Positions 1-64,000 of a stretch of 64,000 nucleotides of DNA are shown here, in pieces. The notes beneath the pieces are model-generated. The model was not told where the DNA came from. It saw only the letters and a list, made by a program, of their open reading frames with translations, and searched no databases. Position 1 is the first letter of the stretch, and each line of letters begins with the position of its first letter. The stretch is from Polychytrium aggregatum (lineage: Eukaryota; Chytridiomycota; Chytridiomycetes; Polychytriales): the NCBI RefSeq assembly GCF_025602895.1, contig NW_026516243.1, positions 186,001 through 250,000 on the forward strand, given 5' to 3'. The position numbers and the translations under genes are program-made.

Positions 1-739
1 CTTGATGTCGAGAAGTCATGGAACTGTCCAAGGGCCGAATGCACACAGCATCTCAAGCGGCACCCCAGGCAACAGGCAGGATCGAAGCGAGGGGCGCTCA
101 GGGACAACTCTGCCCTGTTTCGCTGCGATCGTGCTGCTCAGAGTTGGTCGCCGTTGATTGGAAATCCACTCTCGCTGAAGCGGATGGACAGCACAGCGCC
201 CACTCGGCAACCCGCGGTTGGTGCCACGAGTGCCTCCGGGACGCGCCAAGCCGTGTGCGACATTGCGCGTGTCGTGCGCCCGGGGCTGATGCGCGCCGAC
301 TGCCCGCGCCGCCCACGGCCCAATCACGAGGCGCCTGGGTCCGGTGGCTGCTGCGGACCCTTGTTGGAGCGGCAAAACGATTCAGCATGAATAGCCCCGT
401 GACCGGTGGCAGCCGCGGTGGGGGGAACGCGGTTGAGACAATGGAGCCACACAGCACAGCACAACAACAGCACAACAACAGCAGCACAACAGCCCACAGG
501 AACAGTCCTGCGCAGCACCCCTTGCCGCCCGTGTCCCGTGGCGACAAGACCTCCTGCCCGGCTTCAAATACGTCCGTTCCTGTCCCTGCGTCCCGCACCG
601 TCGTCGTCTTCCATCCGGGTCTGCCCATCGCCCACTTCCGATCCACGGCGCCGACTGCATCCTCTCCTCTGTCGAGTCGCTGCCGAGTTGCCTCCACTCC
701 AACCACCTCCCATCCTGCCGCTGCACTGTGCGATCCACC
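1..739. other. Upstream region of the PP2C gene
   Basis: No convincing gene is seen here. Long open frames run across it on both strands but have proline, arginine and serine-rich, low-complexity translations typical of GC-rich non-coding DNA. Around 450-505 there is an A/C-rich stretch made of CACAACAACAG-type units. The segment presumably holds the promoter and 5' untranslated region of the phosphatase gene that starts at 740. Confidence 0.5.
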
Positions 740-2442
740 ATGGGCCAGTCGTCCTCCAACTTGCACCCGACCACCTCCAAGGTCTCGACCTCGGGTCAAA
801 ACGCAGACTTCATCTTTGCCGCCTCGGCCATGCAGGGATGGCGAAAGAACATGGAGGACTACAACACCGCCCTGCTCGACATTGGCAACAGCACATCGTA
901 CTTTGGCGTCTACGATGGACACGGCGGGTACAAGGTCGCCAAATATGCCCACGAGCAGCTCCACCGACTCGTCTCTGGCTCGACCATGTTCCGACAAGGC
1001 CAGTTCTCGGCCGCCCTCAAATCGTCCTTTCTCGACTTTGACGAGTGGCTCAAGAATGGTGCGTCCTCTTTATCCATCCGCTTGTGCCTGAGCTCTGCAT
1101 TTCCTCTCGATGGCGTGCATTGCACGCACTCCTCGGTGCCATCGGGTGCCATCGACCTGCTCTTCGTCGTCCAGACGATCGTCTGCAACCTGCGCTGACT
1201 CATCTTGGCTGCACTCCTCTCGATCGGCAAACCACTTGCTTGTCACCGTTTACCCCCCCCCACGGCTTAGCAGAAGGCAAGATGCTTATCCCTGGCGGTC
1301 CCGGAAGCACATCCAACGTCCTGCTCATCACCAAGGACTACCACGCATACTGTGCAAACATTGGTGACTGTCGGGCAGTCCTGTGCCGGAAGGGCGAGGC
1401 CGTAGCGCTGTCGCTCGACCACAAGCCCGGTAGCAAAGGTGAGTCTTTGGATTGCTGCCCAGAGCCAGCCCTGTCATCGACGACACATGCTGACCGGTCG
1501 CCCATCCTATGCGAGCAGGTGAAATCGACCGCATCCACAACGCCGGCGGATATGTCAAGAACGGCCGGGTGAACGGTAGGTGGTCCGCAGAGAGAATACT
1601 CGCATGTGCTCTCGGGCGTGCATCCGATCCCTCCTTCCCTTTTGCCTTGACTTTATCGGCAGCTTCGTTTCCCTGGCTCCAATCACGCTCTCTCCAAGCA
1701 GTATGGCGACGGGGGATCTCGCATCCCGGCCCAGCCGGCCCGCATTCTAACCTTGTGCGCTCTGTCGTCCCTGTGACCCCCGGCCCATTCCGTCGATCCA
1801 GGACGAACGGCCATATCCAGAGCCTTTGGCGACTTTGACTACAAGGTGTACCACGGCGACCTCCACGGCAACCCGGAAGAGTTCATCATCACCGCCAATC
1901 CGGATGTCTGCGACTGCCAACTGACTCTCGACGACGAGTTCATCATCTTGGCTTCGGATGGTGAGTGCCACCTTTCCCTCGCCCGCGGCTGTATCCAACC
2001 CACTCGGCCCCGTGGCCCTGTCTCGTGTCCCGCCCACCGTGGCTCCATGGTCATCGTGACGCACAGGCACAGCCCACTCGGTCTGGGATTGCATGCCCTG
2101 GTCGTCAGTGCCATCAATGCCATCGATGCTCTGGCTCGGCTTGCCAGTACGCTGACGCAGCTGGATCGTCCCCCAATCGCAGGCATTTGGGACGTGGTGT
2201 CCAATGACATGGCTGTCGCCTTCGTCCGCGAGCGGCTTGCCATCCACAACGGCGACTTGGTCAAGGCAGCAGACGACCTTCTGGATCGGTGTCTTTCGCA
2301 AACCAAGGGCCTGGTCGGCAGCGACAACATGACCGTCATTCTGGTCGGCCTGCTCATGGGCCGGACCACGGACGAGTGGCTGTCGCTGGTGACCCCTAAT
2401 CTGCCGCGGATTCAGCTCAGCACAACATCTACCCTGGTCTGA
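740..2442 (+). CDS. PP2C-type Ser/Thr protein phosphatase (Ptc2/Ptc3-like), 5 exons
   Basis: Metal-dependent (Mg/Mn) phosphatase that dephosphorylates Ser/Thr residues, probably in stress or MAPK signalling. Exon 1 carries the hallmark MQGWRKNMED and YFGVYDGHGG motifs, which contain metal-binding Asp and Gly residues. Later exons give YCANIGDCRAVL, ISRAFGDFDYK, DDEFIILASDG, GIWDVVSN and GSDNMTVILV, the conserved PP2C blocks in order. The start at 740 (ccaccATGG context) gives an N-terminal MGQSSS, a likely N-myristoylation site. Introns with GT-AG ends: 1059 to about 1273, 1439-1518, 1576-1802, 1961-2182; phases join cleanly. The C-terminus is short, with no regulatory extension. The family assignment is secure; the exact yeast orthologue (Ptc2, 3 or 4) is inference. 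Confidence 0.93.
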
Positions 2443-3148
2443 GTCCAGCACCACCCGCTGTCGTCGATGCAGGCCTCCTGCCCCGATGTCTTTTGTTCTC
2501 TGCTCGACTGGAATGGACTGTGCTGCCCCTCCGCATCTTCCAGGGATGTCACCATGGTTGCCGGATCACGAGTCGATGTTTTGAATAGGTTCTATCCCCA
2601 GCCAGCCAACCTGGCGTCTCACCACCTGCACCACCTCTTTGGCTTGTCGGCGCTCGCGCCTGATTGCCTCGTTCTCTCAGGGCTGTCATTCGAGACACGC
2701 TGCGGGCCAATGATGCCGCAGGCTGTCCTTTCGGTAGTTCATTTGACCTTCCGGAACTTCGGCCCAGCTTCCCAAAATCGCATAGACCCGCTGCTGCCCT
2801 TTCCGCTCCCCTCGTGTATCGTCCGCCCTGCACCGTCTATTCCACCACCTCATGCTTCTATTTTGTTGTTGCTGCTGTTGTTGTTTTCATCTATATATTT
2901 ATATCCCACACAAAGGTGAACCAGAACATCCTGCGTTTCTCTATCTCACAAAGTGACATGGGGCTTTTAGTGTTTGTCGCTCTCATCGCGGAAGGGAACA
3001 TCCATATCCGTCGCTCCCGAGGATCATCCGTCCCAAGGATGGAGTTGGCGAACCACACTCCATCGCTCATAAAGATTCGCCAGCGAGAGACATGGGCTCC
3101 TCATCAGCCCAAGTTCATTTGGATCCATTCAGGCACAGCTACGGCGGC
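2443..3148. other. Convergent intergenic region
   Basis: Lies between the 3' ends of the PP2C gene (+) and the FAM172/Arb2 gene (-). It holds T-rich and GTTGTTGCTGCTGTTG-like sequence near 2863-2890 and nothing I can support as a gene. Confidence 0.45.
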
Positions 3149-5140
3149 TCACTCCTTGTGTCGCTTCTCAGAACCCGAGCGACTCAACGGCGCCGGGCGC
3201 CTATCGTCATTGTCTGCGTCGTTGTGGTGATCCGACTCATCCGAGGCGACAGCTTCTTGCTTGCGCTTGCCCGTCGAGTCCTTGGCCGCGAAGAACTCAA
3301 ACACCGAGTCGATGGCTGTGACCGTGGTGTATCCATGATCCTCGTGGCCAGCCGAGACGCAGGGACACTGGGCCATGAGCGAGGCCGGGGCAATCGGTGT
3401 GTCGAGCGGTCGTGAGGACCGGACCCAGTTCCGGGCATGCTGCATCGCAAGTCGAGATTAGCATGGCTCGGCAGTGAGCGACACCATCCATCCAGATGCA
3501 CTCTCGGCATTGGAGTCCCATGGGCGAGGTTGACCACTTACGCTTTGGAACCAGCGGCTGAAATCCGGACTGTGCGATTCGAAGGATCGCAGCGAATGCA
3601 CCGAATCAGTAAAGGCAATGGCACTGATTCTTGCTCGGATGTTGTTTGCTGGGTACAAGTTGAGGCAGGATTGAGTCGACATTGAGGCAGTATCCACCGA
3701 ACCAATCGTTTCGAGACGAAGCCAAAGTTTGAGAAGCCATGACATGTCCGACAACGAGTTGATCCGTTAGATCTCATGCCCAAAGCTGGTTCAACTCTCA
3801 TGCGCTGCATCCCGTTTCATGGGCAAGCTGCTGGCGACACTCACCTCCTTGGTGACTCGACACCAGTCTCGCGATGCAGTGGCCTCCAAACGAATGAGCA
3901 ACCACAAAGATCTGAGCAGCCCTTGCACCCTTGATCAGCGAGTCAAAGACATATTCGACGTGCCGTTCGGGGCTCTCGCTGCCCCGGATGGGTCGGCGCT
4001 TGGTGCCGGGCAGTGCTCGGCCGATATTTTCGTTATTGTTGAGAACCATGATCTCGTAGCCTTCGGACTGCCCCTGCCGGACATAGTCAAAAACCGACCC
4101 TTTCTGCGACATCAGCAGCAGGAGGGAATAGCAGCACAAACGCCGTTAGGATAAGCGTCCACGACAGCCAGTCGAAAATGCGACAGGCAGATGTGCATTC
4201 TGATTGCTACCCACATTGATGTTGTCGTTCATGACGATCTTGCGTGCCCACTGACCGACCCGGATGTTGATACCAGGAATCAGAACGAGCAACTTCCCTG
4301 CGGCCGTCAGGGCGTTTGGGCTGATGAGGGAAGGCAATCACCGGCAGAACTCTGTGCATGAGGATGGAGGTTGTGTGCGCATATAGTACGGATGATGGAA
4401 GGAAAGCAGGCGGCTCGCAGGTAGATGATTCCTTTGGACAACATCGATCTGGCCGGATGTGATTTTGCCAAAGCCAGGGCCTCGTCGCATCGCTCTTGCC
4501 CGAGCTTCACTCCATCCCGAGCATATCTCGAACCTCATGAATATCTTGCTGGTTGGCTCGTTTGGGGTCGCATCCACGGGAACGATCTTGCGCAAGAGTC
4601 CAAGGGTCTCCACGAGCTGCTCCTCGATATAGGCCGCAACGGCATCTGGTGGGTAGGCAGGTGGAAGCGATGTTGCTGGATGAGAAACGCTCTCCAGAGT
4701 TCATCCGACCCTCGAGGTGACGAGGCGCCCAAGGGCTATCCTCCTGCTGGATTGGTTTGGATCTGCGTCCAGCGATGACCTCCTAGATACCAGAGCAAGA
4801 GTCAACGCACCGCCAACCGCCTCATAGTGTTCCTGGTTGCGCGCTGGGTTGTTGGAGATGTTGAATTCGAACGGCCGTCCTTTGGGAAGCGAATGGAGTA
4901 TTGGGAACAGATGGAGTGTTGGGAACGGATGGAGTGTTGGGAACGGATGGAGTGTTGGGAACGGATGGAGAATATTGAACAAATTGGCGAAGATCTCTCG
5001 GCGGCGGCTCAACGATCGATGTCCTGAAGGCGGGAAGGAGGGGATTTTGCACCTGTTTTGATATTGCGGAGCTCGCCGGCGTCGTTGAAGTGATAGCCAA
5101 AGCCGCTCAGGGTCCGGGGTGGGCTCGAGGCGTCCGTCAT
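3149..5140 (-). CDS. FAM172/Arb2-domain protein
   Basis: Alpha/beta-hydrolase-like Arb2/FAM172 family; relatives include animal FAM172A and the fission-yeast Argonaute-chaperone subunit Arb2, with nuclear RNA-related roles. The start at 5140 gives MTDASSPPRTLSGFGYHFND followed by AGELRNIKT, the family's N-terminal block. Further exons give GRPFEFNISN, RKIVPVDATPNEPTS, LVLIPGINIRVGQWARKIV, SEGYEIMVLNNNEN, the nucleophile-elbow-like VVAHSFGG (near 3870), AIAFTDSVHS, and NWVRSSRPLDTPI with CVSAGHEDHGYTT. The protein ends in a basic, acidic-mixed tail (KRKQE to SEKRHKE). At least six introns separate these blocks; their precise ends were not all worked out. One intron holds the 18-bp minisatellite at 4896-4975. 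Whether it acts in small-RNA silencing here is not shown by the sequence. Confidence 0.85.
4896..4975. repeat. 18-bp minisatellite in FAM172/Arb2 intron
   Basis: About four copies of the unit GGAACGGATGGAGTGTTG, slightly diverged at the edges, lying inside an intron of the FAM172/Arb2 gene. Confidence 0.85.
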
Positions 5141-5830
5141 TGGTCCGAGAGTCGCTGGGACGAGAGCGGGGAGGAGCAAGTTCAGGGAAGCGTGCGATGG
5201 GGCAGGAGAACAGCGGCAACCCCGAGATCGGAGCCAGCTGCGAATCGGATCGCGGCTCCATCGGGATGTGAGGAGTATAGGGTATGCCAGCCACCATGCC
5301 GTTTTTCAGAGACCTCGGTTCTGCCAGTGGACTTGGTGGGTTTGGACATCAGCATTTCGACCGATTGGAGGATATCGACTGGTTGAAGGATATCGGTGAT
5401 TCGAGGGGCGGAACTATCCAAAGGATATCGACACACTCGAGCAGCTCGAGGTACAAGGCCATGATGCTGTCTGTGCATCGGCCATTCAGCTCACCATGTT
5501 GTTGGCTGCTGGCTGCTGGTCGTTGATGGATGTGCTCGCTGGTTCCGGGTCTGGCTCTGGACTGGCCGGGATGCTGTGCCCTTGCATCGAGGCATGTTTT
5601 CAGGAACGGCCATGCTCGGCCGGAGAGTGGCTGCCAGCATCGCCAATGGGTTATGGCCGACCTGGCTCTCGCTTTCATCCACCACCTGCTCCCACCAAGG
5701 TATATCCCACCAAGGTATATCCCACCAAAGTATATCCGGGCAGCATCATCGATCCCCTTGCTGGCCCAACTTGACGTTTCCCAACAAAGCCGTCCCTCGC
5801 ACATCGCGCGGGAATCGCCCCTGGTCCCCG
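5141..5830. other. Intergenic region with a 15-bp triplication
   Basis: No supportable gene. At about 5694-5735 the 15-bp unit CCACCAAGGTATATC occurs three times in tandem, the last copy with one change. The region is the 5' flank of the FAM172/Arb2 gene. Confidence 0.5.
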
Positions 5831-5839
5831 CCGACCAGG

Positions 5840-6290
5840 GGAGCCTCGAGTCCTGCGTTTATCTTGGCTGGTTCTGTCCCTTCCTGTTGCTCGCTATCCT
5901 TGCTTGTCTCTCAGCCTCCCTGGCCTCGCCGACACCGATCCGCACTCCAATCCTGCAGCATACAGCTCGCCTAGTACAACCAAGTGATCGATATCTGGAA
6001 GCAGCTCGGCCTCCCCAACAACCCTCTCATCGATGCCATCAACCAGGACGGCAGCAACACGATCCCTCCCTTCTTGGGTGGCATATCTCCATGACGGTTG
6101 CATCAGTCACGACTAAATCAATGCTGCAAGTACCCTCCTCGACAGTGGAGCCCTTGCTGTCGCCACCGATATCGGCCAGTCTACCGAGTCAGGTCGTCCA
6201 GAGGTTCTTGACATCCTCGAGGGACTGGACGAATCGCCTTGACCGACTTGGCCAGCATCGGCGGGTTTGTGTCTTCGCTAGTGCTGACTG
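5840..6290 (+). pseudogene. Possible relic of a small secreted protein gene
   Basis: Three short plus-strand segments look protein-like but lie in different frames. First is a hydrophobic signal-peptide-like stretch (CPFLLLAILACLSASLASP, about 5876-5935). Second is an acidic segment reading WKQLGLPNNPLIDAINQDGS (about 5995-6055). Third is STLLDSGALAVATDIGQSTE, running on to ILEGLDESP and a stop (about 6125-6225). They could be exons of a small secreted protein or a decayed gene. I recognise no family and cannot define a complete reading frame. Confidence 0.25.
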
Positions 6291-6880
6291 AACCAGATTC
6301 AATGCCTTCATACACTCCCGATCGGCCATCCATCACGACGATAATCGGCTCGGGTCATACAGCACGATTTCAATTGGCGTTTCTGACAGACTCCCTTGAA
6401 GTCGCTTGAATTGATGTACCAGAGTTGCAGACATGCTTGTCAAGCGAGTCGATGGCTGGGTCGGTGCGAGAATTGGAGCGAGCAGCAGGTGGTAAGATCT
6501 GCAAGCAGACCAAGTTAGCCGGTATCAAGACTGAACTATGGCATCGCGAGCAACCAATTCGCCAGTCGACAAGAGACACCTCGCAAAGTACTGAAGCCGC
6601 AGGATGCCCGCACAGCCAAGTGTTTCGTGTTCCATCATATACCATGCTACCATCCGGCGGATTGCAGATCTGAGTCCGAGCCAGACCGAGATGCCACCCA
6701 TCGCTGGAGCCGTGATCCGGTTAAGCACGATCTCTATCGAATCACGATCAGGTGCATTTATCGATGTATTCTGCGATTTGACTCGCTCGTGGTGATCGTT
6801 TCACTGTCCGACAGCCATCGCAGATGTCCCATTGGTGACAGTGAACATCGTCAGCTCAGCATCTCCCAAGGAGTGCCATT

Positions 6881-8900
6881 CTACTGGATAGACATTTGCG
6901 AGTCGATGGTGGGTGGGACCCATTCCAAGTCTTCAGCCTGCATCTCCGACTCGGCGCTCTGCCAATATTTCGACTCGATGCAAACCAAGATTTCCTCAAG
7001 CTTCTCTGCTTCTACGCTGTTGGATTGATCGCCTTCGAGCATCATTCTCACTGAGTCGTAGCGAGCCTTCATAACATCTAATATCTCCAGCTTCTGCTCG
7101 TCCACGACTTCGTGATTGTATGCTTGCAGCTTGATCTCTTCAAAGTCGGCGTTGTCCAAGAATGTCTCGTTTCTGATCACCACGGAGTGCTTGCGGATAT
7201 AGACACTGCAGGCCGCCACTTCTTTGATCACTTCGGTCTCAGAGGCAGTGAGTCGAGTTAAATCTTCCCGGAGTCGCCTCAACTCCTCAGCTGCCGAGAG
7301 CAATTGATATGTTATCCCACCAATAATGACCTGTCCGATTGTCGTGGTCTTTGGTTTCTTGACATCAACAACAAATTTGACAGTTTCGCGATAAGAACTC
7401 GGGTGTCCACAACTCGGATGGGCTCCATCAGAGAACTGGGAATTATTGACATTTTCAAGAAATGCTTTGGTGGGTTGGCTAATTCGATGACGAATACCAT
7501 TGACTTGAACTTCAGTGATACAATCAGGATGGGCGCAGATCTCTGTCCCGTTTGGGTAGTAGCTCGGCACATAGATATCTCGGCTTGTGTCAGCAATTTT
7601 TGCACCCTTCTTGCTTATCTGTTGAATCTTGATGTCGAGCTGGTCGATTTCCGCTTGCAACTCAGCCTTCATTCGGTGAAACTCAAGGAGCTTTGGTGTC
7701 AGCTGTTGAAGGCACGAACGCAGCTTTCTCATCCTGGCAGTCGGTCGAAGATCGTGCGGTTTCATATCTTGGACCCGCTTCATGAGTTGACGGACGGCCA
7801 CCGATGACTTTCTCCATGAATATTGCAACAATTGGATGTTTTCATCAGTTTCGATCATCTGACGCTCGGCCAGAAGGTATCGATAGCTCTCGTTGTCAAC
7901 CAAGAATGAATTGTGGTCATCGATTGGTATCTTGACACCAGACTGTGTCTCGATCTGCGCAAACAGACTCTGCAGAGCCGTCTTGGTCTCGCCCATCTGG
8001 AAGAACGTCGAGCGTGCCTTGGTGAAGACAAAGACGAGGTTTTCAACCACCTCTCGGTCAAAGTACTGCAGGAGCTCCAAGACGCAGAATCTCAGCCAAA
8101 CCGTCAACTTGCGCTGGGAGGCCGGAACTATCATGACGATTCCGTGGATTTCGCCGATGCGGGTGATATGATCAACAATGTTGGTCATGTTCTTCTTGTC
8201 CTGGGCGATTCCTCTCGTGTCGCCCATGCCTGGGGTGTCGATCACCCGTATCTTGACCCGATGTTCATCGTCATTCTCAAAGTCGAAAAGATACGACTGA
8301 GGGAACTGGGTCGTGGACTGACCCTCGACATACTTTTCGTTGTCGCTGATGTCTGTGGTGACGTACAGAGCGATGGACAGTGAAGAGCAAGTGTCAGCAT
8401 TTATCCAGTTCATGGTGTGTGGTGACCAGCCATACATTGAGCCCTGATCAACGCCGACGGGATCAACGTCTGTTCCAGATAAGATTGCATAAGCAGAGTT
8501 CCTGACAGGCCCGCTTCTGTGGGACTCTGTCAATGACAACACAGATGTAGATTGCGACACTCGCTTGTTTGATGGGCTTACTCTGTGCTGGGCTGCTCAA
8601 ATGCAGGGTCGTGGATTTAACATCAACAACTTCGAAGGTATCCGGATCGACGAGTGAAAATTGAGCAGGAACAAGGTTGACGGGTCCCCCTGATGCAGAG
8701 GCTTGCTCCAGGCTCTCGTAGGTCAGATAGTTGGCGATGGCGTTGATGAGCGTCGACTTGCCCACACCAGTCTCGCCCAAGACCAGGATGGTGATGGGTT
8801 TGTTTGAGTCTGGAGGCGATTGGGTCTGCTCTGAGCGACCTGACGAGTAGAGTCGGGCATCATCCAGGAATGTTGCAGAGTAAGCATCGGGTGCGAGCAC
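6881..8900 (-). CDS. P-loop GTPase of an expanded fungal family, copy A
   Basis: Two exons (8582-8900 and 6881-8352) flank a 229-bp GT-AG intron and encode about 596 residues. Visible motifs are the Walker A/G1 motif GETGVGKST followed by LINAIANYLTYESLE, the G3 motif DTPGMGDTRG, and a G4-like FVFTKAR that lacks the usual aspartate. A long helical region follows, with a Cys/His segment (TEICAHPDCITEV, later HPSCGHP). The function is unknown; it resembles AIG1/septin-like GTPases that are multicopy in many fungi. The first in-frame codon at the upstream edge is not ATG, so the true start may lie in another 5' exon. It is divergently paired with its paralog at 9770. Likely cytosolic; no signal peptide or membrane segment is seen. 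Confidence 0.8.
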
Positions 8901-9769
8901 TCACGGATCTAACGGAATGAGTCGGCACTGGGGAAAGGGGGCGTGCTCAACTCTGGAAATCAAGCTGCAGTCGCCCTCACTGCATCTGCTGGCAGCACTT
9001 ACCCGTGATGTCTTGGTCTTCTCTGCTTGGCATATTGGTAGTCATGCCGAAGAATGCGATGGCTGGCTCTGGCTGAGGAGGGGAGCGAGTTGGAGTTGGT
9101 ATATCTACGGTGTCTCGCCCACTGCCCCAGAATCTTGCCCTCCACGTATCGGAGGGGCTGATTGTCCGTCCCTGGCTATGCTACCGTATGCGATCTGGAC
9201 AAGCGGCATGCTTCGTCGGGAAGGGTATCAGCCAAGGGGGTCCTGCACGAACAGGGCGCAACCCATAATATTGCGCCACCGGATCGGCGCCAGGGATCCC
9301 GAAAACCTTGGCCGAGCCTTAGTTTGGGATGGCCGTCGCGATTGTAACATCACATGGCATCTGGCTGGCTCCTCATTTGGAAACCATAGGCCACGTGTTG
9401 GCGAGAAAATGGGGTTGTGCTCCCAGCGTGCTTTGGTTTGGGGCTGCGGGTGGTCATGCTGGCTTGCTGCCAGATACCCATCTGTCAGCCACCGGCTGCA
9501 CGCAGTCGTGGGTATCCAAGAAAATACTCTCCCCCAAGCTCGCCAGTCGGTGACGCCATATCCAGAGGGGAATATCCAATTGGGTCCCTGATACCATTTC
9601 AATTCCGGTTGGTCCCGGAGGGAGACTGCAGCGGTGACGTCGGTCCTTTGGGCCCCTGATAAATAAGATGCGATCCCAGTGTCCCCCAGAGCCATCCCAA
9701 GCACCTTACTGGCACATCCAGGTTGATACGTGACCCTTGTCGCCTGTTGACTCAACCTCGATCTCGAGA
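8901..9769. other. Bidirectional promoter region between GTPase paralogs
   Basis: About 870 bp between the divergently transcribed GTPase genes. No coding segment is supported. It presumably contains both promoters. I saw no long inverted repeat that would mark the duplication boundary. Confidence 0.5.
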
Positions 9770-11840
9770 ATGTCATATACCTCCTCCGCCGGGAAGCCGA
9801 CTGGCGCCAGCAAAGTCATCAACATCCTACTCCTGGGCGAGACTGGTGTGGGCAAGTCGACATTCATCAACGCCATCGCCAACTATCTGACCTATGAGAC
9901 CCTCAATTTGGCTGCAAGTGGCAACAACGTGATTTCTCTCATACCAACCAAGTTCTGGCAAGACAAAGGCGTTGACGAATGGGTCGAGATCACTGAGAAA
10001 CGCTTGAATGTCGAAGATGAAAACCGAGGTAAGTATCGAGAGAATCATCACCAAAAGTCACATCCACTGATATTCGGAGAGGAAACTGGCGCTGTCACAG
10101 CCTCAGCCTCCCTCAGGTTGATTTCTAACGTCGCGGTGTCATGGTCCGATTGTTGATGAAGCACGAGAGAACGAGGGTTTGAAACTAGGTCAATCTTCAA
10201 CACGCAGCGCCTGCACCTATCGCTTCATCCACGATAATGGCGATCAATCTGTCGAAATCCGCATCATCGACACTCCAGGCATGGGCGACACTCGAGGCTT
10301 TTCTCAGGACAAGCAGAATGTCGACCACACCATCAATTACATTGCAAACTATCCCGAGATCCATGCGGTGCTGATCCTCCTCAGGTCCGATAGTGTCAAA
10401 TTGAACACTTGGTTCCGCTACTGCATCCAGGAGCTCATCGGCAACCTTCACCGTGACTGTTTGAAAAATATGTACTTCATCTTCACGCACTCCAAACTCA
10501 CCAATGGCAAGCTTGGCGAAGGTTTCCTCACGTTGAAATCATATTTAAAAGAACTGGAGCAGCAAGATTCGGTGGAGATTCCAATGAGCCGCTCAAATAC
10601 TTTCGTAATCGATAACGAATCGTATCGATATCTGCTGGCAAAGGGAGATATTGTCTATGAAGATAGATATCGGAAGGGAATCGAGGAGTCTTGGAAGCTC
10701 GCTAGATCAACTGTATACAAGCTATTGGAACAAATATCGAACAAAACAACCCACGAAACAAAGCTGACTGTGATACTCTACAATTGTCGCCAGCTTGTGA
10801 ACCGTAACTATAAAGTCTGGCTGCAGGCGCTGGCAAATGTCAGCGGAAATCTTCAAGGTATGGAGAAGGTTGCGGAGCAGATGAGCAAAGGAAAGATCGG
10901 CAACATGGACAAAATCCTCGAGTACACCATCTACACTCCGGTCAAGAGGGAGACTTGCGAGCGACCCCAGCTTGTCTGCACTGTTGCAGGTTGTTACAGG
11001 TACATCATCAATGAAGATGGGACAACATCAATCCGGTACAAGACGGATTGCCACAACCATTTGATGAAGCTTATCAAGAAAAAGGCGGACGCTCAAGCCA
11101 GTCAACAGTCTCAGGATGCGGGAAATGCAACCCAGCCAGAGCCGAGCTCCAGAGCTGGAGCCCAAGTGCACAGCCCATCGGCCGAGCCATCGTTGGATGA
11201 ACTCCTTCCTGGCGAGCTACCATCGAGCTTGATTTTCTGGTACCCATCAATGAACAGTTGGGGATATTGCAAGGAATGCGGTCATTGGTTCATGTGGCAC
11301 CAAAAATGCACAGTAAACTACACGTACGTGCAGAAGTGCGTGTTCAATGATGAACAAATGAAGCTGATCAAGAGCGAACAAAACAGTACAAAGCGAATCG
11401 ATCTCATCAAGAAATCGTTTGCCAAGTCCAAAGACGATCTTTCGTCTGAAGCTGCTCACATCCGTCAATTGCTAGCCAAGATCGCGGTGACAATCGAGAA
11501 AGGCGGTATCATTTCGTATAACGATGCGTTTCTCAAATACATGGACGAGCTGATTACCTCGCAAGAGGGCTCTTTGATTCCCAGCAGTGTTGCTGGGGAA
11601 ACAACACCCGAGGACAATCGAACATATCTTCTGCGGCAGAAGACCGAGTACGAAGAACAACGAAAGCTACTCTTGGAGATGAAGCAGGCTGTGGCCACAA
11701 CAATCGAAAGTATTGAAGAGCTGATCAATCTCATTGACGAGCTGTCGCAGCTTCGATATATTGGCGACTATATCTCGGAACACACTATCAAGCTCGACAT
11801 CAAGCCACCAACCTTCGAGACGACTCTGCATTACAGATAA
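9770..11840 (+). CDS. P-loop GTPase of an expanded fungal family, copy B
   Basis: Exon 1 is 9770-10028 and exon 2 is 10162-11840, with a 133-bp intron (GTAAGT...AAG) and a phase-1 junction that keeps frame, giving 645 residues. It starts MSYTSSAGKPTGA and then carries GETGVGKSTFINAIANYLTY (G1), DTPGMGDTRGFSQD (G3) and FIFTHSKLT (G4-like, again without Asp). A Cys/His-rich part follows: TCERPQLVCTVAGC, YCKECGHWFMWHQKC and NYTYVQKC, which looks like a zinc-binding module. Long C-terminal helices follow. Same architecture as copy A, so the pair arose by inverted duplication followed by clear divergence. Biochemical role unknown. Confidence 0.85.
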
Positions 11841-12607
11841 ACGACACGGCTTACTTCAAGGCGGAATCTTTTGTCAGATCGGCGTGTGAAGCCTGGAGCA
11901 CCGATACTAAGCCAGCAATCACCCGCTCGACTTGGATCATCCGATAGTGTCGATATATTGGCCATTAATGATGTGACCAGACGGTGTCCAGGGGGCATGG
12001 GCAATGAAGCTGTCATCCAGGCAAACAAAGCCATTAAATGATCGAGCTGAAATCGATCAGTATACCACCGTCATCTGGTTCGATGTCGGGCACGGGATCA
12101 GGATTAGGGGCGGGTATCAGGTTCGGAGTCAGAGGTATTGTCAGAGTCGGAAAAACGAATGGACATTGTAAATCGGTAGATCAGAGGGAGGAAGTGTGAA
12201 AGTGAGAGGGAGAGACATGTGAAGTCCTGCGACAGACAGAAGGCAACCCTGTCAGGGTGGTCGAATGAAGAGGACACAATTGGGCCATTGGAATTGGACA
12301 GAGATCGAGTGGGGAATATGACGATCCCTGGACACGAGTGGATTGGGCGAAAGGAACTATCAGACTATACTGTCAATGCACTTGACACCGCGGTGATGGC
12401 CCACACAATGAATCGATCAGTGTTAATGGTACAGCACTGTTTGTATATTGGACGTATTGGATGTCTTGAATGTATTGAATGTCAAGTACAACACCACTCG
12501 GCGATTGCGGCCTTATTGGAGCCACCTTGCAAGCTTGGACGCTCGGGTTGCATGTTTAGAGGTGCGACCCTACCCTTGGGATGTATCAATCGGGAGGAGC
12601 TCGGGGA
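11841..12607. other. Intergenic region, no gene seen
   Basis: Between the convergent 3' ends of GTPase copy B (+) and the Sel1 gene (-). Short, AT-richer sequence; near 12445-12480 there is a locally repetitive TATTGGATGT-type stretch. No coding, RNA or repeat element is supported. Confidence 0.45.
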
Positions 12608-13663
12608 TCAGGGCCACTTGCCGAGGGACTTGAGACAATTGATGGCCTCTTGGTCACCCTGATTTGCTGCCTTTCGATACCAGTAGACGGCTGTGTTGAT
12701 CTTGGGGACACCATCGCCATTCTTGTAGCACGAGCCGAGATAATATTGGCCGTATCGATTGCCCAACTCAGCCGACTGACGAAGCCACTCGACTGCTTGG
12801 GCTTTATCCTCGGTAACCCCCTCTCCCCGGTGCAACAAATAACCAATCCCATACAATCCGTACGAGTTACCCTGGCTCGCTGCTTTACTATACCACTGGA
12901 AAGCTTCAAGTCTGTTCATCGACTTCCCCTTGCCTATGTAGAAGCAGCCTCCAAGCCAGACCTGGCTATCGCTGTGGCCTTCGTTGGCGAGTTGTTCAAA
13001 GGTTTCCGCTGCCTTCTTCCAGTTTTGAGTGGTACCGAATCCCCTGACATGGCAGAGAGAGGCAAGATGTCGACAGAGCCATTCACGGTCCGATCCAAGG
13101 TGGCAGAGATTGAAGAACATGCGCGCAGCGGGGGTGTTTGGTAAAGACCATTTGCCAACCACAAAGCACTGATCCTCATCAAGCTTGAACTCATCCGACT
13201 GGTTCTCTCGGATGAGCTTGATGCCTCTCGACTCGTCTCGCACGGTGCCCCGGCCGAGATAATGCATCCAGCCAAGCATTTGCTGGCTTACGGCGTGTTT
13301 CTTCTTTGCCAAATATCGGAAATCGTCAAATGTCCTGCGTTGGTTGTGGCGGGTACCCAATCCGTTGAAACGACATACCGTTGCCAGATGCTTACAAGGC
13401 CAAAGATAAGCGGATCTGGCATCGCATAATTTGAAGAATTCCTTCGCGGCTTCCGAAGTTGATTTGACTGGTATGCTTGGATCAATTGATCCAACCCCCA
13501 AGTTGAAGTCATCTGTTTTCGACTCGATAATGAGTTTATAGCCTTTGGGGATATCTGGATCGACTCCGAATCCATGGTAGTAGCACCAGCCCATCATCAA
13601 TGTACTGATGGGCTTCATGACAGGATCCGACGAGATGTCGGAGACGGCTTGCCAGTCGTTCAT
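12608..13663 (-). CDS. Sel1-repeat protein (C-terminal part of a probable kinase-Sel1 gene)
   Basis: 351 residues of Sel1-like (TPR-like) repeats, a solenoid protein-interaction scaffold. Clear repeat signatures are MLGWMHYLGRGTVRD, WLGGCFYIGKGKS, GIGYLLHRGEGVTEDK, YYLGSCYKNGDGVP and the final YWYRKAANQGDQEAINCLK. Its ATG at 13663 overlaps the TGA of an upstream kinase-like frame (ATGA overlap). In this frame, coding-looking sequence (LLSEEKYEAA) continues a few codons upstream of the ATG until a stop. This suggests the two frames were once one gene and are now separated by a frameshift. It shares a long conserved cassette (LGSDREWLCRHL, QLANEGHSDSQ) with the Sel1 gene at 42.4-43.9 kb. Confidence 0.8.
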   Translation of the reverse strand: MNDWQAVSDISSDPVMKPISTLMMGWCYYHGFGVDPDIPKGYKLIIESKTDDFNLGVGSIDPSIPVKSTSEAAKEFFKLCDARSAYLWPCKHLATVCRFNGLGTRHNQRRTFDDFRYLAKKKHAVSQQMLGWMHYLGRGTVRDESRGIKLIRENQSDEFKLDEDQCFVVGKWSLPNTPAARMFFNLCHLGSDREWLCRHLASLCHVRGFGTTQNWKKAAETFEQLANEGHSDSQVWLGGCFYIGKGKSMNRLEAFQWYSKAASQGNSYGLYGIGYLLHRGEGVTEDKAQAVEWLRQSAELGNRYGQYYLGSCYKNGDGVPKINTAVYWYRKAANQGDQEAINCLKSLGKWP

Positions 13664-14190
13664 CGCGGCTTCATATTTTTCTTCCGAAAGCAGCTCCCTT
13701 CAGGGTCGAGGTCGATACAGACGAGCTTTGGGTATTTGTAACTTTCGTCAGCTCGGGGGCGCTTCTTGGGCAAGGTCTCAGGGGTGGGTTGTGTGGTTGA
13801 GTCTGCGTGACTGGCGCCAGAGTGGCGAAACTCTCGGAGGTTTGTTTCGATTTTGACAAACTTCGGACGTTGCTCGGGTTGCTGATGCCAACAGCGCTCG
13901 ATAAGCGCCCATATGTTCTCAGGTATACCATCGAACCGAGTGGGACGGTCGTTAGTGACAGCTCGCTGGAGAACTTCAAATGCGCTGATCGGTTCGTTGT
14001 CGCTCGAGGGCCATAAGGGACCGCAATCCTTGAGAACCAAGCACAGCAGCATGGCGTAGGCGTAAACATTGGAGGGCTCGACATTGTGATTCGGGCCATT
14101 CTGCGTGATGATTTCGGAGGCAATGAATGCTGGGGTGCCACTCATGGGAGCTCCAAATATCGCTGTGCCAATCAGCTCGACATTCTGCAG
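13660..14190 (-). pseudogene. Truncated protein-kinase C-lobe remnant
   Basis: The frame contains GTPAFIASEII (activation segment plus an altered APE motif), VYAYAMLLCLVL (helix F region), IPENIWALIERCWHQQPEQR (helix G-I, the invariant Arg of subdomain XI) and a KKRPR-containing tail. The upstream part reads NVELIGTAIFGAP, with no DFG, and no glycine loop, VAIK or HRD motif is found upstream before the next gene. The kinase domain is therefore missing its N-lobe and catalytic loop. Kinase plus Sel1 proteins are common in early-diverging fungi. Together with the frame break to the Sel1 part this suggests a decayed kinase-Sel1 gene. Confidence 0.65.
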
Positions 14191-14438
14191 GTATACTCAT
14201 GCTGCATCCGCTACAGGCATGTGTTTGGCAGAAAGTCAATCTCAACGGATTCAATCTCTCAGAGTCGTATTCTCAGACAGCAATTGCCCGTACCCACTGC
14301 GGCCGAATGGCGAGCACAGAGAGTATATTGTTGACCATTACATTCCACCGAGAAGATACCTCCATCGATCGATTGAGTTGGCCCGGTTCCAAGGAGTAGC
14401 CACTCCCCACAGCCCGCTGGTTTATTACCATTACACTT
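14191..14438. other. Short gap between kinase remnant and beta-lactamase-like gene
   Basis: No kinase N-lobe or catalytic loop sequence could be found here in any minus-strand frame. This supports the view that the neighbouring kinase is truncated rather than split by an intron. Confidence 0.4.
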
Positions 14439-17069
14439 TCATTCTCTTGGTGTCGAATCCGCTGGAACTGCCGGAAGCGGTCGTCGAGTCGGGGAGGTGG
14501 CAGAACGTGGCGGTGTGGCTGTGCGTTCTGGGCCGTCCATGACTTCATTGCCAAGCGGACTGGATGGCTGGCTTGCAAAGCTTGGCTTGCTGGTTTCCTG
14601 AAGTCGCCGGATGGGGGAACTGAAGCGGCGGCCCTCTGATTCTGCCTCTCGTGTGGTGGCATCGACCGAGTGAATGACGCCTTCAACAGATGTTCGCGAG
14701 CAGGGATCGGACACCTGCGCTTCACTTAGGCTGGCGTTCTGGCCGCTTGAATTGGCGCTGTTGCGGATATGCTCCGCTTGACTTGCAGTGCTTGCAGTGC
14801 TTGGACGAGCGGCTGCGCTGCTCCGATGGCTCCCAGGCATCGCTGTGTCCACCGTAATTCCAGTGGCAGCCAAAGACCGAGCCGATTGTTGTTGTGGAGG
14901 AGGCGGGGGTGGTCTCGAGGGAGACTTGACAGCTCGGCTCTCGAGAGTTTCCTTCGAGGCATTGGAGCCTGGCACTTCTGGGTGAGTTGCGGCAGAATCG
15001 GTAGCTCCATGAACGGCCATAGCAGAGACAGTGAACGCGGAATCATGCACTGCAGTACTTGGAACAGCAGCCGGTGCCTCTGGAGTCGTGGTTGCTGTAG
15101 CTCGCCGATTCTCTGCCTCAGCTACTTCCTCCAGCTTCGACAAATGAGGGACCGAGCGTCGCGCTTGAAATCCAGTCAGAACCTGGGGAACAATGTTTGG
15201 AAAGCTACCGATGCGGCTTCGGGATATTGCCGGGCTCATTCGCGGATACTTGGTTTCCTCGACGGTATCGTTCCAGCGCACGTACATGGCTTGGACAGCG
15301 CCGCTGTATCCTGGAACAAAAGTCACCAGCAGCCGAGACTGCGAGAGCTCATTCCACTTCCAGTCTCTGTTCTCGTCAGTGTCGTCTGGAATGGAAAGTA
15401 TAAAGATGTCGTGCACATGGTGCTCGAGAAAGCCGTGCAGACCCGGGCCCCAATGGAACTCGAGATTGCCCTCGGGATTGAGGAAGACGGAGACTCCGTG
15501 GCAAAACTCGGTGTTTTGGTAGAAGCCAATGTAGTCGACCAGCGGACGGATCAGCCGCAACGAGCTGCCTGATGCCCCGGGTGTCAGAATCGGCTGCGGT
15601 TCAAGGTAGTGCTCCAGCGTTGCCGCCTTGGCGAGCTTGGCCCTTTGCACATCCTTGAGCCGCTCTATCCACGGAGTAGACATGTCCCCGTCGATGATCC
15701 AGTCGACGACTTGGTTGCAGAGTGCCAGTGCCATCATCGACGGGCTCGTCGAAAGGACAATCACACCGCATCCTGCGATCGTCCATGTGCATATATTCGT
15801 CCGCGGGGTTGGTATTCGTCAGTGCCAGTAAAGTAACGATACTCGGCCTGTCCAATCGACCAGCACTGCCTATGCAAAGGAACAGCGCTCTGCCCGTGAA
15901 TCTGGATCTTACCTTCATTCGGAAAGATGGCCATGCATGCTCTCCCGCTTCGGATGCCCACCCGATCCAGTCCTCGGTAGACACAGGTCTCCCAGCCCAG
16001 TCCCACGGCGGCTCCCTTCCATTCTGGAAAGTCGATAGCTTCGTCGCGAGGAATCACCCGCATCGGGCTCCAGAACTGCTGCAGGATCGAGCTGCTTATC
16101 AGCCACGCATCGTCATTCAGCTTTCCGCCATTGATCAGGAACAAGAGCCACTGGCCCATGTCCATGGCGGTGCTCGAGAGCGAATCAAAGTGTGGCGACC
16201 GGAGAAACCCAGCAGGCGTGCTGGCACCGGCGGCCGATCCGGCTGCATCGGTCTCGGGCTCCGGGGCATGCAGAGGCTTCTCTATCGCTAGCGCCGGGAT
16301 CGATCCTCGCTTTGCATCGGGCCTGGATATCTTGATGCTTGGGGTGGTGTGGTGGAGCCCCAGAAGGGACAGTACCTGCTCGTGCACCAAGCACTCGATC
16401 CCCTTGCCATGGTACTGATGTCCGGCAAGCTTCTGAAGCAGCAGCATGCCAATATCCGAACGGCGTGGGAATGTATGGGGCAGATGCCCGACCACAGGCA
16501 CACGATCCAGCGAAGCAACGACCTCATCTACACTCCTTCGGAGCATTGCAATGCGGAGCGGGTGGTGCTGGGGCAGCCCGCAGCTGTTGGATGCAAGCTG
16601 GCCGAGGGTGAGCCCTGTCATGGTGCTGGATCGAACTGGGAGCCGGGAATGCGGAGACCAGGCCTGCACCGGCAGATCAAACTGGATGGCAAAGGCACAA
16701 GTCAGCACAGATCAGCGCAAGCGCTTCGGCAGCATCGATCGTGCAATCTCATGCATATTGGGCGGATCTTACCTCTTCGCCACTGCTCTCGAGCAGGCGG
16801 GCCAGCGCAACGGTCACGAACGAGTCCGTCAGACACCCAATGTCAAAGGTTGAAATGTATTCGTCGACCGGGAGCGGAGCACAGCTGCCTGAGGGGTCGT
16901 CTTGGGAGCCGTAGCCTTTGCACAGCGTCAGGGCCGGAGACTTGCCATCCGTTCGCTCGACAACAGCAACGGCACATCCTTTAACACCAAAAGCCGACAG
17001 GGCATCTGGCACCAGGGCGGCCAGGTGCTCGGCGAGAGCGGGTCGGGAGCGGGTCGGATGTGGATCCAT
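14439..17069 (-). CDS. Serine beta-lactamase-like (class C/LACTB) protein with altered catalytic motifs
   Basis: Beta-lactamase-related penicillin-binding-protein fold. The exon starting at 17069 reads FGVKGCAVAVVER and STFDIGCLTDSFVTVALARL. A 91-bp intron (16682-16772, GTAAGA...CAG) precedes MTGLTLGQLASNSCGLPQHH, the conserved block after the active-site helix, then FPRRSDIGMLLLQKL, MDMGQWLLFLINGGKL and GAAVGLGWETC. After one more intron near 15770-15890 comes GVIVLSTSPSMMALALCNQV, the typical C-terminal strand and helix. A beta-rich domain (YIGFYQNTEF, VSVFLNPEGNLEFHWGPGL) and a Ser/Pro/Ala-rich tail of about 240 residues follow. Oddity: the usual SxxK is CLTD and the usual YxN is RSD, so hydrolase activity is doubtful. 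Upstream exons with a hydrophobic segment (VFLVFIALL near 17150) may belong to it. Confidence 0.75.
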
Positions 17070-17686
17070 GCAGTACTTGGAGATTGTCTTTGAGGGCCGC
17101 CAGAGCCTGCTTGATCGTCAAGCTGTCGAAGCAGGGCGATGAAGACGAGAAAGACTGCACTCGGGTCGAGGGCCAGACCCAAGACGGCCATCCCACTTGC
17201 TTCCCGCAACCGTCCCGCCTCGCCCGCTGCCGCCGGGGATCGTTCTCCTCCGCTCGCGCCCTTGGAGCTCCAGGGTCCACGGAGGCTGTTGTTCCAGGCC
17301 GCCGAGGCCCGAACGACACAGCGCAACTGCTTGGCGAGGTGCACTTGGATCCGCAAAGAGCCTCCCGTCGGCAGCAGGCTATCACTATCAATCATTGAGC
17401 TCCTGCACGCTTCGGAGTGCTTGGCCATCACGGTCGTAGCACTGTTCATCGCCGTGAATCTGGCGGTCGTCTGCTGGGTCGTCTCGGGCAGAAGCACAGG
17501 CCCACGATGCTGCACACGTATCCAGGGAAGGTGAGTGCGTCGTCTGCAGTCGACCGGGGGCAGAGAGAGAATGCGGTATCGGCTCTATTGGCAGTACTAA
17601 ACTCTCGTTTCTCACCATGCACCAGCACGCCGCCCACCCAGACCACAGCCGATGGTGGCAGCAGAGGCTCATTCGTACGGTCATCA
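17070..17686. other. Region between beta-lactamase-like and KDM8 genes
   Basis: Minus-strand frames here contain a hydrophobic stretch (AVLGLALDPSAVFLVFIALL) and a helix-like IKQALAALKDNLQVLHG. These could be 5' exons of the beta-lactamase-like gene giving it a signal anchor. No clear exon joins could be proven. Confidence 0.35.
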
Positions 17687-19208
17687 TCAGAACCAAAAGC
17701 TGAGGCTGAAGCTCCTCGTCAGCGACCGGACGTAATGCCACCATCCATGCTAAGGACAGAGGCCGAGCAGTAGATTGCCCGACGCGAACACATCGACAAT
17801 CATCGAATCGCAAGCGGACGGGAGCCGAGTGGGAAACCGAACGGAAATTGAATGGAAATCAGATGGGATATGAAGTGAGGGGCCTCCTGCCTGGGAAAGC
17901 CGACTTAGACGCATGTACGCTTACCGGAATAAAAAGCAGATCGCCAGGACCAACGATGCATTCGACGTATTCGGCATTGGCAAACAGGGGATGGGCACCA
18001 AGATCTGGGCTCTCGATATCCACCTGAGACACAAGTGCAGTGCCATTGCGACAAGACCGTGGATGGCAGGCCACGCATGAGGAGGCACATTCTGACGATC
18101 AGCAATCGGCCGAATCGCACACACCACCGCAGCCAACGATGCTTACTTGGCTCGTGTTCGACATTTTGCTGGCTTCGCCGAATGCGTAGAGCGAGGGCGA
18201 CTCGTTGGGCGAATACAGTCGGAGGTATTTGATGCCCACAACCTGCACGAATATGTTGTTTTTCGGATCGGTGTGCAGAGGCGAGCGAGTATCGCGAGGA
18301 CCAAACCATGCGTTGATGGTAACGTGGCTGTCGATGCCGCTGTCGCTGTCGCTGTCCTCAGCCAGATCCGAGTCTGCCTCGCTGTCGGCGGCGGCTTCGA
18401 CAAAGCAGTAGTCCGGAATGGCAATGTCGTTGGCAAGTGCGGGGAACTGCTCGAGCAGATTGTGCTGTGCCATATACCCGATCTCTCTGGCTGCAGGACT
18501 CGCTGATCCCGACGGCGATCCCAATGCCGATTCGTCGTCCGAGCCGAGGACGTACTGATCGACAAACTCACCAAAGCGCATGAGCTCCGGCCGCCACGAT
18601 GGATCGGTGTAGCTGCGGCCGATCTCAACCGGGACTGTGCGATTGTTGCCGACGGCCCGACGCAGATAGCCGAGGTTGGACCAGGGCCTCGAGGAAAGCG
18701 CCGGCCAGAACGAAGCAGCTCCGCGGACAACGAAGGGCGTCGGCAAGGGATTCGACAGGTGGCCGGAGAACCAGTGCAGACTTGGAGGAGTCGAAAATTC
18801 GGCTGCAGAAAAGCGGATATGGGGTGCATCGAAGGATGTGTCGGTATCCGGGGTCGGTGCTGCAGCTCCACCAGGGAGGACAGTGCGGGTTGGATCGGGG
18901 AGACGACCAGTGTCTTGACAATCGCTGGAGAGAATCGTAATCCATTCCGCGAGAAAGCCCTTGAGTATCGGGGCGCCGGAGATGATATGAGCAACGTCTA
19001 GCACCCTGAGGGCCTCGAGCTGACAGTCAACAGCGTTGCCTGGGTCTGGGTCTGGGTCTGGGATAGAGGTGGAGCCGCGGCAAAGGCTTTGCTTCAGAAC
19101 TAGCATGGCCTTGACGGACGAAGCCAGCACGTACAGTTCCCTCAGGCGGCGATGTTCTGGTGAAGACGATGGATGATGGACGAGACTGTTGTGGGCTTTC
19201 GAAAGCAT
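17687..19208 (-). CDS. JmjC-domain dioxygenase, KDM8/JMJD5-like
   Basis: Fe(II)/2-oxoglutarate-dependent oxygenase of the JMJD5 type (Arg hydroxylase or protease-like activities are described for the animal protein). The JmjC core reads PFVVRGAASFWPA, LRRAVGNNRTVPVEIG, then INAWFGPRDTRSPLHTDPKN, which contains the HxD iron ligands, and FVQVVGIKYLRLYSP. Downstream exons give DLGAHPLFANAEYVECIVGP, GDLLFIP and the last exon HGWWHYVRSLTRSFSLSFWF with the distal iron-binding His, ending in TGA at 17687-17689. The TGA between the IP and HG segments lies in an intron that starts GTAAGC. The first ATG in frame is 19208; coding-like sequence extends further upstream, so an additional 5' exon is possible. 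An acidic Asp/Ser-rich insert sits before INAWFG. Confidence 0.85.
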
Positions 19209-19635
19209 CTCGGTTGTGTCGAAGATGGCGCCGGACACATCCTCCTCGGCAGGCTTGTCGAGCTTCAGGACAGAGATGCCCCTGTGGAGGGTGTCGATGT
19301 GTGGCGAGTCTATGCGAACGATGCCAAACGATGCAAACGGTTGGAAACAGCTCCGATCTCATGTCGGCGGGCAGAGCGACAAGACAGTCCCTGGGTGGGA
19401 GGTGAATGCTGCTGATGGGCGGATGCTATCGATGGTGCCCACCATGAAAGCCGGAGATGATCTCCTCGAGGTGTTCGGCAGCCGAATCGAGTTTGGCAGC
19501 CCAGTCCGCGGGCATGCCTGCAGGCCGATGGATGTGAGTGCGGCGAGAGGGTGTGCGGGCGGGCGAGATGAGGCAAAAGCATGGCGATCTGGGCCAGATG
19601 CGCCTGGGAGCGGACACATGAGCATGATGGCATGT

Positions 19636-20937
19636 TCAAGCGGAGCGGGGAGCCCCACTCGCCTCCGAGAACATTGTATTCAGATAGTTTGCAAATCCCT
19701 CGGCCACCTTCTCCATATCCAGCTGGGTGTGCATCTTGTTGAGGCCCTGAAACTGTCGTCGCAGCCGCCGCAGCTCCGAGAGAGTGACTCCCTTGCTGGA
19801 GATGTGGACCTTGACCTTGGTCTTGGGCACCACCACATCCCCGCCGAACCAGCCGCCTTTCTGCGCCTCCAGCAGGGCATTGACGATCTCCTGGGTGGTC
19901 TTGTCCATCTCGTACAGGTAGTTGGTCTCGGTCGATGGTTTGACGACCGTCGACAGATTCGGCTGGGGCGGTCGTCGCAGCACAACAGCGTCGATGATGT
20001 CGGGGCCGAAGCGCTCGGTGAAGCTATCCGAGGCCAGCACTGTGAACAGCGGGGCGTCCCATCGGTTGCGGGCATCGGGCTCTTCGAACCGACTGCACAG
20101 ATCTTCGAAGAGCGCTGGATCGTAGGAATCGGCTTCGCGGGCGTTGTTCCAGCTGTCGGCCTGCTCCTTGGAGACGGCACAATGGACCTGTTCGGAATCC
20201 AATTGATTCGGCAGCACTGTCGGTCAGCATCGAAACCGCAGGATGGGCCTATGTAGCCGATGGAGGGCTGCAACTCGATCGGCCCACCGACCCCACTTTC
20301 ATTTGCCCGGCGAATGCCTCGAGAATCCGTCCGAGGCCATGCTGCACTTACGGCGCAATGCGGGGTGCCCAGTGCCCGCGCGACACAATAGAGCTGGTAT
20401 CGGAAGCCCTTGATGTAGTTCATGCCATCGCAGATCACAATGTCCTCCTTGGTCAAGTGGCGCTCGATCGCCGACATGAGAGCGCCGCGTGTCTTTTTCT
20501 CCTCTGTGGCGGCTGATGGAGCGACTGAGCTGTTAGCAGACGACATCAGGGCATCGCCGGGACCGCATTCATTGAGATAGTGCGTTGATTTGCCCGTGCA
20601 GCAGAGCCTCGGCCGCACACCCTTGCCGCTCTCCATGATGGATCGTCCAGGATGTGCCTGCACTGACAGCGACGGGCTGCAATACCCACACTGGTAGGCC
20701 TCGTTCCGCACGAGCCCAAAGCTATTGTCGTTGAACAGCAGCACCTTGGGCCGCATCTTGGGGATCTCGGTGTTGCGCTTGGGATGCGCCGGTGTCTGGA
20801 ACTGCTCGGGCAGCACACCGTCATTGGCGGCAAGATCGGCCAGGAAGCGCTCGAGATAGCTTTGCAGCTCGAGCGCCCTTGTTGTCTTTCCGCTCGACGG
20901 ATAGCCGCAGAAGATGACCAGAGGCATGGCGTGAGTC
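19636..20937 (-). CDS. KTI12: KTI12 P-loop protein (Elongator cofactor)
   Basis: Kti12 is an ATPase that associates with Elongator and is needed for wobble-uridine tRNA modification. The start at 20937 gives MPLVIFCGYPSSGKTTRALE with the Walker A motif GYPSSGKTT at residues 8-16. RPKVLLFNDNSFGLVRNEAY follows, then after an intron (about 20695-20520) ATEEKKTRGALMSAIERHLT and DIVICDGMNYIKGFRYQLYC, the diagnostic Kti12/PSTK block. After a second intron (about 20345-20220) comes the C-terminal domain, with RFEEPDARNRWDAPLF, TNYLYEMDKTTQEIV and a helical C-terminus ending FANYLNTMFSEASGAPRSA. Full length compared with the family. The 5' flank contains a 13-bp minisatellite. Confidence 0.92.
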
Positions 20938-20967
20938 GTTGCTGCCGATGCAGGGTGTTGGGAGACT

Positions 20968-21068
20968 TGGACGATCGACTTGGATGATCGACTTGGACGA
21001 TCGACTTGGATGATCGACTTGGATGATCGACTTGGATGATCGACTTGGATGATCGACTCGGACAATCG
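20968..21068. repeat. 13-bp minisatellite upstream of KTI12
   Basis: About eight tandem copies of GATGATCGACTTG with a few substitutions, ending about 30 bp upstream of the KTI12 start codon, in its 5' untranslated or promoter region. Confidence 0.85.
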
Positions 21069-21281
21069 ACTAGGAGGAATTGCGAGTGATATGAACAACG
21101 GGCGAGAAGCAAGCGAGGAGCGAGCGAGCCCGACTCGCGTCTCGCTGGACTGGCCGTGGCGCATGTCGCGTGACATCCACATGACCGCCAGGTCGTCCAT
21201 CCGCACCTCCCCGTCTGCGCTCCACAGACGTGTCTCCTTGCACCGAGATCGACCAGCAGCCACCCCGTCCCAACACACGCC

Positions 21282-24189
21282 ATGATCGAAAACCTGTCCG
21301 ATCACCAGAAGCAAGTCCTCGGCGAGTTCCAGGTGCGCGGCGCATGCGCTCGGTCGACCACGCGGCTCTCCCACTGATCATCTGGTCCTTGCTCTGCGTC
21401 CAATGGTGCCAATGTCGGCATGCCGCCGCTCTCCACCAGTCGCTCACCGGGATTCAAGATCCAAATGAGGCGGCCACTCTCCTGGAAGGCAACAACTGGA
21501 GGATCGAGGTGGGAGACCATGCCATTCACATTGTCCAATGGCACCCTCAGAGCACGATGTCGGCGGCGGGATGTGCCCTGTCAATGATGGCTCTGATCCA
21601 GCCGCTAACGCTGGTACAAATGCAGGGTCTTCTCGACTTTTCGGAACCAAATGACTCGCCTTCGGAAGCGAATGCTCAAACATCTTCACGATCGTCCCCC
21701 CAGCGCGACCGAGGCGTGAGTGTCCTGCTTCTTGCGGCCGCGCTCCATAGCCAGCCCCTGCAGCATCGCTTGGAGGAGATTCGATTCGGTTGCTGATCAT
21801 TATCACGACTCCGGCTGCGGTTGCGTGCAGCAATGGTCGCTGTTCGGAGTGGTGACGGCTCCCATCAAGTATGGCTTCCAGCTGCTCTACTCGGTCACTG
21901 TGTTTATCGGTATGTCTCGGGCTGGCTGCTCCTTCCTGTGGGATGGAAGGAGCTTTCATAGGATCCATCCGTGGCCGACATCGAGAACCCTGCTCGGCCG
22001 AGGGGTCGTGGGCCAAGCAGAGGATCCTGCAGTCGCTGATTTTGAACGAAATCCCCTTCGTGTCTCTTTTTTTCCTCCTTACCATCAGTCTCCCTGTTCT
22101 CGTTCCTGCTCTCGTTCCTCTATCCCGGAACTCCTGGGAGGCTAGGTTCGTCTCGGCGAGCCGCACCCAACAACAACGACCCACAGGCAGCCTCGGCCCG
22201 CTTCCTGCTCAACTTTGAGCAAAAGTACGGCTCGGTGCATCCGCCGTTTTTCCAGGGAACGTACACCCAGGCACTCGAAACGGCCAAGCGGGAGCTGCGG
22301 TACCTGTTGGTCCTCTTGCATTCCGAGGAACACGACGACACCGAGGCTTTCAACCGGTAAGGCCGCCGTCAATGGCCTAGATATCTGCTTCATCTGCATC
22401 CTCTGCCAACAAGGGCGGCTCCATGCGACCCGCTCTGGCGATGCACCGCTTCCCGCTGACTGTCCTGTGTCCCGCTGATCCACATCCCGTCGTCCGGTTG
22501 TGCATGACCGGACACATCTATACACCTCGCTCGCACCGCCGCAGACAAGTACTCTCCTCTGATGTCATGACCGAGTTTCTCACCAGCCGGCGCTTTATTT
22601 TCTGGGCCGGAGATATTCGCGAATCCGAGGCATTCCAAGGTGCGTCTGCTTGCAAGAAGCGGTCTGGAGGTGCGCTTGCCATCAGCGTGCTAACCGTGCC
22701 GTTCCTGGACAGTGAGCAACGTTCTATCGGCCACGACATATCCATTTCTGGCCCTGATTGCGCTGCAAGGAACCCAAATGGTTGTTGTGGATCGAGTGGA
22801 GGGTAAGGGCCCGCGGACGCTCAATCGTCAGCGCAAAACAAGCCATCGGCAACAGCAAGTCGTGCAGTGTCCAAGGCGACGACCCCGCTGCCTGCGGGAT
22901 TGTCGCCTGAACTTCAGGGCCTTTGTGGCCTCCCATGGATCAACAGGAGTTGCTCACGCATCTGCTAACCACTCGAACCTTGCCTCCCCCTTAGGACTGA
23001 CGACGTCGGACGAGATCATCCGTATTCTGGAGCGACACCTGGGTCGGCTGGACGCCCAGCTGGCTGCCGCGCGGATGGAAAGGTACGTTGCAGATCAAAT
23101 GCTCTCCCTCAATCGTCGTGCAGCAGTAGCAGCAGCCTTTGCGAGACACCGTGTTCCTTTCTGATTTGCCATGTTCGTCGGCGGCCGCTCGGGAACATCC
23201 GCTCCACTTATCCATCCAGGGAGCGACGCGAGCAGTCCCGGTCGATTCGTGCGCATCAGGACTCTGCCTATGAGGCATCTCTGCGCGCTGACCGCGAAAA
23301 GGTAAAGCACCGCACTGATTAGGCAGAGACCCCGATACACTGCCCGCGCTGGACTCTGGACAACGGTGGCCGCGTATGGCGTATGATGCCGACTGACGTA
23401 CGACAGCCCAAAAGCCGACCCCCTAACTTGCCTCTCGCAAACAGGAGCAAAGAGCCAGAGAAGAGCGCGAGCGACAGCGCAGAGAACTGGAGGAACAGGA
23501 GCGCGAGGCAAGGCGGAAGCAGGAAATGATCGAGGTGAGTAGTGGGCTTCGTATGCGGGATCGCGCGCGACATCGTGTTCGCCATCGTATGCAGTATCGT
23601 ATCCAGTATCACATGCGGTGTCGTATGCGGTGTCGTATGCGGTGTCGTATGCGGTGTCGTATGCGGTATCGTTCATCGCTGAAGCTCGAGCGTTTCGCTT
23701 TGATCCCCGTCATCTGCAACACATCCGGCTGGACTCGTTAGGAAAAGCGGCGCAGGATCCAGACGCTCCGGGAAAACTTTCCTTCCGAGCCAGAGGGCAG
23801 CGGCAGAGATGTCGCCAAGATCAGCATGCGCTTGCCCAATGGCGAGCGTCTTATCAGGCGCTTCCTTCCCACAGACAAGGTCCAGGTATGTCGGCGTGAG
23901 CGACCATAGACCCGCTGCGTTGCACTCATTATGTCTCCACAGCCATTCGACCCACTGACCACCGCTCCTGGTGTCATGCCCATTTGTCTGGTGCATATGC
24001 TGTCGTTCTCTGCCTCCGATCCAGCTGCTCTACGACTTTGTATCGATCCAAAACCTGGAGCCCATTCCCGAAGACAGCACCTTCATTATCGCCAGCACAT
24101 TCCCGCGACGGGTACTGGAGGACATGGATATGACCCTGGCCGAGGCCCAGCTGACCCCCAACGGCAGCGTCGCTGTCGAGGAAAAGTAG
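21282..24189 (+). CDS. UBX-domain ER protein, FAF2/UBXD8 (yeast Ubx2) type
   Basis: ER or lipid-droplet membrane adaptor that recruits Cdc48/p97 for ER-associated degradation. Domains in order: UBA (MIENLSDHQKQVLGEFQ, exon 21282-21332, joined to SLTGIQDPNEAATLLEGNNW, exon from 21440), a membrane hairpin (VVTAPIKYGFQLLYSVTVFI near 21850-21910), and the UAS thioredoxin-like domain (RFLLNFEQKYGSVHPPFFQG, AKRELRYLLVLLHSEEHDD, RRFIFWAGDIRESEAFQ, YPFLALIALQGTQMVVVDRV). Then comes a coiled coil (EASLRADREK, RAREERERQRRELEEQERE) and a C-terminal UBX domain (ISMRLPNGERLIRRFLPTDK, LYDFVSIQNLEP, STFPRRVLEDMD with the FPR Cdc48-binding loop). About nine introns. Full length; the order matches the family exactly. 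Confidence 0.92.
23583..23676. repeat. 12-bp minisatellite in FAF2/UBX2 intron
   Basis: About seven copies of GTCGTATGCGGT with variants (CAGTATC at the 5' side), within the intron between the coiled-coil exon and the UBX exon. Confidence 0.8.
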
Positions 24190-24895
24190 AAGCCCAAGCA
24201 GCTGCCACATGCGCCGTTCTTGGGCGAGCCGCACGATCTGAGGGATTGGATTCATGGTGGTTGGTTTGAAGGAGGAGATCTCGCCCGAAACTACCCTCCT
24301 CCCCCTTACCGGACCAGGCAGCGAAATGAACACACTACACTTTACTCGGGCGGAAATGGGACACTTGCCCACAACCCATATGCCAGCATAGTCTGTGATG
24401 GCATGCATCCAACTATGCCATAAGAAATACACCAGATCGCTTTGGCCGCCTCCGAGTGAAGACCGCCGGTCGCTCTCCGGTCTCCACAATCGACTTGCAC
24501 ACTGGTCTCGGAGTGCCAGCGGTGAATGGTGCTCTTGGGCACAGGCAACGTCTCTCAGGCTATGAATGATGGCATTGCACCGCACCACAGAATGGTCATG
24601 GCCAGCGCGTGACGATATTGGGTAACAAAATACTTGATCAATGGTCATAATCAAGGTCCCGTTTTTAAAGGATCGCCTGTAATGGACCGCATTGTATTGG
24701 TTTAAATGATACAGAACGATCTATATGGGCAGGCCAGGCTGGTGGCAGAGCCTCGAAAGCCAGCGGTGCATGCATTTCCGACGAGCTTTGTCTGTTTGTG
24801 GGCTCAGATCGACACCCATCTGTAAGGCAATCTCAGTGACAGAGCCAAACACACTTCACCCCCAATATTCATATCCTTGGCCCGATTATTGTTTT
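24190..24895. other. Convergent intergenic region
   Basis: Between the 3' ends of the FAF2/UBX2 gene (+) and the small membrane-protein gene (-). Nothing beyond short frames without recognisable domains. Confidence 0.45.
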
Positions 24896-25804
24896 TTACT
24901 TGGTCTTCTTGGCCTTGGCGTTGGCCTTGGGGATCTTTTGTCGCGAGTCGCGGCCGATGGAGCCCGACCAGAAGACAACGAACAGAGTCGCAGCCAAGCC
25001 GACGACGACGGACGACACAACGGCGGCATAGGAGCGCTTGACGGAGGCAAAGGCGGCACTGGCCAGGAAGCTGTCCTTGCCGCTATCCTCCTGAGCCAGG
25101 TACAGTAGGATGTTGGCGGTCTCGCTGATGCCAAAGAAGGCCGAGCCAAAGGGAATCAAGTTCAGGGTCTGAGCGACGCCGGGGAGCTTGGCGTACTTGC
25201 AGAACTTTGCGATGATGACCGACGAGGCAACAGCCAGGGAGAGGGCATAGCTAACGTGCACAAAAGGCACGACCGAGACGCAGACAAAATAGAATGAGAA
25301 AGAAAAGGAGTGAGTGAGTGAGCGAGTGGAGGATCCGTGAGCAAACATGGCCGACACAGATCTCGACCGAGTCGAGACCCTGACGCGAGTGCTTTCAAGC
25401 GATCGATCGGCAGTGCTTCACGAGCAGCGCTGACGAGAGCGCGATGCAATCTCCTCTTGGCGACACCCATCGGGCTCCGACCAACGAGCACGATCGCTCT
25501 GCCGATGCTCTGCCGATGCAGCCAGGCCGACGACTCACACGAGGTTGATTCCCAGGAGGACCTTGTAGAGAGTGACATCGTTCTGGGAGTACGAGCCAAG
25601 GGCGGCCTTGAGATCGGCAACGGTGTAGGAAGCAAAGTACTGCTGGAACGAGACGGGAATGGCGTAGGGCTCGGGGTGCTGCTCCGACACAATCAGCTTG
25701 GAGATCCGCACGACCGCCGAGAGCGACAGACCAAAGATGGCCGAGGCGATGGTGAAGGACTTGAGGTTGGCGATGGAGGAAAAGCCGGAGGCCAGGGACG
25801 ACAT
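24896..25804 (-). CDS. Small four-helix membrane protein of unknown function
   Basis: Exons 25539-25804 and 24896-25250 join across a 288-bp GTGAGT...TAG intron in phase 2 to give 206 residues. The sequence starts MSSLASGFSSIANLKSFTIA. Hydrophobic segments lie at about residues 15-35 (FTIASAIFGLSLSAVV), 83-108 (GINLVYALSLAVASSVIIAK), 115-135 (TLNLIPFGSAFFGISETANI) and 160-185 (AAVVSSVVVGLAATLFVVFW). The C-terminus KIPKANAKAKKTK is strongly basic and resembles an ER-retention-type lysine tail. I do not recognise the family. The clean splice and membrane pattern make it a confident gene with unknown role. Confidence 0.75.
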
Positions 25805-26423
25805 GGCGACGGATGGGATGATGGGTGGGAGTACGAAGGGCGGGGACAGAGGGGCAGATCGAGGGGCGATCGGGTTTGTGCGGGACCGAAATCTTGCGAG
25901 GACGATGGCGGCGAGGGAAGGAGGAGGGGAGAGCCAGGCCAGCGAGTTTTTGGTGGAGGCCCCCAAAAGCACAAAAATGGCTGGTCGCTGAAAAGGGAAT
26001 GGACGTGGCACAACAGGACGGAAACGGATGCGGCCGAAACACGGACAGCAGCGAGGGTGGGATCGCTCAGGGGGAGCCTGGGAAAGATGTCGTCAACCCG
26101 ATCGCTGAGTGCAGGGCGGTTGCGGGTGCGATTGCGGGTGCGAATGCGACTGCGGAGACCAGGGGGGCGATCGGCGATCGTCACTCGGAGGCAGCTTTGA
26201 TTGCAAGCTATATTTTCGGATTTGGGTCAGCCCGAGAGGCACCGAGTCGTTCAGAGTGCCACTCGGAGGCGGCAGCGTCATCTACATCCCAGCGACTGCA
26301 GCACCGTCGCTGGTCGTCCTGCGGACACGGAATCACATCCCGATGCCGTAGAGCGGGTTGCGGGCCTCCGGGGGAGGTTGGTAGCGAGGGTAAGAGCCTG
26401 CCCAAGCGACGGGCGGGTCAGTG
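25805..26423. other. Intergenic region, no gene seen
   Basis: The 5' flank of the small membrane-protein gene and the 3' flank of prephenate dehydratase. GC-rich, with frames lacking domain signatures. A degenerate GCGGTTGCGGGTGCGATTGCGG-type stretch sits near 26115-26155. Confidence 0.45.
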
Positions 26424-28115
26424 TCAACGATGCAGTCCATTCTGGAGTAGTGCCAACGAACATGCTTCGCTCCGGATCAACTGCAGCGACAACGGATAGC
26501 CCATACCGAGGATTCGGATGCTCAGGGCAAACTCCTCAATGTTCTTCAGCGCCTTGATCACCTTCTCGTCGGCGGTGGAGCCGTCAAAGTCGATGTACTG
26601 CAGCCAGAGTGCGCCGCGAGACCAACAGGGTTCAGTTGCTGCATCCCCGAGTGCCCTGTGACAGCAATTCAACAGCATCGACAGCGCAACAGCATCACCG
26701 CCAGAGCAGCAGAGACAATCTCGGCACACTCACCAGCACGTACTCCCAGGGCTTGGCAAGCTTGATGGAACGGGTCGAAGGGCGAGACTCGACCTTGCAG
26801 ATGCTGTTGGCCGAGTCTCTCCGTCAGCCCACAGGCTCAATCTCACACCGATGGACACTGTCCATGTCCCCATCGCAGGCGATCCCGCACTTACTTGATA
26901 TCGCGCAGTGCAAAACAGGACAGCGTCTTGAAGATCGCACCGCACTGATTCTTCAGCACAATCGAAATGCTTGTTCGTGGATCCATGTGACGCTCTGGTA
27001 TGACGCTTGCACGGGCAATAACTACATAGCGCATGATGGTGTTGTCGTCGTCCTCGATGCCTTCGGTGATCACTTCGAGTCCATAGATAGCGGCTGCCCT
27101 GGCGCTGGCAATTGCAGCGCTGTCGAGGGGGAGGGATGCAGTTTAGGCAAGGGGCCACCAGCAGCGACAGCATCTATGATAGCCTCTGGCGATGAAGGGG
27201 GGACAGATCGCCATCGTTCTGCCATTGCAGCCACTTCAACAAATCAATACCTGTGGAGACTGCCAGAGCTGGCAACCCAGGCAGCGCTGCCGGCCGTGTC
27301 CATCTCCTGGCTGACTGCGACCCGCTGCTGCAGCTTGCTTATGAAGCGGCGACACTGGTCGATGGCATATGGATGCGACTTGATCTCGGTGATGGTCTCA
27401 AGAGAGGCACCAGGCACACCAACAAGACTGGACGGAATGAATGCAAGGGAGACCCACAAGTCGGGCGACCATCCCAGTCAGTGTGGATCTATCAAGCTGA
27501 TCGGCCATCCCGGCGACACAGCCGGTCGGTAAGCTGCTCCACAGCTGTGTCGCTCCAGCAGCGACATCGATATGCAGCTTATCCTTCCTCAGCCGGCATC
27601 CTGACTGGCTCCAACGCACACCGCTCGTCCGATAGCCCGACGCCCTCATGCCTTACCAGTGCTTCTCGTGATAGCAATATTCTCCAACAATGTACACGGA
27701 ATACTGGTGCAGCAGATCATAGTTGTAGTGGAACGTCCCTGTGCTGGAGTTTTCTATGGGAACGACGCCGTAGGTCACAGCCTCGCTCTGGACTGCGTCA
27801 AACACCTGGAGACAGCGGGGGGGGGAAATCAAAGCAAATGCAAGAGCGGTTAGCGAGCCTGCACCGCTGTCAGGGTGAATGGATCCGCAGCATCGGCCCT
27901 GTCGGCGACAGCAAGTCGATATACGATGGCTATGGTGTGCAGAAACAGGGCATCTGCAGGTGGTGCTGACGCACATCGGCAAAGGAAGGGTAGCCACAGG
28001 TCTCAAAGTTGGACGAGCGCAGCGTCGGGTCGGTGGAGAAGAGCTCTTCGACGGCACCCTCGGAATAGGCGCCTTTCTGGCCCTGAAATGCAATGCGGAT
28101 AGGTTGGGCGGCCAT
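26424..28115 (-). CDS. PHA2: Prephenate dehydratase with ACT domain
   Basis: Converts prephenate to phenylpyruvate in phenylalanine biosynthesis; cytosolic. The start at 28115 gives IRIAFQGQKGAYSEGAVEEL, the N-terminal substrate-binding block. Later exons give FDAVQSEAVTYGVVPIENSS followed by TGTFHYNYDLL (the conserved PIENS-TG motif), GVSLETITEIKSHPYAIDQC, DTAGSAAWVA, AAAIYGLEV with DDDNTIMRYVVIAR, and the ACT domain: TSISIVLKNQCGAIFKTLSC, then LTKVESRP (allosteric Phe-binding block), IKLAKPWEYVL and LQYIDFDGSTAD, ending with ALKNIEEFALSIRILG and a short tail. About six introns. All catalytic and regulatory blocks are present, so it should be active and feedback-regulated by phenylalanine. 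Confidence 0.92.
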
Positions 28116-28928
28116 GCTGGATCGACTGAGATGTCCGGGAGGAGACGGAGGAGGAGGAAACAGGACCGGCTGCGTTCCTGATCGGCACCAGAGGGGGCTG
28201 GTGGCGGCAGCACGTGGAGAATGCAGGGGTCCTGGAGTGAATCATGATGGCGCTGTCAAGGCGCTGGGAGGTGATGCGTGAGATGCGATGCGCGAGATGG
28301 ATCGCCAGTTTGATGCCGAACATGACCGGACTGGACAGACTCGGGGACAAGAGTGGGCAAGAGTGGGCAGCAGGTGCGACTCATGACCAGACATTGGGAG
28401 CATCACTCGGAGCGTATCCCACAACTGTGTCGGGCCATGCAAAATATGGATATCACTATCAATTTTTTCCGGCACCTCGCGGCTGCTCATCTCGAATATG
28501 AATACACGCTGTAGACCAAGATGCAGCAAAAGTTGGAATCCGGCCATGGTCGGTTGACGGCATTTGGTATTACCTTGAGCCGATTGACGGTGGTGGTGGG
28601 CAATTGGTGTGGAGGAATGACCAATTGTATCATTGTTGGAAGCTCCACTCCGATTGCGGACAAGAACCACCACCGTCTGAATCTCTCTGGTTGGAAACCT
28701 AGTCAAGCGTGGCTGTGTGTCAGCGAGATGGCATGATCGTTTGGCTATCAGGCAAGACTCACCTTGACAAGATGTCTTCCCACGACTGATTGAGCGAGCG
28801 ATGCGTTTCTGGATCTGAATCAAGGACGCCACTGCACAGTATCACTGCCAGCCCAAAATGCGCTGGTTTTGAGGAGATTCCTTCTTCCCCAAGGGCAGAA
28901 CCAGCCATCGTCGCTATTTTCTCGCCAG
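28116..28928. other. Flank between PHA2 and the Fanzor gene
   Basis: Holds the PHA2 promoter and the 5' flank of the Fanzor gene. No gene is supported. I looked for an end repeat matching the 31.5-32.3 kb side and found none convincing by eye, so the left end of the mobile unit is unplaced. Confidence 0.4.
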
Positions 28929-31525
28929 ATGACTCCCAAGAGAAAGACACCCCCCGACCCCGACCCGGGATCACCCAATGACTCTCATGTGGCCAAGAAA
29001 CCAGCCATCAAAGCATGCCCCTCCTGTGGATTGACCAACCACGTCAGACCCTTCACCAAGAAGTGCACAGCCAGAGTCGACAGCAGCCCTGCCTCTGGCT
29101 CTGCCTCGGTCGCTGAAATGGTCAGCCAAGCACCCAAGGTCCCTGTATGTGCCACGTGCGGGGAAGAGGGTCATGCCAGAAGCAACAGCTCGTTGTGTAC
29201 CAAGAAGAACCCACTCTGGAGCTCTACCTTGCCTGGCTGTGGCCCAAACGAGTATGCCAAGGCCGAGTACTCCACCGTCAAGTGCACCCTCGACGCCATC
29301 ATCAAGAACGATGCCTTGCACGACAAGATCGAGGAGACTGTCCGGGCCATGACACACGTGCAGTACGAAGCATCTCGTCTCCTGGAGCTGCATCTCAGGC
29401 GGTGCTTGGACGAGGGCATCACTCTCCCCACCGTGTCGTCGAGTGAACCCGCGTTTGTTCGAAAGTGCTTCAATATGGTGCAGACAGGAACAGTGAGTGT
29501 CAGGACAAACACCCCAGAAGATGACAGGCACATCCTCGACACATATGGCATGTATCGAAGTACATGGGGAAAGTCGTGTATCCTGCCTCCAGTGTCCCTC
29601 CCAAAGGGTACTGGGTCACAGGTCCTTGGTTTGGCTGTCAAGACCTATGCTGTCAACTGCGAGACCCACGTTCTCGATCGGTATTGGTCCCTTCTACGCC
29701 GATACTGCAATTTGGTCCTGGTTGCTCCCAAGGGTGTGAAACGGCGCACACACGTCGATGAGTGCATGAAGCTGATGGAGAACCCCCTCTCCAAGACACT
29801 CCTCGTTGATCTGAGAAAATCCTTCGCCCACCATGCCGACCAGTTGTATGAGTTTCGGTACGAAAGCCACCAGGACCTGTATCGAGTTGTATCGAAACTG
29901 GCCAGTGAAGTCTCTCGGCTGACCCACCTGAAGGAGGCCCTCTTCATGGTGGTCTTTCAGAAGATGATCATTCCCAGGCTCGCGAGGGTGACCGATGTTC
30001 TAAAAGGAGAGCGTGGGCGACTGAACGAGGAAATGTGTCGCGCCATCGAACGTAGGCAGTCGGATCAATACAACGCACTCCAGACCCAGCACGAGGAGGT
30101 GTGCAAGCAGATCGCTGTGAACATGAAACGGATCAAGCGCCTCACCGACCGGCTTGCCCAGACCAAGAAGCGCCTCAACATCCCTCGAGCACAGTGCACA
30201 TTGGTCCCGCTCTGCGATGCCCGAGCCAAGTATGTCAAGCTCGACACCACAGCACTGTGGGAGATCCTTGGATACCAGACTGGCACTGGACTCAAGTGGG
30301 GCGACCTGAAGACCAAGGTCAACGACACCACAAAGCAAGAGACCTTCTGGCAGACCAACTTCAAGCTGGATCCGAGACTCTTTGGTGCCAGGGAGAAGGG
30401 GAAGCAGCTCTTTGGCTGCGAGATCACCACCGATGGAGTCGGGTGCTCGATCACCACGCTCAGATACAAGATCCTGGAGAAGAAGGATCCTGATGCCAAA
30501 CCAAAATCCACGGACAAGGACGACAAGACACCCAAGCTCACCCCCGAGAAGAAGATCCAGACCAGAGTCGGTCCCATTGACGACTCTCGGACCACATGGA
30601 TCGGGATCGACCCTGGTGTGGGATCGATCTTCACCGCTGTCATTCGGGCACCCGGTCAACCATCCATCCAGGAGCAAGACGGTGTCAAGGTGACCAAGGC
30701 ACAGCGTGCCAACGAGAAGATCGTGTCGTTCTCCAACAAGGAGTACCAGCATCGAACTGGCACCACCCAAGCGACCAAGTGGATCCAGAGCACCCACAGA
30801 TCCTTGGTCTGCAGGAATGGATGAGCACCACACCAAGTCCCAAGATCCCTGGGTTGGCTCCCTTCCTGCAATACATTCGCCATGTGTTCGATGGAGACAT
30901 GCTGGACAAGCAGCTGTACTTCAGCCTGACCCGGCGACGGCGATTCAAGCGACTCGATCTCCACAGCAAGCGACAGCGCACCGTCCACGAGATGTGCAAG
31001 CAAGTCATTGACCAGGCACCAAAGGAGACCGAAGTGGTGATTGCCTTTGGGAATGTTTCGTGGAAACAGGGGAAGGGATACGCATCCAGTCCCAGGAGAC
31101 TCAGGTTTGCCAAGTACTTTGAGCAGTTCCACCACCACCAGAGACGACCACCAGACCGACCCGTCTCCAAGATCCATGTGTGCTCGGTGAACGAGTTCAA
31201 CACATCCCAGGTGTGCTCACATTGTCGGGAAGCCAAGCGACTCGAGAAGGTCGAGCATCTTGATATCGAGAAACCACACTTTGTCCGGAGCTGTGCAAGC
31301 TGCCATACGCTGTGGGATCGAGACATCAATGCCTCAAGGAACATGATCTCGGTATGCCAGTCGATCGTCGCCACAGGGGATCGACCGAGTGTATTCAAGA
31401 CTGTGCTTCCCAAACCAACCAAAAACAAAGAGATTGCCAACGAAGACAGGAGTGCAATGCCATGGCCTACCCGCTGGGCCTACAAGTCAGTCAGTGGGCT
31501 TCAGACATCTGAAGCCAGAAAGTGA
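28929..31525 (+). CDS. Fanzor (eukaryotic TnpB-like RNA-guided nuclease), frameshifted in RuvC domain
   Basis: The first ATG is 28929 (MTPKRKTPPDPDPGS, with a PKRK nuclear-import-like motif). Two tandem zinc knuckles follow, CPSCGLTNHVRPFTKKC and CATCGEEGHARSNSSLC, both C-x2-C-x4-H-x7-C. A long helical, basic region (about residues 100-540) precedes the RuvC-I block WIGIDPGVGSIFTAVI, with its catalytic Asp at codon 561 (30609). Frame 1 stops at 30822-30824. Homologous sequence continues without a gap in the -1 frame from about 30798 (ILGLQEWMSTTPSPKIPGLA) through VVIAFGNVSW, NEFNTSQVCSHC, RSCASCHTLW and DRDINASRNM to the stop at 31523-31525. The Asp, then about 197 residues, then TS-x-x, a C4 zinc finger and RD match the published Fanzor signature. 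Intronless, unlike all its neighbours. It is either a recent pseudogene or a read error in a functional gene. Confidence 0.93.
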
Positions 31526-31674
31526 CTGTCCGTTTCTTTCTGGATAGACTGTAAGTATCTCGCACTGTTGTGCATTTTGACAGTGGATGCCGGGTCGCCC
31601 ATATTCTGGGCAGTCCACTTCGGGGTTGCCATCCCTCTTGGGATGGTCGATGAGAGGTGTTTGACTCCCTTGCA

Positions 31675-31676
<2 letters not shown>
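31526..31676 (+). ncRNA. Candidate Fanzor guide-RNA scaffold / element right end
   Basis: Directly downstream of the Fanzor stop. Nested inverted repeats: AGTGGA (31582-31587) pairs with TCCACT (31614-31619) and encloses GCCCA (31597-31601) pairing with TGGGC (31607-31611). A separate perfect 7-bp hairpin follows, CCATCCC-TCTT-GGGATGG (31629-31646). TnpB and Fanzor guide RNAs are known to be encoded at the 3' end of the nuclease gene and to be highly structured. The assignment here rests only on position and predicted pairing. Confidence 0.4.

Positions 31677-31739
<63 letters not shown>
31677..31739. repeat. (GT)31 microsatellite
   Basis: Uninterrupted GT dinucleotide run of about 62 bp, immediately after the structured tail of the Fanzor locus. 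It is the longest perfect dinucleotide repeat in the window. Confidence 0.97.
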
Positions 31740-31740
<1 letters not shown>

Positions 31741-32369
31741 CGGCGAGAGGCTTCTCGCCTTCCCTCGGGGGTCTCTCGCCAGAGACTGCTCTTCTCGCCG
31801 ACCGAGGTGGCTCCGAGAGCGCGTTTTTTCGTTCTCGCTCATTTTTTTAACATGAAATTTTTTCATAGTGTCAGGTAGAAAAATGCACCGATAGACACAG
31901 TGATAGCACTGACTAACGCCCAGTGTGGCGACTGTGAAGCAGCCGATGGCATGTCCAGAGCTGCCCATAGCATCATGCGAGCGCATCAGACGGCTCGTCT
32001 CTTGGACAGTGGTATCGCGTCGTCCTTGAGAAGACGATTCTGTTGAGGAGATGAGCAGGTGAGACTGTGGAGCGTCACGATCATCGCACGCTCGGGCTCT
32101 TGTGGCTCGGGTCTGTGCATGAGTGCCGATGCTGAACACACCTTTTCGCTTGCCGGAATGGATCTTGGCGGCAGAAGCGAGGCGCTGGATCGGATCGGTG
32201 TGTCGGAGAACCTTTGGCGCACATACACATGCGTTAGCTCACTCGTCAGGCGCATCGAATGAGGCGCCTTCGGGAAGAATCCAAGCTGGATTCTCAGAGC
32301 CTAAAAAAGGTCCACGCTGGGTTGGGTTGCGTTGGGTTGGGCGGGGGTTTGGGCAAATCAGCCTCTTGC
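31740..32369. other. Intergenic region between Fanzor locus and Elongin A gene
   Basis: No gene supported. A T-rich segment (about 31840-31870) is followed by ordinary-composition sequence. It contains the 3' flank of the Elongin A gene (minus strand). Confidence 0.4.
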
Positions 32370-34051
32370 TTACTTTTTCTGAGTCTCCCGTTTGAGCTTG
32401 CCGATGGCGCTCTCCTTCACTTCTGCAGAGGCAACGACATTTCAACAGAGTGGTATCGAGAAACGAAATCAGTCAAACAAACGTCGATACGCTTGCACAG
32501 GCCCGCGGGCTGGTGATGTGCAGACCGGGAGCTAAAGCGACTTCAGGTGCAACAGTCCAGTCTGATAGGTCGGCTGGACCAAAGAACTTACTATATGGGG
32601 ACCCTCCCCATGACCGCCGCTGGATCAGTGGCGGATTCTTGATGACCTGCACCTTCTTTGAGTCGCGCACTTGCTCCAGCTCGCGGTTACGCTTTTGAAG
32701 CCGCTGCCCAAAGGCCGCCATCTTGGCTTCGTACTCTGCGGTCTTGGCCTGCGTGCATCCGGTTGCAGCGCAGCAATGTGTGGGTGCAGTCCAGAGTGGT
32801 GTGGAGAAAGGTGAGTACCCAGAAGCCAATGAAAGCACAGTGCACATGAACGCCAGCTGCGTGAGTAGATGCAACGGTGGGCTGGTGTTCGAGTGATGAA
32901 AGCTGTGCCACGGACGGTCGGATGCAATGAGATTCACAGACGGATCAAGGCCGATAGATCCGGGCGGCCGCTCGCTTTGGAAACGCACCTTGTAGAGCTC
33001 CCTCCAGCTCGTGCCTTCCAAGACCCGGCCGACGCCGAACTTTTTGAGGACGTGCGGTCTCCACAGCTCTGTTTGTTTTGAAGAAGACCATCGTTAGTGA
33101 GCAGAACCAGGGACCCGGATTTGAGCGAAAGTGGCGCTGCTTAGATGCAGTAGTGTTGGCTGTAGCTTGCTTGCAACGGGCGGGACGCACCATCGGTTTC
33201 CGCGACGATATGCTAGTGTGATTTCGAACCAGCCAAGAGTAGCATTGGATGATCAGGGTCAGTGGCGACCCATGTCTCTGCTGTGTTCCTGCACTCAGGG
33301 TAGCGACCGCATGAAAAAATCACAGAAAGAGCGTCATTGCCATTGCATCCTGATGAAGACTTACCGGATTGATCTGCTCCAGATATTGGAGCTGGACACA
33401 CCCAGACACAATGAATGAGATATGCACGAGGCGCTGGTCAGCATAGGAACGGAGAAGCATCGGCTGATGCAGATCGCAAAGCAGTCGCTGTGGCGGTCTC
33501 CGGCATAGTGTGGCGACACAGGCAAGTGGGGTCGGCAGGAAGGTGCTGCCGAAGCAAACCGCCTCGACAGCATGCGCAGATGCCGCCGAGTCTGTGAATG
33601 CTTGCCTGTTCACACGTCGCCTTTGAGAGTATCGGGATAACGAGGCGGTTGGGCAGGGCCTCCAGGTCGGAGAGGGCTGCGAAGGAGTTGGTTCGGCGTC
33701 GGTGTGATTGCGGTTGTGGTGGCGATTGTTGTTGCAGCGGTGTTGGTGGTAGTCGGGTAATGAGACAGGTGGGATGTGACAGCCAAGACAATCGATGGGC
33801 CAAGCGAGCAGAGGCAGTGGTTAAGGGTGGGCGAAGAGCGTGGACGCTCAGGAGACATCCGCTCGAGCCTGGACTGCTCCTTCCATATGTCCCAAACGAA
33901 ACCCGCATCGACGGCGCCGTTGCTGTAGCAAACGCAATCCGGACGACAGCCCGCTCGCCAGCCGCAGCAGAGGCCAGAGAATCGCAGCCCGACCATCGAT
34001 GTGCCCTTGGAGTCTCCTCTGGCACAGCTGGACCAAGCTCGGAGGGGGCAT
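32370..34051 (-). CDS. Elongin A homolog with micro-exons
   Basis: Transcription elongation / ubiquitin-ligase subunit. Exon 1 (33994-34051) encodes MPPPSLVQLCQRRLQGHID, containing a BC-box (SLVQLCQRRL) for Elongin C binding. Exon 2 (33606-33676) gives ALSDLEALPNRLVIPILSKA then TCEQ, an F-box-like helix pair. Exon 3 (33365-33391, only 27 nt) gives LQYLEQINP. Exon 4 (33191-33212, 22 nt) gives HIVAETD. Exon 5 starts ELWRPHVLKKFGVGR and GTSWRELYKVR, the conserved Elongin A block. Later exons give the coiled MAAFGQRLQKRNRELEQVRD segment and the tail KESAIGKLKRETQKK with a TAA at 32370-32372. All phases are consistent. Intron 2 has a GC donor (CAG|GCAAGC). The protein is short compared with animal Elongin A, as expected for fungi. 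Confidence 0.85.
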
Positions 34052-34322
34052 GCGGATGCGACTTGGCTGGGTGGATGGGCAGGGACGGGCTTGGTGGTGC
34101 TGGGGAGAGACGACGAGAGGCGAGTTGGTGGATGTTCGACTGATTCTTGGGCATGCCGAGAAGCGTCTCGCCTGCGAGATCGGGCCGAGGGACAGCGAGG
34201 ACGAACGACAACCCCCTGGAACAGCCAACTGCCATCATTCGTGCTATGTGGTCTTGTGAGTACATGCTCTGAGGGCTCATCTTTTATTACTCATTCCCGA
34301 CCACAGCCACATCGACCAGGCT
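34052..34322. other. Promoter region of the Elongin A gene
   Basis: Short gap between the Elongin A start and the 3' end of the next minus-strand gene. No gene or clear regulatory site is seen. Confidence 0.4.
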
Positions 34323-34835
34323 CTACTGCTGTTTGAGGAGCTGCTGCTTCTGCAGCTCCGTCGGGATCTTTGGGACCTTCTTGATGATGCGGGGCTTGCG
34401 TTGGGATTCCTGGGCACCCGAAGCCGACCCCGAGGCCGACCCCGAGGTGGCATCGCTCTTTTCGCTTCCGGCGGGTGTCCTTCGCGATCGAGTGCGGCTC
34501 TGGGCAGCGGGGGGTTCGGCCGGCGCAGAGACAGGCTCCGGGGAGTCTGGGGTTGGCGACGAGCGAGACGGTGCGGGCCGGCTGCCTTCTCCAAACGGCA
34601 GCTTGCCCAGCTCCTCCAGCCGCTGGACAGTCGCTTCGTTGAGCTTACCGTCACGCTTGAGCAAAAGCAGCGTCTCAGTATCCAGATCCTCGATCTTGAC
34701 AGCACGCTTCTGCATGGCCGATCCGTAACGAGCCGTCAGATCAACCTGGGCGACCTCGTCGTCCTGGAGGCCTGCCGAGGCAGCATTGTGGATTCGCCTT
34801 CTCTTGGCTGCAGCGGAGGCATGGCCACCAGACAT
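34323..34835 (-). CDS. Hypothetical basic protein, probably nuclear
   Basis: A single exon of 170 residues with an ATG at 34835. The N-terminus contains AAAKRRRIHNA, a classical basic nuclear-import-like motif. A helical segment follows (KIEDLDTETLLLLKRDGKLN, then EATVQRLEELGKLPFGEG), then a Ser/Pro/Ala/Gly-rich low-complexity middle and a basic C-terminus (KPRIIKKVPKIPTELQKQQ). No family recognised. The even spacing between two other minus-strand genes and the protein-like helix support it as real. Confidence 0.55.
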   Translation of the reverse strand: MSGGHASAAAKRRRIHNAASAGLQDDEVAQVDLTARYGSAMQKRAVKIEDLDTETLLLLKRDGKLNEATVQRLEELGKLPFGEGSRPAPSRSSPTPDSPEPVSAPAEPPAAQSRTRSRRTPAGSEKSDATSGSASGSASGAQESQRKPRIIKKVPKIPTELQKQQLLKQQ

Positions 34836-34882
34836 ACGGAACCAGGGTCAGAGACAGTCCGCGATCGACAGTAGCAGTAGCA

Positions 34883-35134
34883 TTAGCAGTAGCAGCAGCA
34901 GCAGAGGAAGGGTGTGTCGATACGGAATGAGTGCGGATCGACAAGCCTACGTTCTCTGTTGCGGATCCGCCAGTACGCAAATGCGACCAGGACCACAAAG
35001 ACAAAGGAGCCGAGAACCGAGAGGGCTTCCAGACTGATGCCGATGCTGCCGGTGGATGGGGCCTGTCGGGTGCCAGCACGGCCTGCCGTCGAGCTCGCTC
35101 TCGCAGAAGGCTTGGGCTTGGAAGTCGAGGGCAT
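34883..35134 (-). CDS. Hypothetical single-pass membrane protein
   Basis: 83 residues from the ATG at 35134: a Ser/Ala-rich basic N-terminus (MPSTSKPKPSARASSTAGRA), one transmembrane helix (SLEALSVLGSFVFVVLVAFA, followed by YWRIRNRERR), then a Cys-rich end (FLCCCCYC) encoded by a GCAGTAG-type simple repeat. The C-terminal CCCC may be read-through of repeat sequence or may mean an unrecognised intron. No family recognised. Confidence 0.4.
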   Translation of the reverse strand: MPSTSKPKPSARASSTAGRAGTRQAPSTGSIGISLEALSVLGSFVFVVLVAFAYWRIRNRERRLVDPHSFRIDTPFLCCCCYC

Positions 35135-35505
35135 ATCGGTCGCGGGCCAGACGAGGACTGAAGCAACAGCCCCCATCTGATTCAGGCGAGCAGGCCAAAT
35201 CGGGCAAGCGAACGAGCGAACAAGCGAGCAATCCATGCGGCAGACGGCTTCTCCAGCGTCCTCGCCCCAGGCCATCGACTGTCCGCCGCAGAGGCCCGCT
35301 GAAGGAGCAGCGGTGCAAAAAAAAAAGGGTGCTATGCTAGCATGTATTGTGGAAAGGTCGGTGCGGGCAGCCATAGATGCCAAGGCCAGCAGTCACATTC
35401 GACGCAATCCCGCCGAAACAGCGCCGTCAGTGAATCGCACAGGTGGATGGGCTGGCGTGGGAAAGTCGCAGATCCAGGCGACTCCTGCCGCCAACAAAAA
35501 CCGCA

Positions 35506-37196
35506 CTAGGCGCTCTGCTTCTTTTGAGCGATTTCGGCATCAAACACGATCGGGTCCCGAGGAGAGGGGCCGCCAAAGGACTTGTCCTTGGGCGATTCGG
35601 TGACAGGGAGAGGAAGTCCCTGCTGGGCCTTTTGCAGATTCTTGGCATGGGAATAGATGATGCCGGCCGTGAACGCTGTAGCGGGGCAGCATTGGTCGAC
35701 AATCGATCGACACGTCGAGAGATGCCGGCCAAGGGAGGGTTGCGTCGAAGAGGGTCAGACATACGCCGCGCAAAGCGCTGGTCGGCAAGTGCTCTGGTTC
35801 TGGTTCTGGTATAGATGGCGAACACATCCCACGACAGCATCGGCTCCCACCAACGAGGACACATTGCCAGATCGCACCGGATGATCAGCAGCAGGTCTCC
35901 TGGAGCCCCGCGGCAGCACGCTCGTTGCCCAGCACTTACCAATGAGGACACCAAGGACGCCAGGGACGGTAACTGCATCGTCAAAGAAGATCATGCCGGC
36001 AATCGCAATCGGAAGCTTGTTGAGGGCACCCACCATACTGGAGGGAAGCAAACGAATCTCTACATTAATACCCTGCCGATAGATCCCGTTGCGACGATCA
36101 GCACCACGCCGCAGCCCGCATGGCTCACCTGTAGGTTGTGGAGGACGTCACTCGGACACACCAGCTGCTGCCGTAACTGATGGCAAACCCGCTGATGCCA
36201 GAGATGGCGAGGGCGATGGCGAGGCCCTGGAACTCGGACTGCCGCGAGGCATCCAGATCATCGCCCCAGTATCGATCGACGGTCTTGCGGTACTCGTTGC
36301 CCTCGGTCAGGAACGACATCACAACGAGGATCGGGATGGAGAGCAGGTTGTTGTAGAAGACCGTGTCGTTGTCCTTGAAGCCAACCTCCTTGATCTTGCC
36401 TCGCATCATGAGGGCGTAGAAGGCCGTCGTGAGGCAGTTGGAGACCATCCATCCGTACGCAACAAAGTTGCTCGCCTCGACCTTGGCCTGTGCCTTGCCG
36501 CTGGCAATATCAGACGCCCCTGCAGACAGCCAGAATCGAGGGGTCGTTGGTCGTTGGTCGTTGGTCGTGCGAATCCGGGCGATCCACAAGAGCGCACATC
36601 GGTCGCCCGGAACGGCGAATGGCGCATCGGATGCTGCTTCTCCCGATACGATCGAAGGGAGCAACATGAGCCTGCAGCGGCCCAACGAGTGGCTCGCCGG
36701 GCTGCTCTCGGCCGTTCTGCTGCATCATTGCCGACGGGGCCCGAGATGCGCACTTACCAGCAATGACCGAGGACATGACCATCATGATGAACGACAGGAG
36801 CATCAGCTTGGTAATGCGCGAGCCGTTGAACCACATCAGCTCGCCATAGGCGATCAGGATGATGGTGAGGTTCTTGAAGATGGTGAAGAGCGGGATGGAC
36901 ATGTACTGGAGAGCCTTTGAGCCGGTGTAGATCATGGCGACGAGAGCCAGCGAGACCACAAACCACTTCTTGGCCTCCTCGACCTTGAAAGCCCGGTGGG
37001 ACGACCACTTGAGGGCGACAAACAGCTCCAGAATAATCACGCAGACGATCGATTGGATTGCCAGCACCAGGAAGTTCATGTTGAACCTGTAGGACGACAG
37101 GACGACCTTGTTGGTGACGGTCATGAGGATCGACGAGCCGCAGTAGGCCAGGATGGCCGCGGGGGCGCCGGTCAGAAAGCTGGTGGTGACCGTCAT
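35506..37196 (-). CDS. VRG4: Golgi GDP-mannose transporter (VRG4/GONST family)
   Basis: Imports GDP-mannose into the Golgi lumen in exchange for GMP, feeding mannan and glycoprotein synthesis. The start at 37196 gives [20 protein letters not shown] and [16 protein letters not shown]. The following helices are [38 protein letters not shown] then [10 protein letters not shown], and [17 protein letters not shown]. After an intron (about 36753-36530) come [40 protein letters not shown] and [20 protein letters not shown]. The diagnostic nucleotide-sugar motif [18 protein letters not shown] sits near 36045-35990. The last exon ends in a cytosolic tail with [14 protein letters not shown] and a TAG at 35506-35508. 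About ten helices, full length. Confidence 0.92.
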
Positions 37197-37956
37197 GGCT
37201 GGGCGTGCGGGAATCGGCGACAGCGACGGTGATGGCGACGGTGATGGCGATGGTGACGACGACGGAGGATAAAGAAGGCAAGAGGAAAATGCCGCCTGGA
37301 CGGAGCGAGGAGCGGGCGAGAGCCGAGGGGCAGCCGAGAGCGTTCTCGCCAGCCGCACCGAGGCGAGCGGCAATTGGCGGGGAGGCGCGCAACCCGCTCT
37401 TTGTGCGAGCACACTCCGCCTTTGGCTGGGGCAAGCCATCGCAATCCATTGCAGCCAGGGATTCAGCACAGCCGAGAATACAGCACAGCCAGGAATGCGC
37501 TTCAGCCAGGAATCCACGCAGGCAGCGATGCATCACACCGCAGCCGAGCTCTACTCGCTCGCAGACGAGCGTTCGTTCGCCGCGGATGATGCAATTGGCC
37601 GGCCAGGCGAACGACTGCTCCACTTCCCACCGAATCGGCGCGACGGCTTGCAGATCAAGGCACCTTGCTCGCCTGGGGGTGGAGTCGGTGTCCAGGCCGC
37701 CGGGGACCACCGTTGGCGGGAGCCTGTCTTGTCCCGCATCCAGGGATCCCGCCGCTGGGTTCTTGTGTGCATCTCCAACTACTGTGCATCGTCCGTGCAA
37801 TGAATTTGTTACTCCGGGTGTATTCGATTCATGCACACAGACGTTCCGTCGTATGGGGCTGCTCTGACGGACATAGTAATCAGCATGATCTCTATCGGAA
37901 GCACAGGAACAGACCCGTCGTCTGTGTTGAGTGATGCACAAGCTCCCGCATGGCTG
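37197..37956. other. Intergenic region with CAGCCAGGAAT-type repeats
   Basis: The 5' flank of the GDP-mannose transporter gene. Between about 37440 and 37525 there are several irregular copies of CAGCCAGGAATNCA. No gene is supported. Confidence 0.45.
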
Positions 37957-39615
37957 CTAGTGGTGGATGCATATGAAGCTGGAGCTGTAATTGATGCAGA
38001 TGCTGGGTCGCAGCGTCTTAACCCCGGCCACGTATGCAATGGCCAGCGGGTGCGGCTGGAACGATTTCGGAATGTGCAGGAACCTGAGCTCTGGGTAGAG
38101 CACGAGGGTGGCGGGGTCAAGTTCTTCAAAGCACGATTGCGTCGGCGGAAGCGCCAGCATCTGAAGCACCGGCATGTCCCGCGACATCTTGGCAAGCGTT
38201 GCCAACTGCTTGCAATTGGACATATTGAGGAACTTGAGTGACGGCAACGACGCCGTCATGCCCTCGGCCGTCTCCAACGATTCCGGGAAATCAAGGCTCT
38301 GCAGCGCCGCGAGTCCCGGAGTCATGCCAGTGAGGGTCTTGAGCTCACGGCAGCCGTACATGTTGAGAAGCACAAGTGCATCCATTGACTCGGGCATCCC
38401 CTCGAGACTTTGCAGTCCGGGCGGAAAGGACAGCCGCTGCAGCATCGGGAGGCTGCGTGGCAACCCAGCGAGCGATCGGAGATGCTGGCACTTGGACATA
38501 TCCAGGGTCACCAGCGCGTTCATGGACTCGAATGACCGACCAAAGCATTCCAATGACGGCGGGAGCGTCAATGTTTCGAGACCTGAATCGAGTGCCAGAC
38601 CCTCGACCGTCTTGAGACTCTCACACTCCAGCAGGTGGAGATGCCGCAGCGCTGGCATGGCACCCGTTATGCCCACCAGTGTGTCCAGAGAGGGCGGAGG
38701 CCAGAATTCAGCCAGGCCGGGCATCCGGGGCACAGAGCTCCAGATCCAAGGGTGTCGTTGGGTGAGATCCGGCTCGACAACCTTCATCTCGACAACGTCA
38801 GGCAGCTCCTCGGGCCACCCCGAGACCGATGAAAACGTGCAACCATAGAGACAGAGGTTGCGTCCCCGGAGAACCTGGAGGTGATATCGCTCGTGCGGCA
38901 GTAGGCGGGTCAACTCGTCGTCCTGGAGGAGTGGACTGTGTGGGAAACGAAAGACAAAGACGGGAAAGTCGGTCTGGCGGAGGGCATCGCCGATGGTATG
39001 AGCGCTGTCGATGAGTCTGAAGCGATCATGGTCCCGGAGACGATCAGCCGACGCGTTCTTGATGAAGAGCGAGCCGAGCAGATCGCTGGGATACTCGACA
39101 ATCTTTCCGGCTGCAGCACAGTAGGCTCGTATATGTTCGTGGAGGGTTTTGCTGAAGCAAATTTCTTGCCAGAGAGCAATTTCTTTCTGGTGAGCTGCCC
39201 CGGTTTGTGCGTAAAGCGGATCGCGGCGGTGGGTGTAGCAGTACAGCCCCTGGAGCACAGCAAGTCGATCGATGGTCGGGCCAACGTCCTTGAATGTCGC
39301 TGCCGGAAGACGCAGCAGGCGCGAAAGGAGCCGATTCCAAACAAGATGGTGATTGAAGAATGCCCGGGATGGTCTCGACATCTGGCCGAGCCGGCTGAGC
39401 GTGAGCACATCGATGCTGTCGATGAAGGCGTCGGCGGTGGAGAGAATGATGATCATATCGTGTCCAGGCACAGACACCGGAACATCAGAGACAATCATCG
39501 TGGGTGTTCTGCAACGGATGATCAGGACAAGACAGCAAGCGTTGTCGGCATCCAGGGCGATCGAGGGTGCTGATATGCACGGATCAGAGCCATGACCCCC
39601 CTCGTTTCCCGCCAT
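37957..39615 (-). CDS. F-box-like / leucine-rich-repeat protein, copy 1
   Basis: A single exon of about 552 residues from the ATG at 39615. The N-terminal module resembles a degenerate F-box (DMIIILSTADAFIDSIDVLT, LSRLGQMSRPSRAF). A conserved middle follows: RLAVLQGLYCYTHRR, AAHQKEIALWQEICFSKTLH, LLPHERYHLQVLRGRN. The C-terminal half has about six irregular LRRs, each with a pattern like LVTLDMSKCQHLRSLAGLPR and LQRLSFPPGLQSLEGMPESM. It is a paralog of the gene at 40.3-41.8 kb, sharing the whole architecture. Possibly a ubiquitin-ligase substrate adaptor or another interaction protein; function is inference. The first in-frame codon just upstream (39618) is not ATG. Confidence 0.75.
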   Translation of the reverse strand: MAGNEGGHGSDPCISAPSIALDADNACCLVLIIRCRTPTMIVSDVPVSVPGHDMIIILSTADAFIDSIDVLTLSRLGQMSRPSRAFFNHHLVWNRLLSRLLRLPAATFKDVGPTIDRLAVLQGLYCYTHRRDPLYAQTGAAHQKEIALWQEICFSKTLHEHIRAYCAAAGKIVEYPSDLLGSLFIKNASADRLRDHDRFRLIDSAHTIGDALRQTDFPVFVFRFPHSPLLQDDELTRLLPHERYHLQVLRGRNLCLYGCTFSSVSGWPEELPDVVEMKVVEPDLTQRHPWIWSSVPRMPGLAEFWPPPSLDTLVGITGAMPALRHLHLLECESLKTVEGLALDSGLETLTLPPSLECFGRSFESMNALVTLDMSKCQHLRSLAGLPRSLPMLQRLSFPPGLQSLEGMPESMDALVLLNMYGCRELKTLTGMTPGLAALQSLDFPESLETAEGMTASLPSLKFLNMSNCKQLATLAKMSRDMPVLQMLALPPTQSCFEELDPATLVLYPELRFLHIPKSFQPHPLAIAYVAGVKTLRPSICINYSSSFICIHH

Positions 39616-39897
39616 CAATGCCTATTCGACCGTTAGCCCACCAATTCGAAGAGCCCGCACTTCAGGACGCAGGCAGCGGAAGCTCCCGCCACTACTTTGT
39701 ACGCACTTGTGCGGGCACGAGCGACGGGCAAGGGTGATCATGTTGTGCATGCATCGTCGTCGCCCGCGGTGCCGTGGGAAAGCTCTTGGGACGACGGATT
39801 GCATTCATACTGCCGCACGACGCTGGTACGCATGCCGGGACTAGAATCCGTGAATACTGGGACGCCAATATGCTAGTTTGACTCATATACAGCTTGT

Positions 39898-40250
39898 TCA
39901 GAACGAAACGGGACGGCGCCCCAGGGTGTCCCTCAAAGTGATTTGTATCCTCTGGCGAGCACGCCGTGCGATTGCTTCCTGTCCTGGTTGGTAGTCGCTC
40001 TGATTCGTTGGTTTGGGAAGCGTCGTCTTGAATACACCCAGTCGATCTCCCGCGGTGATCGATTGGTGCTGATATCGGCATGCGGGACTGTAGTCCATGC
40101 CTTGAACCATCTGGACAGCTTCATGGTTTCTCGATGTCAAGCTGGTCGGGTGGCTCGATTAATTTGGCGTCGAGGCACTGCGAACATGCTGCTTGGTCAT
40201 GGTGGATGTATTCAGAGACCAGAAAACCCGGAATCCCTGATTCAAAAACA
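39898..40250 (-). pseudogene. Decayed C-terminal fragment of a second Fanzor
   Basis: Reading the minus strand, one frame gives VSEYIHHDQAACSQC, then LDAKLIEPPDQLDIEKP and a stop. This aligns with the C-terminal zinc-finger half of the 28.9-kb Fanzor (VNEFNTSQVCSHC... LDIEKP). After a one-base frame change the sequence resumes with HQSITAGDRLGVFKTTLPKP, matching CQSIVATGDRPSVFKTVLPK. About 30 bp covering the second CxxC pair and the catalytic RD segment are lost or scrambled. This is an old, non-functional copy on the opposite strand, inserted just downstream of an LRR gene. Confidence 0.85.
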
Positions 40251-40278
40251 GAGTGTCCCATTTTGTTTCGGGAAAGAG

Positions 40279-41790
40279 CTACATCCGGCGTTGCAGCAGA
40301 AGGAGTCGCGGCATATCGACGTGTCTCAGTTTCGGAAATCTACCGAGATCGAACCCCTCAAGGCTATTAAGAAACCGGGGAAGCCGAAACCTCGACAAAT
40401 GGGCCATGTTCTCCGGTAAACCATCCAAGTGGGCCAGCCTGGTACACTTAGACAGATCGAGACTTTCAAGCTTGTTGAGCGAACGGGGCAGGCCATGCAG
40501 GCTCTCGATCGAAGCCGGCACGAGCAGCGTCTCTAGCTTCGGCAGAGCCCCGGGCAGCCCCACCAGGCTGGTCACCAAGGTGGACTGGTCCATGATGAGA
40601 GTCACGAGAGATTCCATAGATTGGGGCATATCTTCGAGGTTTCGGATCGTGGGTGGAAGCGCCAAGGACTCAAGCCCAGGCAACTCTGTCGGGAGTCCGG
40701 CCAGATTGCTGAGATTCCAGCACTGGGAAAGGTCCAGTGCCCGGAGAGATTTCATGAACTGAGGAAGCCCTTGCAGGGTTTCAAGAGATGGCGGCAGCGT
40801 CAGCTCCTTGAGCTTGGGCATGCGAGCGGGCAAGCCTTCGAGGCTCACCAGCTTCGTGCAGTTGCAGAGCTTGAGAGCGGTGAGGGACATTAACGGTTGA
40901 GGCATCGTTTGGAGAGATTCGATAGAGCAGGGCAGCGAGAGCTCCGCCACCAGGAGGTCGGGAGGCAGCTCGTTCCAGTCCCAGCTGAGCTTTGCTGTTG
41001 AAGACTCCTCAATCGAGAGGCTAATGATGCGGGACGGCGTGGCCCAGTCCATAACGATCGAAGGTGTGCAGTTGTAGAGCATCAATCGGAGCTTGGTTGA
41101 CCTCTCCAGGTGGAATCGCTCATGGGGCAGCAGCTCGGTCAACTGGCTGTCGAGCAGGAAAGGATGATGCCTGGATCGCAGCATCACAAACCGATTGCAC
41201 TCGAACAGGCACGGATCATGCAGAATATATGCACTGTCGAGGAAACGAAACTCTTCGGCGCTCGTGAGGAGTTTCGGAGGCTGGCGGTGCCGACTGATGA
41301 GCGCCACCAGATCCCAAGGATATTCAAGCATCTTGTTCCGCAGGCCGCAGTAGTCCCGAATGCGAGAGCGAAGCATGTTGGATTTGTAGACCTCCCACCA
41401 AAGCTTGAGCTCCTTCTGGTGAGCGGCGGGCGATCGAGGGGAGTGCGGCGTCTGCCGGTTGATGTAGCAAAACAGGCCCTGCAGAGCAATCTTGCGATCG
41501 ACCGAGGGATCGAGGCCGGCAAACAGGCTCTGGGTGATGCCAAGGAGTGGATTGAGGACGCATGCCCAGACCGAATGACAATCGAGGATGCGTCGGTGGT
41601 ATTTGGAGGCTCGGATCAGCCTTGAAAGCGTCTTGGGGCTGAGGTTTGCGACAAAGGTGTCGTTGGTGATCAGGATGGTCAAGATGTCGTGCTTTTCCAG
41701 AGCAGAGAACAAACTTGGCGGGGCACAGCTGGCGGTGTGGTTGTTGGCTGGGCCAAGGGTTCTGCGGATCTTTGAGGGAGGCGACGTCAT
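40279..41790 (-). CDS. F-box-like / leucine-rich-repeat protein, copy 2
   Basis: A single exon of 503 residues from an ATG at 41790. The N-terminal module DILTILITNDTFVANLSPKT with LSRLIRASKYHRRIL is F-box-like. The middle has KIALQGLFCYINRQTP, AAHQKELKLWWEVYKSNMLR and LLPHERFHLERSTKLRL, matching copy 1. LRRs follow: LTALKLCNCTKLVSLEGLPA, LKELTLPPSLETLQGLPQFM, LRALDLSQCWNLSNLAGLPT and further units. It ends KLRHVDMPRLLLLQRRM. It is tandem with copy 1, separated by the Fanzor relic. Confidence 0.8.
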   Translation of the reverse strand: MTSPPSKIRRTLGPANNHTASCAPPSLFSALEKHDILTILITNDTFVANLSPKTLSRLIRASKYHRRILDCHSVWACVLNPLLGITQSLFAGLDPSVDRKIALQGLFCYINRQTPHSPRSPAAHQKELKLWWEVYKSNMLRSRIRDYCGLRNKMLEYPWDLVALISRHRQPPKLLTSAEEFRFLDSAYILHDPCLFECNRFVMLRSRHHPFLLDSQLTELLPHERFHLERSTKLRLMLYNCTPSIVMDWATPSRIISLSIEESSTAKLSWDWNELPPDLLVAELSLPCSIESLQTMPQPLMSLTALKLCNCTKLVSLEGLPARMPKLKELTLPPSLETLQGLPQFMKSLRALDLSQCWNLSNLAGLPTELPGLESLALPPTIRNLEDMPQSMESLVTLIMDQSTLVTSLVGLPGALPKLETLLVPASIESLHGLPRSLNKLESLDLSKCTRLAHLDGLPENMAHLSRFRLPRFLNSLEGFDLGRFPKLRHVDMPRLLLLQRRM

Positions 41791-42360
41791 GGATGCCGGC
41801 GATGGGGTGCGAAAGTGGTTTGCAAAGGCTGCACAGCCAAAGCCGAGGCAAAGGCCAAAAGAAACGGTCAGCGGGCATGTTTGCAGCTGGTTCTACCACC
41901 AAGCCCCGGCGACAGCGCATACCTGGGTCAGGATGGGGGTGGTTTCGGCCAGGGCGGTGGTGATGGCGATCGATGTTGGGTTGAGGGGCAAGCCGGGAGC
42001 TATTTGTGAGCCGATGGCGCCAATCCGGGTCTGGAAACCTCCAGCGAACCGCAGGGTGGGATGGCCAGGGCGGGATGGCCAGGGGGTGACAGCCAGGAGG
42101 ATATGACCACTTGGGCATATAAAGGTGGCCCGCGGCTTGGACGGGCGATCTGAAGGTATGTGGACAATCGATAGACGAAAATAGAATATATTGGATGTAA
42201 TGGATACCAAATAGAACATCACTCGGCTTTGCTGCTTCATCGATAACCGCTGTTTACTACCCATGGGTCTGGGATGGTTGTTGGTTGGGTTGCTTGGCTA
42301 CTTGAATGTTCAGTGCTGCAACTTGGTTGTTCGGAGGTGGCACTCGTGCAGAACTGGGGA
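41791..42360. other. Intergenic region between LRR copy 2 and Sel1 gene
   Basis: The 5' flank of LRR copy 2 and 3' flank of the Sel1 gene. A short GGGATGGCCAGGGCGGGATGGCCAG duplication sits near 42056-42085. No gene is supported. Confidence 0.45.
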
Positions 42361-43929
42361 TCAGGGCCACTTGCCGAGCATTTTGAGTTGGTTGATGGCA
42401 TCTTGCCATCCCTGGTCGGCGGACCTGCGATACCAAAAGGCGGCGGTTTCAATGTCTTCGGGGACACCATGCCCATTCTTGTAGCAGTCACCGAGATGAT
42501 ATTGTCCATATCGATTTCCCTGTTCGGCAGACTCGCGATACCACTCGGCTGCCTTGGCGTAGTCCTGGGTGACTCCGTTTCCATAGAAGTAGCAGCAACC
42601 AACCATATACTGCCCATACGAATGACCTTGGTCAGCCGACTTGCTGTACCACTCGAATCCCTTCTCGCAGCTCTTTGATACACCCTGGTCATAGTAGAAA
42701 CTTCCGATCCAGTACTGGCTGTCGCTGTGGCCTTCGTTGGCGAGCTGCTCAAAGATACTCGCTGCCTTCTCCTGGTCCTTCAAAGTGCCGAATCCACAAG
42801 TCAGACACAGAGCCATGAGATGTCTGCAAAGCCATTCACGGTCTGATCCCAGCAGGCATAGATTGAAGAACTTGCGGGATGCGGGTGAGTTGGATGAGGC
42901 TACGTAACCAATCAGGACACCCTCCTCGAGCTCGAACCCATCAGGCTTGTTCTCTCGGATGATCTCGACACCTTTCTGCTCGTCTCGCTCGGTGCCCCGG
43001 CCAAAGTAGTGCATCCAGCCAAGCATGTGGGTGGCGATGGGCTTGATGACTGGGTTGGTAGAGTGGGTGCTGACTTGCTGCCAGTGGTTGAAGGCGTCGA
43101 CATCGCTCTGTTCGACACCATGAACGATGAACGAGAACCAGCCACGGAGGAACACCATGTGGAGTCGACCATCGTCACTGCCTTGGTTTGCAGCCTTGGA
43201 ATACCACCCAATGGCTGTCGTGTAATCTTGATCGACACCTTCGCCATTCTCATAGCATCGGCCGAGAGCGATTTGGGCCTGAAGGATTCCACGTTCAGCA
43301 AGACTGCGATAGAGCTCGGCGGCCTTGGTGTGATCCTGGTTGGTTCCAACTCCGCTGCGATAACACTCGGCCAGTTGGAACTGGGCCATAAAATGATCGG
43401 CTTCGGCGGCTTTCTCCATCCGGTAGAAGATTTCTTGCTGGATAGCCACCCGTTCGGAGGGGCCCACAGACCGCCATCCATACAGAGAGAAGCTCGCTTT
43501 CCATGCCAGGAGATACGATGCTGCGGCGTTGCCCTTATCGGCTTGGTCTTCGAGTCAGGATCGGTTGGCTGTCTTTTGATCGTCGCAGTGCAGCGAGAGG
43601 GCAATCTGGTCGCTCGGTGTGAGGCTTATCAGCATCTGTCCATTGAACTGGCACAGCCCCTCCTCCAGACACCAGATATAGAAGCGATCTAGCTTGGAGC
43701 TCAGGAGGGGCTCGGCACGCCTGCACACTCGAAGGAGGGTCTTGACGGTGTTGTGGTCGAGTGCGAGTTGGAAGCTCTCGTTGCAACAGATGATGGTGAA
43801 GATATCTGGGTTGTGTTCGAGGGAGAGTTTGGCGATATCGGGCATCGACGAGGCTGTTCTGGCTTCAGCTTGGCTATGGTGAGTGGCAGGTGATGCTGTG
43901 GTTGATGCTGGCTCGTTGATGCTGGCCAT
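42361..43929 (-). CDS. F-box-like / Sel1-repeat protein with in-frame TGA
   Basis: From the ATG at 43929 the frame encodes a short N-terminal module (SLEHNPDIFTIICCNESFQL, ALDHNTVKTLLRVCRRAEPL) homologous to the F-box-like part of the adjacent LRR proteins. After about 124 codons there is an in-frame TGA (43555-43557), and the same frame continues directly with DQADKGNAAASYLLAWKASF and about ten Sel1 repeats: AECYRSGVGTNQDHTKAAEL, LGRCYENGEGVDQDYTTAIG, MLGWMHYFGRGTERDEQKG, WIGSFYYDQGVSKSCEKGFE, MVGCCYFYGNGVTQDYAKAA and HLGDCYKNGHGVPEDIETAA, ending LKMLGKWP. Either a nonsense mutation splits one gene, the stop is read through, or a short intron removes it. Confidence 0.75.
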
Positions 43930-44644
43930 GTTGACGGAGACAGGGAGGGAAGATGAGGGAAGCGAACGAAACTGGCGAGGTCGTTCGCATTCCCGATGGC
44001 CTTCTCTCCACCCCCAACCCAACACCGCCAATCACCGGCGGCCAGCGGTCGTCTGCCGTCTTCGGTGGCCATCAACATCCATCCACCATGCTTTCGACCC
44101 TGCCAGCAAGCTCGTCATTCATTCAGGCAGCTCTTTGGTTCGCCCCGTTCTCGACAGCGACATTCCTGATCGGCCATTGACAATGACAGCGCCGATCGCA
44201 CCTTAACCCTCCTGGACCAGGATTGTGATCGCAGAGAGCACCAAAGATCGAGGTAGAGACCCGGTCGTCCGGGCCATCCCCTCGTCACCGGATCGCTCGA
44301 ACAAGACACCAGCCAAAGCCCACCTGGCGAGCTGTATTTCCCCGCCGCGCATGGTGCCTCCTTGCCTTTGCTCATCTCTATCGGCAATCTCGCTCGATTC
44401 CGATTTGCTTCCCTCGTATCTGCTGGTTCCTTCCTCAAAGCACCCAATGTCATCGTCGTTTACATGTACGTTCGATGCATGGATGTATTCTCCCCGGCTT
44501 GGGTCTCTGCATTTCTCGTTTGCTAAAGCTCTAGCACGGCGCAACAGCCTCGTTTCTTCGTTTGTCTGCTTCATTCCATTCAACCGTTTCCCGACTCGTC
44601 TATCCACAGCAAGCAAGTCGCCGGCCAGTCCGCTTCCAAAGCCC
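43930..44644. other. Divergent promoter region (Sel1 gene / SPRY gene)
   Basis: 5' flanks of the F-box-like/Sel1 gene (-) and the SPRY gene (+). A long plus-strand open frame runs into the SPRY start but its upstream part is Ser/Pro-rich and not domain-like. No gene is supported. Confidence 0.45.
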
Positions 44645-45581
44645 ATGGACTCGTTTGCCATCATCACCAACCATCACAAAGAGGCCCAGAGCTTCCGAAA
44701 GCAGTTTCCGCCCTCCAGCAACCAATTCCCAACCTCCGAGCAGGTCGAGCAGATCAAGCAGGCCGGGCTCATCGACGCATACCAGCTCATCACCGATCCC
44801 GCCTTCTTGGACGTCAGCTTCTATAGCTTCGACCAGGTGGTCTTCTCGGCCAGTGACCAGGATCGCACTTGTATTAGCCGGTGTCCCCTGATGCCCCTGC
44901 CGGGCCATGTCTACTGCTACTTTGAGGCCGAGGTGGTCATGCCGGACGACCTGCCCCTCGACGCAGCGATTTCGATCGGGCTGGTGGCCAATCCATATCC
45001 CCTGTTCCGGTTGGCCGGCGCCGACCCGTCGTCAACCAGCTACGTTCGGTGAGTCTCGAGGGTGTCCGTCTTGAGCCGCCCCGTCAAGCAATTGGATGGT
45101 TGCTCGCCGACTGGACAAGCACATCCATGCTCACACCACCACCCCCTCCATGTCTTCGTCATGCAGAAACGGAGAGATTCTCTCGAACGGAACGTTCATG
45201 CGAAGAGGACTCCCAACTTTCACCACCCGGACGACCGTCGGCTGCGGATACGACCCAGAGCTTGGACTGGGTATGGTTCCGGAGAAGCACTGGGACAGCG
45301 ACGCACCAACAACCGACTCCTCGCCTGTGCTGCATCTCTAACTCCTTCCATTTTTCCTCATTTATCCGGCAGTGTTCTTCACCAACAACGGCCGACTCGT
45401 GTCGTACTTCCTCTGTCCGGACCAGCGGGCTTATCATGCAGCCGTCAGTGCCAACCAGCCGTGTGTTTTGCAAGTCAACTTTGGCATGAACCCGTTCTGC
45501 TACAATCTCAAGGATGAGCTCATGGCCAGGATGGTTGACAAGCCGCCCAGTTATGACGCTGCCATGTCCCAGCCCCAGTGA
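44645..45581 (+). CDS. SPRY-domain protein with PPxY motif (Ssh4/Ear1-like)
   Basis: Three exons: 44645-45048, about 45167-45270 and 45373-45581, with clean GT-AG introns. The SPRY core reads GHVYCYFEAEVVMPDDLPLD, ISIGLVANPYPLFRLAG, then RNGEILSNGTFMRR, TVGCGYDPELGLVFFTNNGR and LCPDQRAYHAAV. The C-terminus ends KPPSYDAAMSQPQ: PPSY is a WW-domain-binding PPxY motif. Yeast Ssh4 and Ear1 combine the same SPRY type with PPxY motifs to recruit the Rsp5 ubiquitin ligase to endosomal cargo. Unlike them, no transmembrane segment precedes the SPRY domain here, only a soluble N-terminal helical part, so it may be a soluble adaptor. Confidence 0.8.
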
Positions 45582-46053
45582 ACCTGAATGCAAATGTATC
45601 TGAACCTCTGCGACTCCATCCCTTCAAAGAGCGACCCTCGGGCCCTCCGCAGTGCCTGCATTCCAGAGCCCGTTGTCGTCAAAGTCTCCTCCCGAATGCA
45701 CCTCCGTGCAACTGCCAACTCTGCTTCCTCTTGCCCTCCGTCCCGCTCGATCCGTCCCGCTCGATCCGTGTCGGTTGTCTTGTCTTTATTCTCTTATGCC
45801 TTGCATCTCTCGCAAACTTCATGTTCTCGCTCTCTATGGTCTTGCGACTTTCTTGGCTGAACAACCGACCACCGCGACATCAAAAGAAAAGAGGGGAAAA
45901 AAGGAGGGGGAGTGAAAGTGAGGGAGAGAGATCGGGGGGGTGGAGGCAGCGGGCAAAATATCCAGAGTACACATGCTCTGGACCCGACTGATAAGACTTT
46001 CGGGGAAATCGGAATCTCGGAATGTTGAGAGTTGAGGATCGGGGAGGGAATGC
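45582..46053. other. Convergent intergenic region with a polypurine tract
   Basis: Between the 3' ends of the SPRY gene (+) and the MAP kinase gene (-). Positions about 45885-45950 are almost all A/G on the plus strand, a polypurine tract that could form triplex DNA. No gene is supported. Confidence 0.55.
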
Positions 46054-49026
<2,973 letters not shown>

Positions 49027-50169
49027 TGCCGCGAGATCTGGGTACAGCCAGCGAGCGTAGCAGGGAGTTTTGGCGCATGGGCATACGGTGAGAAGAGAAA
49101 ATAGCTTCGCCCCTCGCTTCAGTCACGCATCTGCGCTGCAAGGCCGCCGGTGCTGCCCCTGCATCTCGCTTGGTCGCGGCCATTTGCTTCTCGGAGCATC
49201 GCCTCGGAGCGTCGCCTCGGCGCGCCGCCTGCGCGGTCGGGCAAGCTGCTCCACTTACCAGGCTGCTTGTAGGCACGGAGAAGGTTGGATCTGCAGGCGC
49301 AGGTGTGCCGGCGGTATTGACGAGACCGCAGTGGTAGCGTGGGAAAGGCGAGGGCTGTCGGCCAAGCGCAAGGGCACGGTGACGGCAGGCAAGGAAGGGT
49401 GATTGGAGACGATCACGTGGACACGGCCGCGAAAACGCAGAGGCGAGGCCGAGAGACGGGCGGGAGCGGCCCTCGGCAGAGCGAGAGCATGCTGCGAGAA
49501 GGCGACGAGTGTCGCGTGTGTGTGTGTGCTGATCATCCAAGAGAAAGCGCAAACGGCTGCGAGGGAAACGGCTTCTCTCCCAACTGCACAGGACCACGCT
49601 GGATACGACGGCGATCGACAGAGGAGAGGTGCGACCGAGCTGATTGGGAGAACAAAGCAGCATTCAAAGACACCATCGCAACCGACAGACGAGCGCACGT
49701 CCGCAAGCGAGCGAGCAGTCCACCAAGCACCTTCGGACCACACCTGCCAGACAATGTGCCGATCCTTCCGAGGCCCGATGCCGGGCCGATCCCGAGCATC
49801 TGCGCGCCTGAATCGAGGCTGCGGCTTCACCGCACCGCCAACGACATCGTTTTCAGCACGGCCACCATCCACCGCGACACCGTCGGCGTCCGCAGCCTCG
49901 GCGTCGTCGTTTGCGAGAGAGTTCGGATCATCGCCGGCTTCACACGGCACTCCACGATGCGTACCGACGGGATGCCGCACTTCCAATGTAATGCTGTGCG
50001 GGCTGGCTGGCTGGGTGCTGGATGGTGTGGGGCTGCATCGGGACTGCGAATGGCGGGTCTCTGGGCCGTGCAGAAACGGAACTGGAGCGAGGGAGACGGA
50101 CCAGACCAAGGCACCATCCGGGCGAGCCAAGGTCTCGAGACGGCGATGCACTCCATTGCCTTGCACTAA

Positions 50170-50556
50170 TCACGAGCACCCCATTGCCTCTCTGGCCCAC
50201 AGACCCTCTCCTCGACTCTCGGTGTCGCCGATCTGGTGCCAAAAGCCAGAGGAATCTTTGCCCAGCTGACCCTGAGCGGCTACGGCGAAACAGGACCAGA
50301 TCACTAGCGCCTGTATGAGGTGGCAGAGACCTCGGGGAGCCTGCACAAGCCAATAAACACCGTCGATCGACAGAAACCAGCCGGACAGCATGTGTCGTGT
50401 GTATTGGAGCGGCAACGGCCCGGGGAGCCGGAGCGAGGGAGGGGAGGGTGCGGCGACATGGCCAGCGACCGAGAGATCTGCCCAAGGGACTCTGGGCGAG
50501 CCGCGGGCGGCAGCATCCCAGAGGCCCTCCGGCAACGAGTTCCAAAAATTGCCCAT
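50170..50556 (-). CDS. Weak candidate small hydrophobic protein
   Basis: 128 residues from an ATG at 50556, beginning MGNFWNSLPEGLWDAAARGS. It contains a hydrophobic, Trp-rich middle (WFLSIDGVYWLVQAPRGL, LIQALVIWSCFAVAAQ) compatible with one or two membrane segments. No family recognised and no conserved motif. It may be a chance frame. Confidence 0.25.
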   Translation of the reverse strand: MGNFWNSLPEGLWDAAARGSPRVPWADLSVAGHVAAPSPPSLRLPGPLPLQYTRHMLSGWFLSIDGVYWLVQAPRGLCHLIQALVIWSCFAVAAQGQLGKDSSGFWHQIGDTESRGEGLWAREAMGCS

Positions 50557-50814
50557 CGCAAAGTAGTCGATGGGACGCGAGGTGTGCCCAATGATTCAGG
50601 GTTTGGCAGTGCTTACTCTCAGTCGACCTTCACGGACTAAGCCTGTCACCTCGGGAAAGAGACGGGTGGACAGCCATCGGCAGAGACGGAAGGACGGGCT
50701 TTTATAGGCGGGGCTGTGTGGCGCGTGGCTTGGCAGGTGCGTTGTCGGAATGAACAACCTGTCCATGATCGATCCGCATGACTGGCGGTGTGGTTGGCCT
50801 TGGGCAGATCTCAT

Positions 50815-50927
50815 GGAATGCCTCGCAGAGTATATCGCAGAGTACACCGTGGAGTATATCATGGAGTATATCATGAGTATATCATGGAGTATATCGTGGT
50901 GTATATCGTGGAATACCTCATGAAGCA
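50815..50927. repeat. 12-bp minisatellite upstream of VPS5
   Basis: About eight variants of GAGTATATCATG (alternatives ATCGCA, ATCGTG), roughly 400 bp 5' of the VPS5 start codon. Confidence 0.75.
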
Positions 50928-51308
50928 AGGGTGTAGATGTCCATCGAGTCCACAGGGCTATCCAGACATGCGATCCGCGTGGCATTCAAGCGCATCAATC
51001 AAACGCCAGGTCGCCCCACGGCATTCCATGAGCGCCGCCATCGATGGCAATCGCATTGGATCGTTAACAGCCGTTGCGTCGGCCCATCGCCGCTGTCGTT
51101 ACCGGTGCTCAGCGCCGGCAGGCTCGTCGTGGGCTGTGTGTCTATCCATCCCATCGATCGGCCCACCGCTCGCTTCGCCCTTGGCACGCTGCCCCCGCTG
51201 CCCGCGTTGCATTTCTTGGCTCCCTCGATGGACCCTGGCCGACCTCCCGCTCTCCATCTTGCGCCTCTCCCCGGCTCGTCCCATCCGTCGAGCTGCCCTG
51301 CTTCTGCC

Positions 51309-55617
<4,309 letters not shown>

Positions 55618-56533
55618 CCTCCTGGGTTGGTCGACATGGACAGAACACAAGCCGCATGTGTCTCCATTTCCTGCCTCAGGCAATGCAAACCACAGCGACA
55701 GCAGCAATGATAGAAACAGCGACGATGGTGCCAGAGCGTACCAAACACGACTCGGACTTTGGTCACAGTACCCGCAACAAACGGACCAATAGCCCCCCCC
55801 TTCCGTTCCACTATTGGTGGCAACTCTCTTCCCTGAATACATCCATGTTCATCCAGGGTATCCATCAACAGCCACGGAGGAATCTATCACCTCCGATATC
55901 CTTCTTGATTGGAGTCATGGCAAGGGATTTGCCTTCATCCACAGAGCACTAGCTTTCATGCAACGGAGTCACAGCAACTGTGGGGCACGCAACATGATCA
56001 TCGTCTTGAAATCGGTAACGAAGAGTCCGGAGCAACTCAAGGTCACCACGACGAATCCTTCCACGTTGGGAATGGCCACTGTTGATTCTCTGGTGGACAA
56101 TCTGCGGGATTTCAGTCGTCTTGAGTGACTCCACATCCAGAGCGTGCCAGTCCAGGCGACTATCAAGTTCAGGCGTTCTACACTCCAATTCGATCACTCT
56201 GTTGCATCAGTAGTCCTGTCTCTGTCCACAAGTACTCGCAACCAGCACTGACACCAGACGAAAGAGTCGCATGGAGAATCCAAGATGGCTGTGATATTGA
56301 CCAGGACAGACAGTCAATTGCCGACAGGGCGACTGGGGCGACATCGGGGTATGTGGACGGGGTGAGAGTGGGACACATCGGCAAGCTCTGGATGTCGTGC
56401 ACAGACTCCGAGGCGATAGTTCAGGAATGTGTGTCAGGGAGATGTGAAGCACCGTGCAAGTGAAGGACCATGGCTGTGCATGGGATGCACCATGAATGGC
56501 ACTGCCAAACATGCAGTGACCTCCACCACCGAG
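55618..56533. other. Convergent intergenic region, no gene seen
   Basis: Between the 3' ends of VPS5 (+) and the adenylate-forming reductase (-). Frames here lack domain features. Confidence 0.45.
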
Positions 56534-57203
56534 CTAGTTGTGGGTGTCGGGACGGAAGATGTTGGGCCGCGGGTGCTCCTCGGGTCTCAGCGGCGACGGA
56601 GGGTTCGGAGGAGGTGGCAGATACCCGATGTGGGTCAGGTACAGCAGCCCTCGCCCGGCGATCCGCCCAGCCTGGGGACCGAGGGCCGGATAGATCGACC
56701 GGGTGTTGGTGTTGTCGACCAGGAAGGACATGCTCAGGATCAGATGCATGAGCGTCGACATGGACGAGTCGTTGGTGAGCTGAGGCGTGAGGAGCAGAGA
56801 CTTGAATCGCTCGCGGGTCTCGAACATGACGGACCAGCCAGAGGCATTGACAATCTCAAAGAGTCGAGTTTCGGTGATGACGCTGCGAGGTGGGCCGAGG
56901 GACAGGATGTGTGGGATGGTGGTGTGAGTGAGTGACTGCCGAGGAATGGCACTCATCCTGCTGCCCTCCCAGTCCGCTTGCCACTCGGCTCGCTCGCTCA
57001 TCTCACCTGCGCTCTGGGTCGCTGATGTGGAACACAAACTTGGGCAGGGCCGCCTCGGAGGCTGCGATCGCAGCGACCACCTTGGCGACATGGTCGACTG
57101 GATTCATGGTGATGGTCACGGGGGTGGCATTGGAGGGAGCGATCCCGATGCGGATGCATCCCTTGATATACTGCCAGATGTAGTCGTCCGAGTGGCACAC
57201 TGA

Positions 57204-57272
<69 letters not shown>

Positions 57273-60200
57273 CTGAGATGAGCTGCTGCACCACCACCAC
57301 ACCACCACACCACCACACCACCACACCACCACACCACCACACCACCACACCACCACACCACCACACCACCACACCACCACACCACATTGCCATATCACAT
57401 CCAGTGACTCACCTCCATAGACACTGTCGCTTGCAATCAGCGATGGTCGGATGATCGTCGCAGGCACTCCCCTCGATCGTGCCTTGTTGATCAGCTGCTC
57501 AGAGACCCACTTGGTCTGTGCATACCCGCCAGAGACGTTCCAGTTGGAATACACCCTCTCCTCGAGCGGCGTCCTTGCACCCCGTGCCATGGGAATCGCC
57601 CCGACCGCCGAGATGAAGTGCAGCGGCTTCAAGTGGTGGGTCGTGGCCAGCCGCAGGGCCGTCGCCGTGCCCAGGACATTCGGCCCCTTGAGCGCCTCAT
57701 AGTCGTCGAGCCAGTGCACCTCGGCGCCGCAGTGCACAACCATGTCGGTCTCCTTGCCGATCTTCTTCCATCGCTTGTTGGTCAGTCCCCACTGGTCGAG
57801 CGACAGATCGCCGCAGACACCAACGAGTCGCGGCTTGACATTGTTCACGAGGTAGTGCGTCTGCTGCGGGTTGAGGATCAGCTTTCTGGCTGTCTCAAAG
57901 ATGCGGTCGATGGCAGCCTGGTCGCTCGCGGCTCGGACCAGACAGTAGATCCTGGCAGCAGGGTACTTGGCAGCCAGCTCGTACAGCAGGAACGATCCGA
58001 GGAAGCCAGTGGCCCCCGTCAGGACGATGCCGCGAGGCGACTCGGGAAAGACAAGTGGAGGGAGACCCTCGGCCGTCACACTCGCATCGTCGAGCCGGGC
58101 GGCCTCCTGGTCGAGGTCGACTGTCGGTGGCATCAGCGGGTGGTTGCCTTGGAGATCAATCACCAGCTGGGCGACATCGAGGGGCGTCAGGCCGTTCGAG
58201 AGCAGCATCATCGGCGAGATCTCGACATCGTACTCTTCCTTGATGGCCAGGGCCAGGCGGCCGACACTCAGCGAGTCAAACCCAGCCCCGCTGATGCTGT
58301 AGTTGCGGCCGTCGAGAGAGGGAATCCCGAGGAGCTGGCTGCCGAGGCTGGAGATTGCAGCCGCGATGCGAAACAGCGGGGCCTCGCTGGGGGCGAGACG
58401 GGGATACACAACGGATTCTTGGTGCAGATCGTTGTTCTCGGCGATCCACTTGATCTTCTTGAGGTCGCGCTTGCCAATCTCGGTCATGGGGATCTCGTCG
58501 AGCTGGAAGCAGTTGTGGATCGGCACCTTGGAGACGTTTGCAAGGCCAAGCAGATCCTGGGTCATCCGGATAACGACGCTGGGCTCGGTGCGGGTCGTGG
58601 GGCGGGCCTGGAGAACATACAGCATCACGATCTTCTTCTCGGAGGTCTGGACAAATGTACAGTCGGCGATGGTGTGGCTCAGGTGCTGGACGACCAGGGC
58701 CTCGAGATGGTTCAGGTCGACATAGACGCCGTTGACTTTGATCTTCTGGTCGAATCTGGAGGGTGAGGTGTGAAGTGAGGGAATGAATGATGTGAGTACT
58801 CGGGATACAGGAGCGGGACGTGTCGTCAGGGTACCAGATGTGCACTCGTCATCAATGAGAGTTGCAGCACCCGGCCATTGACCTCACCTTCCAACCACAG
58901 TGAACTCGTTCTCGCTGACCATCTCGACCCAGTCCATGGTGCAGACTCGGGGCGAGCCGTCGCTGAGGAAGCCAAAGGAGGCCAGTCTGTCGTTGGGATT
59001 GGCATTGACAAAGTCGGGGTGGTTGCGGATGGGATGGTCGGGATCGACGGCGTAGACGAGGACGCCGCTCTTGGAGACATTTTGATCAACGATATTGCCC
59101 TCCTCGTCAAAGAGGAGGCAGCGCACCCCAGGCTTGGCCTGCTTGTAGACCAGTTTATGTGCTTCGAGGATCTGGTTGACTGGTTGGAAAAACATCGCAG
59201 CGGCACCAATCAAGAGAGCCTGGAGGTTGAACTGAGAATGAATATCCTTGGCAATGTGTATCTGAAATGTCTGAATAGTCTCCTGTCACCCACCTCGCTC
59301 GAACCATATGCTGACATCAACTCTGCATTTGGAAGAATTTTTCTCGCGCGCTGAACAATGCTTGGAGACACGAGCTCCGAGCCCAAGCCGATCTTTCTCG
59401 TTTCTGTCCATTTGACATCGGGATTCTGATTCTGAGCAACACTGATAATCATCTTCATGAGCGAGGGCGTCTGCGCATGGGTAAAGTAATGCGAATCATC
59501 CATCAGCATTGGTGGGACGAATTGCTTGCCGTTCTCAATGGCAGCTTACCAGATATAGATACGATACGCCATCGTCAAGCATTCTGATGATGCTCTTGAT
59601 TTTGTCGACAGTGTTGGGTGTGGGCTGGGGGGTCCACAAAGATCCGTTGAGGTTCAAGGCGCAGAGCATCAAAGTGAAAGTTGCGACAAACGAAGGTGTC
59701 TGATCGCCATGCAAGTTAGTTCTCAATTCATGGATGGCTCGACGCTCTGTTGCACAGGATCATATAGCTTACCTGACACACTCCAATCTTTAAAAACATG
59801 TGCCCCAGAATGCTTCTGCCAGTTGTTGCACCAATATGAGGGAACTTGTATCTGAAGAACCATAAAGGAGTCTCAGAGAGTTAGAGACTTCGTTCAGTTG
59901 GAATCATCAAAGCGGTTGAAATGCCACGGGTCACTTACGTCTTGGGAATGCCTGTTTTCGTGGTTTGAGGAGCACCAACGAGGCACAGAGGTCAAACACA
60001 CTTCCTGCTGATGTTTCGTTGTCCGTGTTCCGCTATCTCAGTCGCCACCTGATGTTCGCCCAGGTTCATATTCTTCCTCTGTAGTTGGAACTTGGCTCGC
60101 TCGTCACCATTCTCAAACACCCACATACCAGTCGTTCCAGAGGTCCCCAAATAGGCGACAAAGTCGTCGAGGGGTTCACAGACTTCGAGAGACGGGTGTG

Positions 60201-61024
60201 GGATGTTGTCCAGCACCGGGAACGTGGTGGCATCGGCCAAAGTCACTCCTATGGTGCGGCTAGGCTTGGTGTGGTGGTAGAGGATGTACTTGACCGCATG
60301 TCTGTCAAGTGTGGTTGTGGTTGTGGTGCAGGTGTCAGGGGCTCTGTAGAACAACTCAGGAGAGAGCTGGCTCGACTCTCACTCCAGCAAACGGCCCGCC
60401 TTTGCTCATGACAGCGATTGAAAGCATACCTCTCGCACAGGGCTTTGCGAGCAGCAGAGGGAAGGTTCAGCGCGAGATTGAGTGTCTTCCTGGATGCGAA
60501 AGACGATATGGGTGAGGCTCGTTCCCGTTGACAATGCCTCCTGTTCTGCCGGAGGGGCGCTCCACGATCGACGAAACAGAGCAGCCATAACCAGAACAGA
60601 TCGCCGCACACCACAGCATCCCACCGCAACACATCAGAGATGCCTACTTGCCGAGCATCCACACCGCAAACGAGTAGATCACCCAGCTGGCCTCGGCCTC
60701 GCAGAAGGTGCCGATGACCTCGTGGCCGTCGTTGTTCCAGCCAGGGAGGGCCTTGAGAGCCTGGGCGACCGAGTACGCCTGCTTCCACACACGGAGATAG
60801 CTGAAGCGCTCCGAGATGCCGCTCTCGTAGGTGTTGATCAGGAGGGCATCGGGTTCGTCGCGGGCGGTGTTGATGAGACACTCGACGGGATGGAGCCAGG
60901 GACCAAAGGGATCGGGCTGAGACGGGGTCGCTGGCTGTGAGGAGACAGGGGTCTGGGCCTCTGGCGAGACAGGGGGCTCGGCATCGTCAGAGGGCTCAGA
61001 GGCCTCTTTGCCAGCCACGGGCAT
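56534..61024 (-). CDS. Adenylation-thiolation-reductase enzyme (NRPS-like carboxylic acid reductase)
   Basis: Activates a carboxylic acid as AMP ester, loads it on a carrier arm and reduces it to an aldehyde with NADPH. The start at 61024 gives a Pro/Ser-rich leader, then the A domain: LHPVECLINTARDEPDALLI, GTFCEAEASWVIYSFAVW, DDFVAYLGTSGTTG (phosphate loop), KIGLGSELVSPSIVQRARKI, ELMSAYGSSEVG (A5), FDQKIKVNGVYVDLNHLEAL and the A10 lysine region GKRDLKKIKW. The T domain is YSISGAGFDSLSVGRLALAI with the pantetheine Ser. The reductase has GIVLTGATGFLGSFLLYELA (Rossmann), CLVRAASDQAAIDRI, VVHCGAEVHWLDDYEALKGP and the catalytic SGGYAQTKWVSEQLI (Y-x3-K). It lacks the Lys2-specific N-terminus, so it is probably not aminoadipate reductase. 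At least seven introns. Confidence 0.88.
57200..57272. repeat. (TGAGAG)n hexanucleotide repeat in reductase intron
   Basis: About twelve copies at the 3' end of an intron of the adenylation-thiolation-reductase gene, adjacent to its acceptor site on the minus strand. Confidence 0.95.
57287..57385. repeat. (CCACACCA)n octanucleotide repeat in the same intron
   Basis: About twelve copies of an 8-bp unit, directly next to the hexanucleotide repeat. The intron (about 57200-57412) consists almost entirely of these two arrays. Confidence 0.93.
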
Positions 61025-62825
61025 ATTGGAGAGACGGGATGCGAACGACAACGAGCCCGCCGATACCAGCAGCTCGGAGACGGTGCCAAGATGGCGATAT
61101 CGACGACGGGGTTGGCTGCAGACGAGGCCGATGAGGACGAGGGAAAGGGGCAGAAAGGGGGCAGAGCAGATGCCGTCGGCTGTCTGGGCAAGAAGGTGCC
61201 GGCAACCCGCCGGCACAAATTCTCCTTGCAGAGTGTGCTCGCTCCCGGTCCACACAACTCGACCGAGGCCATCCATTCAACCGCCGTTGGCCGCAATCGC
61301 AAGGCGGTCCCAGCGACCCCCCCCCAGAGCATGACAGTCGTGCGAGCCCATGGCGAACGGATCAAGAAAGGGGGCGTTCGAGCGCGTCCTGGCTCTGCTT
61401 TCACTGCAAAAGGCCGGTTTGCTCGCATTCTGGCTCAACGGGATTCACATGATGTTTGAAAGAGAACCCATCGATGTTCCACGGAACAGCCGGGTGGTTG
61501 TGCCGGGTCCAAGTTGTTGGTTCATGGTGCATGATCGGCCTGGCCGGAAATCAGGGCGCCCGCGTTCCGTATGGGCCGTCGCTCATGGTTAGAACATTGT
61601 TTCGGAGCTGCTGCTCCGACGCACTGAACAAGCATTCGCCCTGTGCACCACGCACCGACTCGCAGCACACCAATGCACTCCCACAACTTGCTCCCAGACC
61701 GGCTCCACATGGCCACTCCCATTCTCGCTTGGTCAAGGCGATATGAGCCATCCGATTCGGTATCTCCCGGTAGACGAGCTCTTTCTCAATGTAGATAAAC
61801 ATATATTTGTCGAGACATTGCAGTTAATCCATGCCGTGAGGGAGTGAGTGATTTTGGCCGGGTACTGGAGAGTAGCAATTCCGGACGCACGAGCCCACAC
61901 AGTGTCTTGAGTCAGTCGCTCCGTCAAAGCCGCGATGGATCCAGGGACCCACATTGTGTAATCTGGAGGTGGGTGAGGCCAGCCGGTCATCTGAGCCAAT
62001 ACCCTGTTGATCAGGAGGGCTAGCGATGGAGGAGGCTGTTGTTTGCTGTTGTCTTCGGTGACGAGGCAGTCACAGACGGCGGCGATGCCCTGTTGCTGCT
62101 GAGTTCATATGTGCCGGCGACAACAGTGGGGCTGCAGCCTCCTCAGACACTCGTGCTTGGCATCGAAACGCATGTGGGATCGGCGGGGAGCATGGTGCAG
62201 GATGAACCAAGGGCATAGATGAGCGAGGCGTTCGGGCTAATGGAGGAAGTTGCCACCATCAGCAGAAGCTTGCTGTATCCCACGGATCGAGAGGGTCGCC
62301 AAGCGAGTGTCGAAAGAGTGGCAGAGAAAGCCAAGACGGCGCCAAGAGTGGTAAATCCAAGACGATAGCTTGTGTCGCTCGCTGTCCGATCGCACGTTTC
62401 GGGGGAGCGATTGCACGTTCCCACAGAGGCTGCTGTCCGAGACCCGCGTGCCAAGAGCGGAGGGAGCTGGCGAGGCGAAGGAGCAAGATCGGGGCCGGAG
62501 CGAGACAGACCAGGGCGCAAAGCAGCTTGCGAGAGCGAGGAAGGTGGGCTTTGGAGAGCTGGGCTTTGTCGGTTGCGTTCAGCGGGTGCCGAAAAGTTGT
62601 TCTGGGAGGGTCGACTGCGGTTGCATCCACAGCAAAACGAAAGCCGGAGAGAACATATGCGATAGATACAAAGTAGATGCGAACGGAGGGCGGAGTCTGG
62701 TAGCAGCCCGGATGAGAGGCGGAAGAGGGTGGGTGCTCAGTGAGAGAGGCCCTGGCAGAAAGCTGGGGTCGCCGAGACAGGGCCCACACGAGCCGGAGGA
62801 GCCGCAGGCGGCACGGGCGAGGGAG
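61025..62825. other. Gene-poor region upstream of the reductase gene
   Basis: The 5' flank of the adenylation-thiolation-reductase gene and about 1.8 kb with no proven gene. Minus-strand frames at 61733-62110 (QQQQGIAAVCDCLVTEDNSK, then PHPPPDYTMWVPGSIAAL) and 62143-62520 (LGFTTLGAVLAFSATLSTLA, membrane-like) look partly protein-like and could be exons of one uncharacterised gene. No consistent splice model was found. Confidence 0.35.
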
Positions 62826-63461
62826 CTACCGCCGTGTCCAGACGCCGGCCAGCAGCAGTACATAGAGGCCATGGAGCCAACGGACCAGAAAGCCGACCAT
62901 CAGGCCGACGGGAAAGAGCACAAAGAAGGACACGAGCCCCAGCAGGATCAGCGGAGAAATGAGGATTTGAACGAGGTGGTCGGACCAGGCGACCATGGGG
63001 TCGTCCAGGCCCAGCCGAGCCGAGGGCAAGGCCGTGTGGGAAGGCAAAAGGCCGTGGGCGGAAGCACGATGGCCAAGCCGAGCGAGCACGGGCGACGGCA
63101 AGACCTCGGAATAGGAGAGCGAGCGCTTCGTCGAGGCTGTCGACAGAGACATGGAGGACGAAGAGGAGGGCTCATAGAGGCTGGGAAGGGACGACGGCAG
63201 CATCGTGGGAGGTGCTGGTGCTGGAGAGGCCAGCCGGATGGGCGAGGGCAGCGACGAACTCGAGACGGTACTTGACGGTGAGAACGAGCTCCGTCGCAGA
63301 TGCTCTGGGTCGATGGCGATGATATGGCTGGCCGAGGCGGGGAGTTGGCCCGAGGCGATCGACGACAGAATGGGTGGATGGGACAGCGCCGAATAGTCGG
63401 GCGGTGGTGTGTTGGGGATGTGCAGCTTGGCGAGGACGGGCCTGGCGGATCGCGAGACCAT
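62826..63461 (-). CDS. Hypothetical Ser/Pro-rich membrane-anchored protein
   Basis: A single exon of 211 residues with an ATG at 63461. The long N-terminal part is rich in Ser, Pro, Ala and Leu and looks disordered (AIDPEHLRRSSFSPSSTVSS, SLSYSEVLPSPVLARLGHRA). The C-terminus holds two close hydrophobic helices (LVQILISPLILLGLVSFFVL, FPVGLMVGFLVRWLHGLYVL) and ends LLLAGVWTRR, suggesting a tail-anchored or hairpin topology. No family recognised. Confidence 0.55.
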   Translation of the reverse strand: MVSRSARPVLAKLHIPNTPPPDYSALSHPPILSSIASGQLPASASHIIAIDPEHLRRSSFSPSSTVSSSSLPSPIRLASPAPAPPTMLPSSLPSLYEPSSSSSMSLSTASTKRSLSYSEVLPSPVLARLGHRASAHGLLPSHTALPSARLGLDDPMVAWSDHLVQILISPLILLGLVSFFVLFPVGLMVGFLVRWLHGLYVLLLAGVWTRR

Positions 63462-64000
63462 GGCGGAGGGTTATAGAGCAGAGCAGATGGAATGGAATCG
63501 ATGGATGGATCGAGGGGCGGGCCAGAGAGGCGGCCGGCGAGGGCGGGTGCAGGGAGAATGAGGACGGTTAAGACGAGCGATGGAGGTCAAGTCCAAGTCG
63601 GCGACGAAGACGGATGGAGATGGGGACGAACGGCGGCGAAAACTGGAAAGGCCGCGGTGGCGTTGTGGGACGGCAAAACTTGTGGCGAGGCGGAGGTGGT
63701 TGGTGGGACGGGCGATTGATGTTCTGGAGGAGTTGAGAGCAGAGTCGCGAAGTATACGAGTCTGCGGTGCAGCAATGGAGTATGCGAGTTGACAGCAAGA
63801 CCATAAAGTATATGAGTCGGCGGTGGAGTTATCATCCGATTTGACAGGTGTTCGCAAGTTGAGCATTCATGGGCTGAGCATTCATGGGTTGAGTATCCGC
63901 GAGTTGAGTATTCGTGGGTTGAGCATTCGTGAATCGATGCCAACGATGTCGCCGTGACCACCGGCGAGCCACCCGATCGTTTGACAAATCAATCAACCGC
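63462..64000. other. Terminal flank with a 15-bp minisatellite
   Basis: 5' flank of the preceding gene. At about 63855-63935 the unit GGTTGAGCATTCATG recurs five to six times with variants (TATCCGCGA, TATTCGTGG). No gene is supported before the window ends. Confidence 0.5.

Follow-up and report, generated by a model that had tools for sequence, protein, structure and literature searches.

CACTA (EnSpm, CMC) transposons are characterized by a CACTA terminus, a 3-bp target-site duplication and, in autonomous elements, a tnp2 transposase. Fanzor1 nucleases have been reported in Mariner, Helitron, IS4-like, Sola and MuDr elements (PMC3627910, in excerpt), and hAT and Crypton have also been named as carriers (PMC10711439, in excerpt). 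The closest described system is SPu-1 of Spizellomyces punctatus, an element of about 2.1 kb with 30-33-bp terminal inverted repeats (TIRs) and putative TA duplications, which is present in many copies, carries the Fanzor1 protein SpuFz1 as its single open reading frame (ORF) between the TIRs, contains no transposase and is accompanied by 'ghost' elements in which the ORF is missing and the right end retained (PMC10432273, PMC3627910, both in excerpt). Its short duplication forms part of the TAM (CA + TA), as is proposed below for the family described here. The present family resembles SPu-1 in its single Fanzor ORF between TIRs, its many copies, its lack of an internal transposase and its ORF-less copies with a retained right end; it differs by its size of 3.4 kb, its CACTA-type ends, its 3-bp duplications, and a protein of 860 aa that has two zinc-knuckle-like motifs in its N-terminal part. 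With the Fanzor1 transposons of PMC3627910 and PMC10711439 it shares a nuclease captured in a DNA transposon, CACTA being absent from the lists in the excerpts of these two papers. In the literature searched, no link between Fanzor and CACTA was found, and Fanzor and EnSpm occurred together only for an alga in which both are separate repeats (source in excerpt); Jiang et al. 2023, outside that search, might list CACTA. With CACTA/EnSpm elements the family shares the terminus and the 3-bp duplication, whereas it differs by its Fanzor cargo and the lack of a transposase. A further parallel is TnpB of IS200/IS605, for which a plasmid gene drive has been described: in the logic proposed, its guide records the insertion site and empty copies are cut (PMC11870625, in excerpt). 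The same is proposed here on the strength of footprints, for a family that resides on eukaryotic diploid chromosomes. The service that Fanzors render to their transposons in living eukaryotes is left open in the discussion of PMC10432273, as far as the excerpt goes.

The DNA analysed (the window) comprises 64,000 bp, positions 186001-250000 of contig C346, in an assembly of 64.7 Mb and 418 contigs. The original prediction placed a near-complete Fanzor gene in the chromosome at this locus; the Fanzor assignment held, and the locus is in fact one of many copies of a non-autonomous CACTA-type transposon, with its reading frame broken, and is delimited as follows.

28451..28453, plus strand: left flank triplet TAT, which mismatches the right triplet on both haplotypes
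28454..31870, plus strand: whole element, 3,417 bp, from similarity edges and aligned termini
28454..28470, plus strand: left TIR, CACTATCAATTTTTTCC
31854..31870, minus strand: right TIR, read inwards, CACTATGAAAAAATTTC
31871..31873, plus strand: right flank triplet TCA

For 17 of 18 other copies with different flanks, the left edge of similarity fell at 28448-28454 or farther in, and the right edge at 31870-31875. The termini, CACTAT ... ATAGTG, constitute terminal CACTA inverted repeats. An 18-nt version of the left end was found at 143 places in the genome (two mismatches or fewer) and a 22-nt version of the right end at 120, counts that take in alleles and fragments; the reversed controls gave none. 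Four left-end loci (L031, L039, L047 and L049) were solo end fragments adjoining host sequence. Among 100 listed left ends and as many listed right ends, 61 pairs could be formed, with sizes of 278-665 bp (3 elements), 1.55-1.64 kb (28), 2.6 kb (1), 3.33-3.43 kb (17) and 3.70-3.77 kb (12). Both flanks were read for 60 copies, which represent 45 distinct sites after merging of 14-bp left flanks differing at no more than two bases. An exact 3-bp duplication was present at 31 of these sites (1 in 64 expected by chance), with TCA as the commonest triplet (8 of the exact sites), and absent at 14, the window's own included. Such ends and 3-bp duplications are what CACTA elements show. Further copies and common ends, for which a search had been suggested, were both found in the genome. 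A first DNA search, in which 40 of 1,340 candidates were scored, so that its copy counts are of the type 'at least', had returned the window, one copy on contig C10 with the same flanks and many copies matching the inner block only.

Since no tnp2 transposase was found inside the window element, the latter is non-autonomous at most; no autonomous element sharing its 18-nt left end was seen. Elsewhere, the genome gave 29 matches to PF02992 (tnp2). One of these lies in a 5,690-bp element with the ends CACTATGAAAAAAAAG and CTATTTTTTCATCGTG (also given as CACTATGAAAAAA) and the duplication ACG/ACG, in which one frame showed a weak match to DUF4218 below cut-off. The 24-nt left end of this element occurred exactly 22 times, 21 of them at 2,290-2,291 bp from a PF02992 match. 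The Fanzor right end equals the tnp2 left end over the first 13 nt, whereas the Fanzor left end departs from the tnp2 end after 6 nt. Judged from these ends, we infer that a tnp2-type CACTA transposase acts in trans on the Fanzor element. The Plavaka transposase (PF18759) gave no match; the controls of that search gave none either, so that absence does not follow. That the family consists of non-autonomous CACTA-type DNA transposons carrying a Fanzor gene is almost certain.

The coding part of the window copy, with the repeat that follows it, contains these features.

28929..30824, plus strand: Fanzor N-terminal frame (N-terminal region, REC/WED-like part, RuvC-I), ending in a stop
29016..29066, plus strand: first N-terminal zinc-knuckle-like motif, CPSCGLTNHVRPFTKKC, from sequence, no Pfam match
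29148..29198, plus strand: second N-terminal zinc-knuckle-like motif, CATCGEEGHARSNSSLC, from sequence, no Pfam match
30609..30611, plus strand: RuvC-I Asp codon (GIDPG)
30809..31525, plus strand: Fanzor C-terminal frame (RuvC-II, zinc finger, RuvC-III), PF07282 match; open frame 30581-31525
31193..31195, plus strand: alternative RuvC-II Glu codon (NEFNTSQVC), position fitting Ealt of PMC10711439 (in excerpt)
31214..31303, plus strand: C4 zinc finger (CSHC ... CASC)
31322..31324, plus strand: RuvC-III Asp codon (RD)
31677..31738, plus strand: GT microsatellite between the ORF and the right-end RNA candidate

GIDPGVGS, TSQV, the two CxxC pairs and DRDINASRN are encoded on the plus strand where they had been claimed, as verified at the level of codons. 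The single ORF assumed for 28929-31525 did not survive: the copy consists of two frames, the first of which stops at 30824, and its C-terminal motifs lie in a different frame (30581-31525 from stop to stop), with the change of frame at about 30775-30815 as judged against relatives. The signature's D is consequently in another frame than the remaining signature parts. Likewise, the spacing of about 197 residues between this D and TSQV is right for intact relatives (D561 to T759), whereas in the window copy it spans the frame change. Reading across the frame change was unneeded because intact relatives exist. The window copy probably does not give a working nuclease. On contig C10, the allele of this insertion (L010) is open in a single frame of 866 aa from Met and may, by prediction, yield one.

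Two further claims, an intronless gene and a large N-terminal part, were borne out: among the 53 copies scored in this genome, 28 can be read in a single frame up to and including the RD motif, and about 560 residues precede the RuvC-I Asp in relatives. The other copies, with alleles counted separately throughout, have internal stops (19), end before RD (4) or are cut at residue 677 (2). Two segments were considered as introns and rejected, a 63-bp one (C402, L194), which is in frame and flanked by short GCAC repeats, and another, about 367 bp long and located 5' of the ORF (L024-L028), which shows no clean GT-AG against copies without it. Among 11 aligned ORFs (mean column identity 82%), IDPG, the NExNTS glutamate (E756) and RD are kept in all 11, with DPG and NExNTS invariant and the F of NEF at 90% or more. 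Intact relatives carry the signature D-X(125,275)-[TS][TS]XX-C4 zinc finger-X(5,50)-RD of Bao and Jurka (PMC3627910, in excerpt). DPG combined with an alternative glutamate that precedes the zinc finger by six residues, described as the Fanzor molecular fingerprint (PMC10711439, in excerpt), is likewise present, which upholds the predicted identity. The large N-terminus and the non-IS607 nature of the element suggest a Fanzor1. An IS607-type Fanzor2 element was rejected, as TIRs and 3-bp duplications are present and the 3.4-kb element has no serine recombinase ORF; a host gene was rejected, as the element is multicopy and has defined ends.

The right end of the element and the adjoining host DNA contain two features of a putative guide RNA.

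31740..31870, plus strand: candidate omega-RNA scaffold, from conservation and fold, ending at the element's last base
31874..31888, plus strand: predicted guide, host DNA past the right triplet, 14-15 nt if SpuFz1 is taken as the model (PMC10432273, PMC10711439, both in excerpt)

Mean pairwise divergence among 19 copies (L010, the window's allele, left out) was 2.1% at 31745-31870, the last 126 bp, versus 7.8% in the ORF region. The segment 31754-31853 ranked third lowest among 35 100-bp windows, after 29054-29153 and 30654-30753, both in the ORF. The predicted RNA fold had a z-score of -2.78, with none of 200 shuffles as stable. The 26-mer core of the right end was found at 149 places (three mismatches or fewer), and the right end is kept in the short copies (278-665 bp) and in the 28 deletion copies (1.55-1.64 kb), neither of which has an open nuclease. 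Variation was lower in paired (0.8%) than in unpaired columns (2.0%). Two-sided covariation was not detected among 60 right ends (39 distinct), which showed 12 one-sided and 6 broken cells, and Rfam gave no known RNA family for the right end, its two chance-level matches lying far below the gathering scores. The right end probably encodes an omega-RNA. In the Fanzor1 reRNAs of insect viruses, the scaffold takes in the TIR and the duplication (PMC10432273, PMC10711439, both in excerpt); by analogy with these and with SpuFz1, the guide would begin after the right duplication.

These structural features are consistent with the following explanation, to which we assign a probability of roughly 0.6 as a whole. 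A CACTA-type Fanzor transposon would be moved by the trans-acting tnp2-type transposase. Transcription through its right end would produce an RNA with the host sequence past the right duplication as its guide, and each insertion would thereby direct the nuclease to the unoccupied version of its own site. The role of the TAM would fall to the left-flank motif with the duplication included, about [C/A][T/C][C/A][A/G/T], and the G that ends the element, placed at position -4 of the filled site, would let the element spare itself. The nuclease would then cut the empty site on the sister or homologous chromosome, after which repair would restore the element by copying, with the interiors of the elements being shuffled through template switching between the numerous copies. 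Three footprints fit such RNA-guided cut-and-copy: a motif on the left side only, the lack of empty Fanzor alleles and extreme conversion. The mechanism is deduced from these footprints, with insertion age and assembly error as its main rivals.

For the first footprint, the flanks of the 31 sites with exact duplications were analysed. Information above background was located at positions -7 to -1, with peaks at -3 (1.27 bits) and -4 (0.75 bits), while the host DNA to the right of the duplication remained at background level; the left-right difference was significant (p 0.0002), with no equal value in 5,000 random flips of the sites. G was absent from -4 at all 31 exact sites (p 1e-5) and present at 2 of the 45 sites in total. 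The element's last base is G, and a filled site therefore has G at -4, which makes self-sparing possible. For comparison, the flanks of 20 of the 21 tnp2 sites were used, one of two identical flanks being dropped. T or C at -3 was found at 40 of 45 Fanzor sites versus 10 of 20 tnp2 sites (p 0.0012), and a weak difference was seen at -6 (p 0.024). No significant difference was obtained for C or A at -4 (39 of 45 versus 14 of 20, p 0.16) or for -5 and -7, which counts against the reading of the motif as a TAM. We consider it fairly likely that the left-flank motif and the right-flank host DNA act as TAM and guide in the proposed manner.

The same data bear on the possibility that Fanzor is a mere passenger: an old CACTA family would have become fixed by descent, the motif would reflect the preference of its own transposase, and the mosaic of its interiors (see below) would have arisen by ordinary ectopic gene conversion in which Fanzor has no part. 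The tnp2 transposase is a candidate for moving the Fanzor element, and to this extent a preference of some other transposase is in keeping with the data; however, such a preference should be independent of the orientation of the element, and the motif stands on the left only.

The second footprint concerns empty alleles. The same flanks were found twice, on two haplotypes, for 15 of the 45 sites. When the joined flanks of 10 Fanzor sites were searched, no contiguous empty allele was found. Two of these sites (L018 and L024) had been picked for a known filled second allele, so that the unbiased count rests on the other 8, of which none was empty, 3 had a filled second allele, 1 met a contig break and 4 had no second place. 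By contrast, 9 of 11 tnp2 sites had an empty allele, and the method therefore detects empty sites (11 of 21 tnp2 sites were used; 7 had no exact duplication and 3 no right end read). The difference, 0 of 8 versus 9 of 11, was significant (p 0.0007; 0.005 among sites with a second place). However, tnp2 copies of one type show little or no difference from each other and look younger, and their younger age alone could account for their empty alleles. The flanks of the two haplotypes are moreover nearly identical (0 of 2,564 and 5 of 2,598 positions mismatched), so that any insertion predating the haplotype split would be shared. Against the passenger view stand the purifying selection on the ORF and a second Fanzor family in which the four-gamete rule is likewise broken by most pairs of sites separated by more than 25 bp, although this family provides only 5 copies and 12 sites. 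We consider the passenger view somewhat unlikely as an explanation of all these observations.

The third footprint is the exchange of sequence between element interiors. The window insertion and its C10 allele, with no mismatch in their 2,564-bp flank, differ at 111 positions inside the element; the alleles L017 and L020, with 5 mismatches in 2,598 bp of flank, differ at 76 positions in 3,368 bp of element. At 96 of the 111 window-allele differences (9% expected by chance) and 65 of the 76 L017/L020 differences, both variants are present in other copies, and the differences are therefore exchanges rather than mutations. In a set of 18 copies (L010 and L020 left out) with 321 two-state sites, r2 fell from 0.61 within 10 bp to 0.13 at 25-50 bp and to 0.06 at distances above 200 bp, equal to the 0.0588 that independent sites would give, and about 80% of distant site pairs broke the four-gamete rule. 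Alleles also differ in structure. At one site, C79 has a 3,361-bp element and C166 a 1,627-bp deletion copy with the same join as other deletion copies; the spacing of the ends is 3,393 bp on C268 versus about 1,540 bp on C413; and the C109 and C402 alleles differ by the 63-bp in-frame segment. Between C375 and C132, by contrast, 601 bp of element show no difference, and thus not every allele pair was converted. Whether RNA-guided cut-and-copy is the cause of both mosaic and fixation we regard as an even call.

An error of assembly or polishing, by which reads of different copies were mixed in repeats, would produce a similar mosaic and leave the element, its ends and the Fanzor gene real. The decay of linkage within 25-50 bp, below the length of short reads, and the identity of allelic contigs in their flanks but not in their interiors are what such mixing would give. 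However, the tnp2 repeats, which are 2% divergent and hence harder to separate, keep perfect types, with no four-gamete violation in 14 copies (a control limited to 23 sites and three sequence types). The C375/C132 pair is free of differences, the structural differences at C79/C166, C268/C413 and C109/C402 are beyond the reach of polishing, and 28 ORFs remain open. An artefact of this kind is thus unlikely.

A third alternative is that the family is a relic that no longer moves or cuts, its footprints recording past activity. The window copy is frame-broken, internal stops occur in 19 of the 53 scored copies and another 6 end prematurely, which accords with this view; on the other hand, 28 remain open through RD. 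The mean dN/dS was 0.35 (range 0.24-0.50; 91 pairs of 14 ORFs of at least 700 aa from 20 elements, variable C-terminal tails included), and the copies thus derive from functional sources, the intact Fanzor ORFs being under purifying selection. In addition, alleles differ inside the element while their flanks are identical, and exchange has therefore been recent. Complete inactivity is accordingly quite improbable.

Membership in another RuvC nuclease family is barely conceivable: although the N-terminal 631 aa of the window copy have no Pfam match and no solved Fanzor chain was matched when structures were searched by sequence with the family profile, the C-terminal frame matches PF07282 (Cas12f1-like TNB; 40.2 bits, E 3.9e-10, curated cut-off 26.3), as do the ORFs of 11 of 11 relatives, the DPG and Ealt fingerprint is in place, the NCBIfam models guided_TnpB and IS200_TnpB match weakly, far below cut-off, and a non-TnpB RuvC family, the outcome that had been named as contrary to the prediction, was never the better match.

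The structural part of the preferred reading is firm: the element is a non-autonomous Fanzor transposon of CACTA type, and its right end holds a candidate RNA. RNA-guided cut-and-copy, the mechanism that accommodates most of the observations, rests on the footprints. Within the literature searched, CACTA would be an added transposon type with a captured Fanzor. A single genome here offers two haplotypes, many natural guides, ORF-less copies, a Fanzor-free transposon as control and a specific prediction on TAM and self-exclusion, and Fanzor retention or homing therefore becomes testable. More tentatively, Fanzor may be a natural RNA-guided homing drive in a diploid genome, in which each insertion would be reprogrammed by its flank, the empty homologue cut and the element copied by repair, with template switching keeping the family in linkage equilibrium. 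If this were true, the units seen by selection would be blocks of a multicopy nuclease that recombine freely.

In some copies of the Fanzor element (loci L024–L028 of the assembly), a segment of ~367 bp is present at element position 446, upstream of the Fanzor open reading frame. This segment contains a TATA-like string and may be a promoter that is absent from the 3.4-kb copies, including the copy in the window. The N-terminal 70 residues of some Fanzor copies were 66–71% identical to the query, and the remainder 76–86%. The subfamily with divergent N-terminal 70 residues was located as follows (contig, with position where available):

C63; C24:72590; C5; C157:638184; C96

The N-terminal module of these copies looks as if it had been exchanged separately.

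Close to the left end of the element in the window lies a gene:

27930–28116, minus strand: beginning of a gene resembling prephenate dehydratase (a 61-aa piece that matches PF00800 with 20.3 bits, short of the 25.2 cut-off)

This gene starts ~340 bp from the element and is directed away from it. Elsewhere, a solo 36-bp left end of the Fanzor element was found on two contigs (L031 and L047) directly after a gene that, from its translation, we take to be carbamoyl-phosphate-synthase-like; the two loci are probably alleles.

At the right ends of the tnp2 elements on contigs C369, C375 and C388 (L182–L184), the left-flank triplet was repeated one base off the end, as if the tnp2 end were one base longer there. 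Two further tnp2 elements in opposite orientation (L067, C201:119948 and C201:131322) had insertion sites ~31 bp apart, both of which were empty on contig C216.

A fusion frame of 477 aa was detected at the following places:

L002:1486–2916, minus strand: fusion frame, also present at L003
C379 (L006, L007): same frame

In profile searches, one section of this frame corresponded to the N-terminus of an IS607 transposase (positions 5–73 of 187 in NF033518) and was fused with a TnpB/Fanzor2-like protein, which reached 109.8 bits against guided_TnpB (cut-off 100). The copies lie ~5 kb apart in opposite orientation, on two contigs.

A second large Fanzor family, with frames of ~809 aa, was represented by L195–L199 (e.g. 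C20:72463–73062). Its TNB domain (PF07282) scores were near-identical among copies, and this family is mosaic, too (five copies read). Throughout the 64.7-Mb assembly, a first look yielded 663 candidate places for a TNB domain, 150 of which were scored, all above the cut-off (150/150). The load of TnpB-like proteins in this genome is unusual.
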